Source: Isoetes taiwanensis
Lineage: Eukaryota; Streptophyta; Lycopodiopsida; Isoetales; Isoetaceae
DNA length: 64,000 nt
Assembly (NCBI GenBank): GCA_021234155.1
Contig: JAJEKV010000074.1
Span: 1,018,154 to 1,082,153, forward strand
Reading direction: 5' to 3'
Shown here one piece after another: positions 1 to 64,000 of this stretch; positions within the stretch are counted from its first letter, which is position 1, and each line of letters starts with the position of its first letter. The notes beneath the pieces are model-generated. The model did not search any database. It saw only the letters and a program-made list of their open reading frames with translations, and had not been told where the DNA came from. The translations under genes were made by a program, and so were the position numbers.

Positions 1-2680
1 CAAGCAGAGAAAAAATTAAGCATAGTATATATTTTTTTCATGAAAACCGGTTTGGCTATCTTTCAAAATCTTACAGTATTTTATGATATATATTGGCTAA
101 AGTTATTATTATCATTACATTTATATGTATTTGGATTTGGCAAAACTTTTGAATTAAGTACATTTGAAAACTTTGAGTTGGCATTTTTTTTATCGAGAAA
201 AAGCAGAAAATGTGAATTCTGTAGCTTTAAACATATTGTGCCACAGTTACAAATAATAATCAATAATCAAGGAACATATGATAATATTAAAAAACTTTTA
301 AGAGAAGCCGACAAAATAGCTTATAACATCCATAGTCTGAGCTACATCCAATGCAATGACACCCTTCTAAATATGCTGCTCAGACTGCACTTATCTCTAA
401 CCCTTGAAAGAAGATATTATGCAACCAACTTGGGCATCTGGATAGATATTGGCCATCTCTTACAATTCCTTTTTAAAGATGCATACATGGTATATGTAAA
501 AACAAATCATAGTTCGAAAACCTAATATCACTCATGCTAGAGGGCAATGTGTAAGAATCTTTAATAAGAATTCATTTTTGTTTGGCTATTAATGATTTCA
601 TATATAAATATTTTATTATAAAGAAAGACTATCCTTTTTCTTTAAGCAAATGGGGGAAAATAGTTTGGCTAATCCAAAAAAAATAATGGAGTACTTGTTT
701 TCACTTTGGCTATTTTTTATTTTTTCAAAAAAATCTCTCTTCATAAAATTCGCCGCAAAAATTACCTAAATCCCCTAAAAAATTGCCATTTGGCTATTAA
801 TAGCCACTAATTTTTTCCATGGTCGCAGGCGGAGACCCGGCACTTGTATGTAAGCACTACGGTGGAAAAGTGGATAAGAACCAACCTGGAGACAATCTAC
901 AACACCAACCAACAAATTAAGCCCATTCATAAAAGGCACCAGACTATTCCTGGCAGCTCCAGCACTAATACTTTCAGGAGGCCTTCCCTCCTCATCAACC
1001 GAACCCCTCCAACCCCTGGCCAATCGCTTCATCATGAAGAAAGCCCACAAATTACTGAAGTTTCCCCCATAGATCCATTGCTTGCCTCCATATACCTGTT
1101 GCTGCTCGCCATCCCGCTGAGCGAACCTGCACAAATTAAAACTCATACCTGCTTTATAGAAACCAGCACCACGCGGCCAGCCTCCAACAAATTCAAAGAA
1201 AATCTGCCAGGGAAGCTTTGAAGCAAGCTGATTCTCTGCCAAGCATAGAGGCTTTCAAACATACCAAAATGATACGCATGCAAATCCGGCCACAAACATT
1301 TTGAAAAAAAAAAAAGCAAAAAACGGCCACAAACATTTTGAACGGCCACAAACATTTTGAAAAAAAAAAAAAAAAAAAAAAAACCAGAGAAAAACATTGG
1401 AAAGCCTACTACATAGTGGCTAAGGGTTTGAAGAAGTGCAATATTGCATGGCCCATAAAAGAAAAGGGGTTGCTCTAGCGCGGCTATGTTGGGCATGGGA
1501 GAAAAGCTTAACATTTTTAGCACACCATCAATTGGAGGTCAAGTCTAAATGTGCTAGGGATATTGTTTGCCTGCTCATCCTTCAATTTGTTTGAAATTAT
1601 ATTTCCGATGTGTTAAACAAAATTTTTCCATTTTTATGTTTGTTCTTTTTTCTGACGTCCCATACGATGTCACATGGCATATTTGAACCCACTAAAAGAA
1701 AGGTGCGAGTATGTGATGCCATGAAAATCCTTCCTTTAGTCATCTAATGCCAAGAGATTTAATGCCCATCTAATGCTACCAAATTTTAGTTGTCCAATTA
1801 AAAAAAATCTCTTACACATCGAAACAGGAGCTTGAAGGGTCTTTATAAGCATCAATTTGCAAATATAGGCCTAGTAGAGCAGGTTCATCTTCAGGGAAGA
1901 AAATATAATATTGAAAAATGTTATATTTGTTATATCCCCAATTTCCTGCATAGCATCAAATATAATATTCGGATCTTGCGAGTATGATAACTGCTAGGTT
2001 CTCAATTTTAAGATAATGCTAACTTGTAAGAAATAAACAAAGATTCAACAAAAACATGAGCCATTCCTTTGAATTCAGAGATGCCTTTTATTTTTTCAAT
2101 ATAATAATAGCACTTATCAGTTTAATTTCAGGAGTTGAAAGTAGTGGTACATGTTAATGACTTACTTTATCCCATCTATGTATGTATGCTCCGATAGTAC
2201 CATTGCGAGCTCCAGAGCTTGATGGATCCAGCCTGGAGATGTGTTCGTAAGCCCAAAGAATGCCTAAAGTTTAATAGGATAGCAAACTAACTATATTCAA
2301 CTAGCAGTCCAACCATGTCCTTGAATAATTTGTTTGCATACCTTGTCTGCTAGCATTTGTTGGAGGACATGAGCAACCTGTGTTCCTGAAGAACGTCCTA
2401 CGAGATGAACATGGTTATTCTCATCCCATTCTAAATAGCAGCGTATTGCAAACCTTTCATAAGGTAGAGACATGTATACACAGAGAGAGATAGCGCATTA
2501 AAAGGGAAGAAAATAGATGCATATCTTTCCAATCAAAATAGATAACTTCATTGCTAGAGCTGGATATGTTGCTACTAGCATTTGTAAATTCATCTGTTGT
2601 GTATGTCAAATGCATCATACTAAATCAGGAAAAGGCTTTATCAGTAGAAAAAAGAAAGAATAATAAAATTTGATAATGCC
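1..2680. other. AT-rich intergenic region, no recognised gene
   Basis: Mostly AT-rich DNA. An open frame at 40-525 (+, 161 codons) and one at 775-1242 (minus, no ATG, opens with TTG) show no motif I recognise and have no supporting splice or promoter context. The phrase TTTGGCTAT recurs several times between 45 and 800. Between 1287 and 1360 the 18-mer CGGCCACAAACATTTTGA occurs three times, followed by a 24-nt A run, which looks like replication slippage or an old retroposon tail. Nothing is identified from 1400 to 2680. Confidence 0.5.
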
Positions 2681-2904
2681 TGTCATGAAATAAGAATGAG
2701 GCAAAACTGTATTGAAGTATGACTGATTGGAATAGCCCCAATCTTGGCACATCTTATATACTCTTGGAGTTTGAAGTGTTGTGTCCTTTCATGACACGAC
2801 ATCATGTTCTTCGACCTGGATTGATGATGTGGAACACAGAGATACATCACAAAAAACACAATGTATTAGTTTAGGAAGATTACACAATATCTTCATTTCT
2901 AACA
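2681..2904 (-). repeat. 3' LTR of the copia-type element
   Basis: This is the left copy of the LTR, 224 bp. It is similar along its length to the 218-bp right copy, with scattered substitutions and small indels, so the insertion is not recent. The boundaries are exact: the shared sequence begins at TGTCATGAAA and stops at TTTCTAACA. Confidence 0.85.
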
Positions 2905-2919
2905 CACCCCCTTAACCTT
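2905..2919 (-). other. Polypurine tract
   Basis: On the minus strand AAGGTTAAGGGGGTG sits immediately upstream of the 3' LTR (TGTTAG...). This is where plus-strand DNA synthesis would prime in an LTR retrotransposon. Confidence 0.7.
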
Positions 2920-5044
2920 CATAAACTAAAGAATTCTTAAAATTATTATAAACTATAAAATTTTGAAGTCTTCATGTCTTCAACAAATGGGTGCCAAATG
3001 ACTTGGTCTTATGTGCCTATTAAGGGCTTACATGCCAAGTCTTCAATCATATACTTTCCATATATCTTGGACTTATATGCCATAGGGCTTTCATGTCAAG
3101 GGCTTTGATCTCTTGGACTCTATTCATCTTGGGCTTATGAGCCTTTGGAGGTCTTACTTGCCAAGGATTATTTGAGAATACCCAAGATCAAAATCCATCA
3201 TTCACTTCTTTACTTCCCCTTGATCTTGTATATGATCAAAGAAGATAATTTTATTATGGCGATGCCAACATAAATGGCTAAAGCCAATAAGCTCATAGTG
3301 AGCTAAGAAATTTCCATATGCAATTAGAAGGTTGGTATTGCCCTATAAAGTGGGCTTATCTTGCTTTAATTGGGTGCCAAAACAAGATTTGGTCTTGATA
3401 GGTGCCATACAATGGGCTTATCCTTACCGTTAGAAGTGAGTTAAAAAATGCCTTTATACTAGTACATCAATAGAATGCTTACTTCGTATAATGAGGCACT
3501 TGATTAAGATGAGCTTGTTTGCTCAATGTCTTCATTATTTTGTAATGTCGCTACTTGTGCTTCCTTATATTCTCGATAACTAGAATCCATTCTAAGAAGG
3601 AAGGCTGCAACCTCTTGAGATACACTCGTATTGATGCTTGAGAAATCAGTTAGATGCCGATAGAGATAAGTATCAGGTGAATGTTCTTTCATGATTTATA
3701 GAATCATGGGTTACTGCCAAAGAAGTGTCCAATGAGATCTCAATGATTGGGACTTCTTGATTAACTTCTTGAGTGATATGGTGGGTAACATCTTCATTGT
3801 TGAAAGAGGACAAAATCATCTCAGCATTATGTGCTTCTGATTCTAATGATGGGAGCCATGAGATCTCGTGATATTCATTATGGTCTTCCAATATATAAAG
3901 ACTAATTATGAGTATTTGTAAATCCAATGAAGTGTATCACTGATATAGGAGGACTTGAATTTGTTTCTTCAGAAGGGACCATTCGAAGAACTAGGTTCCT
4001 TGATCTCTCCCCTTAAACTGGAGAACTTATGAATTGGCTGATTAAGCTCTAATGCTTGGCACAATAGTAATTTTGTAATTCCAAGTTAGATTGAGGATTA
4101 TTTTGACATCCTTTATTTTAATCTTTGCATTAGAGAATTAAAATAATTCTGGCATTATCTAAAAGAGGTTTTGTGAGTACTTCACCGGTTTATTTGTAGG
4201 TGCTGGCCGACTAGAACTCGTAAAACTAGTCACCGATTGCTTTTGTTTGTGTGAATCCATAACTTCCATTGGTATAATCTTCAATTGGATAAATTGATCA
4301 GGCAGGAGTTGCACAGGCTCCTGAGGATCATTGGATATAGGAACAAGATAGTTAAATAGAGTATTGAATTCGTTGATTGAAACTGGAGATGCTATTGCCC
4401 ATCGGTTAGATCTTAGACAGCTTTTCTGGGACATGAATTTGGGTCGTTTATGATTGCCTACATGGATGCCACGTGGCAAAAGATGCCCAAATTCAAAAAA
4501 TTTCAGAAAAATAAAGCAACAAAGTTTTCTTCTATGGCTACAGGCTTGACGAGTGCTTATACGATAGAGTGACACTCTTTAGCATGTCGTTCCTAATTCC
4601 TTCAGTCTCATTGCTTCACAGGATCTTAACTTCTGTGGCTTCCTATTCCAGGTTATATGAATAATAAGGATGGACTTTCTTCACGGGGTTTATTGCATCT
4701 GCGGCTTTCTATTCCAAATTTTATGGAGGATGAAATTATGGAGACTGGAAAGGATATTCTTCAGCTTCATATACTAGTGCAGCATAGTATCATTTCTTGC
4801 AGCTTTTCTTTTTGCAGTAAAGAACATAAGGGGTTTCTTTGTTTCTTGTTCTTGTAGTCTTCTGTCTATTAACAGGTTGAACCATATTAGTTCTTAAATT
4901 GTAAAAATAGATTTGTTACCACTGAATCTTCAATCCTGTGCCATAATTCTTTATTCTTTTGCAGATCTTCTCTATCTCTCTTAGGATGAGAGGATGGCTG
5001 CCCTACCAGGCAGCCTCAGAAGCGTACCAGGATCTTTTACATGA

Positions 5045-5056
5045 GCTCTGATACCA
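5045..5056 (-). other. Primer-binding site (initiator tRNA-Met)
   Basis: The minus strand reads TGGTATCAGAGC and abuts the CA end of the 5' LTR with no gap. This 12-mer is the standard copia PBS in plants and fixes the orientation of the element. Confidence 0.85.
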
Positions 5057-5274
5057 TGTCATGAAACAAGAATGAGGCAAAACTGCATTGAAGTATGACT
5101 AATTGGAAGCCCCAATCGTGGCACATCCTATAGGCTCTTGGATTCTGAAGTGTTCTTTCATGACACACCATCATGTCCTTTCACCTGGATTGACGATGTG
5201 GAAAAGCACAGATACATCACAAGAAACACAGTGTATTAGTTTAGGAAGATTATATAGTATCTCTATTTCTAACA
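5057..5274 (-). repeat. 5' LTR of the copia-type element
   Basis: This is the right copy of the LTR, 218 bp, ending exactly at the PBS. On the minus strand it starts TGTTAGAAATAGAG. Confidence 0.85.
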
Positions 5275-6470
5275 ATTCGGCTCTAAAATGGCTGCCTCTG
5301 TTTAGAAAAATCTTATTTATACATGCAGGCAGCTGTCACCAGCCATTCCCACACTGCCAAGTTTCAAACAGTGTCCTGGCTATGGCTGTGTAGGAAGGCC
5401 GTATATATCATCCGGGATGTGGTTAATCCAGACACCCATTATCAGCCATGAAGAACCACGCAGTTTCAAGCTCAAAAACCAATTGTTTTTGCCCTTGTTT
5501 TGATCGGTTCTGCTCTATCTCATCTCAAGTCTCTTTCTCTCTTCATCAATTTAGCATAAAAGGGGTATACAAAGCGATTGGCATGCTTTTTAAAGCGGAT
5601 CAAACCGCCTACCTGAAAAGAAAGGCGTCCGATCAAAAATTTTTGCCCCAAGACAGCTTCTACACCGGTTTTTGGCCGGATTAACCATTTTTAGCCGGAT
5701 TAACCATTGGCTGATATCGGATGTCCGGATTAACCACTCTGGCTGATACCGGATGTCCAGATTAACCAATCAGTTTTGTCCAAAAAATCACTTCCGGATG
5801 ATATATACGGAGTTCCTGACTATGTAGGCGGATTCACCTCATGCAAACTGCTAACTAGAGTTGAAGCCCTCGGATCCGACCGCGTTGCTATGGTTAGGTA
5901 TGGCAATGTCGGTGCCTTCCCTAAAACAACCATGTTGAATTTCAAATACATTCCTGGATATGACTATGTCGGCGGATTCCTGCTCACAAAATCTGCCATC
6001 TGGAGGTGAAGACCTCGGATCCGACCATGGTGGATATTGATAAGTATTAGGTTTTTCTTGAGCGCCAAGAAGTCCAGCTCGAAGCCGGCTATTTGCTCGA
6101 GCTGGTTATTTGCTGCCTAAACGTCAGTATCAGTTTTCTTGTATATACATCCTTGTGAATCGCAACCAAGTGTCGTTGAATAACAAACGGTTGCAAGTAG
6201 GAGTTGGCGAGAAACAAATGGTCCCGATGGGCGTCTCGTTAACACGAGTATTCCTAAAGAATCATTTGTATAACAATTATATATGTTTAGATATTAATTT
6301 ATAATACAAAATTTCACATTTACATGTATTAAGATCTTTCCCCGAGAGGGGCAATGTAAAAACGATAAGGAAAAAGCCTATACACGCAAAATTAAAAGGA
6401 ACAAAGGGGCCGATATAGGGAGGCGAAAACAACATATTGAGGGGCGGATATCGGGACACGAAAACAACCT
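5275..6470. repeat. Intergenic DNA with short tandem duplications
   Basis: No gene is seen. From 5676 to 5769 there are degenerate repeats of GCCGGATTAACCA. Two 28-bp copies (GGCTGATAYCGGATGTCC plus GATTAACCA) start at 5710 and 5742. A second, weaker duplication has GACTATGT(A/C)GGCGGATTC at 5818 and 5962, each followed 50-60 bp later by CTCGGATCCGACC. The rest (6031-6470) carries nothing recognisable except the probable 3' UTR of the ARM-repeat gene on the minus strand. Confidence 0.55.
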
Positions 6471-6474
6471 GGAT

Positions 6475-8151
6475 TCAGGATCGACGAAAAAATCGCCGGA
6501 GTTTGCCTCCGTCGATCCGATCGAGCAATTTCTTAGCTCCGGAAGGAGCCTCCATATCTGGGAGCTTGCCTGGGCTATGGCGGAGCAGAGTTTTCCTAAG
6601 TTTGGAGCTCGGGATCAGGGCATACAGTGCAGATATGGTGGAAAATTGCTTCGGCGTGCCCTGATTATTCGTATCCAAAAGCTTCGCAATCGAATTAACC
6701 CCTCCCGGTTCTGCCATCAAATTTTTTCTGTTGCTCTCCACAAGCAGTAGACTCGCCAGTGCCGCTGCAGCACATTCCTGGCCCTGATTGGGCTTCGATT
6801 CCAGCATTTTTATCAAATGCGGCATGCACCCTGCATCGCCCAATTGCTTCCTGATCTCTGAACAGGTCGCAATTTGGGAAATTGTTGCAGCGGCGATCTG
6901 TTTTGAGGACGACGGCCCCGATCGAAGAAACCCAGCAATTTTTTGCACGAAGCCAGAGGATTGAAGCAATTTTGCGTTGGAGGACGACATGGCCAGATTC
7001 TTTAAAACCCCCAAAGCAATTTCTTTGGCTTTGGATCCGTTTGCAGAGTCTAAGAACCGGAGCAGAGGCTCAATTCCGCCCATTTTTGCAATAACCAATC
7101 TGGTTCTTTCGTCGTTTGTGGATAAATTCTGCAGAGCAGAGGCGGCATTTTCCTGCGCTGCTGCAGAGCCGGATTTGATCAATTTGATCAACACAGGAAT
7201 GCCCGTTTCCTGCACAATCGAATGCCGGATTTCGGCTATGGAAGACAGATTTCTGAGACATCCTGCTGCGGATTCTTGAGCTCTTGGTGTGCCGGATCTG
7301 CAGATTTCTATCAGAGAAGAAATGCCCCCTTGTGCAGCAACCGATTTTGAATTTTCTGGCGTGTAAGTAAGAATCTGGATCGCCGCTGCGTATTTTTCTT
7401 TCGCAATCGAGCTGCCGGATTCTAATAACCGGACCAAAGGGGCTAAACAACCTTCCAAAACAATCTGATGCTCCCAATTTCCTGCTAAAATTAGCGCGCA
7501 AACCGCCGCTGCAGCTTTTTCTCTGATCGCCGGAATGCTTGAATCAAGCATATGTACCAGAGGAGGAATTCCGCCCTGCGCTGCAATAATCTGCAGATTT
7601 GTAAGATTTTCCTCCTCCTCCATCAAATCCGTCAAGGAATTTAACGCCTTCTGCTTCGATTGAAGGCTTCCGATCTGCAGCCTTGCTATTAAATCCTTGA
7701 TTGTCCATCTCAGAACTTCTCTGCTTACTCCCAAATTGGATCTGCGCCCATTTTCTCGCATCAAACTGTTGCTCAACATTAGCTTGCAATCGTGAACGTG
7801 CTGATTTAATTTTCCTGCTAGCATATCTAGATTGCTCTGCGTCTGCAGCTTGCCAAAATAACTCAAATCTATGCATTTTTTCGCCTCAGATCTGCATTCT
7901 CTCAGCGTTCCAACAATTGATGCCAATAAATCTATGCAAATCCTGTTTTCCAGCTCAAAAACTGGCGATTTGGACAGATTTTCGATCTGGCCATATAATT
8001 CTTCGGCGCGGTAACGAAGAATTTTCCATCTGCCGATGAATGCCTTCACTAAATTCGCATCATTTAACACACTGGGCAACAAATCCTTCACAGTTTCTAG
8101 CAATTCTTCTGCGCAGAACAGAGCAATGTTTTCTTCTCTATACTGTTCCAT
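6475..8151 (-). CDS. ARM-repeat protein (At2g45720/At1g01830-like family)
   Basis: An intact single-exon gene of 558 codons, starting with ATG at 8151. Residues 1-135 are helical and cysteine-containing, without a U-box. A linker with WTIKDLIARLQIGSLQ follows near residue 150, and then a continuous set of armadillo repeats to about residue 520, with repeated 'AQGGIPPLV', 'LLESGS' and 'AAAALASLL' cores. The C-terminus, GAKKLLDRIDGGKLRRFFRR, and the length (about 550-575) match the plant ARM-repeat family of At2g45720 and At1g01830, often labelled VAC8-like. ARM solenoids bind protein partners; I know of no settled biochemical role for this family, and no catalytic site is present. There is no signal peptide or membrane segment. 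The frame is uninterrupted and the neighbours are all repeats, so it is probably a functional host gene with its own promoter. Confidence 0.92.
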   Translation of the reverse strand: MEQYREENIALFCAEELLETVKDLLPSVLNDANLVKAFIGRWKILRYRAEELYGQIENLSKSPVFELENRICIDLLASIVGTLRECRSEAKKCIDLSYFGKLQTQSNLDMLAGKLNQHVHDCKLMLSNSLMRENGRRSNLGVSREVLRWTIKDLIARLQIGSLQSKQKALNSLTDLMEEEENLTNLQIIAAQGGIPPLVHMLDSSIPAIREKAAAAVCALILAGNWEHQIVLEGCLAPLVRLLESGSSIAKEKYAAAIQILTYTPENSKSVAAQGGISSLIEICRSGTPRAQESAAGCLRNLSSIAEIRHSIVQETGIPVLIKLIKSGSAAAQENAASALQNLSTNDERTRLVIAKMGGIEPLLRFLDSANGSKAKEIALGVLKNLAMSSSNAKLLQSSGFVQKIAGFLRSGPSSSKQIAAATISQIATCSEIRKQLGDAGCMPHLIKMLESKPNQGQECAAAALASLLLVESNRKNLMAEPGGVNSIAKLLDTNNQGTPKQFSTISALYALIPSSKLRKTLLRHSPGKLPDMEAPSGAKKLLDRIDGGKLRRFFRRS

Positions 8152-8497
8152 ATTTTTTGCTCAGAAATTGATAAACCCTACCATATCTGATCGATCCATC
8201 CGACAACGCCAGAACCGATTCAATCAAGCAAATGAAATGAGTGCTGACCAATTTGCTGGAAAACAACTGAACCTACCACAATTACACCTACACAAAAAGC
8301 ATGCCTTGGCATTCAACAGTCCAAAATCTGCATTAATTTCTTCAAAAACTGTATTCAATTCTTCAAAACTGATGCAGAAACGGTCGATTTAATGTTTTTT
8401 GCAGCACCCACATCGGATCAAAGGTTACTTATGCAAGATCCACTATTGGGCACCACCAGAAACAGCGATATTCACACCAATTCTGCAGAGCGCACGG

Positions 8498-8508
8498 ATT
8501 ATATATAC
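8498..8508 (-). promoter_or_regulatory. Candidate TATA box of the ARM-repeat gene
   Basis: The minus strand reads GTATATATAAT about 350 bp upstream of the ATG. Transcription would start near 8470, giving a 5' leader of about 320 nt. It is the best TATA match in the upstream region. It is supported only by sequence and position. Confidence 0.4.
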
Positions 8509-9144
8509 TAACAGAGCACGCAACAGAGTACAGAGCCATAAGTTAGAAAGCTGGGCGGATTGATGGCACTCGGCTGTAGCTGTTAATAAATGTACCTTCC
8601 ATTTCAGAGCTGCAGCGGCAGATGGGATCAAAAAAGCCTCTGTATCATAAATAGGGTTTGTAACAGAGTACTTTCTGTCGAAAAAAAGCACGCAAGTTGG
8701 GCCCCGGACAGCCCCGGCATAGCTGATGGGATGGAATGGATTATCTCAACTCTGTTATTGCTTGAATCAGGTGCAGATTGACTATTTGAGAACAGAATCG
8801 AAGAAATAGATCCCAGATCTGCCTAAAAAGGCGGTTGGAGTCTAAAAAATTCGAATTTTTTTTTTGAGATTGATGCCCAGGGACAATTCCGGCAATCAAG
8901 ACGGCCTTTTCCTTGCTGATATCGAACCCCAGTATCAGCCATTTTGCATACCGAAAATTTCGTTTCCCGGCCAATTTAGGCCCTTTATTTATCAACCATG
9001 GTATTTTTGAGCCAAACAAAATACACTGGTTTTTTTGTGGACGGCAAATTTTTTTTGTTTTGTCATGTTAAAGCCATAGCAAAAAAGAAAAAACACACGA
9101 AGTCTTTCTGATTTAAGGCTGGTTCGAACATGACCTTGGTTGAT
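8509..9144. other. Intergenic, nothing recognised
   Basis: Upstream flank of the ARM-repeat gene. I see no coding motif, repeat structure or RNA gene here. Confidence 0.4.
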
Positions 9145-9151
9145 AAATAAT

Positions 9152-9882
9152 AGGGAAAACTACCAAAATACCCTTATGAGTTTATGTAATTACCAAAATA
9201 CCCTTATGAGTTTCAAAATTACCAAAATGCCCCTGACTCAAATAAATATACAAATAATTACCAATTTGCTCCTAGACATCAAACGTAATTACCAAAATAC
9301 CCCTACACATCAAACTTAATTACCAAAATGGCATTACATAACAATTTTGATCAATCTACACCAAATTTAATTACCAAAATGCCCTATACATCAAACTTAA
9401 TTACCAAAATACCCCTACACAGCCTTGTTGTGACACTTACAAGGAGACAATGTTTCTTGTGGTTTTCGCACATGATGATGCTATTGGAGGCGTGTTACCA
9501 CGAGCCACACGCAGATCTCTTGAACGTCCAAAACCTAGAAGAAGATGTAGAGAAGAGGAATGCCGTTATGAAAGGTGTAATGGAAAAGACACAATGCATG
9601 TTGTTGTATGGGCTCCAATTCGGTGATGATTGTGACTTCTGTAATCTCTTTGTTGAATTTAAACTTCAATTCTTTAGGCATTTAGTATAGATTGAGTAGA
9701 ATAAATATGTAAGGGCATTTTGGTAATTAAGTTTGGTGTGTAGGGGCAAATTGGTAATTTGTTTGTATATTTATTTTATACAGTATATTTATTTGAGCCA
9801 GGGGCATTCTGGTAATTTTAAAACTCATAAGGGCATTTTGGTAATTACATAAACTCATAGGGGTATTTTGGTAGTTTTCCCT
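9152..9882. mobile_element. Short element with long terminal inverted repeats
   Basis: The left end AGGGAAAACTACCAAAATAC is mirrored by the right end (reverse complement AGGGAAAACTACCAAAATAC). Imperfect inverted similarity continues for roughly 180 bp on each side, built of repeated 'ATTACCAAAATRCCC' and 'CTCATAAGGG' phrases. Both ends are flanked by AAATAAT (9145-9151 and 9883-9889), a 7-bp possible target duplication. The 250-bp centre (about 9430-9690) is unrelated to the arms and has an open frame, but no transposase motif. Long TIRs and an 8-9-bp duplication would suggest a Mutator-like element; the shorter duplication leaves the superfamily open. Confidence 0.7.
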
Positions 9883-9889
9883 AAATAAT

Positions 9890-10015
9890 ATAAGATAAGA
9901 TGAATTTTTACGTCCACGGGAACCCAACGAGTTATGGGACGGCACATGCAAGGGCAACAACCCATCTAAAACCTGGGGACTAGGCCCCATCACCAAACAC
10001 AATAACCAAATATTA
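9890..10015 (-). mobile_element. 5'-truncated LINE 3' tail
   Basis: On the minus strand the sequence ends GGGTTCCCGTGGACGTAAAA followed by ATTC and ATCTT-type short repeats. The same GTGGACG(A/T)TAAAA terminus followed by a pentamer or tetramer repeat closes LINE copies elsewhere in this window (18.77, 18.9, 48.7, 49.7 and 59.45 kb). It is a very short, 5'-truncated insertion. Confidence 0.6.
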
Positions 10016-10187
10016 AAAGACTACCAAAAAGAAGATAATGCTAATGCTAATGCTAATACTAGTGGTAATTACGACAAGAATAAAAAATATTCAATTCAAT
10101 TCAATTACGATAATTAATAACAAATATATATTTTATTCCTTAACCAAAAACAAAATTCTCAAAGCATTGACCCAATCTCAAATTGAA

Positions 10188-10235
10188 TCCGGTGAACATG
10201 AAAATTCTATCTTATCTTATCCTATCTTATGGTAT
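10188..10235 (+). mobile_element. Possible LINE tail remnant
   Basis: GTGAACATGAAAATTCTATC followed by TTATC-type repeats resembles a degraded version of the LINE terminus GTGGACGTAAAAATTC plus short tandem repeats. It is weaker than the other copies. Confidence 0.3.
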
Positions 10236-13200
10236 GCCTAGAATTTTTTGAACCAACTAGGGCAACTTAACACCCCAACTAAAATTTTTGAAGTTCTTGA
10301 ACCAAACCCCCACTTTTTTGTACTGTGTTGATGGCAAAAATTACAATAGTTTTCACGTAGATGGCTAGAACTAATCTTATCACATTCAAGATTAAATAAT
10401 TGTTGTTGGCATACAAAATTGGAACAGAATTTACGACATTAAAAAAAATGAAATAATAATCAAATGGACAAAGACTAGATACTCAAAAGATTAGCATGGA
10501 TATGGAGAAGATTATCATGCTTATAAATAAGTTGATATATCATCCAAAATTACAGTAACATAATCTCCTTCCATAAAATACAAAAGAAGCTCTTTGAACA
10601 CATGAAATTTAAGGTTTAGTTATCATTATTAGTTTGGGAATGTGTTGTTTGTAGCCATTAGGCATTGATTCAACCTAAACATAATAGTAAAATTATATCT
10701 TAATCATTCATTTGTCAATTCATACTATATCGAGTATTATAATCATCCATGTTTCTACTTGGTATCATTATCATCACGGCAAGTGTAGATAACCGTGCAA
10801 GTGGCCGTGGCAGTATCTTTTATGGAAAGGTTTCCCTTAAAGCTTTGTATGACTACACAACATATTGCAAATGTCTTAAAAAAATATTAAACTGGCATTG
10901 TGGCATCATAAATCACTAATACTAAAAGCATAAGGATGCATTCCAAGTTTAAGACAGAGGCAGGCCTGGACAATGGCTCTAGCTCTACTGCCATATTTGC
11001 AGATAGGAGGTTTTGTTATCACATGTATTGCTTGCTACCTATGCCAAGAAAGCCTTTATAGGCCACCTTCTGCTTATATAGGTGCATGGACGTTGGAACA
11101 ATACATTCTTGGCTATCTAAAAGATATGGGAATTATTGGTGCTTTGTCTTTGGAGGCATGGCCTAAAAGTGCTTAATATGATAAATTACTTTTATTGATT
11201 AGGGATGGCATGCGTTGGAATGGAGAAAATCATAGAAACTTGGATTCCCATATATTGTTAATTCTACTGCATAAAGATGATGAAGACAATGAAAGCTAGA
11301 AATGGAGCCCACATTTGTCATGAAACTTGCAACAAAGTCGTCAGCAAATGCCTTTAAGCGGTGGATTAAATGGACAAGGACATACAATATATCATGTTAG
11401 GAGGTGTTTCAGGTTCAGGAATTGCCTAGACTCTTGAACTAAAAGTAATAGGCCAAGATGATCTACCTTACCATTGTCAGAAACATGTGCTACCAAAATG
11501 TAGCTCAGGATCACTTTTTGAGGTGTCAACTGCTTATGCACGTGATCGCATCAGGTTATTGAACTATATCGAAGCCTCTATGGCCCTTTAATAAACAAAA
11601 AATACATGTGATGGAAATATTATTGGGCTGAATCAATTAAGAACCAGGCGAAGGAGCCATTACCTTTTTTATTTCTTTTGAAATTTGAACATGACTTTTA
11701 GCTTGTAGTCTTTTGAGTGGAGAATGTTGTGGAATATTCAAGTATCTTTAAGGAGTATATTTTGTGAAATTTATAGAATGTACTAAGTAAACATTGAGAT
11801 TTAGGATATCATTTTTGTAAATATTGATTAGATGTTTTGTTAGATTCTGAATTTTGTTCTATAGATGATGCCAAAAATCTAAGCCAGATAACACCATACA
11901 TTTTTTATTATTGCTATATAAAGCCTTAACTTAATTTATTTGTCTTTCAGATTTTCATCTATGGTCTTGAGGATAAAGGATATGTTGGGCATGGGTGTAA
12001 GAGCCATTGATCTATTGTATCTTTGAGTTAAGAATTTAAGAATAAAAAGTAGCTATTGCGTATAAAACATATTGTGGATATTTGTAGATCACCATGTCGC
12101 ATCATGGTTTGTGTATTCTTATATATGATAGATTAGGAATTTTGCATCTATACCACTGGATGCATTTCTTGGCACTCGATGCTTCAAGTGATTTCCAACT
12201 AATGTAATACGAAGGTCACATGCCTAGATTAATTTGCCTTCTATTTCAATCATGAAACCTAATATATGTCTCTAGCTATAAGCACCATATATGCATGTGC
12301 TTCTCAAGCATTTATAATAATATAGTTGCACATGATGTTTATAATTTTCTATACATCTACAATAGAATATTGCAAGCCTCTATATTACCTTGAGGCTCCT
12401 CCACGGGTCCCATATCATTGTCTTGGGAGGGACACGAGAATGTTGTATTTAAGTACACTATTTAGGCTTTATATGAATCAGAAATGCCAACCATTAATGC
12501 AAGATTACAAACTTTATCTTGCAAAAGTTTTCTACAATTTTCCATGTTGAAGAATATGAAAGATTCATATTTCAAACCAGTAGTATCGGCATCTACAAAA
12601 TGTTTCTCAAATCTTGCTCTAGACTAGACTAGCAATACTCCATTTTCAGGAGTAGACTAGCCTTTAGACTAGCTAGCCTTCTTATTCAACCACTAGATAT
12701 CCCCCACAACTATTGGGCAAATTGAGAACACAAAAATCAACACGTTCAACAATCAGAAGGTTATCCATCCTAGTTCTATTCCAGCCGAATTGTCTCGAGG
12801 ACTATTCCTGGTACATGGACCAGAATTGACCCATTTCATCCACTGCCACTTAAACCAAAACCAGTATACATGTTGATAGAAATTTTATATACAATTTATC
12901 ACCACCATTTGAGCCTTTCCTTGATTTAATGACCTCTGAGAATTTTTCAACCAATGGGCCCACTTATATGTTGTGGTGATTGTTCAAATGCTAGAGAATT
13001 TGGCAGTTTCTTCAGTAGTTGCATTCTTCAGTTTTTCTAGCATAAATATGCCTAAAAATTAGAAGTATTTATCTTTATATGATACAATATGTTGATTTGT
13101 ATTTTCAGGTTTCATTGCTCTTATCTAACATCGATGGAAGCTGACCTTATTTTGCTTAAAAATGTTGCTTGCGTTATAAAGAATCTCTTATATAAAATTT

Positions 13201-13520
13201 AGGACAAAATTATATGTTAAAATGTTCAAAAAAATAACCATTTATAAGGATCACGATGATAATAACTGATGGATTCTACTTATCTCTAACATATATAAAA
13301 ATGTTATCTTCAAAAGTGCACGTAAATGCCACATTAAATCCAGCTGGTCCTATGTAAATGTGTCAATTCATTCCATTCCACTCTCCCACAACTTGTCTAG
13401 TATTATCATTATTGCAAAGGTTTTTCCCTATTAGTGACCATATCTTGGCTCCCCTAGGCTAATCAGAAGTCATACAAGCATTCATGAGAAGCAGTGGCAG
13501 TGAATGAAAGAAAGAGAGAC
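10236..13520. other. Intergenic, nothing recognised
   Basis: About 3.3 kb of AT-rich DNA. Short open frames occur (10973-11176 +, 12326-12550 +), and the stretch 11390-11590 (+) looks exon-like in places ('LPYHCQKHVLPK', 'ARDRIRLLNYIEAS'), but stops interrupt it and I cannot assign a family. Just upstream, at 10036-10060, there is an ATGCTA microsatellite. Confidence 0.35.
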
Positions 13521-13593
13521 AAGTGGTGGGCAGGTACTACCCAGACGTTGCTACGCCCGCCAGAAAACACTTGATACCCCCTGCCCACCACTT
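13521..13593. repeat. 14-bp perfect inverted repeat near LINE 5' end
   Basis: AAGTGGTGGGCAGG at 13521-13534 is mirrored exactly by CCTGCCCACCACTT at 13580-13593, giving a strong hairpin with a 45-nt loop. It lies at the composition shift that marks the LINE start. It may be a structured 5' end of the LINE RNA or an unrelated insertion end. Confidence 0.6.
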
Positions 13594-15324
13594 AGGGGTT
13601 TTGGGACCCCCCCAAGACCCCCACACCCCCAAAAGATGCTCTGCCCGCGTTTTTGAGTCCCCAAATTGAATTCTAAGCACCCTTTCCGCAGCCAGAGACC
13701 CCTCAAACTTTGAAAGTCATGGCCACAGAAGATGGGACAGCCTGGGAAACCCAAGGCGAGGGGTCGCCGCACAAATGGTCCCGATCAGCCATCATGGATA
13801 GGGGAGAGTCATCCTCCATGAAGAAGGAGGCTCGGGCTAAGGCTAAGGCCCCCTCGGGAAGGGATTGATTGCTCGGACCACATAGGAACTCCTGCCTCGG
13901 CAGAGAATTGGAGCCATGTCAAAGCGAGAGTGGAGGCTAACAATGCTCGTATTGAGGCTAACAAAGGTGCACCGGCCGGCATGACAAGCATGGGCGATGG
14001 AGTCCTCGGCATCCCATGTGCTCAAAAGGCAAATGGTGGTCGAGAAGAACCGCATCACAGGTCCGAGACCCGCACGCTGCATGTGGAAGATGGCCTTGGT
14101 CTGGCACACTTTGAGCGGCAACAAAGCCGTGGGAGGTCACTGACATGCGGACCCTCGCCTAGACTCGTGTTCATCACCGACACCATGACACAGAGAGGGA
14201 GCTGCAATGAATGAGAGACAATGGTCACGGTGCAGGGCCTCGGCCGAGGTGGAGGCAGCCCACCACCATGGCATCTGGGAAGCGCAGGTACGCCTTGCGC
14301 GGCAGCCGCATTACGCCTTCGGATCTTCGTGAGTAAGATTGAACAAAGAAACCCGCCCCCGACGCAGGTGTCGGGGCTCGAAAGCACACTTCGCCACTCG
14401 GGAGCTTGAGCTCCGTGGGTTGCGCAACCATCCATAGACGAGCCGGGTCTCCCCGCCGAGGTTCATAGTCACCGCAAAGGTCGCGGGCGGAGATGGCTGG
14501 CAAAGAAGAAGCCCCGCAAGAGCCGCGGCTCCGACTTCAGGCGAGAATGCGGCTCAGACCGCTACCCCGCTACAGCCTCCACGCCGCGCAGCCCCACCCC
14601 GCATTGCCGCCTGCACTCCGGCCACTCCACGCCATCCCAACCACCACCACCCCCCCCCAAAGGACCCGCCCTCGCCCACCTTTGACCCGCAGGCCGCAGA
14701 ACTCCAGGAGCGCAGGCGGAGAGGCCACAATCTGGTAGTTCGAGGCATGCCAGAACAGCAGGGGGAGAGTCTCGCCCACAACATCCGAACACACATTCTC
14801 GATCGGATGACATTCCCGGGGCCAGTTCACATTTCTCGAGCAGCCCGTCATGGGGCTCAGCGCCCGCCGCGGACCGCATTGTCATATTCACGGTTGCGGA
14901 TGCACAGGTGCGTGATGCCATATTGCGCCAGGGCAGGCCGGTTTGAAAGGGACATCCACATGCGTGGGCCCGGGACCTCACACCGATGCAACGGGAGAGC
15001 CTGTGAGCGGGAAGGCTTGTCGGTCGGAGGCATTAAGCCACCGGGGGATGCATGCGGGTTGATTGGAGGCGGGATGCACATTTTTTAACTTGACCTACTC
15101 TTGCCCGGACCCCAGACTAGCCTTGTTGCCGTGGCCACCTACGCTTCTCCTACTCTGACCCCCTTCTCCACTCCTACTCCCCGCTCCCTCCCGCGACCCA
15201 TGCCCTCTGACCACATCTTGCCTCGCTCCATCTACTTCTCCCTTTCGGCCTCGCTTCCCGAGTCCTCCCCTGCATTTCGGGCTGCGCGCCATCCCGTGAC
15301 AAATAGGAATTGTGCCTCCAGGGT

Positions 15325-16090
15325 GGTCTCATGGAATTGTCGAGGCTTCCCTTGGCGGGGGGGGGACGATCTGAGCCGTGGCAGCCGATATGGATCTCAT
15401 CTTTCTCATGGAGCGTGGGGACATCTTTGGGCACAAGCTACCGATCCGTCGGGGTTACCAACATTTCTGGGTCTTCAATAATTGCATTGGACGAGGGGGT
15501 CATGGTGGAGTGGCTTGCTACTACCGGACAAATTTTTGGCACATTCTCCTACCCTCCGTAAGACGGTATTTACACAACCGGTACTTGTGGGTTCGTGTGC
15601 ATAATGCTAGTGGCAACCCTCTTTTTCTCGTCACCGTTATTTCCCTCACGCAGAGAGCACCTTCTATCGCAGCCACCCCGATGCGGATAGGATGGACCCT
15701 TATGTCGATCTATATGATGACATACAGCAGCACCAGCAGTTGGGTAGGGTCGTCCTTCTTGGAGACTTCAATGCACGGACAGGAGTAGAGCAGCCCATGC
15801 GACTTGACCCCCTTGCTGACGATGTCCTGCAGCTATGCCCCGCAGAAGCAACCTGGCCGCGAGGATCGGATGACGCCTGTGTCACTCGCTTTGCATACGA
15901 TTACTCTGCTATGTGCTATTTTTGACTTGGTAATTTGCAATGGCGTGTCACAGTGGCCCGATTCTTGCAAGTGCACATGCAGACAGGACAATCAGGGGGG
16001 AGGGTCTAGTGTGGTAGACTATATGCTTGTAGTTGCGCAAGATATGCATCTCGTCTCGTCAAGCTTCCGGTGGGCACATGACATAGGATG
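15325..16090 (+). pseudogene. LINE endonuclease domain, frameshifted
   Basis: The endonuclease starts with RVVSWNCRGFPWRGG and continues after a frame change as ADMDLIFLMERG. It then has DPYVDLYDDIQQ and the metal-binding motif GDFNARTG near 15765, then ICNGVSQWPDS and SSVVDYMLV. These are consecutive blocks of the EEP-type nuclease that nicks target DNA in LINE retrotransposition. At least three frame changes separate the blocks, so it is a relic. Confidence 0.8.
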
Positions 16091-17019
16091 AGGAGGTCGA
16101 CTCGCATCACCTCCCACTTTATTTGGACTTGGTTTGGCAAGCCGCCAGAACCCCACTATGCCACCCCTGCGCCGCCCTCGGTTGAGACTAGATTATGAGC
16201 GTGCAGGGACTACGCCGAGATGCTCATGGACGCCCCCCCGCACTTCGCGGACCTCCACACTAGAGCAAAGAAAGGCACCAGCCGACTTCGCTATTACGGA
16301 TGCAAGCAGACAGTGCTTTGGCGCACCCCCTCCCCGCCCCCCGCCGCCGGGGTTAGCAACATTCCCGCCAGAACCGATGGTTTGATGCGGAGTGTAAAGA
16401 ACGCAAGCGGCAGCTCCGGCCACATTCGATCCAGTACCCGCTTGCATGTGCCACCACACCGAAGGAGACAAAGGCGCATACCTTGCCAAGCATCGGGGGA
16501 GATGTTCTACCGGCTGACACTCATCCTCGAACCTTTTGGCGCAGAGTGCTTCAAGACCAGCCCCAGCCTACGGGGACATCACACCCGTGCAAAGGGGAAT
16601 GCGACTTGAAGCAGCTCTATGACCCGCCCAGGACGCCAGACGCCCATACTCCCACAGATGGCCCCCATTGGTTCTCGTGGAGGAGGATGTTGAGGAGGGC
16701 CTGCAACGGCCGGCCAATGGGAAGGCAAACACCTTGATGGTATGCAGGCCGAAGTTACTCAAATGGGCGTGGCGTTCCCGCCAGGCCGGTCCTCACTACC
16801 CCGCTCAACAGAGCATTGCGTGAAGGTCTCCCGACAATGGACCACAAGCGTGGTTGTTCCCATTCACAAGGCTGGGCGACCCACACCGGCCCCGCCAATT
16901 AATGGGACGATCATGGTCACCAAGATTTGCCAAACCGCTATCGGCATTCTCGAAAGCAAAGCAGCTTGACCACCGGGCGAGGCAAAGATGATGTGCGAGC
17001 CCTCACACAGTAGGCTTTT

Positions 17020-17560
17020 AGACCCCGCCACTCAATGATTGACCATATCTTTACACCGCGGGCACCGATTGAAGATAGCCTAATCATCGGCAGGACTTGT
17101 ATTGTCGCTTTGTGGACTTTGGCGAAGGCTTTTGATATGGTTCCCGGAAAAGCTGTGGGCTAGATCAAGCGTCAACCGGGGCTCCCGCCCCCGTGCGTAA
17201 TGCCATATACAGTTGTATGACAGTTGTTTTGGCGAATGCAGCCGACGGGCCAAGCATTCACCAAGAGTATCGGGTCCCAAGCAGGTTGCCCCCTCTCGCC
17301 AACACTTTTTGGCCTCTACATTGATCGGGCTAGAGCCCCGGCTTACCGAAGCATGGGGATGGCATACGCCTTTTGCACCAGTCATCCGCCAAATCTATCT
17401 ATGCGGACGATGTTGGCCTCACCGGCCCACACCCCAACAAATTATGCAGCCTCACCCGATGCCCTAGACACATTTTGTCGCTACCGACATGCGCTGCGGA
17501 ATCTAGCCAAGACCGTGGTGGTTCTCATATCCTCTTCACGCCACCCCATGCCTCCCCGTG
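17020..17560 (+). pseudogene. LINE reverse transcriptase domain, frameshifted
   Basis: Recognisable blocks in order: FRPRHSMIDHIFTP and LAKAFDMVPGK (RT fingers/palm), AGCPLSPTLFGLYIDR (RT motif 4-5 region), and YADDVGLTG at about 17400 (the catalytic YADD box). They lie in different frames with stops between them. The downstream sequence to 18.6 kb should hold the thumb and C-terminal parts but is too broken to assign. Confidence 0.8.
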
Positions 17561-18646
17561 ACTCACATATCGGGGCAGCCTGTGGACGCCACGCCCACCT
17601 ACAAGTATCTAGGGTGGAGTTCCCTCCTCGCCTCCTCCGAGGCGCCTATCCGCTTATGGGTGACAACAGTCGGAAAGCTTTATGCCATGCGTAACAACAA
17701 ATACCAGTGCGTAGCTCTATGATTGGGGCCATCAATCACATTTGTTCCGCACCGGTCGAAGGCCCTTTCCAGACGGGTCGAGGTTTGGGGCCCGATCGCC
17801 TCTTTGGCAACATGGAATGACTTGGAGCAAAAGCGTAAGGCATTTTTGGCACGCACTTGGGTGAAAACCTTCGCCCCTATCGATTCGCCGCAGAAATCGG
17901 ATACTTGCCGCTTCACTGGCAGCCCTTGATAGACACATCGCCTATTTTCGTAAGGTGGTTACTATGGGTGATGCTCGGCTCCCCGACCGGGCTTACACCG
18001 CGGACAATGAGTCCGCGAACGGCTTAGGGCCCTCGGCGGAGGGGTAAGAGAGATCGGGGTTCGCCAGATGGAACGCAGACCACGATGCGCAAGGTGTGGA
18101 CACAGCCGTCGATCATGACAAACGCGGGAGTACCTAGACGCTTTTGTTTCTTGGCAAGCTCGGGACCCCGACGCCTAGAGCAGTCAAAACGGCTCATTAC
18201 AAGGAGCACATCAACCCCGGTTTAGCCCGGGCCCACATGCCTCACCGCATTCCCAAATGCCCTCGAAAGCCGCACTCATTGCCTCCATTCGCGACAGTGC
18301 CCACCATCTTCGCGATCGAGACGGGCAGGGATTGGGAGCCCCGCCAGACAGCTGTCGCAAGGCCGCCAAACGAAAGTGCCATTGAGGATGAGTCTCACAC
18401 TTTCTAGAGTTGCCCAACAAGCTTCAATGATCCGGGCCGATATGCCCCTTAGTGCGACCGACTTGCCCCTTACATTTGCCGATGAACACACCGCCAAGAC
18501 GCGCCCCTCGGGTCGCATATCTCGTGAGGTACCGATCTCGCGAGGTCACCTTTGCCCCCCTGCCGCTTTCGCCGACAGGGGCATCGCGGGTGAGGTGCAT
18601 GATTGTACATATTTGGGTGTTTCTGCATTTCGTATGTTAGTTTGTC

Positions 18647-18807
18647 AGCAGGCTGATTGCTGCCACGGTTTTTCCCTCGAAAACCCTTCGTGGTGGGGGT
18701 TTTTTAATCCGGGCAGTAATCCGCTTGCTGCGTTTTTGTATTGGGTCCCATAGGCCGATTGGTCTCCGTGGACGATAAAAGTACCTTCCTTCCTTCCTTC
18801 CTTCCTT
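18647..18807 (+). repeat. LINE 3' UTR with hairpin and TTCC tail
   Basis: The segment holds the phrase GGTTTTTCCCTCGAAAACCC and a GGGGGTTTTTTAATCC block. It then has GGGTCCCATAGGCC, the terminus TCCGTGGACGATAAAAGTA and a TTCC microsatellite. Closely related copies occur at 18808-18926 (+), 48683-48850 (minus), 49645-49820 (minus), 52755-52985 (minus, partial) and 59423-59499 (+). Such a conserved structured end is what a LINE reverse transcriptase recognises. Confidence 0.75.
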
Positions 18808-18926
18808 AAAAAACTTTTGAGGTAGGGGTTTTTTAATCCTAATAGTAATGGTTGCACTAGGCCATTGTATGGGTCCCATGGTCTCTTGGTGTACGTGGAC
18901 GTTAAAAAGTCTATTCTATTCTTTTG
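18808..18926 (+). mobile_element. Second truncated LINE tail in tandem
   Basis: Directly after the first tail the motif series repeats: GAGGTAGGGGTTTTTTAATC, GGGTCCCATGGTCTCTTGGT, GTGGACGTTAAAAAGT, now with a TCTAT/TTCTA tail. It is either a separate truncated insertion into the end of the first LINE or a product of template jumping. Confidence 0.65.
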
Positions 18927-20267
18927 ATTTAGGTGTGATGTTGGGAATCCCATTCTTATTTGCAGCCTTGACCTTACAAATTTGAAACAAGTTAGTGCAT
19001 TTTAGCTTTGATCTTACATACTATAAATAATTTATGCTCCCTTCCCATTTCTGCATTTTCTATTCTCACATTGCGTTTCTTGGTTTGTGTTCGTGTTATT
19101 TTCGAATGCAAACTACGAAATGCAATGTGACAACGCAAAACAAAAAAATGAAAAACTTTTTTTTGTTTTGGTGTGTTATGGGAAATGTTATTTTTTTGTT
19201 TAAATAAAAATAAGAATTCAAAAAATGTTGGCAAGTTCATGAATAAAATATAAACCATTAAATATAGCACAAATCTGATAACACACCAAAACAAAAAGTT
19301 TCAATTTTTATTTCCGATACAAAACATGGCCACGATAACCTCATCTCTTCAATATTTTCATAAAATCTTACTGCATTACAATGATATAGGGAGTATAATT
19401 TGCTGCTGTGCAAATCATATTTTAATCACGTGTGAAACCCTACCAAATCTGCCCAGGAATTTGCTGTTTTGACCCAGAAAACTTAGGCAAATATGAGCAT
19501 ATCATATAGAGAGAGCTTTCCAATGCAATAAAAAACATACAAAAAGAAGTCCGGATTCAAAAGTTATAATAAAAGGCATTTTACCATCAAATCTGCACTT
19601 TGCAAAAAGATATCCGGATTGAAAAGTACAAAAAGCAAGGTACCTATCTTGATAGATCTAGATCAAATTACAGCCAATGAAAAGCTCTCTACATAGGCTT
19701 TCCAACAAGCCCAAGGTCATCTGAATTTGACCTATGTAGCTCAAATTATGAGCGTCGGAACAATTTTGACATTCTCTCTCTAGCGCTTCTTTTCTTTATC
19801 TATTTCTAGTGACTTAGATATTATATACAATGGTTGGTTAAAAAAGAACCTCTCATAACAATCTTATTTTTTATTAAAACCTTTCTTACCCAACCAAAAA
19901 TTCTTAAAAAGCATTTGCAAACGTAATCGTAGATTACCTTTTTTTTCGTCAGAGTGCTCATTGCTGGAACTAACCTGTTTCATATGTTTAGCAGTGGTGA
20001 TGTTGGATGACTTTTTGTAAAAAAAATAAAATAAATTTTTTTAGGGCGTGTAAGAAAACTCACGGACGTTTTTTAACAAGGGTTTTTATCTTTTTTCTTT
20101 CGCGCTAGCCACGTCACCGCGACCTCCACCCGCCATAGCCACCGGAGTAGCTAACCCTGCCATAGTTGTGCATCCCTCTTTGCTCCCGCCATAACCACCC
20201 TTGCCTACTTGCCTGATGGCCTCTTCCCGCTTGCTAGTACCCTACCTTGACCCGATATGGCTCGCAC
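18927..20267. other. Intergenic, nothing recognised
   Basis: AT-rich DNA without a recognisable gene. From about 20100 to 20267 the sequence becomes GC-richer and cytosine-rich (CCACCCGCCATAGCC...). It may belong to the same unit as the GC-rich ORF at 24.66-25.53 kb, now separated by the 4.4-kb insertion. Confidence 0.4.
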
Positions 20268-20635
20268 TAAGGGCCATTTCACACTGAGGGGTTAAACTCC
20301 GTTAGGTTAGAAATTGTTAGCTATCTGTGGTTCACACTTTGTGCCATTAAGACATGCCGTTAAGTTAGGAGGGGGTTAATATATAACGGTTCGCTTAAGT
20401 TAATTAACGGTCATTTAGTCGTCCTTCATAATTGCCATTTTGTTAGGTTAAGATTTAACACCGTTAACGGACGAAAATTCTCGCTCAAAGTTAATCCCCT
20501 CCGAAGCACCCCTTAAGCCCAAGTTCACGGATGATCGGTTATAAGAATCGCTTCTTCTCGATCCCAAATTTACACCGTGTGGTTCTAGTTTGGAGCTTTT
20601 GAAGCTTGCATTCGATTTTCCAAAGTGCAAACAAC

Positions 20636-21660
20636 TTTTTTTTTTTTTTTTGAAGAACTGTGTCGCAATATATTAAAAGAATGGTAATGTTACAAAGCAA
20701 GTGAGGAGGAAGGAGAACCGCCCCAAAGAGACAAGGATACCTCGACACTCCACAACAACTACAACTCTATCACTGCATACAAACCTACCATCACCATCTA
20801 CCACACCCAAGAAGTCCCGCCAAATGGAAAACTTCCGCCTACTAATCCCGAACACCAAAAAGCTTTGAAATAGCTTGTACCGAAGTCGAGGAATCGAGAG
20901 AGGTCGCAGTCAATCCCCGAAGATCCACAACCGCCGCCTAAATCAACCACACCAACCAAGCCACACACAGATGTAAGGCTTGTCAGCCGACGAGCGCCAA
21001 GCACCGTGATATACATGAAGCAAAGAATTGTTGGCTATTCAATCACACCAAAAGAGTCCCGACCCAATCCCCCTGTGCAACCCGCAAGTGAGGGCATAAA
21101 ACCGCATAATGCTCCACGCCTCAATGATGAAGGCCACAACAAGGGCAAAGAGGGCTCACACCCGCCTAAACCGACTCACAAGGACATTCACCTCGATACA
21201 CAAATGCACCACCGCCACGTAAGCACCAACCTTTTGGTGGGGAAGAGAGCTCCATGTCCACGCCCAAACCGAAGCCATCGAGAACCCGTAAGCCGCAGAC
21301 CACTTGCCCGGGCGAGTGTCATGAATAGCCAACACCCGGTAACAAGACCGCACAAAACAAGAAGATACAACATCCGATGAACCTTCCAAACCTCGCACCA
21401 CCACATCACCCCGAGGGACTATAGGTATGTGTAGCGAATACTCCCCGCCACTTGTTCCCGTGATAGCTCCCACACGCCCTTCAGCGGTAGCGAAGCTCGA
21501 AGAACTCCCACGGCTAGCCGACCATCCCAATACCAATCCTCCAAGGTGAGCACAAAGCTCGCCTCCCAACGGCCTCCTCATCCGAAAGCATGCACAAGTG
21601 GCGCCAAAGGCAAGCAGGGGGTAGAGGAACCCACAAGAAAGGAGAAGAGTGGTGATAAGC
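20636..21660 (-). mobile_element. Poly(A)-ended retroelement fragment nested in the Harbinger-like element
   Basis: A T run (20636-20651) is the reverse complement of a poly(A) tail. To its right lies about 1 kb of GC-richer DNA whose minus strand has long partly open frames (21156-21662 and 20673-21016). The base composition differs sharply from the flanks. I recognise no endonuclease or RT motif, so this could be a LINE 3' region, a SINE-like element or a retrocopied transcript. The right edge is estimated from composition. Confidence 0.5.
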
Positions 21661-21872
21661 AATCGTTTCTATGCATCTCAAAGATTGTTTTCTGAATTAT
21701 TTTCAGTAGGTTTTGAAGTATCATTTCATATCTTCTGTTGTCTACCATTTTGTATCAAATATTTTTTTCTGGATTGTTTTCATCAGTAGGGTTTTATCTA
21801 CTTCCTTTTTGTCCACCATTTAAATCTATATTTCATTCACATTGCTCACATTGCAGTATTTTCATTTATCTT

Positions 21873-22270
21873 CAGCTATAATTATTGGAGTGGCTATCTC
21901 TGATCTTCTCCAGCAGCATGGTATGCTTTGCAAATCTTGTGGCAGACTGCTGTATAGTCAGGTGGTAGCAGGTAGAAGCCATTTAAATACATATATTTGC
22001 AGCCCAAGCTCAGATCTAAGACCTAGACCAGAATTTAAATTTGTTTCAGTGAAATATAGCAGTAAATCCTATCTTATTCCAGCACATGGGATGCCGATCT
22101 TATAAGCCATGCATGTTACAATTATTCAGCTATGGGGTAGCTATCCCTGATCTTTTCCAGCAACATTGTATGCTCTGCAAAGATTGTGGCTATGCTGCAT
22201 GGTCTGGTGGTAGCAAGTAGAAACGATTTAACTATATTTATCTGCAATCTAAACTTCAGATCTAAGGCCT
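21873..22270. repeat. Diverged tandem duplication (254-bp offset)
   Basis: A 150-bp segment beginning CAGCTATAATTATTGG at 21873 is repeated in diverged form from 22127 (CAGCTATGGGGTAGCTAT). The shared internal phrases include CTCCAGCAGCATGGTATGCT versus TTCCAGCAACATTGTATGCT, and both end in CAGATCTAAG. It lies inside the Harbinger-like element. Confidence 0.65.
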
Positions 22271-24290
22271 CCAAATTCAGTTCGTCCTCTTTAGTATCCA
22301 AATTAACAGATGGTTTTGCCTAATACAAAGATTGGAAGGTAAGTTAAAAACCCATTTTGAGAATGCCTCAATTTATCTGGATTTGTCTCCTGAACCAGAG
22401 ACTTGATTTTAAGAACATGGCCACGCTGACCTTGGCATCTGCATTACTGGACTTGGTGACTTGGTTGGATACACTGGATTTGACTGCTCAAGTCCCTTGG
22501 ACTAGCCTATAAGTAAACCTGGACTCGTCTGAGTATAGCACATGTTGGCTTTTGGATAGGCCTCCTTTTAACCCAGTTGCTTTGGCCTTAGACTCCACTC
22601 TGTGCAACGTTGACTGAATTGCACACCTTCTGTAGCAAATAGGCTTGCTTATAAGAATAACTAGTAAAGTGCAAGGGCCTGTTAACAGAAAAACTTAATT
22701 GAGTGCAAATGCATCCGCCACATAGGATGGTGGATTGCTGATCCATTAATCTTGTATGCTTGGCAATTTGCATTGATCTGATCCCTTGTGTAGTCCAATG
22801 ATCTGGAAAAAATGGGGCTTGGCAAGCATGTGGCCTATTTGTTGCATTTATAGGTTGGCTCTTAAAATAAAATGTGCGGGATTACTGCCAAGTGTAGGAT
22901 CCATGACACATAATAGATTTAGCGCCTTATCTGACTTATAGGCATTACATTGGATGTGGCCCAGGGGTCTAGCCCATGTGTTTCATTTATTTGGCAGAGA
23001 GATGGCTCAGCTCTAGACATTCTTCTGGAATAATTTCTGGATATTTAACTTTAGCAATGATTGGACCTAGTTTATAGATGTCTATGGGTTGAAAATTATG
23101 CAGTTATTGCTGGCAGTAAGGTTTTTTTTTTTAAAAAAGGCATATATTTTTGGGAATGGCATATGGGAACATTTTGTAATGGTCATTTTGTGTTAGCTAC
23201 TTAAAAAAACTCTATCAAGGTTTTTACCTTAGGATTTCTGGAAAAATGGGGAAAATAGTTAAGATGTTCTTGGACCAGCATTGTGTGTACTGCAGAAAAT
23301 ATGTTTGAACCATAAGCAGAACGTACCCTGCTCCTGGGCTAATCTGGGTTCTGTTTGGCTGCAGGTAACCTGCTCTATATCTCCATAAACTCCTTGTGTT
23401 GGATATATGTTGATTGTGTTACAAGAAGGACAAATGCTGCTGCAGTCAGTACGAATGTTTCAAGACTTTGATTATTCTGTTTACATAAAGACTTGTTGTT
23501 TTTGTGCTCTTAAAATCAGGTTACAGATTGTTTTGAGGAAAATGAGCAGAAGAAAATTCAGGTAGGCAATTTCAGAGATCTGCAAACATCTGGACGTAGG
23601 GTGACTCCATCATTAGGGCTTTCCTGGGCTCATTGTGTAAATATGAGGATATTTTTATCTCGGACCGAGCAGCTATTGGACTTAGGTTCCAATATGGTCA
23701 GCAGAAAGCATCTTCCTTGTCAAGTTGAAGAGAAAAATTATAAATGCATCAATGGTCAGTATGGTAAAAGGTAGAACGGTTGATTTGGCAAACCAGACAC
23801 CAAACACTGTGCTAAAGAGGACTCTACAAGTTGTTTTTGCTCCTCATTTACCTGGTACATCCTGGGATTTTGTGGTTGACCAAACGGGTGTAAGGGGGAT
23901 CCCTTGTATATTAGATTCATGACCACCTGTTCCTTTTGCTTAAGAGTATAATCGATTTTTTGTTTTTTTTTAATACAATGGACATTTGCGCCTTCTGCAA
24001 GTTTACACAGTTTGCATTTCCAGAAGTATTAAAATCATTAACTAGGCTTGTCAAGTATCTACCCATCTTGATTGATCGAGAATACAAAGTGCGTAAAGAG
24101 TTCCTCTTACTCACCATAGGTTACCATTGGATATGTATGTTGGTTAAAAAGGAACAATAGTTATGCTGGTTAAAAAGGAACAATAGTTAAGCAATAGTTA
24201 ATTATAGTTGCGAACATTTAGAAACCAATGCATTATGGTTGCAATAGCGCGTCATTTCCTCCTTTCTAGTTTCCTCAATACTCAATTGAG
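22271..24290. other. Interior of the Harbinger-like element, no gene identified
   Basis: About 2 kb without a convincing coding region. A few short exon-like frames are present (for example 23725-23922 +), but none matches a family I know. Confidence 0.35.
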
Positions 24291-24295
24291 AATTT

Positions 24296-24530
24296 AATGA
24301 CGTCTTGCAGTGTGAAGTGCTCTATCACGATTTCCGTTAGTTATGTTAGTAATTTAACTTAACGACGTCATGTAGTGTGAAGCACTTTATAACGCTTTTC
24401 GTTAGGTTAGGTGTAACATAACCTAACGGTATCGTGCAGTGTGAAGTGTTTTGTAACGGCTTCCGTTAGGTTAGGTGTAACATAACCTAACGGTATCATC
24501 CAGTGTGAAGTCTTTTGTTAACGGTTTCTG
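24296..24530. repeat. 63-bp subterminal tandem repeats
   Basis: Units containing GTTAGGTTAGGTGTAACATA, a CCTAACGG arm and CAGTGTGAAGTG recur with a spacing of 63 bp (for example starting 24401 and 24464), plus more diverged copies upstream. Each unit can fold, because TTAGGTTAGGTGTAACATAA is followed by CCTAAC. CAGTGTGAA echoes the inner part of the terminal inverted repeat. Subterminal repeats of this sort usually bind transposase. Confidence 0.65.
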
Positions 24531-24703
24531 TTATGCTAATTTTTAATCTAATGGAAAGTGTGAAGTGAAATCTTGTAGTTAGATTATCTTAACATAAAGG
24601 AGCATCCGTTAGATTAAAAATTTAACCTAACATAACGGCCAGTGTGGAATGGCCCTAAGGGAACGAGAAGTTATTTAGCGACACAACAGAGGGGACAGGA
24701 AGG

Positions 24704-25531
24704 TTGAGCTCCTCCTCGAGGATCCATCTTACAAAGAGATTCTTGCTCAAACTAAACGCTGAAGGGGAGACATACACCCTGGTGGAGCAGGAAGATCAAG
24801 TTCTGTCGCTGGTTCGGCATTACCCCTCGGGCATGGCCCAAGACGCTGCAGATGCCAAAGCTCATCGGGAGGCAGAGAGGATTATGTCGATGGCACAAGA
24901 GGAGGATGTCTGGCAGGCCGCAAGCGGAGATCCGACTATCAGAGGACAGGAATATGTGTATCTGGAAAGAGGGAGAGCCATAAGTCGGGGCAACAATTTT
25001 ATGATACCCCCGTACTATTATGATGAGGACGCGCAGATCTTCATATGGGAAGATATCTCACCATCTCTTCCTCAGGAGGATCTGCAAGCTATCAAGCTTG
25101 ATATGGTGGCCCGACCTGACAAGTACATTGCCGAGATCTGCAGAAGGACGGGGGCACGCCTGCTACGAGAGCAGCATACCCAACAGGAAGCAACTCGGCT
25201 AGCTGCGGAGCAGATCAGGAAGGCTGCCGAGGAAGCTTCGAAACGAGCAAAGGAAGCCGCCACCCGTGTCGAGGATCCCGCTAACCGGGCCATACAATGG
25301 AAGCGAAAAACCACTAACCCGACACGCTTGGGGCCGCAACATAAGACTCGGCTCCAAGCAATCGGTGGGGTCGTAAAACAGAGGGGGGACACTCGACGTG
25401 AGACCTTGGTCGAGCGGGCCTGGCATCCAGCCACAGGGGGTAAAACTCTTCCCCTTGTTCCCCCATCTCGTCAGAGGAAGCCCCACCGGTTTAAACCAGG
25501 GACAGTGGCCTTGCGGGAAATCCGCAATTAG
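24704..25531 (+). CDS. GC-rich ORF ending in a histone H3-like segment
   Basis: A continuous 275-codon frame with no ATG at its start; it is open from 24659 and its first ATG is at 24833. Residues 150-205 are a charged, alanine-rich probable coiled coil (AAEQIRKAAEEASKRAKEA). The last residues, RKPHRFKPGTVALREIRN, match positions 37-53 of histone H3, where the canonical sequence is KPHRFRPGTVALREIRK. A PATGG twelve residues earlier matches H3 30-34, so the C-terminus looks like an H3 or centromeric-H3 tail with an insertion. The frame stops exactly where the histone fold should begin. It could be a captured H3-variant exon fused to unrelated sequence, or the first part of a split gene. The body resembles retrotransposon gag in composition, but I see no zinc knuckle. 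Confidence 0.4.
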   Translation: MSSSSRIHLTKRFLLKLNAEGETYTLVEQEDQVLSLVRHYPSGMAQDAADAKAHREAERIMSMAQEEDVWQAASGDPTIRGQEYVYLERGRAISRGNNFMIPPYYYDEDAQIFIWEDISPSLPQEDLQAIKLDMVARPDKYIAEICRRTGARLLREQHTQQEATRLAAEQIRKAAEEASKRAKEAATRVEDPANRAIQWKRKTTNPTRLGPQHKTRLQAIGGVVKQRGDTRRETLVERAWHPATGGKTLPLVPPSRQRKPHRFKPGTVALREIRN

Positions 25532-26478
25532 TTAAAATTAATACGTAACATCCCACATTGGGCATACACATTGATAGCAACATTCTGAACAGCAATACAT
25601 GACTTAAATTCATAATATAAAACAATCGCATGCATGCATTTTCCATTATGTCCATTATGTAAAGATGCATGAATAGAATATGTTGTAAGAAAGGCTTGCA
25701 AAGATGGTTTCACCTGGCCTAAAACCTTGGCGCTCCATTAAAGTTTGTAACCAGAATGCCATGTCTCATTAGGGCGGATTTGGGGTCTCAAAATGGCCTC
25801 CTATCAGCCATTCCACGTCATATTTCCACTCCATTTTTCCCATGCCACCTAGGATACCAAAATCTCATCATTACAGATTTACTTGGAATATTCTTCCGGA
25901 ATAAGGGGGATCGCGCATTCATGGCGCCATATGTATTTAATTCTGTTGGTTGTCAAACAGACTGATGCAACACGTGGCGCTTCTAAAAAGCCACTTGCAT
26001 TATAGCATACCGGCAACTCATGACCGTGTCTCTTGGTTTGTCAGATACCAAGCGTGCGCGTCACCAATTGTTGTCTTGCGCTATTTTCATTTAGAGGCCA
26101 TGGTCATACAAGCTTCCCGCCTTCTACATTTCAAAATTTGAATGTGTAGGTTGAAGCTTTGTATCTGACTTTCATTTCGAGGCGCTGCGACTGCGCCTTA
26201 GGGTGCTTTCCCATGGGATTAAAACCCGGAGATTTTCTTGAGGTCAGGCCGAAGGCTCCGGTGTTCCCATGAGCGCCTTACTTGCTTGATTCAGCTTTAG
26301 GACCCGAGTCGCAAAGTATTCTCCACACAATTCTGAGCCTCGGGTTTTTGACTTTAGTATGGCTTTTTCAGGTCTGCAATTCATGGGAAAGCACCCTTAA
26401 CCGGGATCTTTACTTCATCCCAATACAGGCTTCCTGCCCCCTACAATTCGAAATTTGAATTTGCTTTATGTATAAAAG
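25532..26478. other. Intergenic with MITE and a family-shared terminal sequence
   Basis: At 25772-25798 lies GGGCGGATTTGGGGTCTCAA plus AATGGCC, whose exact reverse complement is at 47598-47624. A MITE sits at 26201-26396. A TATA-like TGTATAAAAG at 26468-26478 directly abuts the insertion point of the 13-kb CACTA element. Two similar phrases, GCTTCCCGCCTTCTACAT (26110) and GCTTCCTGCCCCCTACAA (26428), flank the MITE. No gene is recognised. Confidence 0.45.
26201..26396. mobile_element. Tourist-like MITE, TTA duplication
   Basis: A perfect 15-bp terminal inverted repeat, GGGTGCTTTCCCATG (26201-26215) and CATGGGAAAGCACCC (26382-26396), encloses 196 bp. TTA flanks both ends (26198-26200 and 26397-26399). 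Size, TIR and TWA duplication are those of Tourist-like (PIF/Harbinger-derived) MITEs. Confidence 0.85.
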
Positions 26479-26481
26479 CAT

Positions 26482-26503
26482 CACTACAAGAGAAAAGGGG
26501 TAT
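26482..26503 (+). repeat. CACTA left terminal inverted repeat
   Basis: CACTACAAGAG followed by AAAAGGGGTAT. It is preceded by CAT and pairs with the terminus at 39465-39486. Confidence 0.75.
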
Positions 26504-27260
26504 TAGAGTCAGTTATAGCGTCAGAAGAATATTTTTGGTATTTTTTGAGGTGAAAATAGTGTTCTGTAGTTAATAGCAACACTTATGGTTAGATATTTCT
26601 CTGCTGCTAATTCTGATGCTATATCTGATTCTATGTATGACGCTATATCATTTTAACCAATCTAATGCTATAACTGACGTTACAACTGACGCATGAGCTG
26701 ATGCACTATGAGTCATAGGTGTTAGCATTATGTTCAAGCATACATGTACTCTAACTCTAATTTTGACGCTATGTCTAACTCTAGAGATGACGCTATATCA
26801 TTTTAACAAATCTAATGCTATAACTGACGCTATAGCTGATGCATGAGCTGATGCATTATGAGTCAAAGGTGCTAGCATTAGGTTCAAGCATGCATGCCAT
26901 CTGACTCTAGTCCTGTCCTTACCATTGATGCTGACTTTATATTGACCCCTAATTCTGACTCTATGTCTGACACTATTGTTAGTTTTAATTCTGACTCTAC
27001 CAATGACTCTATATTTGATGCTATTATTGACTCTATATCCAACCCTATATCTGACGCTACCATTGACTCTAGTCCTGATCCTACCATTGATGCTATGTCT
27101 GACTTTAAGCTAACCTCTAATTCTGACTTTATATCTGACACTATCATCAGTTCTAATTCTGACTCTACCAATGACTCTATGTTTGATGATATTATTGACT
27201 CTATATCTAACCCTATATCTGACGCTATCGTTGACTCTTACAGTAGTATGAACTCTACTA
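26504..27260. repeat. CACTA left subterminal repeat region
   Basis: Dense repeats of GACTCTA, TCTGAC and TGACGCTA. Two larger duplications are visible: CGCTATATCATTTTAAC at 26641 and 26791 (150-bp offset), and a 162-bp unit starting TCTAGTCCTG at about 26907 and 27069. Because the unit length is a multiple of three, an Asp/Ser-rich frame (26894-27313 +) and a complementary minus-strand frame stay open; neither looks like a real gene. Confidence 0.75.
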
Positions 27261-27539
27261 CTTATGCTGACATATCTATTCGAAGACTTATTTGCCACTA
27301 CACTCGTATTTAATCTCTCTTTCTCTATATTTTCTTCTTTCTCAAAGTCTTCATTCCATACCATCCTATATGGCTAGAACAAGATTGGCAAGGCTACGAA
27401 TATACTATAAAGTGTGCATTATCGTATTTGTCTCATATAATTCAAAAGTTCATAAATGTATAATACAAGCAATTGTATCAAGAGTATCTCAACACAATAT
27501 TCTTCAACAACAATGAAATATGCTTTAAAAATTCAGCTA

Positions 27540-28330
27540 GTGTTTGGTACTGTCATATAGCAAATCATGTTCAACCTCTTCTCTTTCATCATCATCCAAT
27601 TGCAAAAGGAGCCGCAATACATGTCAGTCTGTTTGAATTTCTCTGTGGTTCTCCTCATCGAAGTAGTCATCAAACATATGATGTTCTGGGCTATGCATTG
27701 GAGATCTCAACTGAAGGTCTTGGTGGTCCTCTAATTGTGAATCATGCTCGTAAACAATGGTTTCTTCAACTGGGTCAATCAACTCCAATTCAAGAGGAAG
27801 CGGGCTATCAGATGATGATCCTTAAGTGTCCCAATTAGAATCATTGAGGACAGGCAAGGCAATAACTCTCTGAGAAGTTGGTTGTGAATTAACCACTATC
27901 TGCCATTTCTTATCTCTAGGATTATCATGGAAAGAAACCTACTTCACCTGAATAGGAAATATAAGGCTCGTCCAAATCCGTTAAGACATGTGAAGTGTCT
28001 ACCTCATAGAATCCAGAAAGGTGTGCTTGAATGGTTTGACTTCTTCCTTGGGTTTGTGTTTTGAACCATTTGGCCTTTAGTACGCTCACATGGAATGAAC
28101 GAAAGTTCAAATCCATGATTTTGGTGATAACTCCAACGTAATCCACATTGCCATCAATAGAATTTATGTCCCTCGCACTTCATTGACTCCTTTGAAGATA
28201 AAAAGTGATTATTCCGAAGTCAAAAGTAACATGACCAATGTCAACTTCCTCGATACGAAAGTGTTGTCCATATGCCCACATTGAAGAATGGTATCTTATT
28301 TGCAAGTGAGAAGAAGAAACATTACTCATA
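27540..28330 (-). pseudogene. TNP2-like CACTA transposase, C-terminal relic
   Basis: Reading right to left there is EEVDIGHVTFDFGIITF, then after a stop NVDYVGVITKIMDLNF, SVLKAKWFKTQ, and after a frame change NPRDKKWQIVVNSQP. An acidic tail rich in E and D follows. This is the order of the DUF4216 region found near the C-terminus of plant En/Spm (TNP2/TNPD) transposases. Stops and frameshifts make it non-functional. The N-terminal parts are missing, probably removed where the L1 now begins (about 28.4 kb). Confidence 0.7.
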
Positions 28331-28421
28331 GTTTCGAGTTAAATATAACATTGCTCGTAGTTTTCAACAACATATATATTAGATTGATATCTCTAAATGG
28401 GGGATCCTAAAAGAGCTGTAT

Positions 28422-30206
28422 ATGGGGTTAGAAGTTATAAGAGACCAGCAGAAGGCAGCAGCATTCTGCATGGGAGTGCATGAAGAAATCGGTATTCTGG
28501 CATGCAGGGAAAAACTGGAGATCATCAATAAAGACTATATGAATGGAAGAGCCAATGACAGGGACTGGGTTTGGAATACATTCGGCTACATGCAGGAACT
28601 AGACAACACCCTTTACAAGCTTATCACAGTTAAACAGGGGCACACTGAAACGGACTGCTGCAGCCTCAAGAATAGTATCTTCAGGGCCTACATGGATGAG
28701 ATGCTAGCAAAAGTTAAGAACCTGATCATTCAATGGGATGGGTTAAGAGAAACTTCAAACGCCAGTATCAGGCTCATAAAGAGATGGGAAGAAGCCGAGG
28801 ACAATGTAATTGAAAGACACAGGAAAATCTTTAGGCAAGTTCTAGTGTTGAACGAACCCTTGGAAGGGATTTCAACATCCCTTGAGGTTTATCAGCTAAG
28901 AGGCAAAAAATCGGCGAAAACGTGCAAAATCAAGGATTCAAACGGATTCTTCAACCCGGAAGAGGTGAACTCATGCGATTGTGGGAATTGTGAGGAGATC
29001 AGGCTATCTGCGCTAAATGTGCCGAAAACGAAGATCCGAGAGAACAAAATTAGCAACTCCATCCCCATAGTCGGCAAGAATGACAAAATAAAAGGTCCAC
29101 CTTCTATTCCCTCTTATAAAAATATTCTTATGAATGATACACCTTCTGTTTCTCAACCGACTAACCCAGGGAATCAGAATACAGTCAGTGGAGAATTTAT
29201 AGATTTGTTTGGTGTTTCGGACTCTTCTGCTACTGACATGTTTTTCAGGAATGCTATTCTTATACATTTCCCGCGCATTTGCCCTAATCAAGGGGAAATT
29301 AAGAATTGGATCACTACGTCCCAGCACATTCCTATCCTATCCATTCTTAAGCTGGATAAGAAGACCTTCCAAATTGTCTGTAGAGATGAGATCTGTGTCA
29401 AGCAAATTCTAAGGAGGAAGCTGGATTTCATTAACAATGCTCCCTTCTATATTATGAACTGGTCTCCCAATTTCATACCAGGAATGACGGAGGAAATCCA
29501 AACATCTACTTGGTTGTCTTTCCCGAATCTCCCTCCCGCATTCTGGACCCGATCCCATCTGAATGCCCTGTGTGAACCTTTAGGGGAGGTCCTCGAAATT
29601 ATCATTCCCCAAACTAACTTCCCCTCAGTGTGCATATCTAAGAAAATCAATTCCGAGTGGAAGAGGAAGATCAAGATCAGAGTCAGGGCCGATGAGTTCC
29701 TGGATCTCACTTCTAAATGGCCTATCCAAGCACCTGAGTCAGCTTCGAACCAAAAGAATCCCAAACAGGTTTGGATCCCGAAAGCCAATAATAAGGATAA
29801 TACAGAGCTAAACAGGGTTGACGAAGAACCTGATATGAATACCACACAGACTCAGATTATCCCTGATCAAAGAGAGGCTTTTGATGATCCCCCTTCAAAG
29901 ATGGAAATTCAAGACGATATGGTAGTTCTCATCAAAAACATCAACCTATCGGTGAGAATTGACACAGGTGACCTTGTTTTCACCTTTCCTAAGAACTATG
30001 AGTCCACACAACAGGAAAATGATGATGACACTCAAAGGGAAGCTCAAAGAATTGAGAACAATCCCGACATGGAAGACATAGGTTGGAATACTGTTGACAG
30101 AAAAAAGGGCAGAGGTAAGAAGAAACTTTATTTTGGCCCAAGCAGATCAAGCCCAAGGAAGCAGACTATCCAAGCGGGGATGGTCTTAGGAAAATATAGG
30201 TATTAA
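28422..30206 (+). CDS. L1 retrotransposon ORF1 protein with DUF4283-like domain
   Basis: An intact frame of 594 codons starting with ATG. Residues 1-200 are helical, cysteine-containing and of unknown function. Residues 275-430 resemble the DUF4283 domain of plant L1 ORF1 and zinc-knuckle proteins, with blocks NAPFYIMNWSPNFIPG and TWLSFPNLPPAFWT. No CCHC knuckle is visible after it. The C-terminus is acidic, then basic (KKGRGKKKLYFG). ORF1 proteins coat the element RNA and help target-primed reverse transcription. The stop TAA (30204-30206) overlaps the ATG of ORF2 by one base. An uninterrupted 1.8-kb frame suggests a fairly young insertion, or one copied from a young source. Confidence 0.8.
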   Translation: MGLEVIRDQQKAAAFCMGVHEEIGILACREKLEIINKDYMNGRANDRDWVWNTFGYMQELDNTLYKLITVKQGHTETDCCSLKNSIFRAYMDEMLAKVKNLIIQWDGLRETSNASIRLIKRWEEAEDNVIERHRKIFRQVLVLNEPLEGISTSLEVYQLRGKKSAKTCKIKDSNGFFNPEEVNSCDCGNCEEIRLSALNVPKTKIRENKISNSIPIVGKNDKIKGPPSIPSYKNILMNDTPSVSQPTNPGNQNTVSGEFIDLFGVSDSSATDMFFRNAILIHFPRICPNQGEIKNWITTSQHIPILSILKLDKKTFQIVCRDEICVKQILRRKLDFINNAPFYIMNWSPNFIPGMTEEIQTSTWLSFPNLPPAFWTRSHLNALCEPLGEVLEIIIPQTNFPSVCISKKINSEWKRKIKIRVRADEFLDLTSKWPIQAPESASNQKNPKQVWIPKANNKDNTELNRVDEEPDMNTTQTQIIPDQREAFDDPPSKMEIQDDMVVLIKNINLSVRIDTGDLVFTFPKNYESTQQENDDDTQREAQRIENNPDMEDIGWNTVDRKKGRGKKKLYFGPSRSSPRKQTIQAGMVLGKYRY

Positions 30207-31627
30207 TGGATAAAGAGATTAGTTGTGTTACCTGGAATCTTCAGGGAATCAATAGCATCATTAAAAGGGAAAGACTGAAGGTTTGCCTCTCATCCCTCAA
30301 CCCTAACTTTCTTTTCATACAGGAACACAAATTGCATGATTCTGATCATGAGAGAACTATAAGTAGAATTCTTCCTCCTAATTATAGCATATGGTCTATC
30401 CCCGCTAACGATTCTTCTGCAGGTATAGCGATAGCTTGGAGAAATTGTCTAAATATGTCTGATACTTACATGATTAATAGTAGGGATGGCAGGTGGCAGA
30501 TTCTTCTTTGCACCATTTTTAGGACTAAGCTTGCCCTGGTAAACATTTATGCTTTCAATAATCCAGTAGAGAGAGTGGATATTTGGAAGAAGGTGAAGAA
30601 TAGTTTAGATAATCTGGAGTTTGATGAATGCATCCTAGGAGGAGATTTAAACATGGTTACTAACAGTTTTATGAAAAACAAGAATTTCATACCACTTGGC
30701 AGGAATGAGAAGGTCGCTTGGCTGGAGCTCACTAGAAGCCACGGCCTAACTTTAGCCAGAACCAAGCCAAATTCCTATAGCTGGACTGACAAGAGAATAG
30801 ATCCCAGCTTGTGTCTTCATGACAGGTATTACCTTTCTGAAAATCTCTGGAACCATAGCAGCAGAGTCAACAATTTGGAAGGGTACACCCTCTCGGATCA
30901 TTTTCCTCAACAGTTGAGAATTATGGCTAACAATCAGTCCAAAAAGAAGAGGAAAACCTATTTCAAGCTCAACACCAGCCTTCTCGACCATGAAGATTTC
31001 ATGGATAAGTTACAGGAGGTACTACACAATTTTCCCAAGCCCAATGGACATTCTGGATGGATGTTCTGGTGGATCCAAGTGGCTAAGGCAATAAAGAAAT
31101 GGCTTAAGGAATGGGGGAAAAAAGTTCATCTTAGTAAACTCTCCTCCCTTCAGAATCTGAGAGACAGTCTTCCCAATGCTCCTGAAGAGGAAAAGGACAA
31201 TATCAAAGCGGAAATTAAGAAGGAAGAAATTAGGATAGCTGAAGGATGGAAGCTTAAGGCTAAAATAAGGGAGATAAAGGATGACGAGAGAAGTAGCTCT
31301 AAATTCTTCTTTGTAAAAGCTAAGGGCAGAATCAAGAAGAATCATATATTCGAAATAAGAGTTGGGGATGAAGAAATCTCAAATGAAGATCAGATTAAAG
31401 TAGCTGTTGCTGACCACTTTAGAAAGATTATGGGGACCAATCAGGACAGCTCCCAGGATACCATGAACAGGTTCATCAATCTCCAAGCAAAGGTTAGTGT
31501 GGAGGAAAATTTAAGTATAGAGAAGCCATTTTCCAAAGAGGAGCTTTTTCAAATTGCAAAAGACATGGAGAGAGGTAAAAGTCCCGGCCCTGATGGACTC
31601 TCGGTTGAATTTTTCATCAAAGTTTAG
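30206..31627 (+). CDS. L1 ORF2: endonuclease and start of reverse transcriptase, truncated
   Basis: 473 codons from ATG at 30206. The endonuclease domain shows ISCVTWNLQGIN (residues 3-14), FIQEHKL, GGDLNMV near residue 146 and SDHFP near 230, all expected of the L1 EEP nuclease that nicks target DNA. The linker leads to GKSPGPDGLSVEFF, the entry of the L1 reverse transcriptase. A stop codon follows at 31625. Without it the frame continues with SFITLIPKTEEI to about 31740, where L1 similarity ends, well before the catalytic YADD. The element therefore lost its 3' half, which is unusual because LINEs are normally truncated at the 5' end. A later deletion or capture into the CACTA element explains this better than incomplete insertion. 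Confidence 0.8.
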   Translation: MDKEISCVTWNLQGINSIIKRERLKVCLSSLNPNFLFIQEHKLHDSDHERTISRILPPNYSIWSIPANDSSAGIAIAWRNCLNMSDTYMINSRDGRWQILLCTIFRTKLALVNIYAFNNPVERVDIWKKVKNSLDNLEFDECILGGDLNMVTNSFMKNKNFIPLGRNEKVAWLELTRSHGLTLARTKPNSYSWTDKRIDPSLCLHDRYYLSENLWNHSSRVNNLEGYTLSDHFPQQLRIMANNQSKKKRKTYFKLNTSLLDHEDFMDKLQEVLHNFPKPNGHSGWMFWWIQVAKAIKKWLKEWGKKVHLSKLSSLQNLRDSLPNAPEEEKDNIKAEIKKEEIRIAEGWKLKAKIREIKDDERSSSKFFFVKAKGRIKKNHIFEIRVGDEEISNEDQIKVAVADHFRKIMGTNQDSSQDTMNRFINLQAKVSVEENLSIEKPFSKEELFQIAKDMERGKSPGPDGLSVEFFIKV

Positions 31628-31876
31628 CCCATCTTAGGGGAAAGCCTTGTCAATCTAGCTAATGAGTTCAGGGCCATCAAGTGCTTGGATGCGAGAATCA
31701 ACACTAGCTTCATCACACTCATTCCCAAAACTGAAGAAATTCAAGTGAGTATTTCTTTTCCTTTTCCACTATTGGCATGTCATGAAAGCCATGCAAGGGA
31801 GCCTGTTGCAGGACATATAAGAGTTACTTTAGAAAGGAGTTCAATATTCTGGAAGGAAGCAAACAGGAAGACTTAC

Positions 31877-32065
31877 TGTCATAATTATTGCATCAAAGTG
31901 TTGGTCCAAAGGATTGGTCCTGTTTTCATTAACATTATCACCATAGGTGACCTTCCAATTGTTACGAAACGGATTGCCTTGCTGGTTACATTCTAATGCT
32001 ATAACAGGGCAGTTAAGCTTGAACCTTTCGTTGCCAACTTTTTTAGCTAATGCAAGAGCAATAGT
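31877..32065 (-). pseudogene. PPOX2-like: Exon of protoporphyrinogen oxidase (mitochondrial type)
   Basis: A 189-bp open exon encodes TIALALAKKVGNERFKLN, then WKVTYGDN and finally FDAIIMT. This matches the FAD-binding amine-oxidase core of plant protoporphyrinogen oxidase 2, which has GGMQTLTDAI, RLNSRV, SWSI and FDAVIMTAPL in that order. Protoporphyrinogen oxidase makes protoporphyrin IX for heme and chlorophyll. The exon is bounded on the minus strand by an acceptor TGCAG and a perfect donor GTAAGT, so it came in as genomic DNA, not through RNA. No neighbouring exon is recognised on either side. It is a captured fragment, not a working gene. Confidence 0.6.
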
Positions 32066-32434
32066 CTGCAATGACCATGTTGATAGACATTAATAAGTAA
32101 GGCGGACATAAAAGTCAAATTTGCCCAAGTTGGATGTTGCAGATATCATCTAGATCAAAATCCAATGCCCTCCTTTCTAAGCTTTTCATTGGATGATCAT
32201 AGGTTTTGAACACCTTTCTGGATATACTACCTGCAAACCTCCGATGAAAGAGAATGATCCATGTTCCCGCTTCCTCTCTGCCACGGAAGAAGCCCCTCTA
32301 TCTTCCTTGGTTTTCCATTTCTTTGAAATGCTTTCAATGGCCATACCAAGAATAAGTGATCCATGCCTGCAATAACCTTATTCCCTTAATATTTTCTGTT
32401 AAGCGCTTCACAACTGCACCAATTCACCATAGCC

Positions 32435-32550
32435 TTCTTCGAGCAAGAAGCACCGGTTAGTCGGTTTCCACATCGGGCAGCCACCAACGTAATTCTTCGA
32501 GCAAGAAGCACCGATTAGTCGGTTTCCACATTGGGCAGCCACCAACGTAA
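32435..32550. repeat. 58-bp tandem duplication
   Basis: Two adjacent 58-bp units, 32435-32492 and 32493-32550, both begin TTCTTCGAGCAAGAAGCACC and differ at only two positions. The duplication is recent. Confidence 0.9.
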
Positions 32551-32809
32551 TTGACCACCAGTTTACAGCCTATAATTGGTTTGGAGCAGTTTTTAGCATA
32601 TTCCAGGCATGTACTAACATATACTTGGAATATGCCATAAGCCCACATGAACGAGGGTTTGCCCCCTTAGGGGCAACCCAAAAATATCTAGGCAATATTA
32701 AACAAACGTGCCATGGGGGCTCATATCGCCACCCGACAATTAAAAAATATATAACAAATCATCCCATAGAGCATATACTGAAGTTAAAGGCACCCGTTAA
32801 AACAACTAA

Positions 32810-33016
32810 GGCTACGTTCCCATGCGTCTCTGACCGGACTCAAGATTCAAAGGCAAGTAACCGGAGAGTTCAGAAATCCCCCTCCACTTCTGAAAAATCG
32901 AAGCCAGCTTTGGAAGTTGACCTCAAATTTTGAAGTTAAATCTGAACATGGGAACTGGCTCGACTTCACCTTGACAAGAAATTTCGAAGTCCGGTTGTTT
33001 CCATGGGAACGTAGCC
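32810..33016. mobile_element. Tourist-like MITE, TAA duplication
   Basis: A perfect 15-bp inverted repeat GGCTACGTTCCCATG (32810-32824; mirror 33002-33016) encloses 207 bp and is flanked by TAA on both sides (32807-32809 and 33017-33019). The arms share the ...TTCCCATG ending with the MITE at 26201 but have a different start. Confidence 0.85.
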
Positions 33017-33146
33017 TAAGGGGGGGATTCATACCACCACCTTAGGAAAAATACATAAAGATAAGATATGGGCCCGACAAAATACAGGTTAAACATTCAA
33101 TTAAACACCTTAGTAAAAGGGTTAAACATTCGATTAAAATACCCTA

Positions 33147-33172
33147 GGGGAGACCGGCCATGTTTTGCGCAG
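33147..33172 (+). repeat. Left terminal inverted repeat of the pogo-like element
   Basis: A 26-bp arm, preceded by TA at 33145-33146. It matches the reverse complement of 36818-36843 at 25 of 26 positions. Confidence 0.9.
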
Positions 33173-33591
33173 GGCCCTAAATCGGGATGCTTGAGCCCTG
33201 CGTTCACGACATGGATGCCCTTCATTTCCGCATCATCGTTCGACCATTTCCGCATCGGGCGTTGACCATTTGCGCACCGGCGTTCGACCATTTGCGCACC
33301 TCGTTCCAGCCATAGCACAAGCCCGCCATAGCACAACCCCGCCATAATTTTGTCTTAAACAAGATTGAACGCCCAAGATGGCCACCACCTTACACATGCG
33401 TTGAGCATGGCCAAGCACAGAGCCGCGAGAACGAGAGAGCACCTGAGAAGAGAGCACGTAGATCCGATGGACAAGAGCACGAGAAGAGAGCGGGGGATCT
33501 AAACGTGTTGCAGCCAAAGAAGCCAAAGAAGAGGAAGATTAGGGAAGGCAATAAAGGTGAATGAAGGAGCTATCTTAGACAGAGAGAGGTA

Positions 33592-34900
33592 AATGGAGTG
33601 ATGATGACATGAAGAGGGGCAATCGAACTTGTTGAGGGGAATGTGATGAGCATAAGAGCAAAGTGCAGAATTTAGCATCCCCGAGTCTACAATTAGAAGT
33701 TGGCTTTATGGTAGAGTGAATGTAAAGCATGGTAAGCATCCTATAGCCATGACAGCAGAAGAAGAATCGACTTGGTAGAATGGGCATTAGAGAGGGCGAT
33801 CGGGGAATGCCTTTGACTCTAGATATGTTGAAGGAGTTTGTGGCTGAAATATGCCTTGATAGACCAACTCCATTTAGGGATGGAGTTCCAGGACACAAGT
33901 GGTGGAAGCTTTTCAAAGGAAGGCATCCGTAGATAGCAATAAGATCTGCTGAAACGCTGGATTCTCGCCAGGGCGGAGCACTAACAACCGCTACTCTAGC
34001 TAAGTTCTACGATGATTTTGAGAAGGTGTTGGATGAGTTCAAGTTTCCACCATCTAGAATTTGGAATGCGGACGAAACTGGTGTCCAAGCTGGTAAGGTT
34101 TCTGGAATGAAGGTTATTGCCAAGAAAGGAAAGAGGAACGTGCATGAAGTTGTGATGAGAAATAGAGAATGGGTGACAAGTGCCTACATGTGTCAATGCA
34201 TGGCTTTCCACTTCCTAGTCTCTACATCTTCAAAGGAGAGAGGATCAGAGATGACTATGTATCTAGATGTGAACCAGTTGCTGTGATGGCTTGTCAGGGT
34301 GAAGCATGGATGACAAAAGAGCTTTTTAAAAGTTGGTTAATTGATCATTTCGCAAGAAGGTGCCGGGAGCTTGGGTCCGAAAGTACACCACATTTGCTAG
34401 TGCTTGATGGCCACAAGACTCATGTGGATCTTGACACTATCTTGGCAGCCAAAGAGGTAGGAGTGCATCTTTTTTATTTTGCCACCTCACACTTCACATA
34501 AAACTGCAGCCCTTGGATGTGTCGGTGTTTGGCCCTTTCAAGAAGTGCTTTAAGAAGGAAAGAGCAATTTATATGTTAAAACACCGTTATCTTTGAACCA
34601 AGCAAGCAAGACACGGCTACAATTATCTACTGAGCTTTGAAGTCATCCATGACGCTCGTAACATCCTCTCGGGTTTTAGATCAACGGGTTTAGTGCCCTT
34701 TGTGAAGGGCAAAGTGACACCACAAGCCGAGGCAATTGGAGATGATGGTAGGGAAGTGGAGTTGCAACCATGGGAGCATGGAGATTACAATCCAAATGAT
34801 GCTGAAAATGAAGGTGCAAAGAGCCCCCCGATGCTAATCAAGTGTTCCCCAATCAATTGTATGCGTGCGGACCAAAGAACCATGAAGAAGGTAACAATCA
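33592..34900 (+). pseudogene. Pogo/CENP-B-type transposase, frameshifted
   Basis: Domains in order: a psq-type helix-turn-helix (WSDDDMKR, AIELVEGNVMSIRAKCRI, SIPESTIRSWLYGR); a CENP-B-type second HTH (TAEEES, LVEWALERAIG, PFRDGVPGHKWWKLFKGRHP); then the DDE_1 catalytic domain. Catalytic acids are visible in RIWNADETGVQ (first D), HLLVLDGHKTHVD (second D) and LQPLDVSVFGPFK (third D), the DDD set of the pogo group. EAWMTKELFKSWLIDHF and NILSGFRSTGLVPF complete the family pattern. At least five frame changes and one in-frame stop (after KGRHP) prevent expression. The element's DNA-binding domain would recognise its terminal repeats and the catalytic domain would cut and join them. Confidence 0.85.
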
Positions 34901-35086
34901 AAATTTTGAGCAAAATGTTGTTGAGGCAGCACATAGCAATGTTCTTCTAAATTGCAATGTGCCTGAAAACCAAGCACCTAACATTGCAAGGCCTTTGCCA
35001 CATGCAAGCACTGTTGTACATCACTCTTCTCCTCATGTTAATGTTGCTTATAGATCTGCTCTACCTACAAACCCACGTACACACCA

Positions 35087-36133
35087 ATGTCTAGAGCATT
35101 TCAACCCCAAAACAATGACTCTATATCTCAGCCTGAAACCTCAAGAAGACGAAATCTTCCCTTGCTGGCTGGAGTGCATCATGTTAGCTCTGAACAATGG
35201 TGTCAAGCAATCAGGGACGAACAGCAAAGGAAGGCTAGGAATGAGGAGGAAAAGAAGAGAAAGTTAGAAGAGAAGCTAGCTGCACAAGCAGCAAAGAAAT
35301 TGGCAAGGGAGGAGGCTTTGGAAAGATGCAAAAAGAGAAAGGAAGAGAGGGAAGCTAGGAAAAGAAGTGAAGAAGCATGGGAGGTAGGCTGTAGAAGGTT
35401 TAGGGATCTAATATATGGACCTCATAGGCATGGGAGGCCTATCTTGAATGGTGTAAGCCCTTGGATACCAGTTAACAAGGATGCTATGGAGGCTAGAAGG
35501 CAAGCAAGGGACAGGTTAAGAGCAAAGAGGGCAGCTAGAGAGAATGAAGGGCATGCAGGTTGTGACATACGATTTGTGGCTAGTAGCCAAATGGAAGAAC
35601 AAGAGAGCTGCCCGCCATTATTCCAAGATAGTCAAGTTGAAGAAGAATTGCCTCCAAGTCCTGTATTGTATAATGCAATTAGGAATATGTCTCCATTCTC
35701 TGGCTCTATGGTAGGATGCAGCTTAGAAGACACTCATATCTGTTCTCAAGACCATATGGATGCTGTTCATGTATCAATTGATGAGATGATACCACCTGCA
35801 AGAAATGAATCAGCATCACATGCGCATGTTAATGTGGACACTCAAACATGGGTCAGGTTTGCTGATGTTAATAGTGGTGTTCCAGATGCCACAGTGCACA
35901 ACTTGGCTAAAGCAAGGCTGATCCGAGGCTTTGTTGAAGATGGTAGGCCTCATGACATAATTGAGAAGGCAAAAGGGATGGATGATGGCTGGGCAAGAAC
36001 TTACAGAGCGCTACTTGCAAATGTAAGTCCAAGTTTGCATGTAAGTTTGATGTTTCTACTTTACCTCTCTTAATCTGGTACTTCTTTGCAGGCAACAGAT
36101 GTGGAGATAGAAAGCTCCTCGGAAGAAAGCTAG
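35087..36133 (+). CDS. C-terminal or second protein of the pogo-like element, coiled coil
   Basis: An intact frame of over 310 codons. Residues 45-110 are a highly charged probable coiled coil (EEEKKRKLEEKLAAQAAKKL, then RKRSEEAWEVGCRRFRD). Next come a basic segment ARRQARDRLRAKRAARE and an acidic, serine-rich remainder. The frame runs to LLAN, followed by a good 69-bp GT-AG intron (36023-36091) and a short last exon ATDVEIESSSEES ending in TAG at 36131-36133. It probably continues the transposase frame interrupted upstream between 34.7 and 35.1 kb; alternatively it is a separate accessory protein. It has no homolog I recognise. Confidence 0.55.
36023..36091 (+). other. Probable intron in the pogo-like element's last coding block
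   Basis: It begins GTAAGTCC and ends TTCTTTGCAG, is 69 bp long with a pyrimidine-rich end, and its removal replaces a 17-codon tail with a short acidic ending. Confidence 0.55.
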
Positions 36134-36273
36134 GTCACATGATGCATGTCTTCTTTGTTGTGGCTGGTCAATGCTACTTCTTGTAAACATTGGTCAGTTT
36201 GTGTGCGTTTTCAAATTTGCACATAAACAATTTTACATAGACCTTTGTCTATTGCAAAATAGCACATTTTCAG

Positions 36274-36385
36274 AAACTTGTATGCCAAGACTGCTAAATT
36301 GTTGCTGAATTGTTGCTAAATTGTTGCTGAAACTTGTATGCCAAGACTGCTAAATTGTTGTTGTTAAATTGTTGCTGAATTGTTG
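36274..36385. repeat. 56-bp tandem duplication in pogo-like 3' region
   Basis: AAACTTGTATGCCAAGACTG followed by CTAAATTGTTG repeats starts at 36274 and again at 36330. The TTGCTGAATTG and TTGCTAAATTG phrases are themselves repeated, indicating slippage. Confidence 0.8.
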
Positions 36386-36817
36386 TTTGATTCTTAGGTG
36401 TGAATGCATTCTGTCCTTTTCTTAGCAAGATGTATGCAAAAGGTTGATATTCAGATGCGCAAATTGAGATATGCATGTGCGCAGTTTGTAGCAGGATAAG
36501 ACATAATTGTTTGTTAATAGGTGAGCAAATGATGGTGGGTTTGAGAGCAGTAATGTTGTTTGCTGCGCAATTGATGGGAGTTTCATGCGCAATAGATGGG
36601 AGTTTTATGCGCAATGCAGTGCGCAATTGATGGGTCTGTGGTGCGTAACCAGGGTTCTCAGACCCCCCTGTGTTTGAGCAGCTGTAACTTGCAAGTGGCT
36701 AATCTGTAGACCCTAAATCTGGCATCTATTTGTAGCTTAGATTTCAGGCTTTCAGATGAACTATTTCTTGTGGCAAAATTCCACACCTCGTGCCCAAAAT
36801 TGCGTTTGCGCCCTTAA

Positions 36818-36843
36818 CTGCGCAAAACATGGCCTGTCTCCCC
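36818..36843 (-). repeat. Right terminal inverted repeat of the pogo-like element
   Basis: Mirror of 33147-33172 with one mismatch at position 9. It is followed by TA at 36844-36845. Confidence 0.9.
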
Positions 36844-37307
36844 TAACTCCAGTTTTGCCGGAACTCTTCCTCTCTTCTTCCATCTCATTACAATCTTCGA
36901 TCTTCATTTCTTCTTGCAGGTGCAGTAGTAGAGGGCGGTGCCTCAGAGGACTTCTGTTTTTAAATGGCAAGTGCATCGCTATGGCGACTGTTATACATTT
37001 CTGTGCCCGGTTGCTTCGATTCCGGTAGAGCAAGGTCGTATATCTATGCGTTAAACAGAAAGCCAAATTGAGCTAAAGGTGTATTTATGGCTCCAGCGAA
37101 GAGCCTAACTATTTGTTTTTCAAAGCCTGCAGTCTGCATGATGCCAACAAGACGAAAGCAGAGAGGTACAAATTACTGCGCTATTTTTAGCTTCTTTAGT
37201 TCCACATTTTAATCTCTTATGCGTCCCATTCATTGCCGGTGGGTCTGTGGTAAATGCAGAGTAGTTCATTTCATTTTTTCTCCTTGCAAATGAATGTTTT
37301 GAGTTAG

Positions 37308-38487
37308 AGCATCTTCGTGGTCATGGAGTACATGGAACATGATCTGAAGGGGCTTATGGAAAGCATGAAGCAGCCTTTTGGTCAAAATGAAGTCAAATGC
37401 CTAATGCTTCAGTTATTCGATGGCGTAAAATATCTTCACAATATCTCCACAACAATTGAATGCCTCACTGGTACAAACTTCTATTGCAGTTTATAAACTC
37501 TGTTTGCTGTTTTTCTTCAGTTATTACAATGTCCTTTTTTTTATGAGCAACTTGCAGAGAATTAAAGGCTTCCAACCTGCTTTAAACAATATAGGAGAAC
37601 TAAAGATTCGTGATTTTGGATTGGCTCATCAATATTATGTCCACTTAAGACACAACAGTAGAGCTGTTGTTACACTTTGGTACAGGTAAGAAGTGGCTTC
37701 AGCTCTCTACGTGGCTTTTGTATCTAATATCTAGTTGAACATAAGACAGTTGAAATACTGCTTGGGGGCAAGGAAATATTCTGCAGGAGTTGATATGTTG
37801 GTCCCTGTTTTATAAGATATATTAAAGATAACTTGCTTTGCAGATACAACAGAGACTAAGAGAAAATTTCCCGCGAAGATCCTTTTATGAAAGACCCACG
37901 CTCTCTGAAAGTGAGTTTGACCTTCTTAATTGTTGTTTCTTATTCAGAAAGTGAGTTTCTCTATCTTCATTATCAACACGTTAAAAGAATACACAATAAT
38001 CCTCTTCCATTTTATGAACACTAAATCATGTTGTGCCATGAGCTGGTTAGCTATTGTATGGGCAGATATTACTTATGTATAAATAATTATTGTATCAATT
38101 ATCTTATCCAAAATTTTATACCCTTTCAAGATCTTTTAATGCTCGTTAGTGCTAAGCAATTTTAACGCCAATCATTGATGTGACTGTAACAGGCTTGCAG
38201 CAAATAACACAACAGAAGAAGCTTTGAAGCATGATTGAGGTAAACTGAAAAAGATCATGCCAATTTTCCCAGTTTGCAGTGGGCATGACAGGTAGATACT
38301 GCTATTGTTCTGCAATGTCTATTTTTCTTGCAATGTCTTTCCTAGTTTTATGCACATCTTCTTTTCTTTTGCCTTATGTATTAGGTGTTTAAGGAGGCTA
38401 ATGAAGAGTCCAGATCCGTTAGAGAAACAAAGAAAACGAAAACTTCCGCAGGGTTGTGAGCTGGACACATGTGGTCTTGTTAGTTGA
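37308..38487 (+). pseudogene. CDKG-like: CDKG/CDK11-type cyclin-dependent kinase, multi-exon pseudogene
   Basis: Six blocks in the order of a plant G-type CDK. They are [19 protein letters not shown] with the following KYLH region (37308-37451); after an acceptor at 37557, RIKGFQPALNNIGELKIRDF to VVTLWYR with a GTAAG donor (37558-37685); EILLGGKE and SAGVDM with a frameshift (37750-37795); RLRENFPRRSFYERPTLSE (37844-37935); TEEALKHD-stop-GKLKKIMPIFP (about 38215-38290); and RLMKSPDPLEKQRKRKLPQG ending GLVS-stop (38385-38487). Introns are kept, so it arose by DNA duplication, not retrotransposition. The HRD catalytic loop is largely lost: RDLK reads RIKG and DFG survives. The N-terminal lobe is missing. 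CDKGs act in splicing-linked transcription and meiosis; this copy cannot function. Confidence 0.85.
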
Positions 38488-39290
38488 CCTAAATGCTACA
38501 TGGGGCTCTTCACAACACCTAGCCATAAGGGACTAAAGTAATCCACATGCTAGAGTTCTGGTTAACAAAAGTCCATTCTTTCATCTGTTAGCACTTGTTT
38601 GATTTATGATAGATAATTTTATATATACATGGCCTTCATCCTTGCTACAATTGCAGTCTCGTATTATTTTGATAAGAGGGTAGCTTCTCAGCTTGCTCAA
38701 TAGGAGTTCAATTTACGTAAACCATCTTCTTACCATTACGATCTGCTTGTTTCTTGGTATGTGCGTTCCTGTAGTTCACAGGCAATACAACTCTACCTTC
38801 AGTCCTTCACAACTTTATATTACATATTATTGACATGTTAAATGTGCTGGCAGCTACTAAAATCCAATCTCTTTGTACGATACTTTGCTAGAATATATTA
38901 TGTCTGATACTTTGCTAGAATATATTATGTTTGATACTTCGTAGCATTAACTTTGTAAATTCCTGTCCATTTTTCTCACCCAATCATATATCCATGCCAT
39001 GTTTTGCAGATTTTTCGATTGCCACCTTCAAACAGTGTCTGACTTCAATCGCTTAGGCATATCAAGAGCCTTGGGGCATTGAAACATTGAGTAAGAATAA
39101 CCCATAAACTTTTAGCCAAGTTTTAATTGTCATCCTATCTCATTTATATGCTATTTTATCATAGATTCTTTGAGAGAAGATAGTACAGACATTGATGAAA
39201 ATGATAGTAATGTAGTATTTAAATATGGATAGGCTAGATGGTAATATCAGGGTTCGAATCCCTGGGCCTTATCGGCTATCTGATATACAT
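38488..39290. other. 3' flank of the kinase pseudogene with a small duplication
   Basis: No gene. A 27-bp unit GATACTTTGCTAGAATATAT plus TATGTYT is repeated at 38879-38905 and 38906-38932, with a third partial copy. A palindromic CAGGGTTCGAATCCCTG (39248-39264) looks like a tRNA T-arm but lacks the rest of a tRNA. Confidence 0.55.
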
Positions 39291-39486
39291 GACGTTAGGG
39301 TTGACTCTAATTTTGACGTTAGCACTGTCTCTATGATTAAATTCTAGTGTAGAGCCGACTCTAATTCTGACACAATTGACTCTAATTTTAACTCTAATTC
39401 TGACGCAATTCTAACTCTAATTCTGATGCACATTTTGACTATAATCTATGTCTTAATTCCGACGCATATCCCTTCCTCTTGTAGTG
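39291..39486. repeat. CACTA right subterminal repeats and terminus
   Basis: Repeats of GACTCTAATTYTGAC, CTAACTCTAATTCTGACGC and variants lead into TATCCCTTCCTCTTGTAGTG, the mirror of the left CACTA terminus. It shares the TCTGAC/GACTCTA vocabulary of the left subterminal region 13 kb away. Confidence 0.75.
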
Positions 39487-39639
39487 CATGGATTGTAGGA
39501 AAATGGACTTTTCGATTTCCATATGCACGTTGCAAATTTCAAAAACGAGGTTAGTACGGACGTTCGGCTCACACGAAGCGAATTGTGCTGGGGCATATAA
39601 ATTGTACACCTTCATTTCGCGCCGTGCGATCCACGCAGT

Positions 39640-39957
39640 ATGGAAGCTGCAAAGATCCAACTGACTCACGAATATGCTCCAGTCTTCAATCGCAAAAAAA
39701 GAGGTCTAAAAAATAAGAACTTAGACCTCGACGTGTTGTGTCTTGCAGACTCAAAAAGTGTCGACATCTGGGCGGATGGCAGTTTATATCCATTGGATCC
39801 GTTGAGTGGCAAGAAACCGTCATTTCGGGACGTTTCAAGTTTAGTCCGATTTTGTGGTGACGGTAACTCTAGCCTCCTGGGATATTGTGAGAGTTTGAGA
39901 GAGGATGAAGGCATTCGAAATCGAATACAGTTCCTTGAGATGAGCTGCTTCCGATAA
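39640..39957 (+). CDS. Hypothetical 105-aa protein next to the CACTA insertion
   Basis: ATG-started frame of 105 codons with mixed, protein-like composition (NLDLDVLCLADSKSVDIWAD, LYPLDPLSGKKPSFRDVSSL), unlike the low-complexity shadows around it. A TATA-like CATATAAATT lies about 45 bp upstream of the ATG, which is close for a leader but plausible. I recognise no family. It may be a short gene, a first exon, or a fragment of a gene whose upstream part was pushed away when the CACTA element inserted 150 bp upstream. Confidence 0.35.
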   Translation: MEAAKIQLTHEYAPVFNRKKRGLKNKNLDLDVLCLADSKSVDIWADGSLYPLDPLSGKKPSFRDVSSLVRFCGDGNSSLLGYCESLREDEGIRNRIQFLEMSCFR

Positions 39958-40297
39958 GGAAGGGGAAATGTCCGTGAAGATGCTAATAAATGACATTATA
40001 CTTTGCAATGCGAAGGGTTTATACATTCTTGAAGTACAAAGGTTATGGTGTTTGTTTTAGATACCTCTAATACAAGAAGTCTTTGACTACTTTTCACAAT
40101 AGATTCCTTTAAAAATCTATTGCTATTTAAATTATAGCAAAAATGAGCCTTAAAACTCTTTAAGTAGTAGAAGAACTCTTTGACTAGTTATCCATTTGAT
40201 GACCATTTTTTAAGAAAATATGATATGTGACATTCTTATATGCAAACATTCATAAAATTTATGAACATTGAAGGTCAAAGCCATCCTTGTTTAAAGA

Positions 40298-40366
40298 GGA
40301 TCATATGATGCGAAATCTTCATGCTTGTAAGTAATTGCATATAAGAAATTAAAACATGTGTGATCC
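40298..40366. repeat. Foldback repeat copy (GGATCAYA...TGTGATCC)
   Basis: GGATCATATGATGCGAAA at the left and ATGTGTGATCC at the right form imperfect inverted arms about 69 bp apart end to end. It belongs to the same family as the array at 44.0-45.4 kb and the copy at 46522. Confidence 0.5.
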
Positions 40367-40481
40367 TTTATGTAAAAAGTAAATAAAAACACAAATATTG
40401 AACTTACAACTTAGCGTAAACAAATAGTATTTTAATAGACCAACACTTTACAAACTAACACTTTACACTTTAAATAAGATA

Positions 40482-40511
40482 CTAGTAAACGTGTGCCCGG
40501 CGTTGCCGGGC
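40482..40511 (-). mobile_element. Helitron-like 3' terminus
   Basis: On the minus strand the hairpin GCCCGGCAACGCCGGGC (7-bp stem, 3-nt loop) is followed nine bases later by CTAG and then T outside. Helitrons end in a GC-rich hairpin about 10 nt before CTRR and insert between A and T. The element body would extend to higher coordinates; its TC start is not identified. Confidence 0.55.
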
Positions 40512-41155
40512 TAATGTCTTGGCATATGTTTTTACTCGGCCTTTAATGTCCATATATGCAACTTCGACAACATATCTGATTCCATAGGAAGGAATCAGAT
40601 AACTCATCGGGACGAAACAATTTGTAGACCCTAAAATGCGTTCCATTACATATTCCAACACACGTGAGTTCTTTTCCTACTAAGATGTCAATTTGTCAAT
40701 GCAAGGTGTCGTTTCTAATTTGATAAAAAACGAATGCGATGCCTTTTGCCACCCTTTAGGCATTTGACAACATGGTGACCAAAGACATAGCACGACACCA
40801 AAATACGCACCAACTACATGGATGAAGAAGTAAGTAAGACAGACAAAAAAGAAAAAATATGTGCAAAAGTAGATTGAAGAGGGTATGTGTGAAAGCAGGT
40901 TGAAGAGGTGCATATATGAATTGACACGAAGAGGGACGTCTCAGAAAATATTGTCCCAGAATCTACAATTCATGCTGGGTGCATGGTATCTCATAATAAG
41001 TCACTAATCATGCAAGGTAAGAGCATATCCTACAATAATGATTGACAAATGTTGCTTCAAGTTTGTAGAAAAGTATCTCTAGAGAAGCGAATCCTACTTC
41101 TAATCTGTTTGCCCAAAAAGTGAGGACGATGTGCAAAAAACCTCGTGAACTGCAT

Positions 41156-41194
41156 CTAGCAATTCGCCTAAACATGTGCCCAGCATTGCTGCGC
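41156..41194 (-). mobile_element. Second, degraded Helitron-like 3' terminus
   Basis: The minus strand shows GCGCAGCAATGCTGGGC, then ACATGTTTAGG and CTAG. It is a diverged version of the terminus at 40482-40511 (shared GGGCACA(C/T)GTTTA), with an imperfect stem and a longer spacer. Confidence 0.4.
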
Positions 41195-42152
41195 ATGAGT
41201 TCGAATTATATATTAAGAGTTTGAATTATATATCAGTTGGACCACGCCGACATATGCTTATTATTTACTTCTAGTAGCCTATACTGTGGCTAATTAATTA
41301 TTAAGGTGACATTGAGGATTACTTAAAGCATCTAAAAGAGGAGGGGCAAATGTGTTATTGCATTGACTAAAATGCAAAGCCAGGAAATTGGTTGTGTTGC
41401 CTCAACCAAAATAAAAAGGTAGAAGGATCACAAAGAATGGATTGCTTAAAACTTCACCATCATCCGTATAAGATGGACCATCAAATTGAAGACCCGTATT
41501 GTGCATGAATACATATTTTTACATATTTTATTGAAGTGCAGGACAAAAAAGTGAACCATTGTTGAAGCGTGCAATCTATTCTCAATGCAAGCCATTGTTG
41601 AAGCGTGCAATCCATTCTCAATGCAAGTCATTGTGCAGCAACAACTACTACTGTAAAAACTTATTTTGCCCCAAAATCAAATGTTGCATTATGTCTAATA
41701 ATGGTTCCTGTATTAGAAAAGCATGTAAAAATAAAAAACCCAGATGGAAAAGCACGTTAAAAAATGCAAATGGCAAGAGTGAACAATTATCATTGAAACA
41801 ACTGGTGTGTTTTCCATTTTCATGAGATTTTATAATTTATGCATTTTTTGCATGGCAAAGTACTTGTGGTCTTGCTATACATGATGTTTCTCTAAGCCCA
41901 ATGGTAGTTTTTCAGAAATGTGTAACCAACTGATTTTCTAAGTTAGTATGTCCCTTTTGCTACCCATCAATGCAAATAAAGGACGTTGGACATCTCATTT
42001 TCTTGACATCCCACTGTGGTAAGAGTAAACAATGTCGTCATTTTCAATTATCTGATTGTCATTATCCACCCAGAGCTGACGAAGACTACAGTGGTTCCAC
42101 GTGTAAACATCAATTTTCAATGTTTGATGCATTTAAAAGATAGTGAAAGTAC

Positions 42153-42500
42153 CTTTTGAACATCTTTTGCAGCAACTTGTAAGGGACCTGAAAAAACATA
42201 AGGAAGCTACAAAGATCAGAGGCACATGTCAATCTGACATGTATCTAGAAAGCTCATGCAAGCACTTATAATAGTACCCACCCAGTTAAAAGTTTCCACA
42301 ACACTATTCTAAAATTGAAGATATCTGCCTTTGTATCATATGGCTTGTTCTCAATGACCTGAAAGTGAACCCACATCTGTGGCAGCAATGATGAATATGC
42401 AAAAAACATGAAATATGTAAGGAACACCTCTGGAGCCATCCAATGATATGTCCCAGTTTCTGCAGCCATTATTCCATTCTAGTCCTATACACGGCAATTC
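42153..42500 (-). pseudogene. STY-like: Raf-like STY protein kinase fragment with introns
   Basis: Three exon pieces on the minus strand. The first is [14 protein letters not shown] (42428 to about 42475), the activation segment and APE motif. A 69-bp GT-AG intron (42359-42427) separates it from [20 protein letters not shown] and WKLLTG (about 42284-42358), the F-helix region. After a further intron comes PLQVAAKDVQK (42153-42187). The order and splice positions match plant STY/Raf-like MAPKKK genes (TAETGTYRWMAPE, VIEHKPYDHKADVFSFG, LTPLQAAVGVVQK). The N-lobe, catalytic loop and C-terminus are not found. F-to-I changes in the conserved DVFSFGI block support relaxed constraint. DNA-level capture, for instance by a Helitron, is possible. 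Confidence 0.75.
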
Positions 42501-43718
42501 TTTGCTCAGATTGATCTGATGGTACCATGTTTGACCTATATTGCCCATAGACTTGCAAAATCCTTTGATCCAAATAGATGCCAATAGACTATGCTCAAGA
42601 AGGCTCGTAGAATGAAAAACCAACTGTAAAAGCTTGTAAGTCAAGGTCCATCTTCAGTATAACCTGTAACATCAAAGAAAAAAAATGAAAGCCATCTCTT
42701 CGTCTCCCATTCTGGGAATTCGTTGAGCAGCTGGGGCTCCTTGAGCAGTGGTCTTCAGCAATATTCTGTTATAGAAGAACAAAAATGAATGGGGCACATC
42801 ACATATGTTTTCATGCTTTTAGGTTTCCTCCAGATCATTCTAGCACTGTTATACTGCCCTGGAACTGCTGTACATGTAGATCCTCAAAAACCACTAACTT
42901 CATCCCTGTTATAGGGGGTATAACAATGGCATGGTCACTTCTGATATAAATCCCTAAATATTATCATTGAAAGTGCCCTGAAGGTACTCTGGCATGCAAT
43001 AACACCAAATTTTACATTGTTACCTTCTCAGTCCAAACCTTGCTTTGCATTTTAAATGCCACAAACTAATTTCCTTTCTGCTACAGCAGCGAGCCAGATG
43101 TTGGGTACCAAATCTGTCAAAAGATATGAGCAATATGATTTACACGGCCCCAAGCATTTATGGATCTACCATTTCAATCTAAACAATAAAATAAAGTACC
43201 TCGATCTCATCTTGAAGCTGCACAATGTATCTACTCCTTGTGTCCTTATGGGAACATGCATAAACAACTTCGTATTCACCGGCACCATCACATGTCATTT
43301 TTACATGTCAAGGATGCACCGATTTTGCATGTCCAAAACAGAGCTCTGTTGTCCCTTACCTCCAAAGTTTGCTTACAAAGGCTCCTTCTGTTTGCAACGA
43401 AAATGGAGGCCTATGTTACCGTTAAGAAGAACAAAAAAGATTTTACTTGAGAAAAAACGATCACGCTAAGAAGGAACCGAAAAAGAATTACGGTTAAGGA
43501 ACAAAATTTTTACTTGAAGTTATTTTAACCCTCCTTTCTTCGAAAACCTCTCCTGATCAAAAAAGACTCCAACAAAACTAAAAATGAAGGCAACCAAGTG
43601 ATTTCTTTTGTCAACATAAGGAAGGGCTTGTACAGGAATGGAATATAACAGAAAGCGACAAAGAAACAAAAAGAAGTCAGACTGAAAAAATGAAACGGGA
43701 AGGAATGTGCCTATTTGG

Positions 43719-43750
<32 letters not shown>

Positions 43751-44040
43751 CCACCGCCACTGCCACTACCTCGAAATCATCTCCAAAGAATCGGTTACCT
43801 ATTCACAAAAATCATCTCGGGAGATCGTTTCATAACCCAATTTAAGGAAGCAAAGGAGAGAAAGAAAGGCCGGAAAAGAAAATACGATGCTCAAAAAATA
43901 AAACATGAAGAAAGTCTTAAGCAAAGCGTAACATTTGCGGAAAGAAGCGAAGCGCCCGCGTGAAGTCCTGGGGACCCAAAAAAACTTTTAAATAAGTAGA
44001 TTTCTTTCTTTCCTTTTACTTGAAAGCTATTTTTTTTTCA
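42501..44040. other. Intergenic, nothing recognised
   Basis: No recognisable gene. Open frames at 43056-43469 (+) and 42351-42644 (minus) carry no family motif outside the kinase exons. A 31-nt A run lies at 43719-43749, possibly an old plus-strand poly(A) tail; what precedes it is unidentified. Confidence 0.4.
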
Positions 44041-44044
44041 AGAT

Positions 44045-44640
44045 GGATCACACCAAGCGAATAAATACATATGCAAAAAAAAAGGGACACACTAAATTCG
44101 CATGGTGTGATCCACTTTCTTATTTGTTGTCAAATTAAAATTAAATACAAGTACTCATTCCTATTTGTATCTAAAATGCTTTACCACTCTTAAATACATA
44201 AGTCATTATCCCTTTTCAAAGAGCATATTATTCTTTTTCAAGAAGGATCACACCAAGCGAATAGTACATATGCAACAAAAATGGAACGCACTAAATTCGC
44301 ATCGTGTGATCCACTTTCTTATTTGTTGTCAAATTAAAATTAAACACAAGTACCCCTTCTCATTTAATGCTTTACCACCCCAAGTGCATAAAGTTATTAG
44401 TCCTTTTCAAAGAGCATATCTTTTTTTAAGAAGGATCACATCAAGCGAATAATACAATGCAAAAAAAAATAGAACACAATCATTTCGCATGGTGTGATAC
44501 GCTTTCTTGCTTGTTGTCAAATTAAACTTAAACACAAGTACCCCTTCCTATTTGCATCTAAAATACTTTACCAACTCTAGTAGTACATAAAGTTATTAGC
44601 CCTTTTCAAAAAGCAAACACTTTATCAATAAATGAGCACG
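44045..44640. repeat. Tandem array of 190-200-bp hairpin-bearing units
   Basis: Three units start at 44045, 44244 and 44433. Each opens with GGATCACA(C/T)CAAGCGAAT and, about 50 bp later, has TTCGCATSGTGTGATMC, an inverted arm that would fold the start into a hairpin. The hairpin is followed by a shared spacer (TTGTTGTCAAATTAAA, ACACAAGTACYC, CTTTACCA, CCCTTTTCAAA). A fourth unit starts at 44742 and is split by a MITE. Confidence 0.8.
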
Positions 44641-44741
44641 TCACATATCCACACTTAACTTCAAATAAGACACATATATATTTCTTTTATTAAAAGATAA
44701 TCAAAGTAATTTTACTATAGGAAGTCATCTTTTTCCAAAAA

Positions 44742-45440
44742 GATCACACCAAGCGAATTTTGTATAAGGGCCGGGTCACATGATCATGATGACATGATCT
44801 ATTCCATGTTGACATGAACGTTTTTAAACCACCGGGGTCATATGTTCATGTCAAATACTAATTGCCACGTCACTTAAAAAATTCCAAAATTTCGCGCCGC
44901 TACATTTTCTCTTTCACGGCGCCATTCTATTCCATCTTCATTGCTCTTGGCCTGATCAATTCCGATGCCATGGATCATCATCAGCGACATAGGAGGAAGC
45001 AAAAATGATCTTTGGTCATCATTGGCACCACTTGCTTGCAGATTTTTGGGGCAATTGTAAATCTGCTTCTCCAAATTGCAACGCTATTGTTGACAGAAGA
45101 TGAGGAAATGCTGGCATGTTTAGGGCATTCGATTCACCAGGCATCCATAGCCTCAGTCCTACAATTGCTGCAAAAATGCTAGAAAATGGACGGTCAATTT
45201 TCTTTGAATGTTGCTACGTGTCAGATATCTAGGGCTTCATGTCAACATGAACCCGGGACGGATCCATGTTGACGGCGAAGCATTCATGTCAAAAACAGGC
45301 ATGTGACCCCTTATTTTTTGCATTTTGACGTCCTTCCATCCATGTTGACATGATCATGTGACCATACCCTAAGCTAAAATGTTGGAATATACTAAATTCT
45401 CATGGTGTGATCCACTTTCATGTTTGTTGTCAATCGATAA
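44742..45440. repeat. Fourth hairpin unit, interrupted by a MITE
   Basis: The left arm GATCACACCAAGCGAATTTT starts at 44742. The right arm TTCTCATGGTGTGATCC ends near 45415. Between them sits the MITE 44768-45369. Removing the MITE with one TAA restores a hairpin unit like its three neighbours. Confidence 0.7.
44768..45369. mobile_element. 602-bp Tourist/Harbinger-like MITE, TAA duplication
   Basis: The ends GGGCCGGGTCACATGATCAT and (reverse complement of right end) GGGTATGGTCACATGATCAT match at 16 of 20 bases. TAA flanks both ends (44765-44767 and 45370-45372). The interior has repeated CATGTTGACATGA phrases at both sides. A 66-codon minus frame inside shows no motif. Confidence 0.75.
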
Positions 45441-47260
45441 TAACACCAAGTCCCTCATCAATAGTCTCCCATTTGCATATAAAATATGTATCATTCCAAG
45501 TTATATTATGTTTCAAAGAGGGTCCCAATCCAAGAAGCTCAAGGTTACATTGTAAAGTCGTATCATTGTTCTTCACTTGCCCCTCGCAAGAGGCGATTGA
45601 TTTTTGAGGAGTTTTTGGATGTGCACTCTTATGCTTAGGCAGGTTGCTTCACTCGGTGGGTCTCTGCTTATCCGCTGAGATTTTATTCCTGTCTCTGCAT
45701 TTATACTTGTATTTGACTCTTTGATTGAATAAAGTCTGACGTCCTTCAACAATTTTTTTTTAATCAATAAGCCAACACTTTACCAACAACCAAAGCTTTA
45801 TTAAATAAGATTTTTATGTTATTTTATCAAACCTAACAATGTTTCCATATGTGACACTTTGTGTTAACTAATCCAAAGGCCCGACATCTGATAAATATAG
45901 CCCAAAGACATTAGAGGAAATTTGAGATCTCATTTCATCCCCATAAGAATCCTCCAATGGAATGGCTACCCTCTATTAACTGCAATTAATGCAGCACCAA
46001 CAACTTCATTGCTATTGTTTTTCCCCCATAACTTTTGATCCACTTGTCAAAATGTTGCGGTGTTTGTTGCATTAGATGCGGAATGAAAAGATCTTTTCAA
46101 TGATATATGGTTATGATGTATTTCAATATGGTCATATGCGTTAACCTTAAAAAAATATGATTTTTTGCTTATTTCTTATATATTTATATCGTAAAAGATG
46201 TATGAATGGGTTGTCACTAGATAGATCTTGTGAAGACGAACCCATTGCTACAAAAAATTTTTGAATCGGAATTCTGGATCAAAAGTTATAAGTAAAAAAT
46301 GATACTACAGAAGTTAGTTGCAGCTGCATTAATTACAGGCTGCCACATAATACTGGAATGAGATATACTGAAGCTCTTCTCTTATTAGACAGTTTAAAAA
46401 GCTGACATGGCATTTTAAGCATCCCTTAATGGGACAAAATGTGATCTCATTTTTCCTCTAATGAAAATATTTGATTCAGTGGGTGAATATAAATCAAGAA
46501 GAGGGAAGAAAAAAGAAGCAAGGATCACATGATGCGAAATCTCACTACACATTTACAAAGTGCATATGCATTTTCGCATGGTGTGATCCATGTATTATTG
46601 AGGGTGCAAATTTGCAAATATCCTCCTCTTCAAATCCTTTCCCCCCCTCCCTTCCCTTTTTATTTGCAATATACTATCCATAGCATTTATTTTGAACCCT
46701 ATAGTTATACCTATTCATTGCGTACGAATGTCGCTCCGGCGATGTAACTCCATAGTCACCCTTCGTTAAGAATAGCATTCTCACCCACGAGCCTATGGAT
46801 AGATATCCTTCCACCGTCATGCCTTTATTGTTTTGTAAGTGATGAACTGCAGAAGCAATGTAGGAGTACTAGGAGCAATGATGGATGCAATTAGAGATAC
46901 AGATCGGTCGTTGAATTGTAAGAATGAATGGCAGGGAGCAATACGATGAATGGGAAGAGCTGAAAAGTAGGAAAACTTCAGAATGAAAATTTGGGTAGTA
47001 AAAACATGGCATGTAACGTACGTTTGCTTGTCCGTACATCGCCTCGCCGTTGTCGCTTAACTCTATGCTCGCCCCTCATCGATGCTATAACATACTCACC
47101 CATTTGGAGACATAACCTCCTGCTTCTTGACCTTGAATGTTCTGTAAATGGGGCAAAAACACAGATACTATTGGAGACTTGGATTCCAAATGAAGAGTGA
47201 AGGCGGAGAGGATGCACGTAGCGGCGCTAATGTGAACAATGGAAATCTTGGTGCCAAATG
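45441..47260. other. Intergenic with one hairpin repeat
   Basis: No gene is recognised. At 46522-46589 GGATCACATGATGCGAAA and TTTCGCATGGTGTGATCC form an inverted pair 68 bp long in all, a solitary member of the hairpin family. Confidence 0.45.
46522..46589. repeat. Solitary hairpin repeat (GGATCACA...TGTGATCC)
   Basis: An 18-bp inverted pair, GGATCACATGATGCGAAA and TTTCGCATGGTGTGATCC, with a few mismatches and a 32-nt loop. It has the same arms as the array at 44 kb but without the long spacer. Confidence 0.7.
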
Positions 47261-47267
47261 GTTGATG

Positions 47268-47427
47268 CATGTGGGCATGTGCACAATAGGCAGAAAAAGT
47301 AGCCATTATTTTGGTCCGCGATACGATTTTCGAAAAATGTGGGCCAGCATGTGGGCATGTGCATAGTAGGCGGAAAAAGTAGCCATTATTTTGGTCCGCG
47401 ATACGATTTTCGAAAAATGCGGGCCAT
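47268..47427. repeat. 80-bp tandem duplication
   Basis: Units 47268-47347 and 47348-47427 both start CATGTGGGCATGTGCA and contain TTGGTCCGCGATACGATTTT. They differ at four positions, so the duplication is recent. Confidence 0.9.
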
Positions 47428-47597
47428 TAATGTGGTTGCAATGAATGCACAAACATGTCCTATGAAATTTCGCCATGTGGATGCCAAGTAAGCCTGCTCC
47501 TCTTTCTACTTGCCAACTAATACTGACTTTGGAAAAAAATGCGCAAACATCATTGGTCGCGAGAAACATGACGTGGAATTCTGGCATCCAAGTTAAG

Positions 47598-47624
47598 GGC
47601 CATTTTGAGACCCCAAATCCGCCC
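47598..47624 (-). repeat. Inverted copy of the 27-mer at 25772-25798
   Basis: On the minus strand it reads GGGCGGATTTGGGGTCTCAA plus AATGGCC, identical to 25772-25798. Weaker similarity continues inward (TTCCACGTCATRTTT in both). It is probably the end of a PIF/Harbinger-like element family; the adjacent TWA triplets (TTA at the left copy, TAA here) differ, so the two are likely ends of separate copies. Confidence 0.6.
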
Positions 47625-47627
47625 TAA

Positions 47628-48337
47628 TGTGACTTTGAATTTCAGATAGCATGTTATTGAATATGTGTCATGGGTTTTCCTTTTGGAGAACTCATATGTT
47701 GCATTAATAAATACCACTAAAGTGGCCATGTGTCAGTAGATGTGCAAATAAGTAAATCATTGAACCCATTACTGATTGAAGTGCCTTTTGTAGTGTATGA
47801 TCCAACACTAAAAACAATCACCTGAAACAACAGATGGACAATGACTGAATTAAAACCAAGATCAGTGTTTGCTAATTTCAATCATTTCCATCATATCACA
47901 CCCCATCCAGAAAGGAGCACGATCTCTCCATAGGTATGCTCATCATGACCGCGTGGCATCCATATGGGTGCACTGTGGATGCAACTACTTCCATTGTGGC
48001 ATCATCAACACTTCAATCAAAATGCACGTGAAGAGAAGTCATCCACATGAAAGGCATTGAAAGCAGAATGAATGCAAATGGAACTGTTGAAGAGTTGTTC
48101 ATGCACAGGTACATCTGATGAAGCAATGGCACAACATTTGATTGCCTCTATCATTCCATTTGAAACTACAGTCTCAGCCCCATTTCCACCAACAGCCTGG
48201 AACCCATTGGGAATGAAGTTTCTACTCATGCTTTATTACCTATTCTTCCTACATATTATCAAAATCACATTACTAGTGCCATAAATTATTGCTTTAGAAA
48301 TGCATGTCATCATACACAAAACAAAACTACTTCTTAC

Positions 48338-48371
<34 letters not shown>

Positions 48372-48682
48372 ACAACAAAATCTTCATAAGAAACAGCTCT
48401 GCGCTTGCATCCACAATACATTAAGGTTTATTAGAAGCTAAATATTGGACACAATTCCACTCTTTTAATTCCTTAGACAAAAACCATTATAAATCTAGGA
48501 ATAACTACAAGATAATTGCATGCACTAGATTGACATGGTCCAATACTCCATCTCCATTGATGTACACATCCCACCTTTCTGCTTGAATCTAGAGTTGTAA
48601 AATAGTTTGAATTAGAATCGCTAGAAGAATATTGGAAATGGTTCGTTGAAAAAAAAAATCGTGAACAGTAAAGCCTATGTAT
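47628..48682. other. Intergenic, nothing recognised
   Basis: No gene is recognised. A 29-nt A run at 48341-48369 may be a plus-strand poly(A) tail. The preceding 300 bp have a 70-codon frame (48072-48284 +) without a known motif. Confidence 0.4.
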
Positions 48683-48850
48683 ATAGAATAGAATAGAATA
48701 GATTTTTAGCGTCCATGGAGACCGACTGGCCTATGAAACCCAAACACAAAAGAGAGCAGCAAGCGTATGACTGACAGGATTAAAAAACCCCCGCCTCTAA
48801 GGGTTTTCGAGGGAAAAACCTTAGCAGTAATAGGTCTGCTGGCATGCGGT
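48683..48850 (-). mobile_element. 5'-truncated LINE tail with TTCTA repeats
   Basis: The minus strand reads GGTTTTTCCCTCGAAAACCC, GGGGGTTTTTTAATCCTGTC, then GGTCTCCATGGACGCTAAAA and TTCTA repeats at the end. It is only the last 150 bp of the LINE family at 13.5 and 49.6 kb. Confidence 0.75.
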
Positions 48851-49640
48851 ACAATTGTAGTAAATAGAGAATCTATAATGCTAGAGTGAGTACGTTGGCA
48901 TGTCACACAAGTCATGAGAATAATTGTTGTTGCAAATAAAAACTGGAAATAACATGTTACTGAAGCTTAGATCAAACCAGGGGGATGGGTACGTTACAGT
49001 TGCATATAGTATGCCTTGTATATAGATGCACAACTTCAACCCCTTATTTCAAATGTGCAAACAACATTTGCCAACCATAGTGATATGTATAATTCGTAAT
49101 CATGGTGCCCATTTCTGCAAATTTCTATTCTGTGATTCCTGATAAGGCTGCAGATTAAACTTAAACGAATTAAGTGTTCATAATATATACCTTCTTAAGT
49201 AGGCACACAACTCCAATTCCTTCTTTCAAATGTTAGATTCCTGATAAGGCTACAGATTAAACTTAAGAAAATTAATTGTTCATACTATATATCTTCTTTG
49301 GTTTTGCACATATGACAAAGCGAGCAGTTTTACCTAAGGCACTAAAACCTTGTTCCTTGTATCCTTCCCAGCGAGATGAAGTTAATCTGCCTGTCAAAGG
49401 ATATTCGCTTATTTTCTACAATTAGCAAAGAACAAAATTTGAATACTCGATGAATAATAAACAACCCAAGGTTGTATAAGAAATCAGAGGTTTATGAACA
49501 AGTATGTTGTTTGGATACAAGCATTAAAGAAAGCTAAATTATTTCTAGTATGCAAGATCAAGGCTAAAACGCACTAAATCATTTCAAATTTGTAATCAAG
49601 ACTACAATGATCGAGCAAGGTTTTGGATGTAAGCATTAAA
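48851..49640. other. Intergenic, nothing recognised
   Basis: AT-rich. The phrase CTGATAAGGCTRCAGATTAAACTTAA occurs twice in diverged form (49140 and 49240), together with following 'TTAAGTGTTCATAATATATACCTTCTT', which indicates a 100-bp degenerate duplication. No coding region is recognised. Confidence 0.4.
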
Positions 49641-50687
49641 GAATGAAATAGAATAGAACACAATAGAACAGAAGAACATAATAGCATAGATTTTTTAACG
49701 TCCAGGAAGACGAAGAGGCCATGTGGCATATACAATAGACTAGTACAACTATTACTACTAGGAATAGAAAACCCCTGCCTCGAAATGTTTTCAAGGGCAA
49801 AGCCTTTGCAGTAATGACAATACTACATAATCAAGAAAAACTAAGTAGACCATGATGACTATTGAAGGCTCAATAATTGAAGACACTCATCTAGAACCTC
49901 AAGTATGTATAAGGCCAAGTCATGCACAGAGAGTATTTTGAGAAGTTGTGGGAGCATGGAATGGAATGCTAAAGTCAAATAACGATTCCTGACCATCTCA
50001 AAAGTTAGGCCATCTTAGAAGAACCTGTAACTAGCAACATGCACATAATCTCGCTTTCCCGTGGCAATTGCGACTGCTCCCATCTACTTGTCTCAATCTA
50101 CATCTTGTGGTCCCAGTGCTAAAGTGGAATTTATATTTGTATGATAATGACCAGTTTTAACTTTGGGTCAAGGTAACTGTATCCCATATCTTATGGAAAA
50201 AATGACCATCGATATATTGTTGCAAAAGCTCGAGATCAGAACTAGCAAGCATCATGCAGTGTTCCAGTTGTACAGACCAGGCGACGAACCATGCATGACA
50301 ATGCTCTTTCAGACATTGTTTCAAATGCTGAGGAGATTCAGCCATGGCAAGTGCGAGAAGAGGGTACCTATCATCATCCATGTGATGCATTGCTGATACA
50401 CTGGAGATGGCACTTAATGGCAGAATGTTGAAGAGGTCGAAAACCTGTCTCTTGTAAAAGAATAACATAGGGCAACGTAGTTTTGACTCTTAGGCTGTAA
50501 GTGAGAAAGGACTTTTGCACCCATTCCAATGCTCTCCCAAGCACTAGCACTAATGGCAAGCCCCCATACTTCAAAACCATACAGCAAAACAGGCTATCAA
50601 TCATGAATCTTTGTGCATAAGCAATTGTTTTGCATTGCATAGAGTGCTCTTCAGTCAGCAGTCATACACTTGGTAATACACTATTAG

Positions 50688-51480
50688 TTTTTTTTTTTTT
50701 TTTTTTTTTGAAAGAGAGAGAGAGCGAGTGTATTTTTATATAAAATATAATAGAAGGTACAATTTTTCAAAACAAAAATAAAATTACTATAGGAGAGTCT
50801 CAACTTCTTCATCCTGTTCTTGCAGAAACTTATTAGATGCTCTAGTAGCTGATAATCTTGAAAGCTTATAGTATTCCATCCGCATCATAACCAGCATCTG
50901 AATGATGATCCAAAGAAGCCAACTGGCTCTTGAAATGAAATTTATCAAAGTAACCTGAATAACAAAAGAAACCTAGAATCTGTTGATGCAATGTCGAGAC
51001 AGCCTTGCTTTGCAGTACAAATCCCCTAGCTCTGCACTAATAAGAAATCTTGAAGAACATAAAGCCCATTCATCTAGGAGCTCATCCCTAGGTAGACTTA
51101 AACAAAAAATACCATTTACCAGTGCTTGCCGCATTGTTGGGAGTGCCTTCATTTCTTCAACCAATTCTGGAGAACTTCTCAAAGTCGCTAATCTGATGAG
51201 CAGGCCCTAAGAATATATAGCCCATTCTCTGGGAGCTCATCCCCAAGTAGACTAAATGAAAATACTCCACTACTGCCACATTAGTGAGAAATTCCCTCAT
51301 TCAAGATTGTTATTCCTGTAATTCTCTAACATAAGATCTTTCTAATCATCAATTCTAGAGGCTGAATCTTTCTGCTAGCAAGCAAAAGCGGAATGGAGGG
51401 GCCACAAATCAATTCTTTCCCTGAAGAACAGATTTTAATTTACCCTGTTGAAAATACAATGCAAATAGTCTTCTTTACCT
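50688..51480 (-). mobile_element. Poly(A)-ended insertion in the LINE, possible retrocopied transcript
   Basis: A 22-nt T run at 50688-50709, followed by GA repeats, is the reverse of a poly(A) tail. On the minus strand the preceding DNA contains a frame with ELVEEMKALPTMRQALVNGI, PRDELLDEWALCSSRFLISA and, near the tail, YYKLSRLSATRASNKFLQEQ ending DEEVETLL-stop, then a short AT-rich 3' UTR. This layout fits a retrotransposed mRNA 3' end. I do not recognise the protein. A 155-bp duplication (GAGCTCATCCCYARGTAGAC at about 51079 and 51236) lies in it. The right edge is approximate. Confidence 0.45.
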
Positions 51481-51959
51481 AAACTTAATTTCGTTCTTCG
51501 TCTTATAGGCCAGCATCCGAATGGATTCACCATTTCGGTGTGTCGGTGCAACCAAGACATAGTGCAAGCACCAAAGAATGAAATCTTGTTAGAGGATTAC
51601 CTGCTACAAAGACTGTCACCAAAAAGAAAAGAATTTGCAAAATTTCAACAGATCTTTCCTTCTGATACTTTTGGCAAATAAAGAATTCGGCCCTACTAGC
51701 CCCAAAACCCTGATTTGCCTCTGCAATCCTTCCCCTGTGCTGGTCAGTAAAGGGGAGGGCGGCTGCTGCCCTAGCCACCCAAGAACGACGCCATAACATC
51801 TCCAAGCTCAATACACTATTCTCAAAGTGTGTTCTTACAAAAGTCTACACCAAGATACTTGTAGCCAACTATAACTTTAACTTTGCGACTATCGTAGTGC
51901 AAAGTTGGAACAGGATGCCGAGAAGATTGAACTATCAAGTGCTTGGCTTTTGGAGATTA

Positions 51960-52680
51960 ACATGCTAAGCCATGTTCTCACAAAAACTATGCAAAGCATA
52001 TAAATGTTGTTGCATACTAGTAGCTGTATGTGCCATAAGTGAGCCATCATGAGCATATATAAGTTGCATGATGATATAGTGTGTCAAATGTGGGCCTCCG
52101 CCACCATGATGATCAAACCATTCTTCCAATTGATCAAGGAGTATAGGAGATCGAGGGCAACCCTGACATACTCTAGTATAGCTAGTGATTTGGGTACCTG
52201 ATGCTGGAAGCTTAGCAAAGACCCTTTCATAGAACCGATAAACTGCATTTTAAAGGTCTTGTGGAACTCCAAGTATTTACAACCGCTGACAAAGAAGCTC
52301 ACGAGGTAATGTATCAACAGCATAAGTAAAATTCAAAAAACATATACAGAGGTCTTGTTTCAGGCTTTGACTATGTTCAATAAGCATGCGTAATGTGAAA
52401 ATATGGTCTATTGTTGAATGGCCTAAATGAAAGCCTGTCTGTCCTACATCACGTACACCAATATGTTCTGGCCATAATATCAATTGCTTCTCAATAATAC
52501 TATCTAAGAGCTTGGAAAATATGGAACTGACCATGATCATGTGATAATTAGGGTCATTCTTGCACTGCGACTCGCATGAAACCAACAACATCCCATAGAT
52601 AGGCTTTTCATTCATCTCAGCAGGTTTTTCTACAATGGTATAGGGTGATGTAAGCACACATCGCGAGCTACCCAAAAATG
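51960..52680 (-). pseudogene. LINE reverse transcriptase, decayed
   Basis: The minus strand carries YHMIMVSSIFSKLLDSIIEK, GQTGFHLGHSTIDHIFTLRM, then CICFLNFTYAVDTLPREL (RT motifs). A frame change gives the CQGCPRSPILLDQL-like block and YAHDGSLMA in place of YADD. The catalytic YADD is mutated (YAHD), and several frame changes are present. Confidence 0.75.
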
Positions 52681-52754
52681 AAAAACATAGGGAATATCCG
52701 GTTATAACACGGACCCCAAATAAAATTGTATTACTACTGATGTTGGCTAGTGTA

Positions 52755-52985
52755 CTGCCCAGAGCTTATCGCCGGGGATTAAAAACCCGCCCTTCGGGTT
52801 TTCGAGGAAAAACCCTAGCGATAAATTCTTGGCAAGGGGCTTGGACAGCGGGGCTGCTAAGCGGTCCCATCAAAAACCCGCGCTTCCGCGAGAGAATGCG
52901 AAGTTCGCATCACCCCGGACACGCACATCACCGGAAAAACCAATAGAAAAAACCTGGCGAGGGGCTGGTCCGCGCGTGCCGCGAC
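52755..52985 (-). mobile_element. LINE 3'-tail fragment inserted in another LINE
   Basis: The minus strand has GGGTTTTTCCTCGAAAACCC, GAAGGGCGGGTTTTTAATCC and further GC-rich DNA unlike the surrounding AT-rich LINE relic. It matches the conserved 3' UTR of the family. The GC-rich base composition suggests it arrived much later than the host LINE. Confidence 0.6.
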
Positions 52986-53032
52986 AATTATAACAAATAT
53001 GAACATATAAATAACAATTTTAAAGGGGGAGG

Positions 53033-53616
53033 ATGGGAGCCATGGATCTGGAGAGATGAGAAAGCGCCCGATGAAACATCGATGAAGAACTACGCAATAA
53101 GTAGCGATCCCCAACCTAATGAAGCGGCCTAAAATGCATGCGATGCATGCATGCGGCCAAATGCAATGCATGCATGCTTTTCGTCTTGTGCAAAGAATGC
53201 GATTAAGCTTCACAGCGAATCGATGGCGTCTTACGCTGCGACTTCGCATGAAACCAACAACATCCGATGCAGAGAACTTCAAATACTAGATCCGGGAAAA
53301 GGTTGGAATTGTCCTATCTTTGGACAAAGGGCAAAGATAGAAGGGGTTAGAAAGGATATGAATGGGCAAAAGAGTAGCTCATGCAAGAAGCCCCTCCTCC
53401 TCATGAGATCAAAAGAATAGAAGCCATGGATACTGGCGAGAGATGAGAAAAGCGCCCGATGAAATGTCGATGAAGAACTTTGCAATAAGTAGCGATCCTC
53501 AACACGATGAGCGGCCTAAAAAATGCATCTTTGCGCATGCATGCGGCATCACAATGCATGCATGCTCGTCTTGTGCAAGAATGCCGATTAACTACGCGAA
53601 TCGATGACAATCTTAT
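53033..53616. repeat. Pair of 200-bp direct repeats with TGCATGCATG core
   Basis: Copies at about 53033-53233 and 53417-53616 share GAGATGAGAAA(A)GCGCCCG, TCGATGAAGAACT, GCAATAAGTAGCGATC, TGCATGCATGCGGC and CGTCTTGTGCAA. They are separated by about 190 bp of different DNA. They interrupt the LINE between the linker and RT. Confidence 0.75.
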
Positions 53617-54870
53617 CACCTGCTTTGTAATTGTGCCAGAAAGTCCGAGGCTCACGTAGCAGCATTTCAAATATTTGCTTTTGATGCTCAACAATAAAGC
53701 GTAGCTTCTTGCATTTCAACACAGACTTATAATTCTTGATGGCATTATGACATGTATCTAGCTCAATTATCATTCGCAGGTGTTTTTAAACTACCAGTCT
53801 GCATCAAACCATACAAATCTAGAAAAGGATTTCCTACTAGCATACGTGTATGAGGAGACATCAAAAGTAAGCAAAGCATCAGCAAATGCATCATTATGCT
53901 CTTGAAGAATTGGGTAATTTAAAATACCTTCAAGTGCAGAAGCTAATGCCTGTGCATATTCAAAAGATATGAAATAAATGAAGGGAATGCAAGAGGCAGG
54001 AACATGGAGAGCAATGGGTTGAAGAGGTGTAAGCAGCCACATTAAAGACAAATAAAGTGGATGGTGATCAGAATTTATCTCCTCATCGCCTTATGCCAAT
54101 TCGAAAATCTGAAATAAGATCCAAGGCTTTACTTGGGAAATGATATAATCAACAACATTAGTACCACCTCCCTACCTATCATGTCTGCATGTGACACCTT
54201 TAGATGTGGCCATTGCTCTAAGCCATTAAAAATTACCATTTCAAAGACTTCACATAATTGGATGAGTTCCCTTCCAAATGTTGAGACAGATTTGTTAGCA
54301 TCAGGCGATGGACATGGCAAAAATTGTATCATAGCAGACATCCATAAAGGGTCATGGGCATCCTCATGTATAAGCTGAGCAGCTTGCATTGCAGCAGTAC
54401 AAGCATTGAAGTCACTAAGAAGAATAACATATCCTAACTGTTGAATTGAGCAATGTTATCATAAAGGTCACTATAAGGATCATTGCAATCTATCATATTC
54501 ATCATAGAAAGGTGGTGATGTAGGTAGGAAGTAACAGGCAGTAACAAAAATGGCACCACCATTGTTGCAATAGAGATTGATCCATATGTAGCGATTATAT
54601 CTATCAATTTTATGAAGCATGACATATGAAGCAAGGGCATCCTTGAGATACCTAGCAACTTTTCCACAGCCTTGCCGCCCATGACATTTTTTAAATAATG
54701 AAAATTAATGATAGCATGTGGAATAATGTATCGTTTTGGCAGAATGCTTCCATGTTTCTATGAGAAGAAGAATATCTATATCCTTTACAATTGGATTCAG
54801 GCCATCACCTTTATACCAGGGAAAACCTCGACAATTCCAAGACACCAACTGAAGGCACATTTCTTAGGAA
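53591..54870 (-). pseudogene. LINE endonuclease and linker, decayed
   Basis: The minus strand reads LVSWNCRGFPWYKGDGLN and VKDIDILLLIETWKHS, then after frame changes DPYSDLYDNIAQFNS, a SDFNACT equivalent of GDFNART, VFEMVIFNGLEQWPHLKVSH, KALDLISDFRIG and LYLSLMWLL. The linker follows with CKKLRFIVEHQKQIFEMLLR and EPRTFWHNYKAGDKIV. The block order equals that of the GC-rich LINE at 15.3-16.1 kb. Frame changes and stops show it is dead. Confidence 0.75.
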
Positions 54871-55190
54871 GATACATTTAGAGTATGCACAGTGTGAATT
54901 GAAGAGGCTTGAGCCATGGAGGCAGTGACAACAGTAATAGCAACAACAACAAATGTACCATTAGTAACATCGTGAGAGGAGGGGCCTTGAGCATGAGAAG
55001 ATGTGGTGGGTACAGAGAATGGAACAGAAAAATGCACATTTGCAGCTTTGGTGTGTGCATGTGAAATGGGAGAATAGACTCCAGCAACAATGATATGAGT
55101 GGCCGTAATGCACCAGAAAGGTTGCATGTGATGATGTAAAGATGTGTAGTTTTCCACAGATCAATGCGGCCTTACCACCATTCTTTTGAA

Positions 55191-58100
55191 TGACCTATTA
55201 AAGGACGTCATTTTATTCATCATCACATCATAAGTATATTCTACATCACATTCTATATATCGCATGGAAGCCATTCCTCTACCTAGGCGTGATATGCTAG
55301 GAGCTGCTTTGCCTGTGATTATCTATGGTAGGGTTAAGCTCTCTACCACTAAACCTCTTGGTCATACTTGAACCTGTAACCTCGGGGCAATAGATTTTTG
55401 AGGTCCTCATTACTAGACTGACTTTAGCCATGTTTGAACCCCGTGAACTCGAGTGTAATAATTTAAGGTCTTACCACTATCCATGCCCGAAGGGCCATTA
55501 TGCATAGAAGAGTCTCCTAGGATTTCTATTTATTTTAGTGGCTTTGGTACTTAGGGTGGATTTGTTCGTATCCAAGGGTGCATATGCATCACCAATCCAG
55601 TGTCATCTGGTTCCAATTCCTTGTTTGTCATAGTTCATACAGTGCACATGCGTAAATCAATTTTACTTCTTGGTCCCTTTATTTCCTTGGATTGAGTGCT
55701 CTGCCTTCCACTTTCATTTGGACGTCTCCCTTTGATGTTACTCGCCTTTTTTGTTGGCTGCCCTTATTCTTGGATTCTATATTTTCAGATAATTGAAGGT
55801 CACTGTGCTTTTACAAGGTTGTTTCTTGTACTTACTATTGGTTTTGTAATTGGCATTATCTTGTGTTGGTTTCGTAATTGGCGTTATCTTGGGTGGACAC
55901 TATCATCGCATCTTCTTACATGACCTTGAGTAGTTCTCATTTGTCCACGCTTTTCGTATAATCTTGCTCTATTTACACATTTTACTGATAGTTATGCTCC
56001 ATTTGGTATGGATGGTAGTACGCCTGACATGTTCTATGGATTAATAAGGATTTATCCCTTAGGAGAATGTTTCTTTGTCTTCTCTGATATTTTGCATATT
56101 CTTACAAAGTTTGTGCATTTAATTGTGGCGTGGATTGACAATGTGCTCAGAAGTGCTTATGCATCTATTTAGGTTGCATTGCACATGTTTAACTGGGGTT
56201 TAGATCTCCATGCCATCATTTTTTCTGTATTCTTGGTGAATGTGATGTTCAACATATATGTGGTGGGTGATATTCATGTTAAATATTTTCATCCCTCATC
56301 AATTCTTGAGATGTCTACAGAGTTCCATTCATATAGTTTCTTTCAGTCTTTGACTTTCTACACAGTGTGTTTGATGCATCTGGCAGAGAGTGCGTACACA
56401 TCATAGCTTTTGTTGTGCCTTAGGCTTTCTACATGTGCCTATATGGTTTTTATCAGGGGCATTCTTCTTCTCCAGATAGGTATGAGCATTAAATTTGTTC
56501 TTAGCATTGGTTTCTTTTATAGCTCATTGGATCCACACTTGGAATATCCTCTATATTATTTGTGGACTTTATTGTTCCAATCACACTTGAGTGCAAGCAT
56601 CTCGAGAAAGGGAAGGAATTGATATAGTCTATAGCATAAATCCTTACAAAGGTTGGGGCCCATTGGATAATAAATTTCAGGAAGGATCCCCCTTGGTTAT
56701 CATTAGAGGTGCTAGTGTGTTATAGTCATAGTCATCTGCTCATTAGCTAGACCAAATCTTTTTGTCTTCATAGAAATGAAATTTGGAAGCTCCCGCTAAC
56801 AATGATTTTTTTTTCCTTCTATTATAGCCATAATAACTATGACACTAGGTTGATCATCTACCTTACCTATATCAACGACGGCATGGATTGTGATCTGTCA
56901 TCTTCGCCCCAATCTTCTTCTTCAGCTACTGCTAGCAAGATCTTAAATTTCTCATATCCATCCTCTTCCTTTGCTGCAGTGCCTCAATCAAAGACTTTAC
57001 AGTTGGCTGACACTAACCTTAGGCACTTATGAGACAAGCGACTGATTGACATTATGAAACACAACTTCTTTGACCTTGCTATTTCTTTTTTTTTTTTCAA
57101 AATCTAGTGACAACTTATCCAAAAATTCTTTGAGCTTCAGGTTCAGTGTGGTCTTAACCACAATTTTATTATTTGAAATTATTCCACATTTCATTCCTTT
57201 TAATGTATGGATAAAAAGTAGTTTTTTAATATATAGCTAAAATATTAGGAAAAAAATACATGAAATACAAGTTTTCAATTGGTCCAAGTTTAAAATTCCA
57301 AAGATTTAAATGTATTTAGCTTGATAGGAAATCCAAAGAACATCTTTTTCCACAACCTTCCTTATGCAAAGGTATATAATTCAATAACTTCACAAATGCA
57401 AAAGCATAAGATAATAGTTATTTTGAGCCAATATTGCAAAAGATCTCGCGCTCAGCGCGATAAGAAGTGAATCTTTAAAACTTAGTTTGCTTGATTCCAT
57501 CGTCCTGCCTGTTTGAAAGATTTCCTTATTTATATTTCTCATTTCAAGATCAGTGCTCGATATAATACGCTTGCCAAAGTATAAGAATGCTCATGCATAA
57601 TCCCATGCCAGACATCAGTTTTAAAAACATGCATCATGGCAAAACTCGGAATATGGGAAATTGGAATACCAAACCATACAAATTTAGGGAAAAATGACAA
57701 CATTACTGCTGCTAAACAAAGAAAAAGGTTAGTTCAAGCAATGTGAGCCCTCTGGAAGAAAAGCAGACTAATCTATGAAAATAACCCCCATGCCAGATAT
57801 CATGCCTAAAGCCTATAACATTGGATATGTGCAAGTCTACCATAAGGTATAGCTTCCATGAGAAAAACTAGTGATAAAAGAATTGAGGGGGCACGTGATG
57901 TTAATGCTGTTGTAACAACGACAAGAAATATACCACCTAAGAAAAACATGTAAAAGGTAGATGCACCACATATAACAAATACCAATGCATTATGAACCAC
58001 ATATATCACACTCATATAACAAATACTGGTGCAACATAAAACATAAAATAGAATGAGGTCCATAATTATCCATGCCATGATATACATGGACAATCTAAAA

Positions 58101-58490
58101 TTGCAGGAATCGTTGTAGAGGGGGTCAAACAGGCCTGCTAAAAAAAAAAAAAAATCCATTTACATAAATGATGTAGTTGCGCCATCTCTGGCTCCTCTCC
58201 ATGCTTCTCTACCTTTAGCTCTCTAGCATGCTTCTTTACCTTTAGACATGCCCTTTTTCTATAGGTACATCATGTACATGCATGAGAACACAAGGCAAAA
58301 GCACGGTTCAATTTCCAGATATTCCTAAATGCAATTACACTACATAATTATCGTTATAGTTTGTGCATTATGGCCCTGCAAGCTAACTTCCCTTTGCACA
58401 AAGAAGCTAGAAAAGAGAAGTATTCGCGGCGGTCTTCTTGTTGCTTTAATTTGGCCTTATTTTTAATTATATAGGATAACATTTTGATAT
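55191..58490. other. Intergenic, nothing recognised
   Basis: 3.3 kb of AT-rich DNA. Open frames at 56179-56406, 56410-56622 and 56802-57032 (+) and 57806-58159 (minus) are hydrophobic or low-complexity and match nothing I know. A 15-bp palindrome TCGCGCTCAGCGCGA sits at 57446-57460 without other Helitron features. Confidence 0.4.
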
Positions 58491-58689
58491 AAATAAAATA
58501 AATAAATATATTATGTCACGCTTCGTTAGACCCTTAAGGATCATGAAGGGAACTTTACTATCATAACATCTTCAAAAGAAGGTCTCTGTGAGTTTCTACA
58601 TCTCTCAAATTTCTACCTAGTGTACTAGGTTGAATACCAATCTTTGCTTTCTATCCCAAATTTAGTTCTTATCTCACCATAGCACTCAC

Positions 58690-59369
58690 ATTCTAGAAAA
58701 CATGTTTTTCATATTCGATGTTCCCCTGTTTACACAAGATACATATCCATTCCTCCCGGGGTATTTGCATCCATCTTCCAGTTTCAATCCTAAGTCTGTG
58801 TGAGCCCATTCTTCTATACCTTGCAATTACCCGCTTTGTTTCTCTGGCAATTTGAGCATATAGATATTCTTGGGCTCCATGTATAACATAGGGTTTGTTC
58901 CAACATTTTGCCAAATCCGCTTAATTGCCTGGGTCTGTTTCAAATCCCTAATTCTGATCTCTGTATCTGGCAAATCTAAAATGTCCACATCAAAACTTGC
59001 AGCACACATAGATACATCCTTCAACCATCCTTTATTTTCTGTGGCAATAGCTGCTAGACAAGGCAACCTATCCTCATCCATTTTCCATACTCTAATCAAA
59101 TAGCTCAAAGTCTGGCTCAAAGCTTCAGCCTCCAAGGGAATCAGTCCTATTTCAGCCAACAGAATTGAGTATGGTACTTGTTGCTTAATCCCAAGTTCTT
59201 TTTGGATGAAGAGCTTCAAAACCCCTTCTAGTTTAGTCCACATTCTATTCAAAATAGAAGGTCCCCAAATTGGCGCCCCATAAAGCAACACTATTTGAAC
59301 CAAAGTCTTAAAAAGCATCCTCTTCAATTTCCATCCATGGAATGAGACTCTATTACAGTGAGTTAGCAT
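58690..59369 (-). pseudogene. LINE ORF2 thumb and C-terminal region
   Basis: The minus strand encodes LVQIVLLYGAPIWGPSILNR, the block after the RT palm. Next come LGIKQQVPYSILLAEIGLIP and LETGRWM-like GRWMQIPREEWICILCK with a cysteine pattern (C-x2-C, then H) typical of LINE C-termini. One frame change separates the two pieces near 58.9 kb. It ends at a stop at about 58693. Confidence 0.7.
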
Positions 59370-59422
59370 GCTGTATAAAGCCTTCTTACCATCTGCTACT
59401 CTCTTATGAATACATTCCTTCT

Positions 59423-59499
59423 AGCTGTAATTGTCCATTATATCCGTGGACGATAAAAACTCTATTCTATTCTATTCTATTCTATTCCATTCTATTCTT
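59423..59499 (+). mobile_element. Extremely short LINE tail insertion
   Basis: About 30 bp of LINE end (ATATCCGTGGACGATAAAAA) plus eight TCTAT/TTCTA repeats, in plus orientation, interrupts the minus-strand LINE between its RT and thumb regions. It belongs to the SWNCRGFPW family by its terminus. Confidence 0.65.
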
Positions 59500-59563
59500 T
59501 AAACATGAACTTAGAACAACCATTACTTTGGTTGTTTCCAGATTGACCTGCATTGCTTTCTCC

Positions 59564-59812
59564 TTACAATAGGTTTCTAGATTGTCTAGATGTTGTTGTA
59601 AACCTTCCGGATCTTCCGAGATATGTATCAAATGCTTTAGAGAAATCAATGAATGTCAAATACAAAGCTCTACGTGGACTCTTTACCTTCTCCATCAAGG
59701 TTCTCAAAGTGAGTACATGACCTAATGTACAATGTCTCCTTCGAAAGCCAGCTTGTCCCACTGCTCTCTTCTCGTTATTCTCTCTAAAAAAACCACCAAT
59801 GTTTTTTTGCAA
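59564..59812 (-). pseudogene. LINE reverse transcriptase piece with deletion
   Basis: The frame shows AVGQAGFRRRHCTLGHVLTL, RTLMEKVKSPRRALYLTFID and FSKAFDTYLGR, the RT fingers-palm motifs. It then jumps into unrelated residues, so the palm with the CPLSP and YADD blocks has been deleted. Confidence 0.75.
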
Positions 59813-59886
59813 AAGTGTTTCCTATCATTATTGTACGATAATTCTTCACTTCTTGTCTATTTCCAGACTTATGAATAGGGACCACT

Positions 59887-60831
59887 TTACAGTATTTCCA
59901 CCTGTTTCACTACATTGTTCATTTGCTTGGTTACTTGCTCTAACAAGTCATTGTCTCTCAATTTGATGAACTCAATTGATATCCCCAATAGGTCTCTTGC
60001 TTTCCCATTGTGCATCTTCCCAATTTGGTTTTTAATATCTTTTACTGTGAACAAATCTGCTTCCACCTTTTGAATCAGCATCCCTTCAGTTGCACTGTCA
60101 TAATATATACTCTGCACCATTTGCAAAAGTTCATCCATATTCAAATTTGGATGCTCTGACTTCACACGTAATCTATTCCAAAATGTTTTAGGCTTCAAGT
60201 TAAACTCATCATTGAGTTTCAAATTATCTTTCCCAACCAACCTCTTGTACCATGCTGGCTTTGTTACACATTGCTTTGGCAGTGTCTCTCTTGCTGTTGC
60301 ACACACTTGGTCCCACAAAGAGTTTATCAGATGGCCTTTAGTTCTTCTTTTTGTCATACTAAAACAATTCCTTGCTGTTACCAACACCGTATCAGCCAAG
60401 AGATGAGCATCCTCTTCTAAATGTCCTGTCCAATAGCAACTTTCCAGCAGCACTGTCAATTCTTTCTTATATTTAATGCATTTATCTATGTCTAGTTTCA
60501 TTCTAGAATGGAATGCCACATCAACGTCTATAATTATTGGCTCCAAAGATATACGACCCAATAATGCAGAGTGATTTGATTCTAGAGCTTTTGCAAAAAT
60601 CTTGAAATCCACAACCAATTCCAATTCTGGAGCAGCAAGCAAATAATCTATCACACTATCCCCATGCCATGAAAAATATGTGCATCCCGCTGCCTCTGGA
60701 AACTTCTTAGTTCCATTCTGAATTGCCAGCCCACAGCATCCTCCCATTTCAATTAGAAAATCTCCCATTAAAGTCTTCACCAAATCAGGTGATGTTCGCT
60801 CAAAGCGTGGATCATCAAATTCTTCTAACAT
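59887..60831 (-). pseudogene. LINE ORF2 middle: endonuclease end, linker and RT entry
   Basis: A 314-codon unbroken frame. Its first part continues the endonuclease (DLVKTLMGDFLIEMGG, HGDSVIDYLLAAPEL, ESNHSALLGRI; the SDH-like block reads SNH). Next is a helical linker (RRTKGHLINSLWDQVCATAR, KPKTFWNRLRVKSEHPN). It ends with MHNGKARDLLGISIEFIK, equivalent to the GKAPGPDGLTAEFIK entry of LINE reverse transcriptases. The P-G-P-D residues are changed to D-L-L-G, a sign of decay. The upstream endonuclease half is in other frames at 61.4-60.85 kb. Confidence 0.75.
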
Positions 60832-60849
60832 ATGGTCATTATCATATAT

Positions 60850-61422
60850 GTACGAAGGTGTTTGGGCTTGTCGCGTTCTAGAGTTAAAAGTCTCAAATTA
60901 CCAGAACTTCTCCTTTCTCTTGCAACCCACTAATAAGTGGATGTTCTTTGTTTATCCCTGCCTGATTATAAACAGCCATATTTAACGGAGCATAATAACA
61001 TGCTACCAAGAATACTTCTCTCTCTCTTCCACATATCTTGATGACTAGGTGCTAGTTGAATTCGTGTCTCGTTTCTACTGTAACATGGTTAATCAAACCA
61101 GCTCTAACAAATATCGCAATTCCTCCATATCTCGCCCCCTTCCAACTGGTCTCTGGTTCCAAAGCGAACTCAATAAGACAAAACCATCTATTGTAGGCAG
61201 CGATGTGAATTGTGTCTGCCATGTTTCCTGAAAAACAAGAAGGTCTGCTTGTTGCCATATATTCTTAGTGGCTTGAATTTTAGCCTCTAATATCCCATGT
61301 ACATTCCATGAAAGCACCTTAAGGGTCTTTAATCCATATGCATCTCGGTTCTTCTTAGTAACAACCGCCTTACCATGGCGATTCAGAAATGCTACCCATC
61401 CTTCCTCTCTTGCCTCCTTCAC
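60850..61422 (-). pseudogene. LINE endonuclease N-terminal half
   Basis: The minus strand encodes TLKVLSWNVHGILEAKIQAT, QQADLLVFQETWQTQF, and in the next frame LEPETSWKGARYGGIAIFVR, NHVTVETRHEFNSHLVIKIC and FLVACYYAP. N (WNVHG) and E (QETW) are the first two catalytic positions of the EEP nuclease. One frame change lies near 61.2 kb. Confidence 0.75.
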
Positions 61423-61462
61423 TTTTGCCCGTTTGTTCTTTCGTTGTTCTAACTCCTAGGTG

Positions 61463-61684
61463 TTAAATCCTATCCAGCCATATTTTATGGCCCTTCAATG
61501 ATGCTCTATTTTCCATGACCCTGTCCCTGGCCTCTTTGTCTGAGAATTTTACTAGGATCAATCTATTAAATCCTGGTTTGCTCAACTGTCTAGAATGCAC
61601 TACCTGTGGCTCACTCAAATGCATAATATCTTTAAAGAAGTGAGTAACAGTAACACTTACATCTTCATCGATGGCTTCTGGCAA
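61463..61684 (-). pseudogene. LINE ORF1 C-terminal fragment
   Basis: A 73-codon frame (opens without a sure ATG) with RLILVKFSDKEARDRVMENR and KGHKIWLDRI. This resembles the C-terminal RRM/CTD-like fold of LINE ORF1 ('V.F....DR..VL..R..LKG..I.. D'). It lies 40 bp upstream of the endonuclease frame of the same element. Confidence 0.55.
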
Positions 61685-61690
61685 TACCCT

Positions 61691-63632
61691 ATTTTCAAAT
61701 TCTTTGCCCTAGTTAATTGCTCTAATTGCTCGGTTTCCAGCTTACTCTGATGAAGACTCATTTGTTCCTTGATGACATCGGCAACCAGATGAGATAATCT
61801 GTCTTCCAAAGTCTCAACCATCTACTGCATTGGCTCGTTTAATTTGTCTTCAGATTTCTTGGTAAGTTCTTCTCTAAGTTCGAAATTCTGTGTTTTCAAT
61901 TCTTGGTTTTGGGCACATGGTTTTTATTAGCCCACATTTTCAATCCTCTAGGATTTTGATATCATGTGCATGGGTTTTTTATCAAATCAAATATATTTTT
62001 GAGTTAAACTTTTCAAATTCTATTAGCAACCAATAAAGTCTGCACAACCATTTTACTTTTGGGTTAAGGTATTTCACGCATGCATGGTTTAGAATAAGAT
62101 TTTGGGTTAAGGTGCTTTTCTGTTTTTTGCCATTTTTGACCTTTTTTTGAATTTTGTTGCATGTTTTTTGGGCTAGGTTAGAGCCTGATCTCAGTAGTCG
62201 GGCACTAGAATCCCAGACTGCACGGTCCTATAGCCACGAAAACTGCTGGAGTGATGCGTTGTACCAAAGATCATAGTTTGTCTTGCTGGCAATTTTGTTC
62301 TTAGAAATCTCATAGCCTTTGATGTGGAATATAAGGGTCCAATACAAAAATGCAAAAGGACCGATAATGTACGCAACCAATATTGTGCACGCAACATGCA
62401 AAAACCTCAAACGCTTCATCCGGATAATCTGTCTTCTCTTCATCCCATGCCCTCGGTTGCATCCAGTTTCAAATATCAACAAAAAGGTCAAAAAATCGAT
62501 CAAAAGCTTGAGAACAGTGCCGTTTTAGCCGACAAACATAAAACGCAGACAAACCGATATATATATAGAAAGCCTTTTAAAAAAAACACAGGCAGACTGG
62601 TATAGATGGTATAACGTGGCACTGTTCGAACAAAACAAAAAGAACCTTAAAATCATAGATGGAACCCATCCATACAGATCTAATGCTCCGGCAGATACCA
62701 ATAAACATCTACACGGTGGCACCGCTCCCCAGGAGATGGAAGCATTTTTCTGCATTATAAAACACTAGAACTTTTTAAACAAAAATATCATCTGTTGCTG
62801 ATAAATCGTGACGGGCAGAAGGCACTTAACAGAAGACAAGTTAGCCAGACAACATCTTTGAATTGATAAAGAACACAAGTAGCCTCCTATTAACCCGCAG
62901 GAACTGAATGCATAAGCACTAGGAGTCTCATAAGGGAGAAACCCTCTAATTAAACAAAATATATATAAAACAAGTAAATTCAGCATACACTAAACATTAA
63001 CAGGAACATTATTCCAAATCACCCAGTTACCATAATACTACAGCAGTGGTGATATAAGAAGACTGGTGTCACCAAGCCAGCTCCAGCATCTGGCAGCAAT
63101 CACACAATTACTTGATAATAAGCATCATAAAGCTTGCAATCAAGTGAAAGACATACTTTTGCTGCTAAATTACATAGTGCAGCCTGTCTTGCCAGGACTA
63201 TTCAGCTACCTGCCTGACTTCAACCAACTTGGGAACACTTAAAAACCAGCTTGCATTTGCTGATTTTTTCTTCTGCCTTCATCTGCCATATGCATTCCAA
63301 TACCGTTCTGTTACTCATAATATATATAGTAGCACAATAAATGTCAAACTTTGATTCTAGACCATAGATTATGTCTTCTCAATGACAAGGTAAAAAAAAG
63401 GTTGAGGAAACCTGTCACAGTATGGCACAATTCTTTTCTGCTGCTCAAGAAAATGGAGCTGTTCCTCTTCCTTACACAATAACATTAAGTATTGCAACCA
63501 CAACGTGGCAATGTGAACTAATCCACTTGCAGAATTGTACCTGACATTTCATGCATCAAGTTCATCAGCAGCAGCAGCAAGAAAATTTCAGTTAATTTTC
63601 ACCAGTTCTTAAAGTCTTATCTTTGTCAAGTG
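61691..63632. other. Intergenic and probable 3' region of the phosphatase gene
   Basis: No coding gene is recognised. The 300-600 bp left of 63633 are the likely 3' UTR or downstream introns of the minus-strand phosphatase gene. Short open frames at 62191-62755 in several directions have no motif. Confidence 0.4.
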
Positions 63633-64000
63633 TCAATAAGAGGGAACCACAAGAGGGCACATCCAAGTGCCCATGCCCCCCTTTCTGCAAACCCCAGCTT
63701 CTGTAGTTTTTTTACATTGGCTTTTCACCATTTTCTCTGAAACACCATAACATCCATTATATTGCAATGCCAAGCCTTGCAGAAACTCGCCAAGGTACAT
63801 CAGCACGCCATCTGCACTATCTCCTAGGAAAGGGGGCACTGCAATTCCACATTCAACTTGCCAGCAAAACGAAAGAGGTTTGTCATCTACAATAATCACC
63901 TTAGAAAGACCCCTTCCTAGCCGCGACAAATCTTTAATGTAACCATACCCTTCAATTGCAGTGCATGCATCTCTATACAGCCTGTGCTTGATGAAACGCC
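63633..64000 (-). CDS. FCP1/NIF-family HAD phosphatase, C-terminal part (5' end outside window)
   Basis: The frame is open from the window edge to a TGA at 63633-63635 (122 codons). It encodes RFIKHRLYRDACTAIEGYGY, IKDLSRLGRGLSKVIIVDD and WQVECGIAVPPFLGDSADGV, ending LMYLGEFLQGL. This is the second half of the NIF (SCP/TIM50-like) phosphatase domain. VIIVDD carries the third HAD-motif aspartate, YRDAC and KDLSRLGRDLSK are conserved, and DSADGVLMYLGEFL matches the D..L..L..FL end. The N-terminal DxDxT catalytic motif must lie beyond 64000. The last 50 residues (CYGVSEKMVKSQC...) diverge from the family and may be a lineage-specific tail or intron read-through. Family members dephosphorylate RNA polymerase II CTD or act in mitochondrial import; I cannot choose between them here. 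It is probably an expressed host gene. Confidence 0.75.
   Translation of the reverse strand, partial: RFIKHRLYRDACTAIEGYGYIKDLSRLGRGLSKVIIVDDKPLSFCWQVECGIAVPPFLGDSADGVLMYLGEFLQGLALQYNGCYGVSEKMVKSQCKKTTEAGVCRKGGMGTWMCPLVVPSY

Follow-up and report, generated by a model that had tools for sequence, protein, structure and literature searches.

Is the pogo-like sequence near the middle of a 64,000-nucleotide stretch of the quillwort Isoetes taiwanensis (that whole stretch being the window) a member of a mobile family, and which of the known pogo groups does it resemble? Pogo elements have been thought rare in the early-branching group to which the quillwort belongs, and a large, diverse set of them was found here. 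We conclude that the window element is very probably a degraded copy of a cut-and-paste pogo family that inserts at TA, is of the DD35D, Fot-like kind and is resident in the I. taiwanensis genome.

The element spans positions 33145–36845 of the window, TA included. It is bounded by terminal inverted repeats of 26 bp (28 with the TA), inside which lie two subterminal repeat arrays:

33145..33172, + strand: left terminal inverted repeat with its TA, reading TA followed by GGGGAGACCGGCCATGTTTTGCGCAG
33227..33335, + strand: left array of subterminal repeats, with units of the CCATTTGCGCA type followed by two weaker CCATAGCACA units
36456..36647, - strand: right array of subterminal repeats, with units of the CCATCAATTGCGCA type in mirror orientation to the left array
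36818..36845, - strand: right terminal inverted repeat with its TA

The two terminal repeats (33145–33172 and 36818–36845) are 96% complementary over the 28 nt with TA and have one mismatch over 26 nt, as originally predicted; they are the strongest among the 8 inverted pairs of the region. The right repeat differs from the left by A for C, a change also present in the right ends of the sister copies. The genome contains 11 near-full-length copies, the window copy included, that are 89–100% identical, and more partial or diverged matches besides. TA and a recognizable inverted repeat are present at both ends in 10 of these 11, with small indels in several, and copy L003 has lost both terminal tips. 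When the genome of 1.66 Gb was searched for the pattern of the left end, tolerating 2 mismatches at most, it was located at 19 places (10 in forward and 9 in reverse orientation); the reversed control had no match. All 19 places are ends of family copies or derivatives; the ends are thus shared by other copies, a point on which the original prediction had staked itself.

For 15 copies, the two flanks were joined and the joins were searched against the genome. An unoccupied paralogous site across the junction was found for 9 of the 15 (L001, L002, L004, L005, L006, L007, L008, L012 and L020). Twelve empty loci were read letter by letter, ten with a single TA at the junction and two with CA; counted per insertion site, TA is found for 8 of the 9 (for L008 after a one-base shift of its right end), and L002 has only CA. 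The family inserts at a TA target, with the TA duplication by which the pogo superfamily is recognized. Among the 40 of 654 candidates that were scored in this search, no empty site was listed for the window copy, L010, L014, L017, L018 and L019. Since this was the number scored, and since the left flank of L014 in the join is only 6 nt, the missing empty sites of these six copies are not counter-evidence. The predicted TA duplication is accordingly established through the sister copies, and not at the window's own site. A reading of the family as chance repeats was rejected on the same empty sites.

The family also includes at least five internally deleted derivatives of 0.8 kb, one of them without the first 65 nt; the 826-bp derivatives keep both ends and the arrays and lose the gene. 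Two of these, L017 and L018, do not differ at all over their 826-bp bodies, yet their flanks are unrelated, agreeing at 30 and 25 of 100 positions; they have therefore moved recently. Their body is chimeric: positions 17–226 match L003 exactly, and exact matches are also found to the window copy over the last 605 nt and to L001 over the last 553. The deletion break lies at a shared ACCTT and is consistent with a microhomology-mediated event. Among the 11 copies, substitution-free tracts of ∼200–550 bp are common to pairs whose whole-copy divergence is 4–13%, and in a Sawyer-type test (670 polymorphic gap-free columns, 2000 shuffles) a global level of ≤0.05 was reached by 30 of the 55 pairs. 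Such mosaic copies would be accounted for by ectopic gene conversion or by gap repair templated on another copy; repeat polishing in the assembly could mimic them. Divergence from the family majority is 2.7–3.9% for eight copies and 7.0–9.6% for three, values from which any age estimate is unreliable because the copies are mosaic.

The transposase gene of the window copy, its C-terminal block included, has these features:

33585..33717, + strand: HTH_psq domain remnant, frame-broken, approximate limits (tblastn; Pfam match on L002)
33737..33929, + strand: HTH_Tnp_Tc5 (CENP-B-type) remnant, approximate limits (tblastn; Pfam match on L002)
33930-33932, + strand: in-frame TAG stop directly after the HTH_Tnp_Tc5 remnant
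33933..34640, + strand: catalytic region remnant (first Asp block and DDE_1), approximate limits, with a TGA within its later part
34071-34073, 34406-34408 and 34516-34518, + strand: the three Asp codons, present in the DNA in three different frames
35087..36022, open to 36073, + strand: C-terminal block, the window's longest ATG-started frame, 328 aa
35714-35752, + strand: GCSLEDTHICSQD motif in the C-terminal block, similar in relatives
36023..36091, + strand: putative GT-AG intron, from splice signals only
36092-36133, + strand: putative last exon, ending in ATDVEIESSSEES and a stop, from splice signals only

The coding sequence of the window transposase is spread across the three reading frames; it shifts frame some eleven times and contains one TAG and one TGA, and the copy carries nineteen 1-bp indels relative to the family majority. 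As read, it is degraded and would be unable to make transposase itself. The element had been called structurally complete, a description that fits its ends but not its gene. Similarly, the DDD catalytic domain that had been described survives as Asp codons out of frame with one another, and the psq and CENP-B-type helix-turn-helix domains, broken here, are found in the natural ORF of the sister copy L002 (443 aa; psq E 9.7e-6, Tc5 E 3.6e-7, DDE_1 E 5.1e-25). The sole piece of the window that scores as a domain is DDE_1 (34169–34501, E 1.1e-10); the N-terminal part aligns by tblastn. The natural frames of L003 (657 aa) and L014 (747 aa) match DDE_1, and both (P0003, P0002) begin downstream of the N-terminal helix-turn-helix. 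No intact full-length transposase was found among 20 family loci, the longest uninterrupted frame being the 747 aa of L014, without the N-terminus, so that recent activity is attested solely by the identical deletion derivatives. When the frame of L014 is compared with that of L003, dN/dS is 0.11 for the first 280 codons and 0.36 for those that follow; the transposase has been under purifying selection. Copies differ by 0.17–0.31 1-bp indels per substitution, and 236 of 432 such indels adjoin the same base; some frame breaks may be assembly errors, the assembly being nanopore-based. Structure was predicted, from the single sequence, for the window's own C-terminal ORF only. The prediction has a 76-residue helix for 35189–35416, with a pLDDT of about 96 over most of it, and is of low confidence in the remainder (mean pLDDT 54.5). 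A coiled coil in this block is plausible on this model.

The family has many relatives in the same genome. A DDE_1 profile search found at least 150 places, 150 of 1164 rough candidates having been scored and all 150 passing the cut-off. A protein search gave at least 98 matches, mostly 47–57% identical and many without stops (95 of ∼4373 candidates scored). We compared L002, L003 and L014 with 18 distant loci in a set of 21 rows. The Asp triad is present in all 21. Nineteen rows have a second spacing of 35, the exceptions being L002 with 36 and L037 with 33. All 21 rows match DDE_1, 19 match Tc5, 18 match psq and 3 match CENP-B_N; HTH_ABP1_N is absent from the 13 families listed in this domain search. 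In a tree of the set, 10 of 18 inner branches are well supported, and the window's family forms one clade (100/100) on a long branch. The C-terminal block, which had been presented as a distinguishing feature, is weakly similar in 12 of the 18 distant relatives; its distinctiveness was overstated.

Among the 18 distant loci, a script for terminal inverted repeats found convincing G-rich ends in four (L027, L040, L030 and L031), where TA is followed by GGGTATGG (two loci), AGGGGAGG or GGGGGGGG. The tip of L027 and L040 is GGGTATGGTTGCC, that of L030 is AGGGGAGGTGCT and that of L031 is GGGGGGGG.TGCCCAC; the mutual similarity of L027 and L040 ends exactly at their tips. No ends were found by the script in the other 14, for which fetched length, decay or domestication may account. 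The ends of Lemi1 are of the CAG type. Those of the window element had been called unusual, but G-rich tips occur in all four distant loci with detectable ends.

Outside this genome, searches of viral contigs (with P0001 and alignment A1) and of genome contigs (with A1) returned pattern matches and no confirmed relative. No solved structure matched P0001, and A1 gave ten weak matches to solved structures, mostly to helical or charged segments, which were set aside. A separate search of the quillwort genome gave 27 matches to the RuBisCO small subunit, which mark the host as a photosynthetic eukaryote.

Domestication may have occurred in some of the distant relatives. It is highly improbable that the window element, too, is a transposase-derived host gene or pseudogene rather than a mobile element. 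Long open frames in relatives, and purifying selection, would fit such a history, as would the detection of inverted repeats in only 4 of the 18 distant loci, but in the window's family the copies are dispersed and share their ends, the target is TA, and both empty sites and deletion derivatives occur. For this family, the domesticated-gene reading is refuted by the empty sites. The locus represents a mobile family whose ends and target are verified and which includes derivatives that moved recently, and its value lies in the evidence that it brings for a large expansion of pogo in a lycophyte.

The subterminal arrays, an unexpected feature, may bear on how such an element is recognized. A CCAT..TTGCGCA unit occurs in the inverted repeat and in both arrays, mirrored, with the inverted repeat as the outermost unit. 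On the left, TGCGCA-like sites (≤1 mismatch) lie at element positions 83, 105, 127 and 149, in 22-bp steps. The right array has 12 such sites, with 22-bp steps at 199-221, 233-255-277 and 363-385 from the right end. The first 250 nt contain 3 TGCGCA hexamers and the last 400 nt contain 7, compared to an expectation of 0.17 on the left and 0.28 on the right (∼0.45 in total), and 0 of 500 shuffles reach the count of either end; the middle of the element has a single one. The density of TGCGCA is 14.7 per kb in the element ends versus 0.12 per kb in the remaining window. The sites are kept in varying part by sister copies and deletion derivatives and are fewer in older copies.

Judged from their sequence, the CCAT..TTGCGCA arrays are probable candidates for transposase binding sites. 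The alternative, that the arrays act as promoter elements or arose by chance duplication in tandem, seems to us doubtful, if worth weighing: the left array could come from tandem duplication of a 22-bp unit, and end repeats in other families of the genome are mixed. L031 has repeated units and L030 a single two-copy repeat, but L027 has nothing beyond short two-copy repeats and L040 has no repeats. Against this, the TGCGCA core also lies within the inverted repeats and is mirrored at both ends, and the deletion derivatives lose the gene yet keep the arrays. As binding sites, the units would be contacted by the psq and Tc5 helix-turn-helix domains. At each end, the outermost bound unit would lie in the inner half of the inverted repeat and the others would make up the array, whose 22-bp step is about two helical turns. 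The long C-terminal helix may aid multimer formation, and the Asp triad would cut at the GGGGAGAC tips and join them to the TA target. The window copy and the 826-bp derivatives, which keep their ends and have no transposase source of their own, would be mobilized in trans. The mirrored 22-bp arrays offer a concrete, testable model of end recognition. No paper on subterminal repeats in pogo was found in the literature searched, among the matches listed.

How the family came to a lycophyte can be considered against two published surveys, for which we rely on the available portions of Gao et al. 2020 (PMC7386202) and Dupeyron et al. 2020 (PMC7325037). The available text of the latter asks whether early-plant pogo reflects old inheritance or repeated horizontal transfer, and urges work on early plants. 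We entertain, tentatively, the possibility that an old DD35D pogo lineage has been inherited vertically in lycophytes and has been active time and again, that it is distinct from eudicot Lemi and has array-type ends, and that in Isoetes it has grown into a major transposon group with many families. If so, the idea that land plants saw hardly any amplification of pogo would be contradicted. It appears unlikely that the family, instead of being an old lycophyte lineage, came recently by horizontal transfer from a fungus or oomycete. The combination of psq and Tc5 with DD35D is that of Fot/Fot-like elements, reported in the available part of PMC7386202 from fungi, Chromista, protozoa and a few algae, and repeated arrivals could likewise yield a diversity of pogo relatives; the deeply diverged relatives in this genome, with their long tree branches and at least 150 DDE_1 places, nevertheless suggest long residence. 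Contamination is unlikely because most copies lie in multi-Mb contigs, and two contigs (C1031 and C1068) contain matches to the RuBisCO small subunit alongside copies of the family. The occurrence of these DDE_1 places in deeply split families makes the choice between old inheritance and repeated transfer directly testable.

The assignment to the pogo superfamily, as originally predicted, is confirmed by a DDE_1 domain with its Asp triad, a CENP-B-like helix-turn-helix N-terminus and the TA target seen at the empty sites. The predicted distance from the eudicot Lemi kind is upheld by the domain set, psq plus Tc5. Lemi/Emigrant elements share with the window's family the pogo superfamily, a plant host, TA duplication and internal deletions. 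In the available part of PMC7386202, however, Lemi has Tc5 alone or HTH_ABP1_N with Tc5, and land-plant pogo appears only as Lemi, in 23 eudicots. The dicot clade 52 of PMC7325037 is likewise described there as DD30-32D, apart from the DD35D groups. Spacing alone does not exclude Lemi, since DD35D falls inside the DD29-42D range given for it in the same part of PMC7386202.

By psq plus Tc5 and DD35D, Fot/Fot-like elements and the DD35D groups of Dupeyron et al., and not Lemi1, are the appropriate comparison. As described in the available part of PMC7386202, Fot/Fot-like elements have psq and/or Tc5 and DD35D, and TA duplication is known in 50 Fot-like elements. The window's family, compared by description only, agrees in HTH_psq with HTH_Tnp_Tc5, DD35D, TA duplication and a DDE-type catalytic domain. 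It differs in its host, a land plant, land plants not being among the Fot/Fot-like hosts surveyed in that part. It also differs in its inverted repeats, of 26 bp compared to 40–60 bp in most Fot/Fot-like elements, and we therefore describe its kind as Fot-like without assigning it to Fot. CENP-B_N, which together with Tc5 marks Tigger and pogoR in the same available text, is matched by 3 of the 21 rows, an observation that runs against a clean Fot-like assignment.

The searched literature held no paper on Isoetes pogo, and none on TcMar-Pogo was among the matches listed. As far as the searched papers show, the family is new and of a known kind. The suggestion of an undescribed plant lineage stands to that extent, but pogo from the lycophyte Selaginella moellendorffii is already published. 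In the available part of PMC7325037, the DD35D groups (33-40) include Fot1 and Clade 38, the latter consisting of two pogo sequences of S. moellendorffii. Compared by description only, Clade 38 resembles the window's family in its lycophyte host and DD35D group, and differs in number, its two sequences standing against the at least 150 DDE_1 places of I. taiwanensis.

The near-full-length copies of the pogo family, namely L001–L010 and the copy in the window (33145–36845), are patchworks. Long substitution-free tracts are shared between pairs among these 11 copies, the whole-copy divergence of such pairs being 4–13%, and the shared-tract test is significant for 30 of the 55 pairs. The patchwork could have arisen by gene conversion, by gap repair or as a polishing artefact.

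The 826-bp internally deleted derivative, which has lost the transposase gene, is also chimeric: its ends match two different full-length copies at full identity, and an ACCTT microhomology lies at the deletion break. It is present as two identical copies (L017 and L018) with unrelated flanks. At the oriented 3′ end of L003, the true tip is gone and the core of the right inverted repeat, CTGCGCAAAACATGGCC, occurs twice in tandem, an arrangement resembling a fusion of two ends.

Among the distant pogo relatives in the same genome, nine loci (L025, L026, L030, L031, L033 and L035–L038) contain open frames of 741–922 residues. These loci may belong to active families or be domesticated genes; inverted repeats were not detected in seven of the nine. 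A GCSLEETHxCSWD-like motif was recognized by eye near the C-terminus in all except L025 and L038.

Three other coding features were identified in the window:
28422–31627, upstream of the pogo element: LINE-like retroelement, two ORFs with domain matches
37323–37463, continuing to about 38250, directly downstream of the pogo element: protein kinase gene fragments
6475–8151, minus strand: intact 558-residue ORF, DUF7032 and armadillo repeats

The first retroelement ORF (594 residues, DUF4283) has its stop at 30206, the last base of which opens the ATG of the second (473 residues, Exo_endo_phos domain). The kinase fragments, with a weak Pkinase match at 37323–37463 (E = 8e-4, under the family cut-off), are probably remnants of a decayed cyclin-dependent-kinase-like gene. 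The armadillo-repeat ORF is presumably plant-like.
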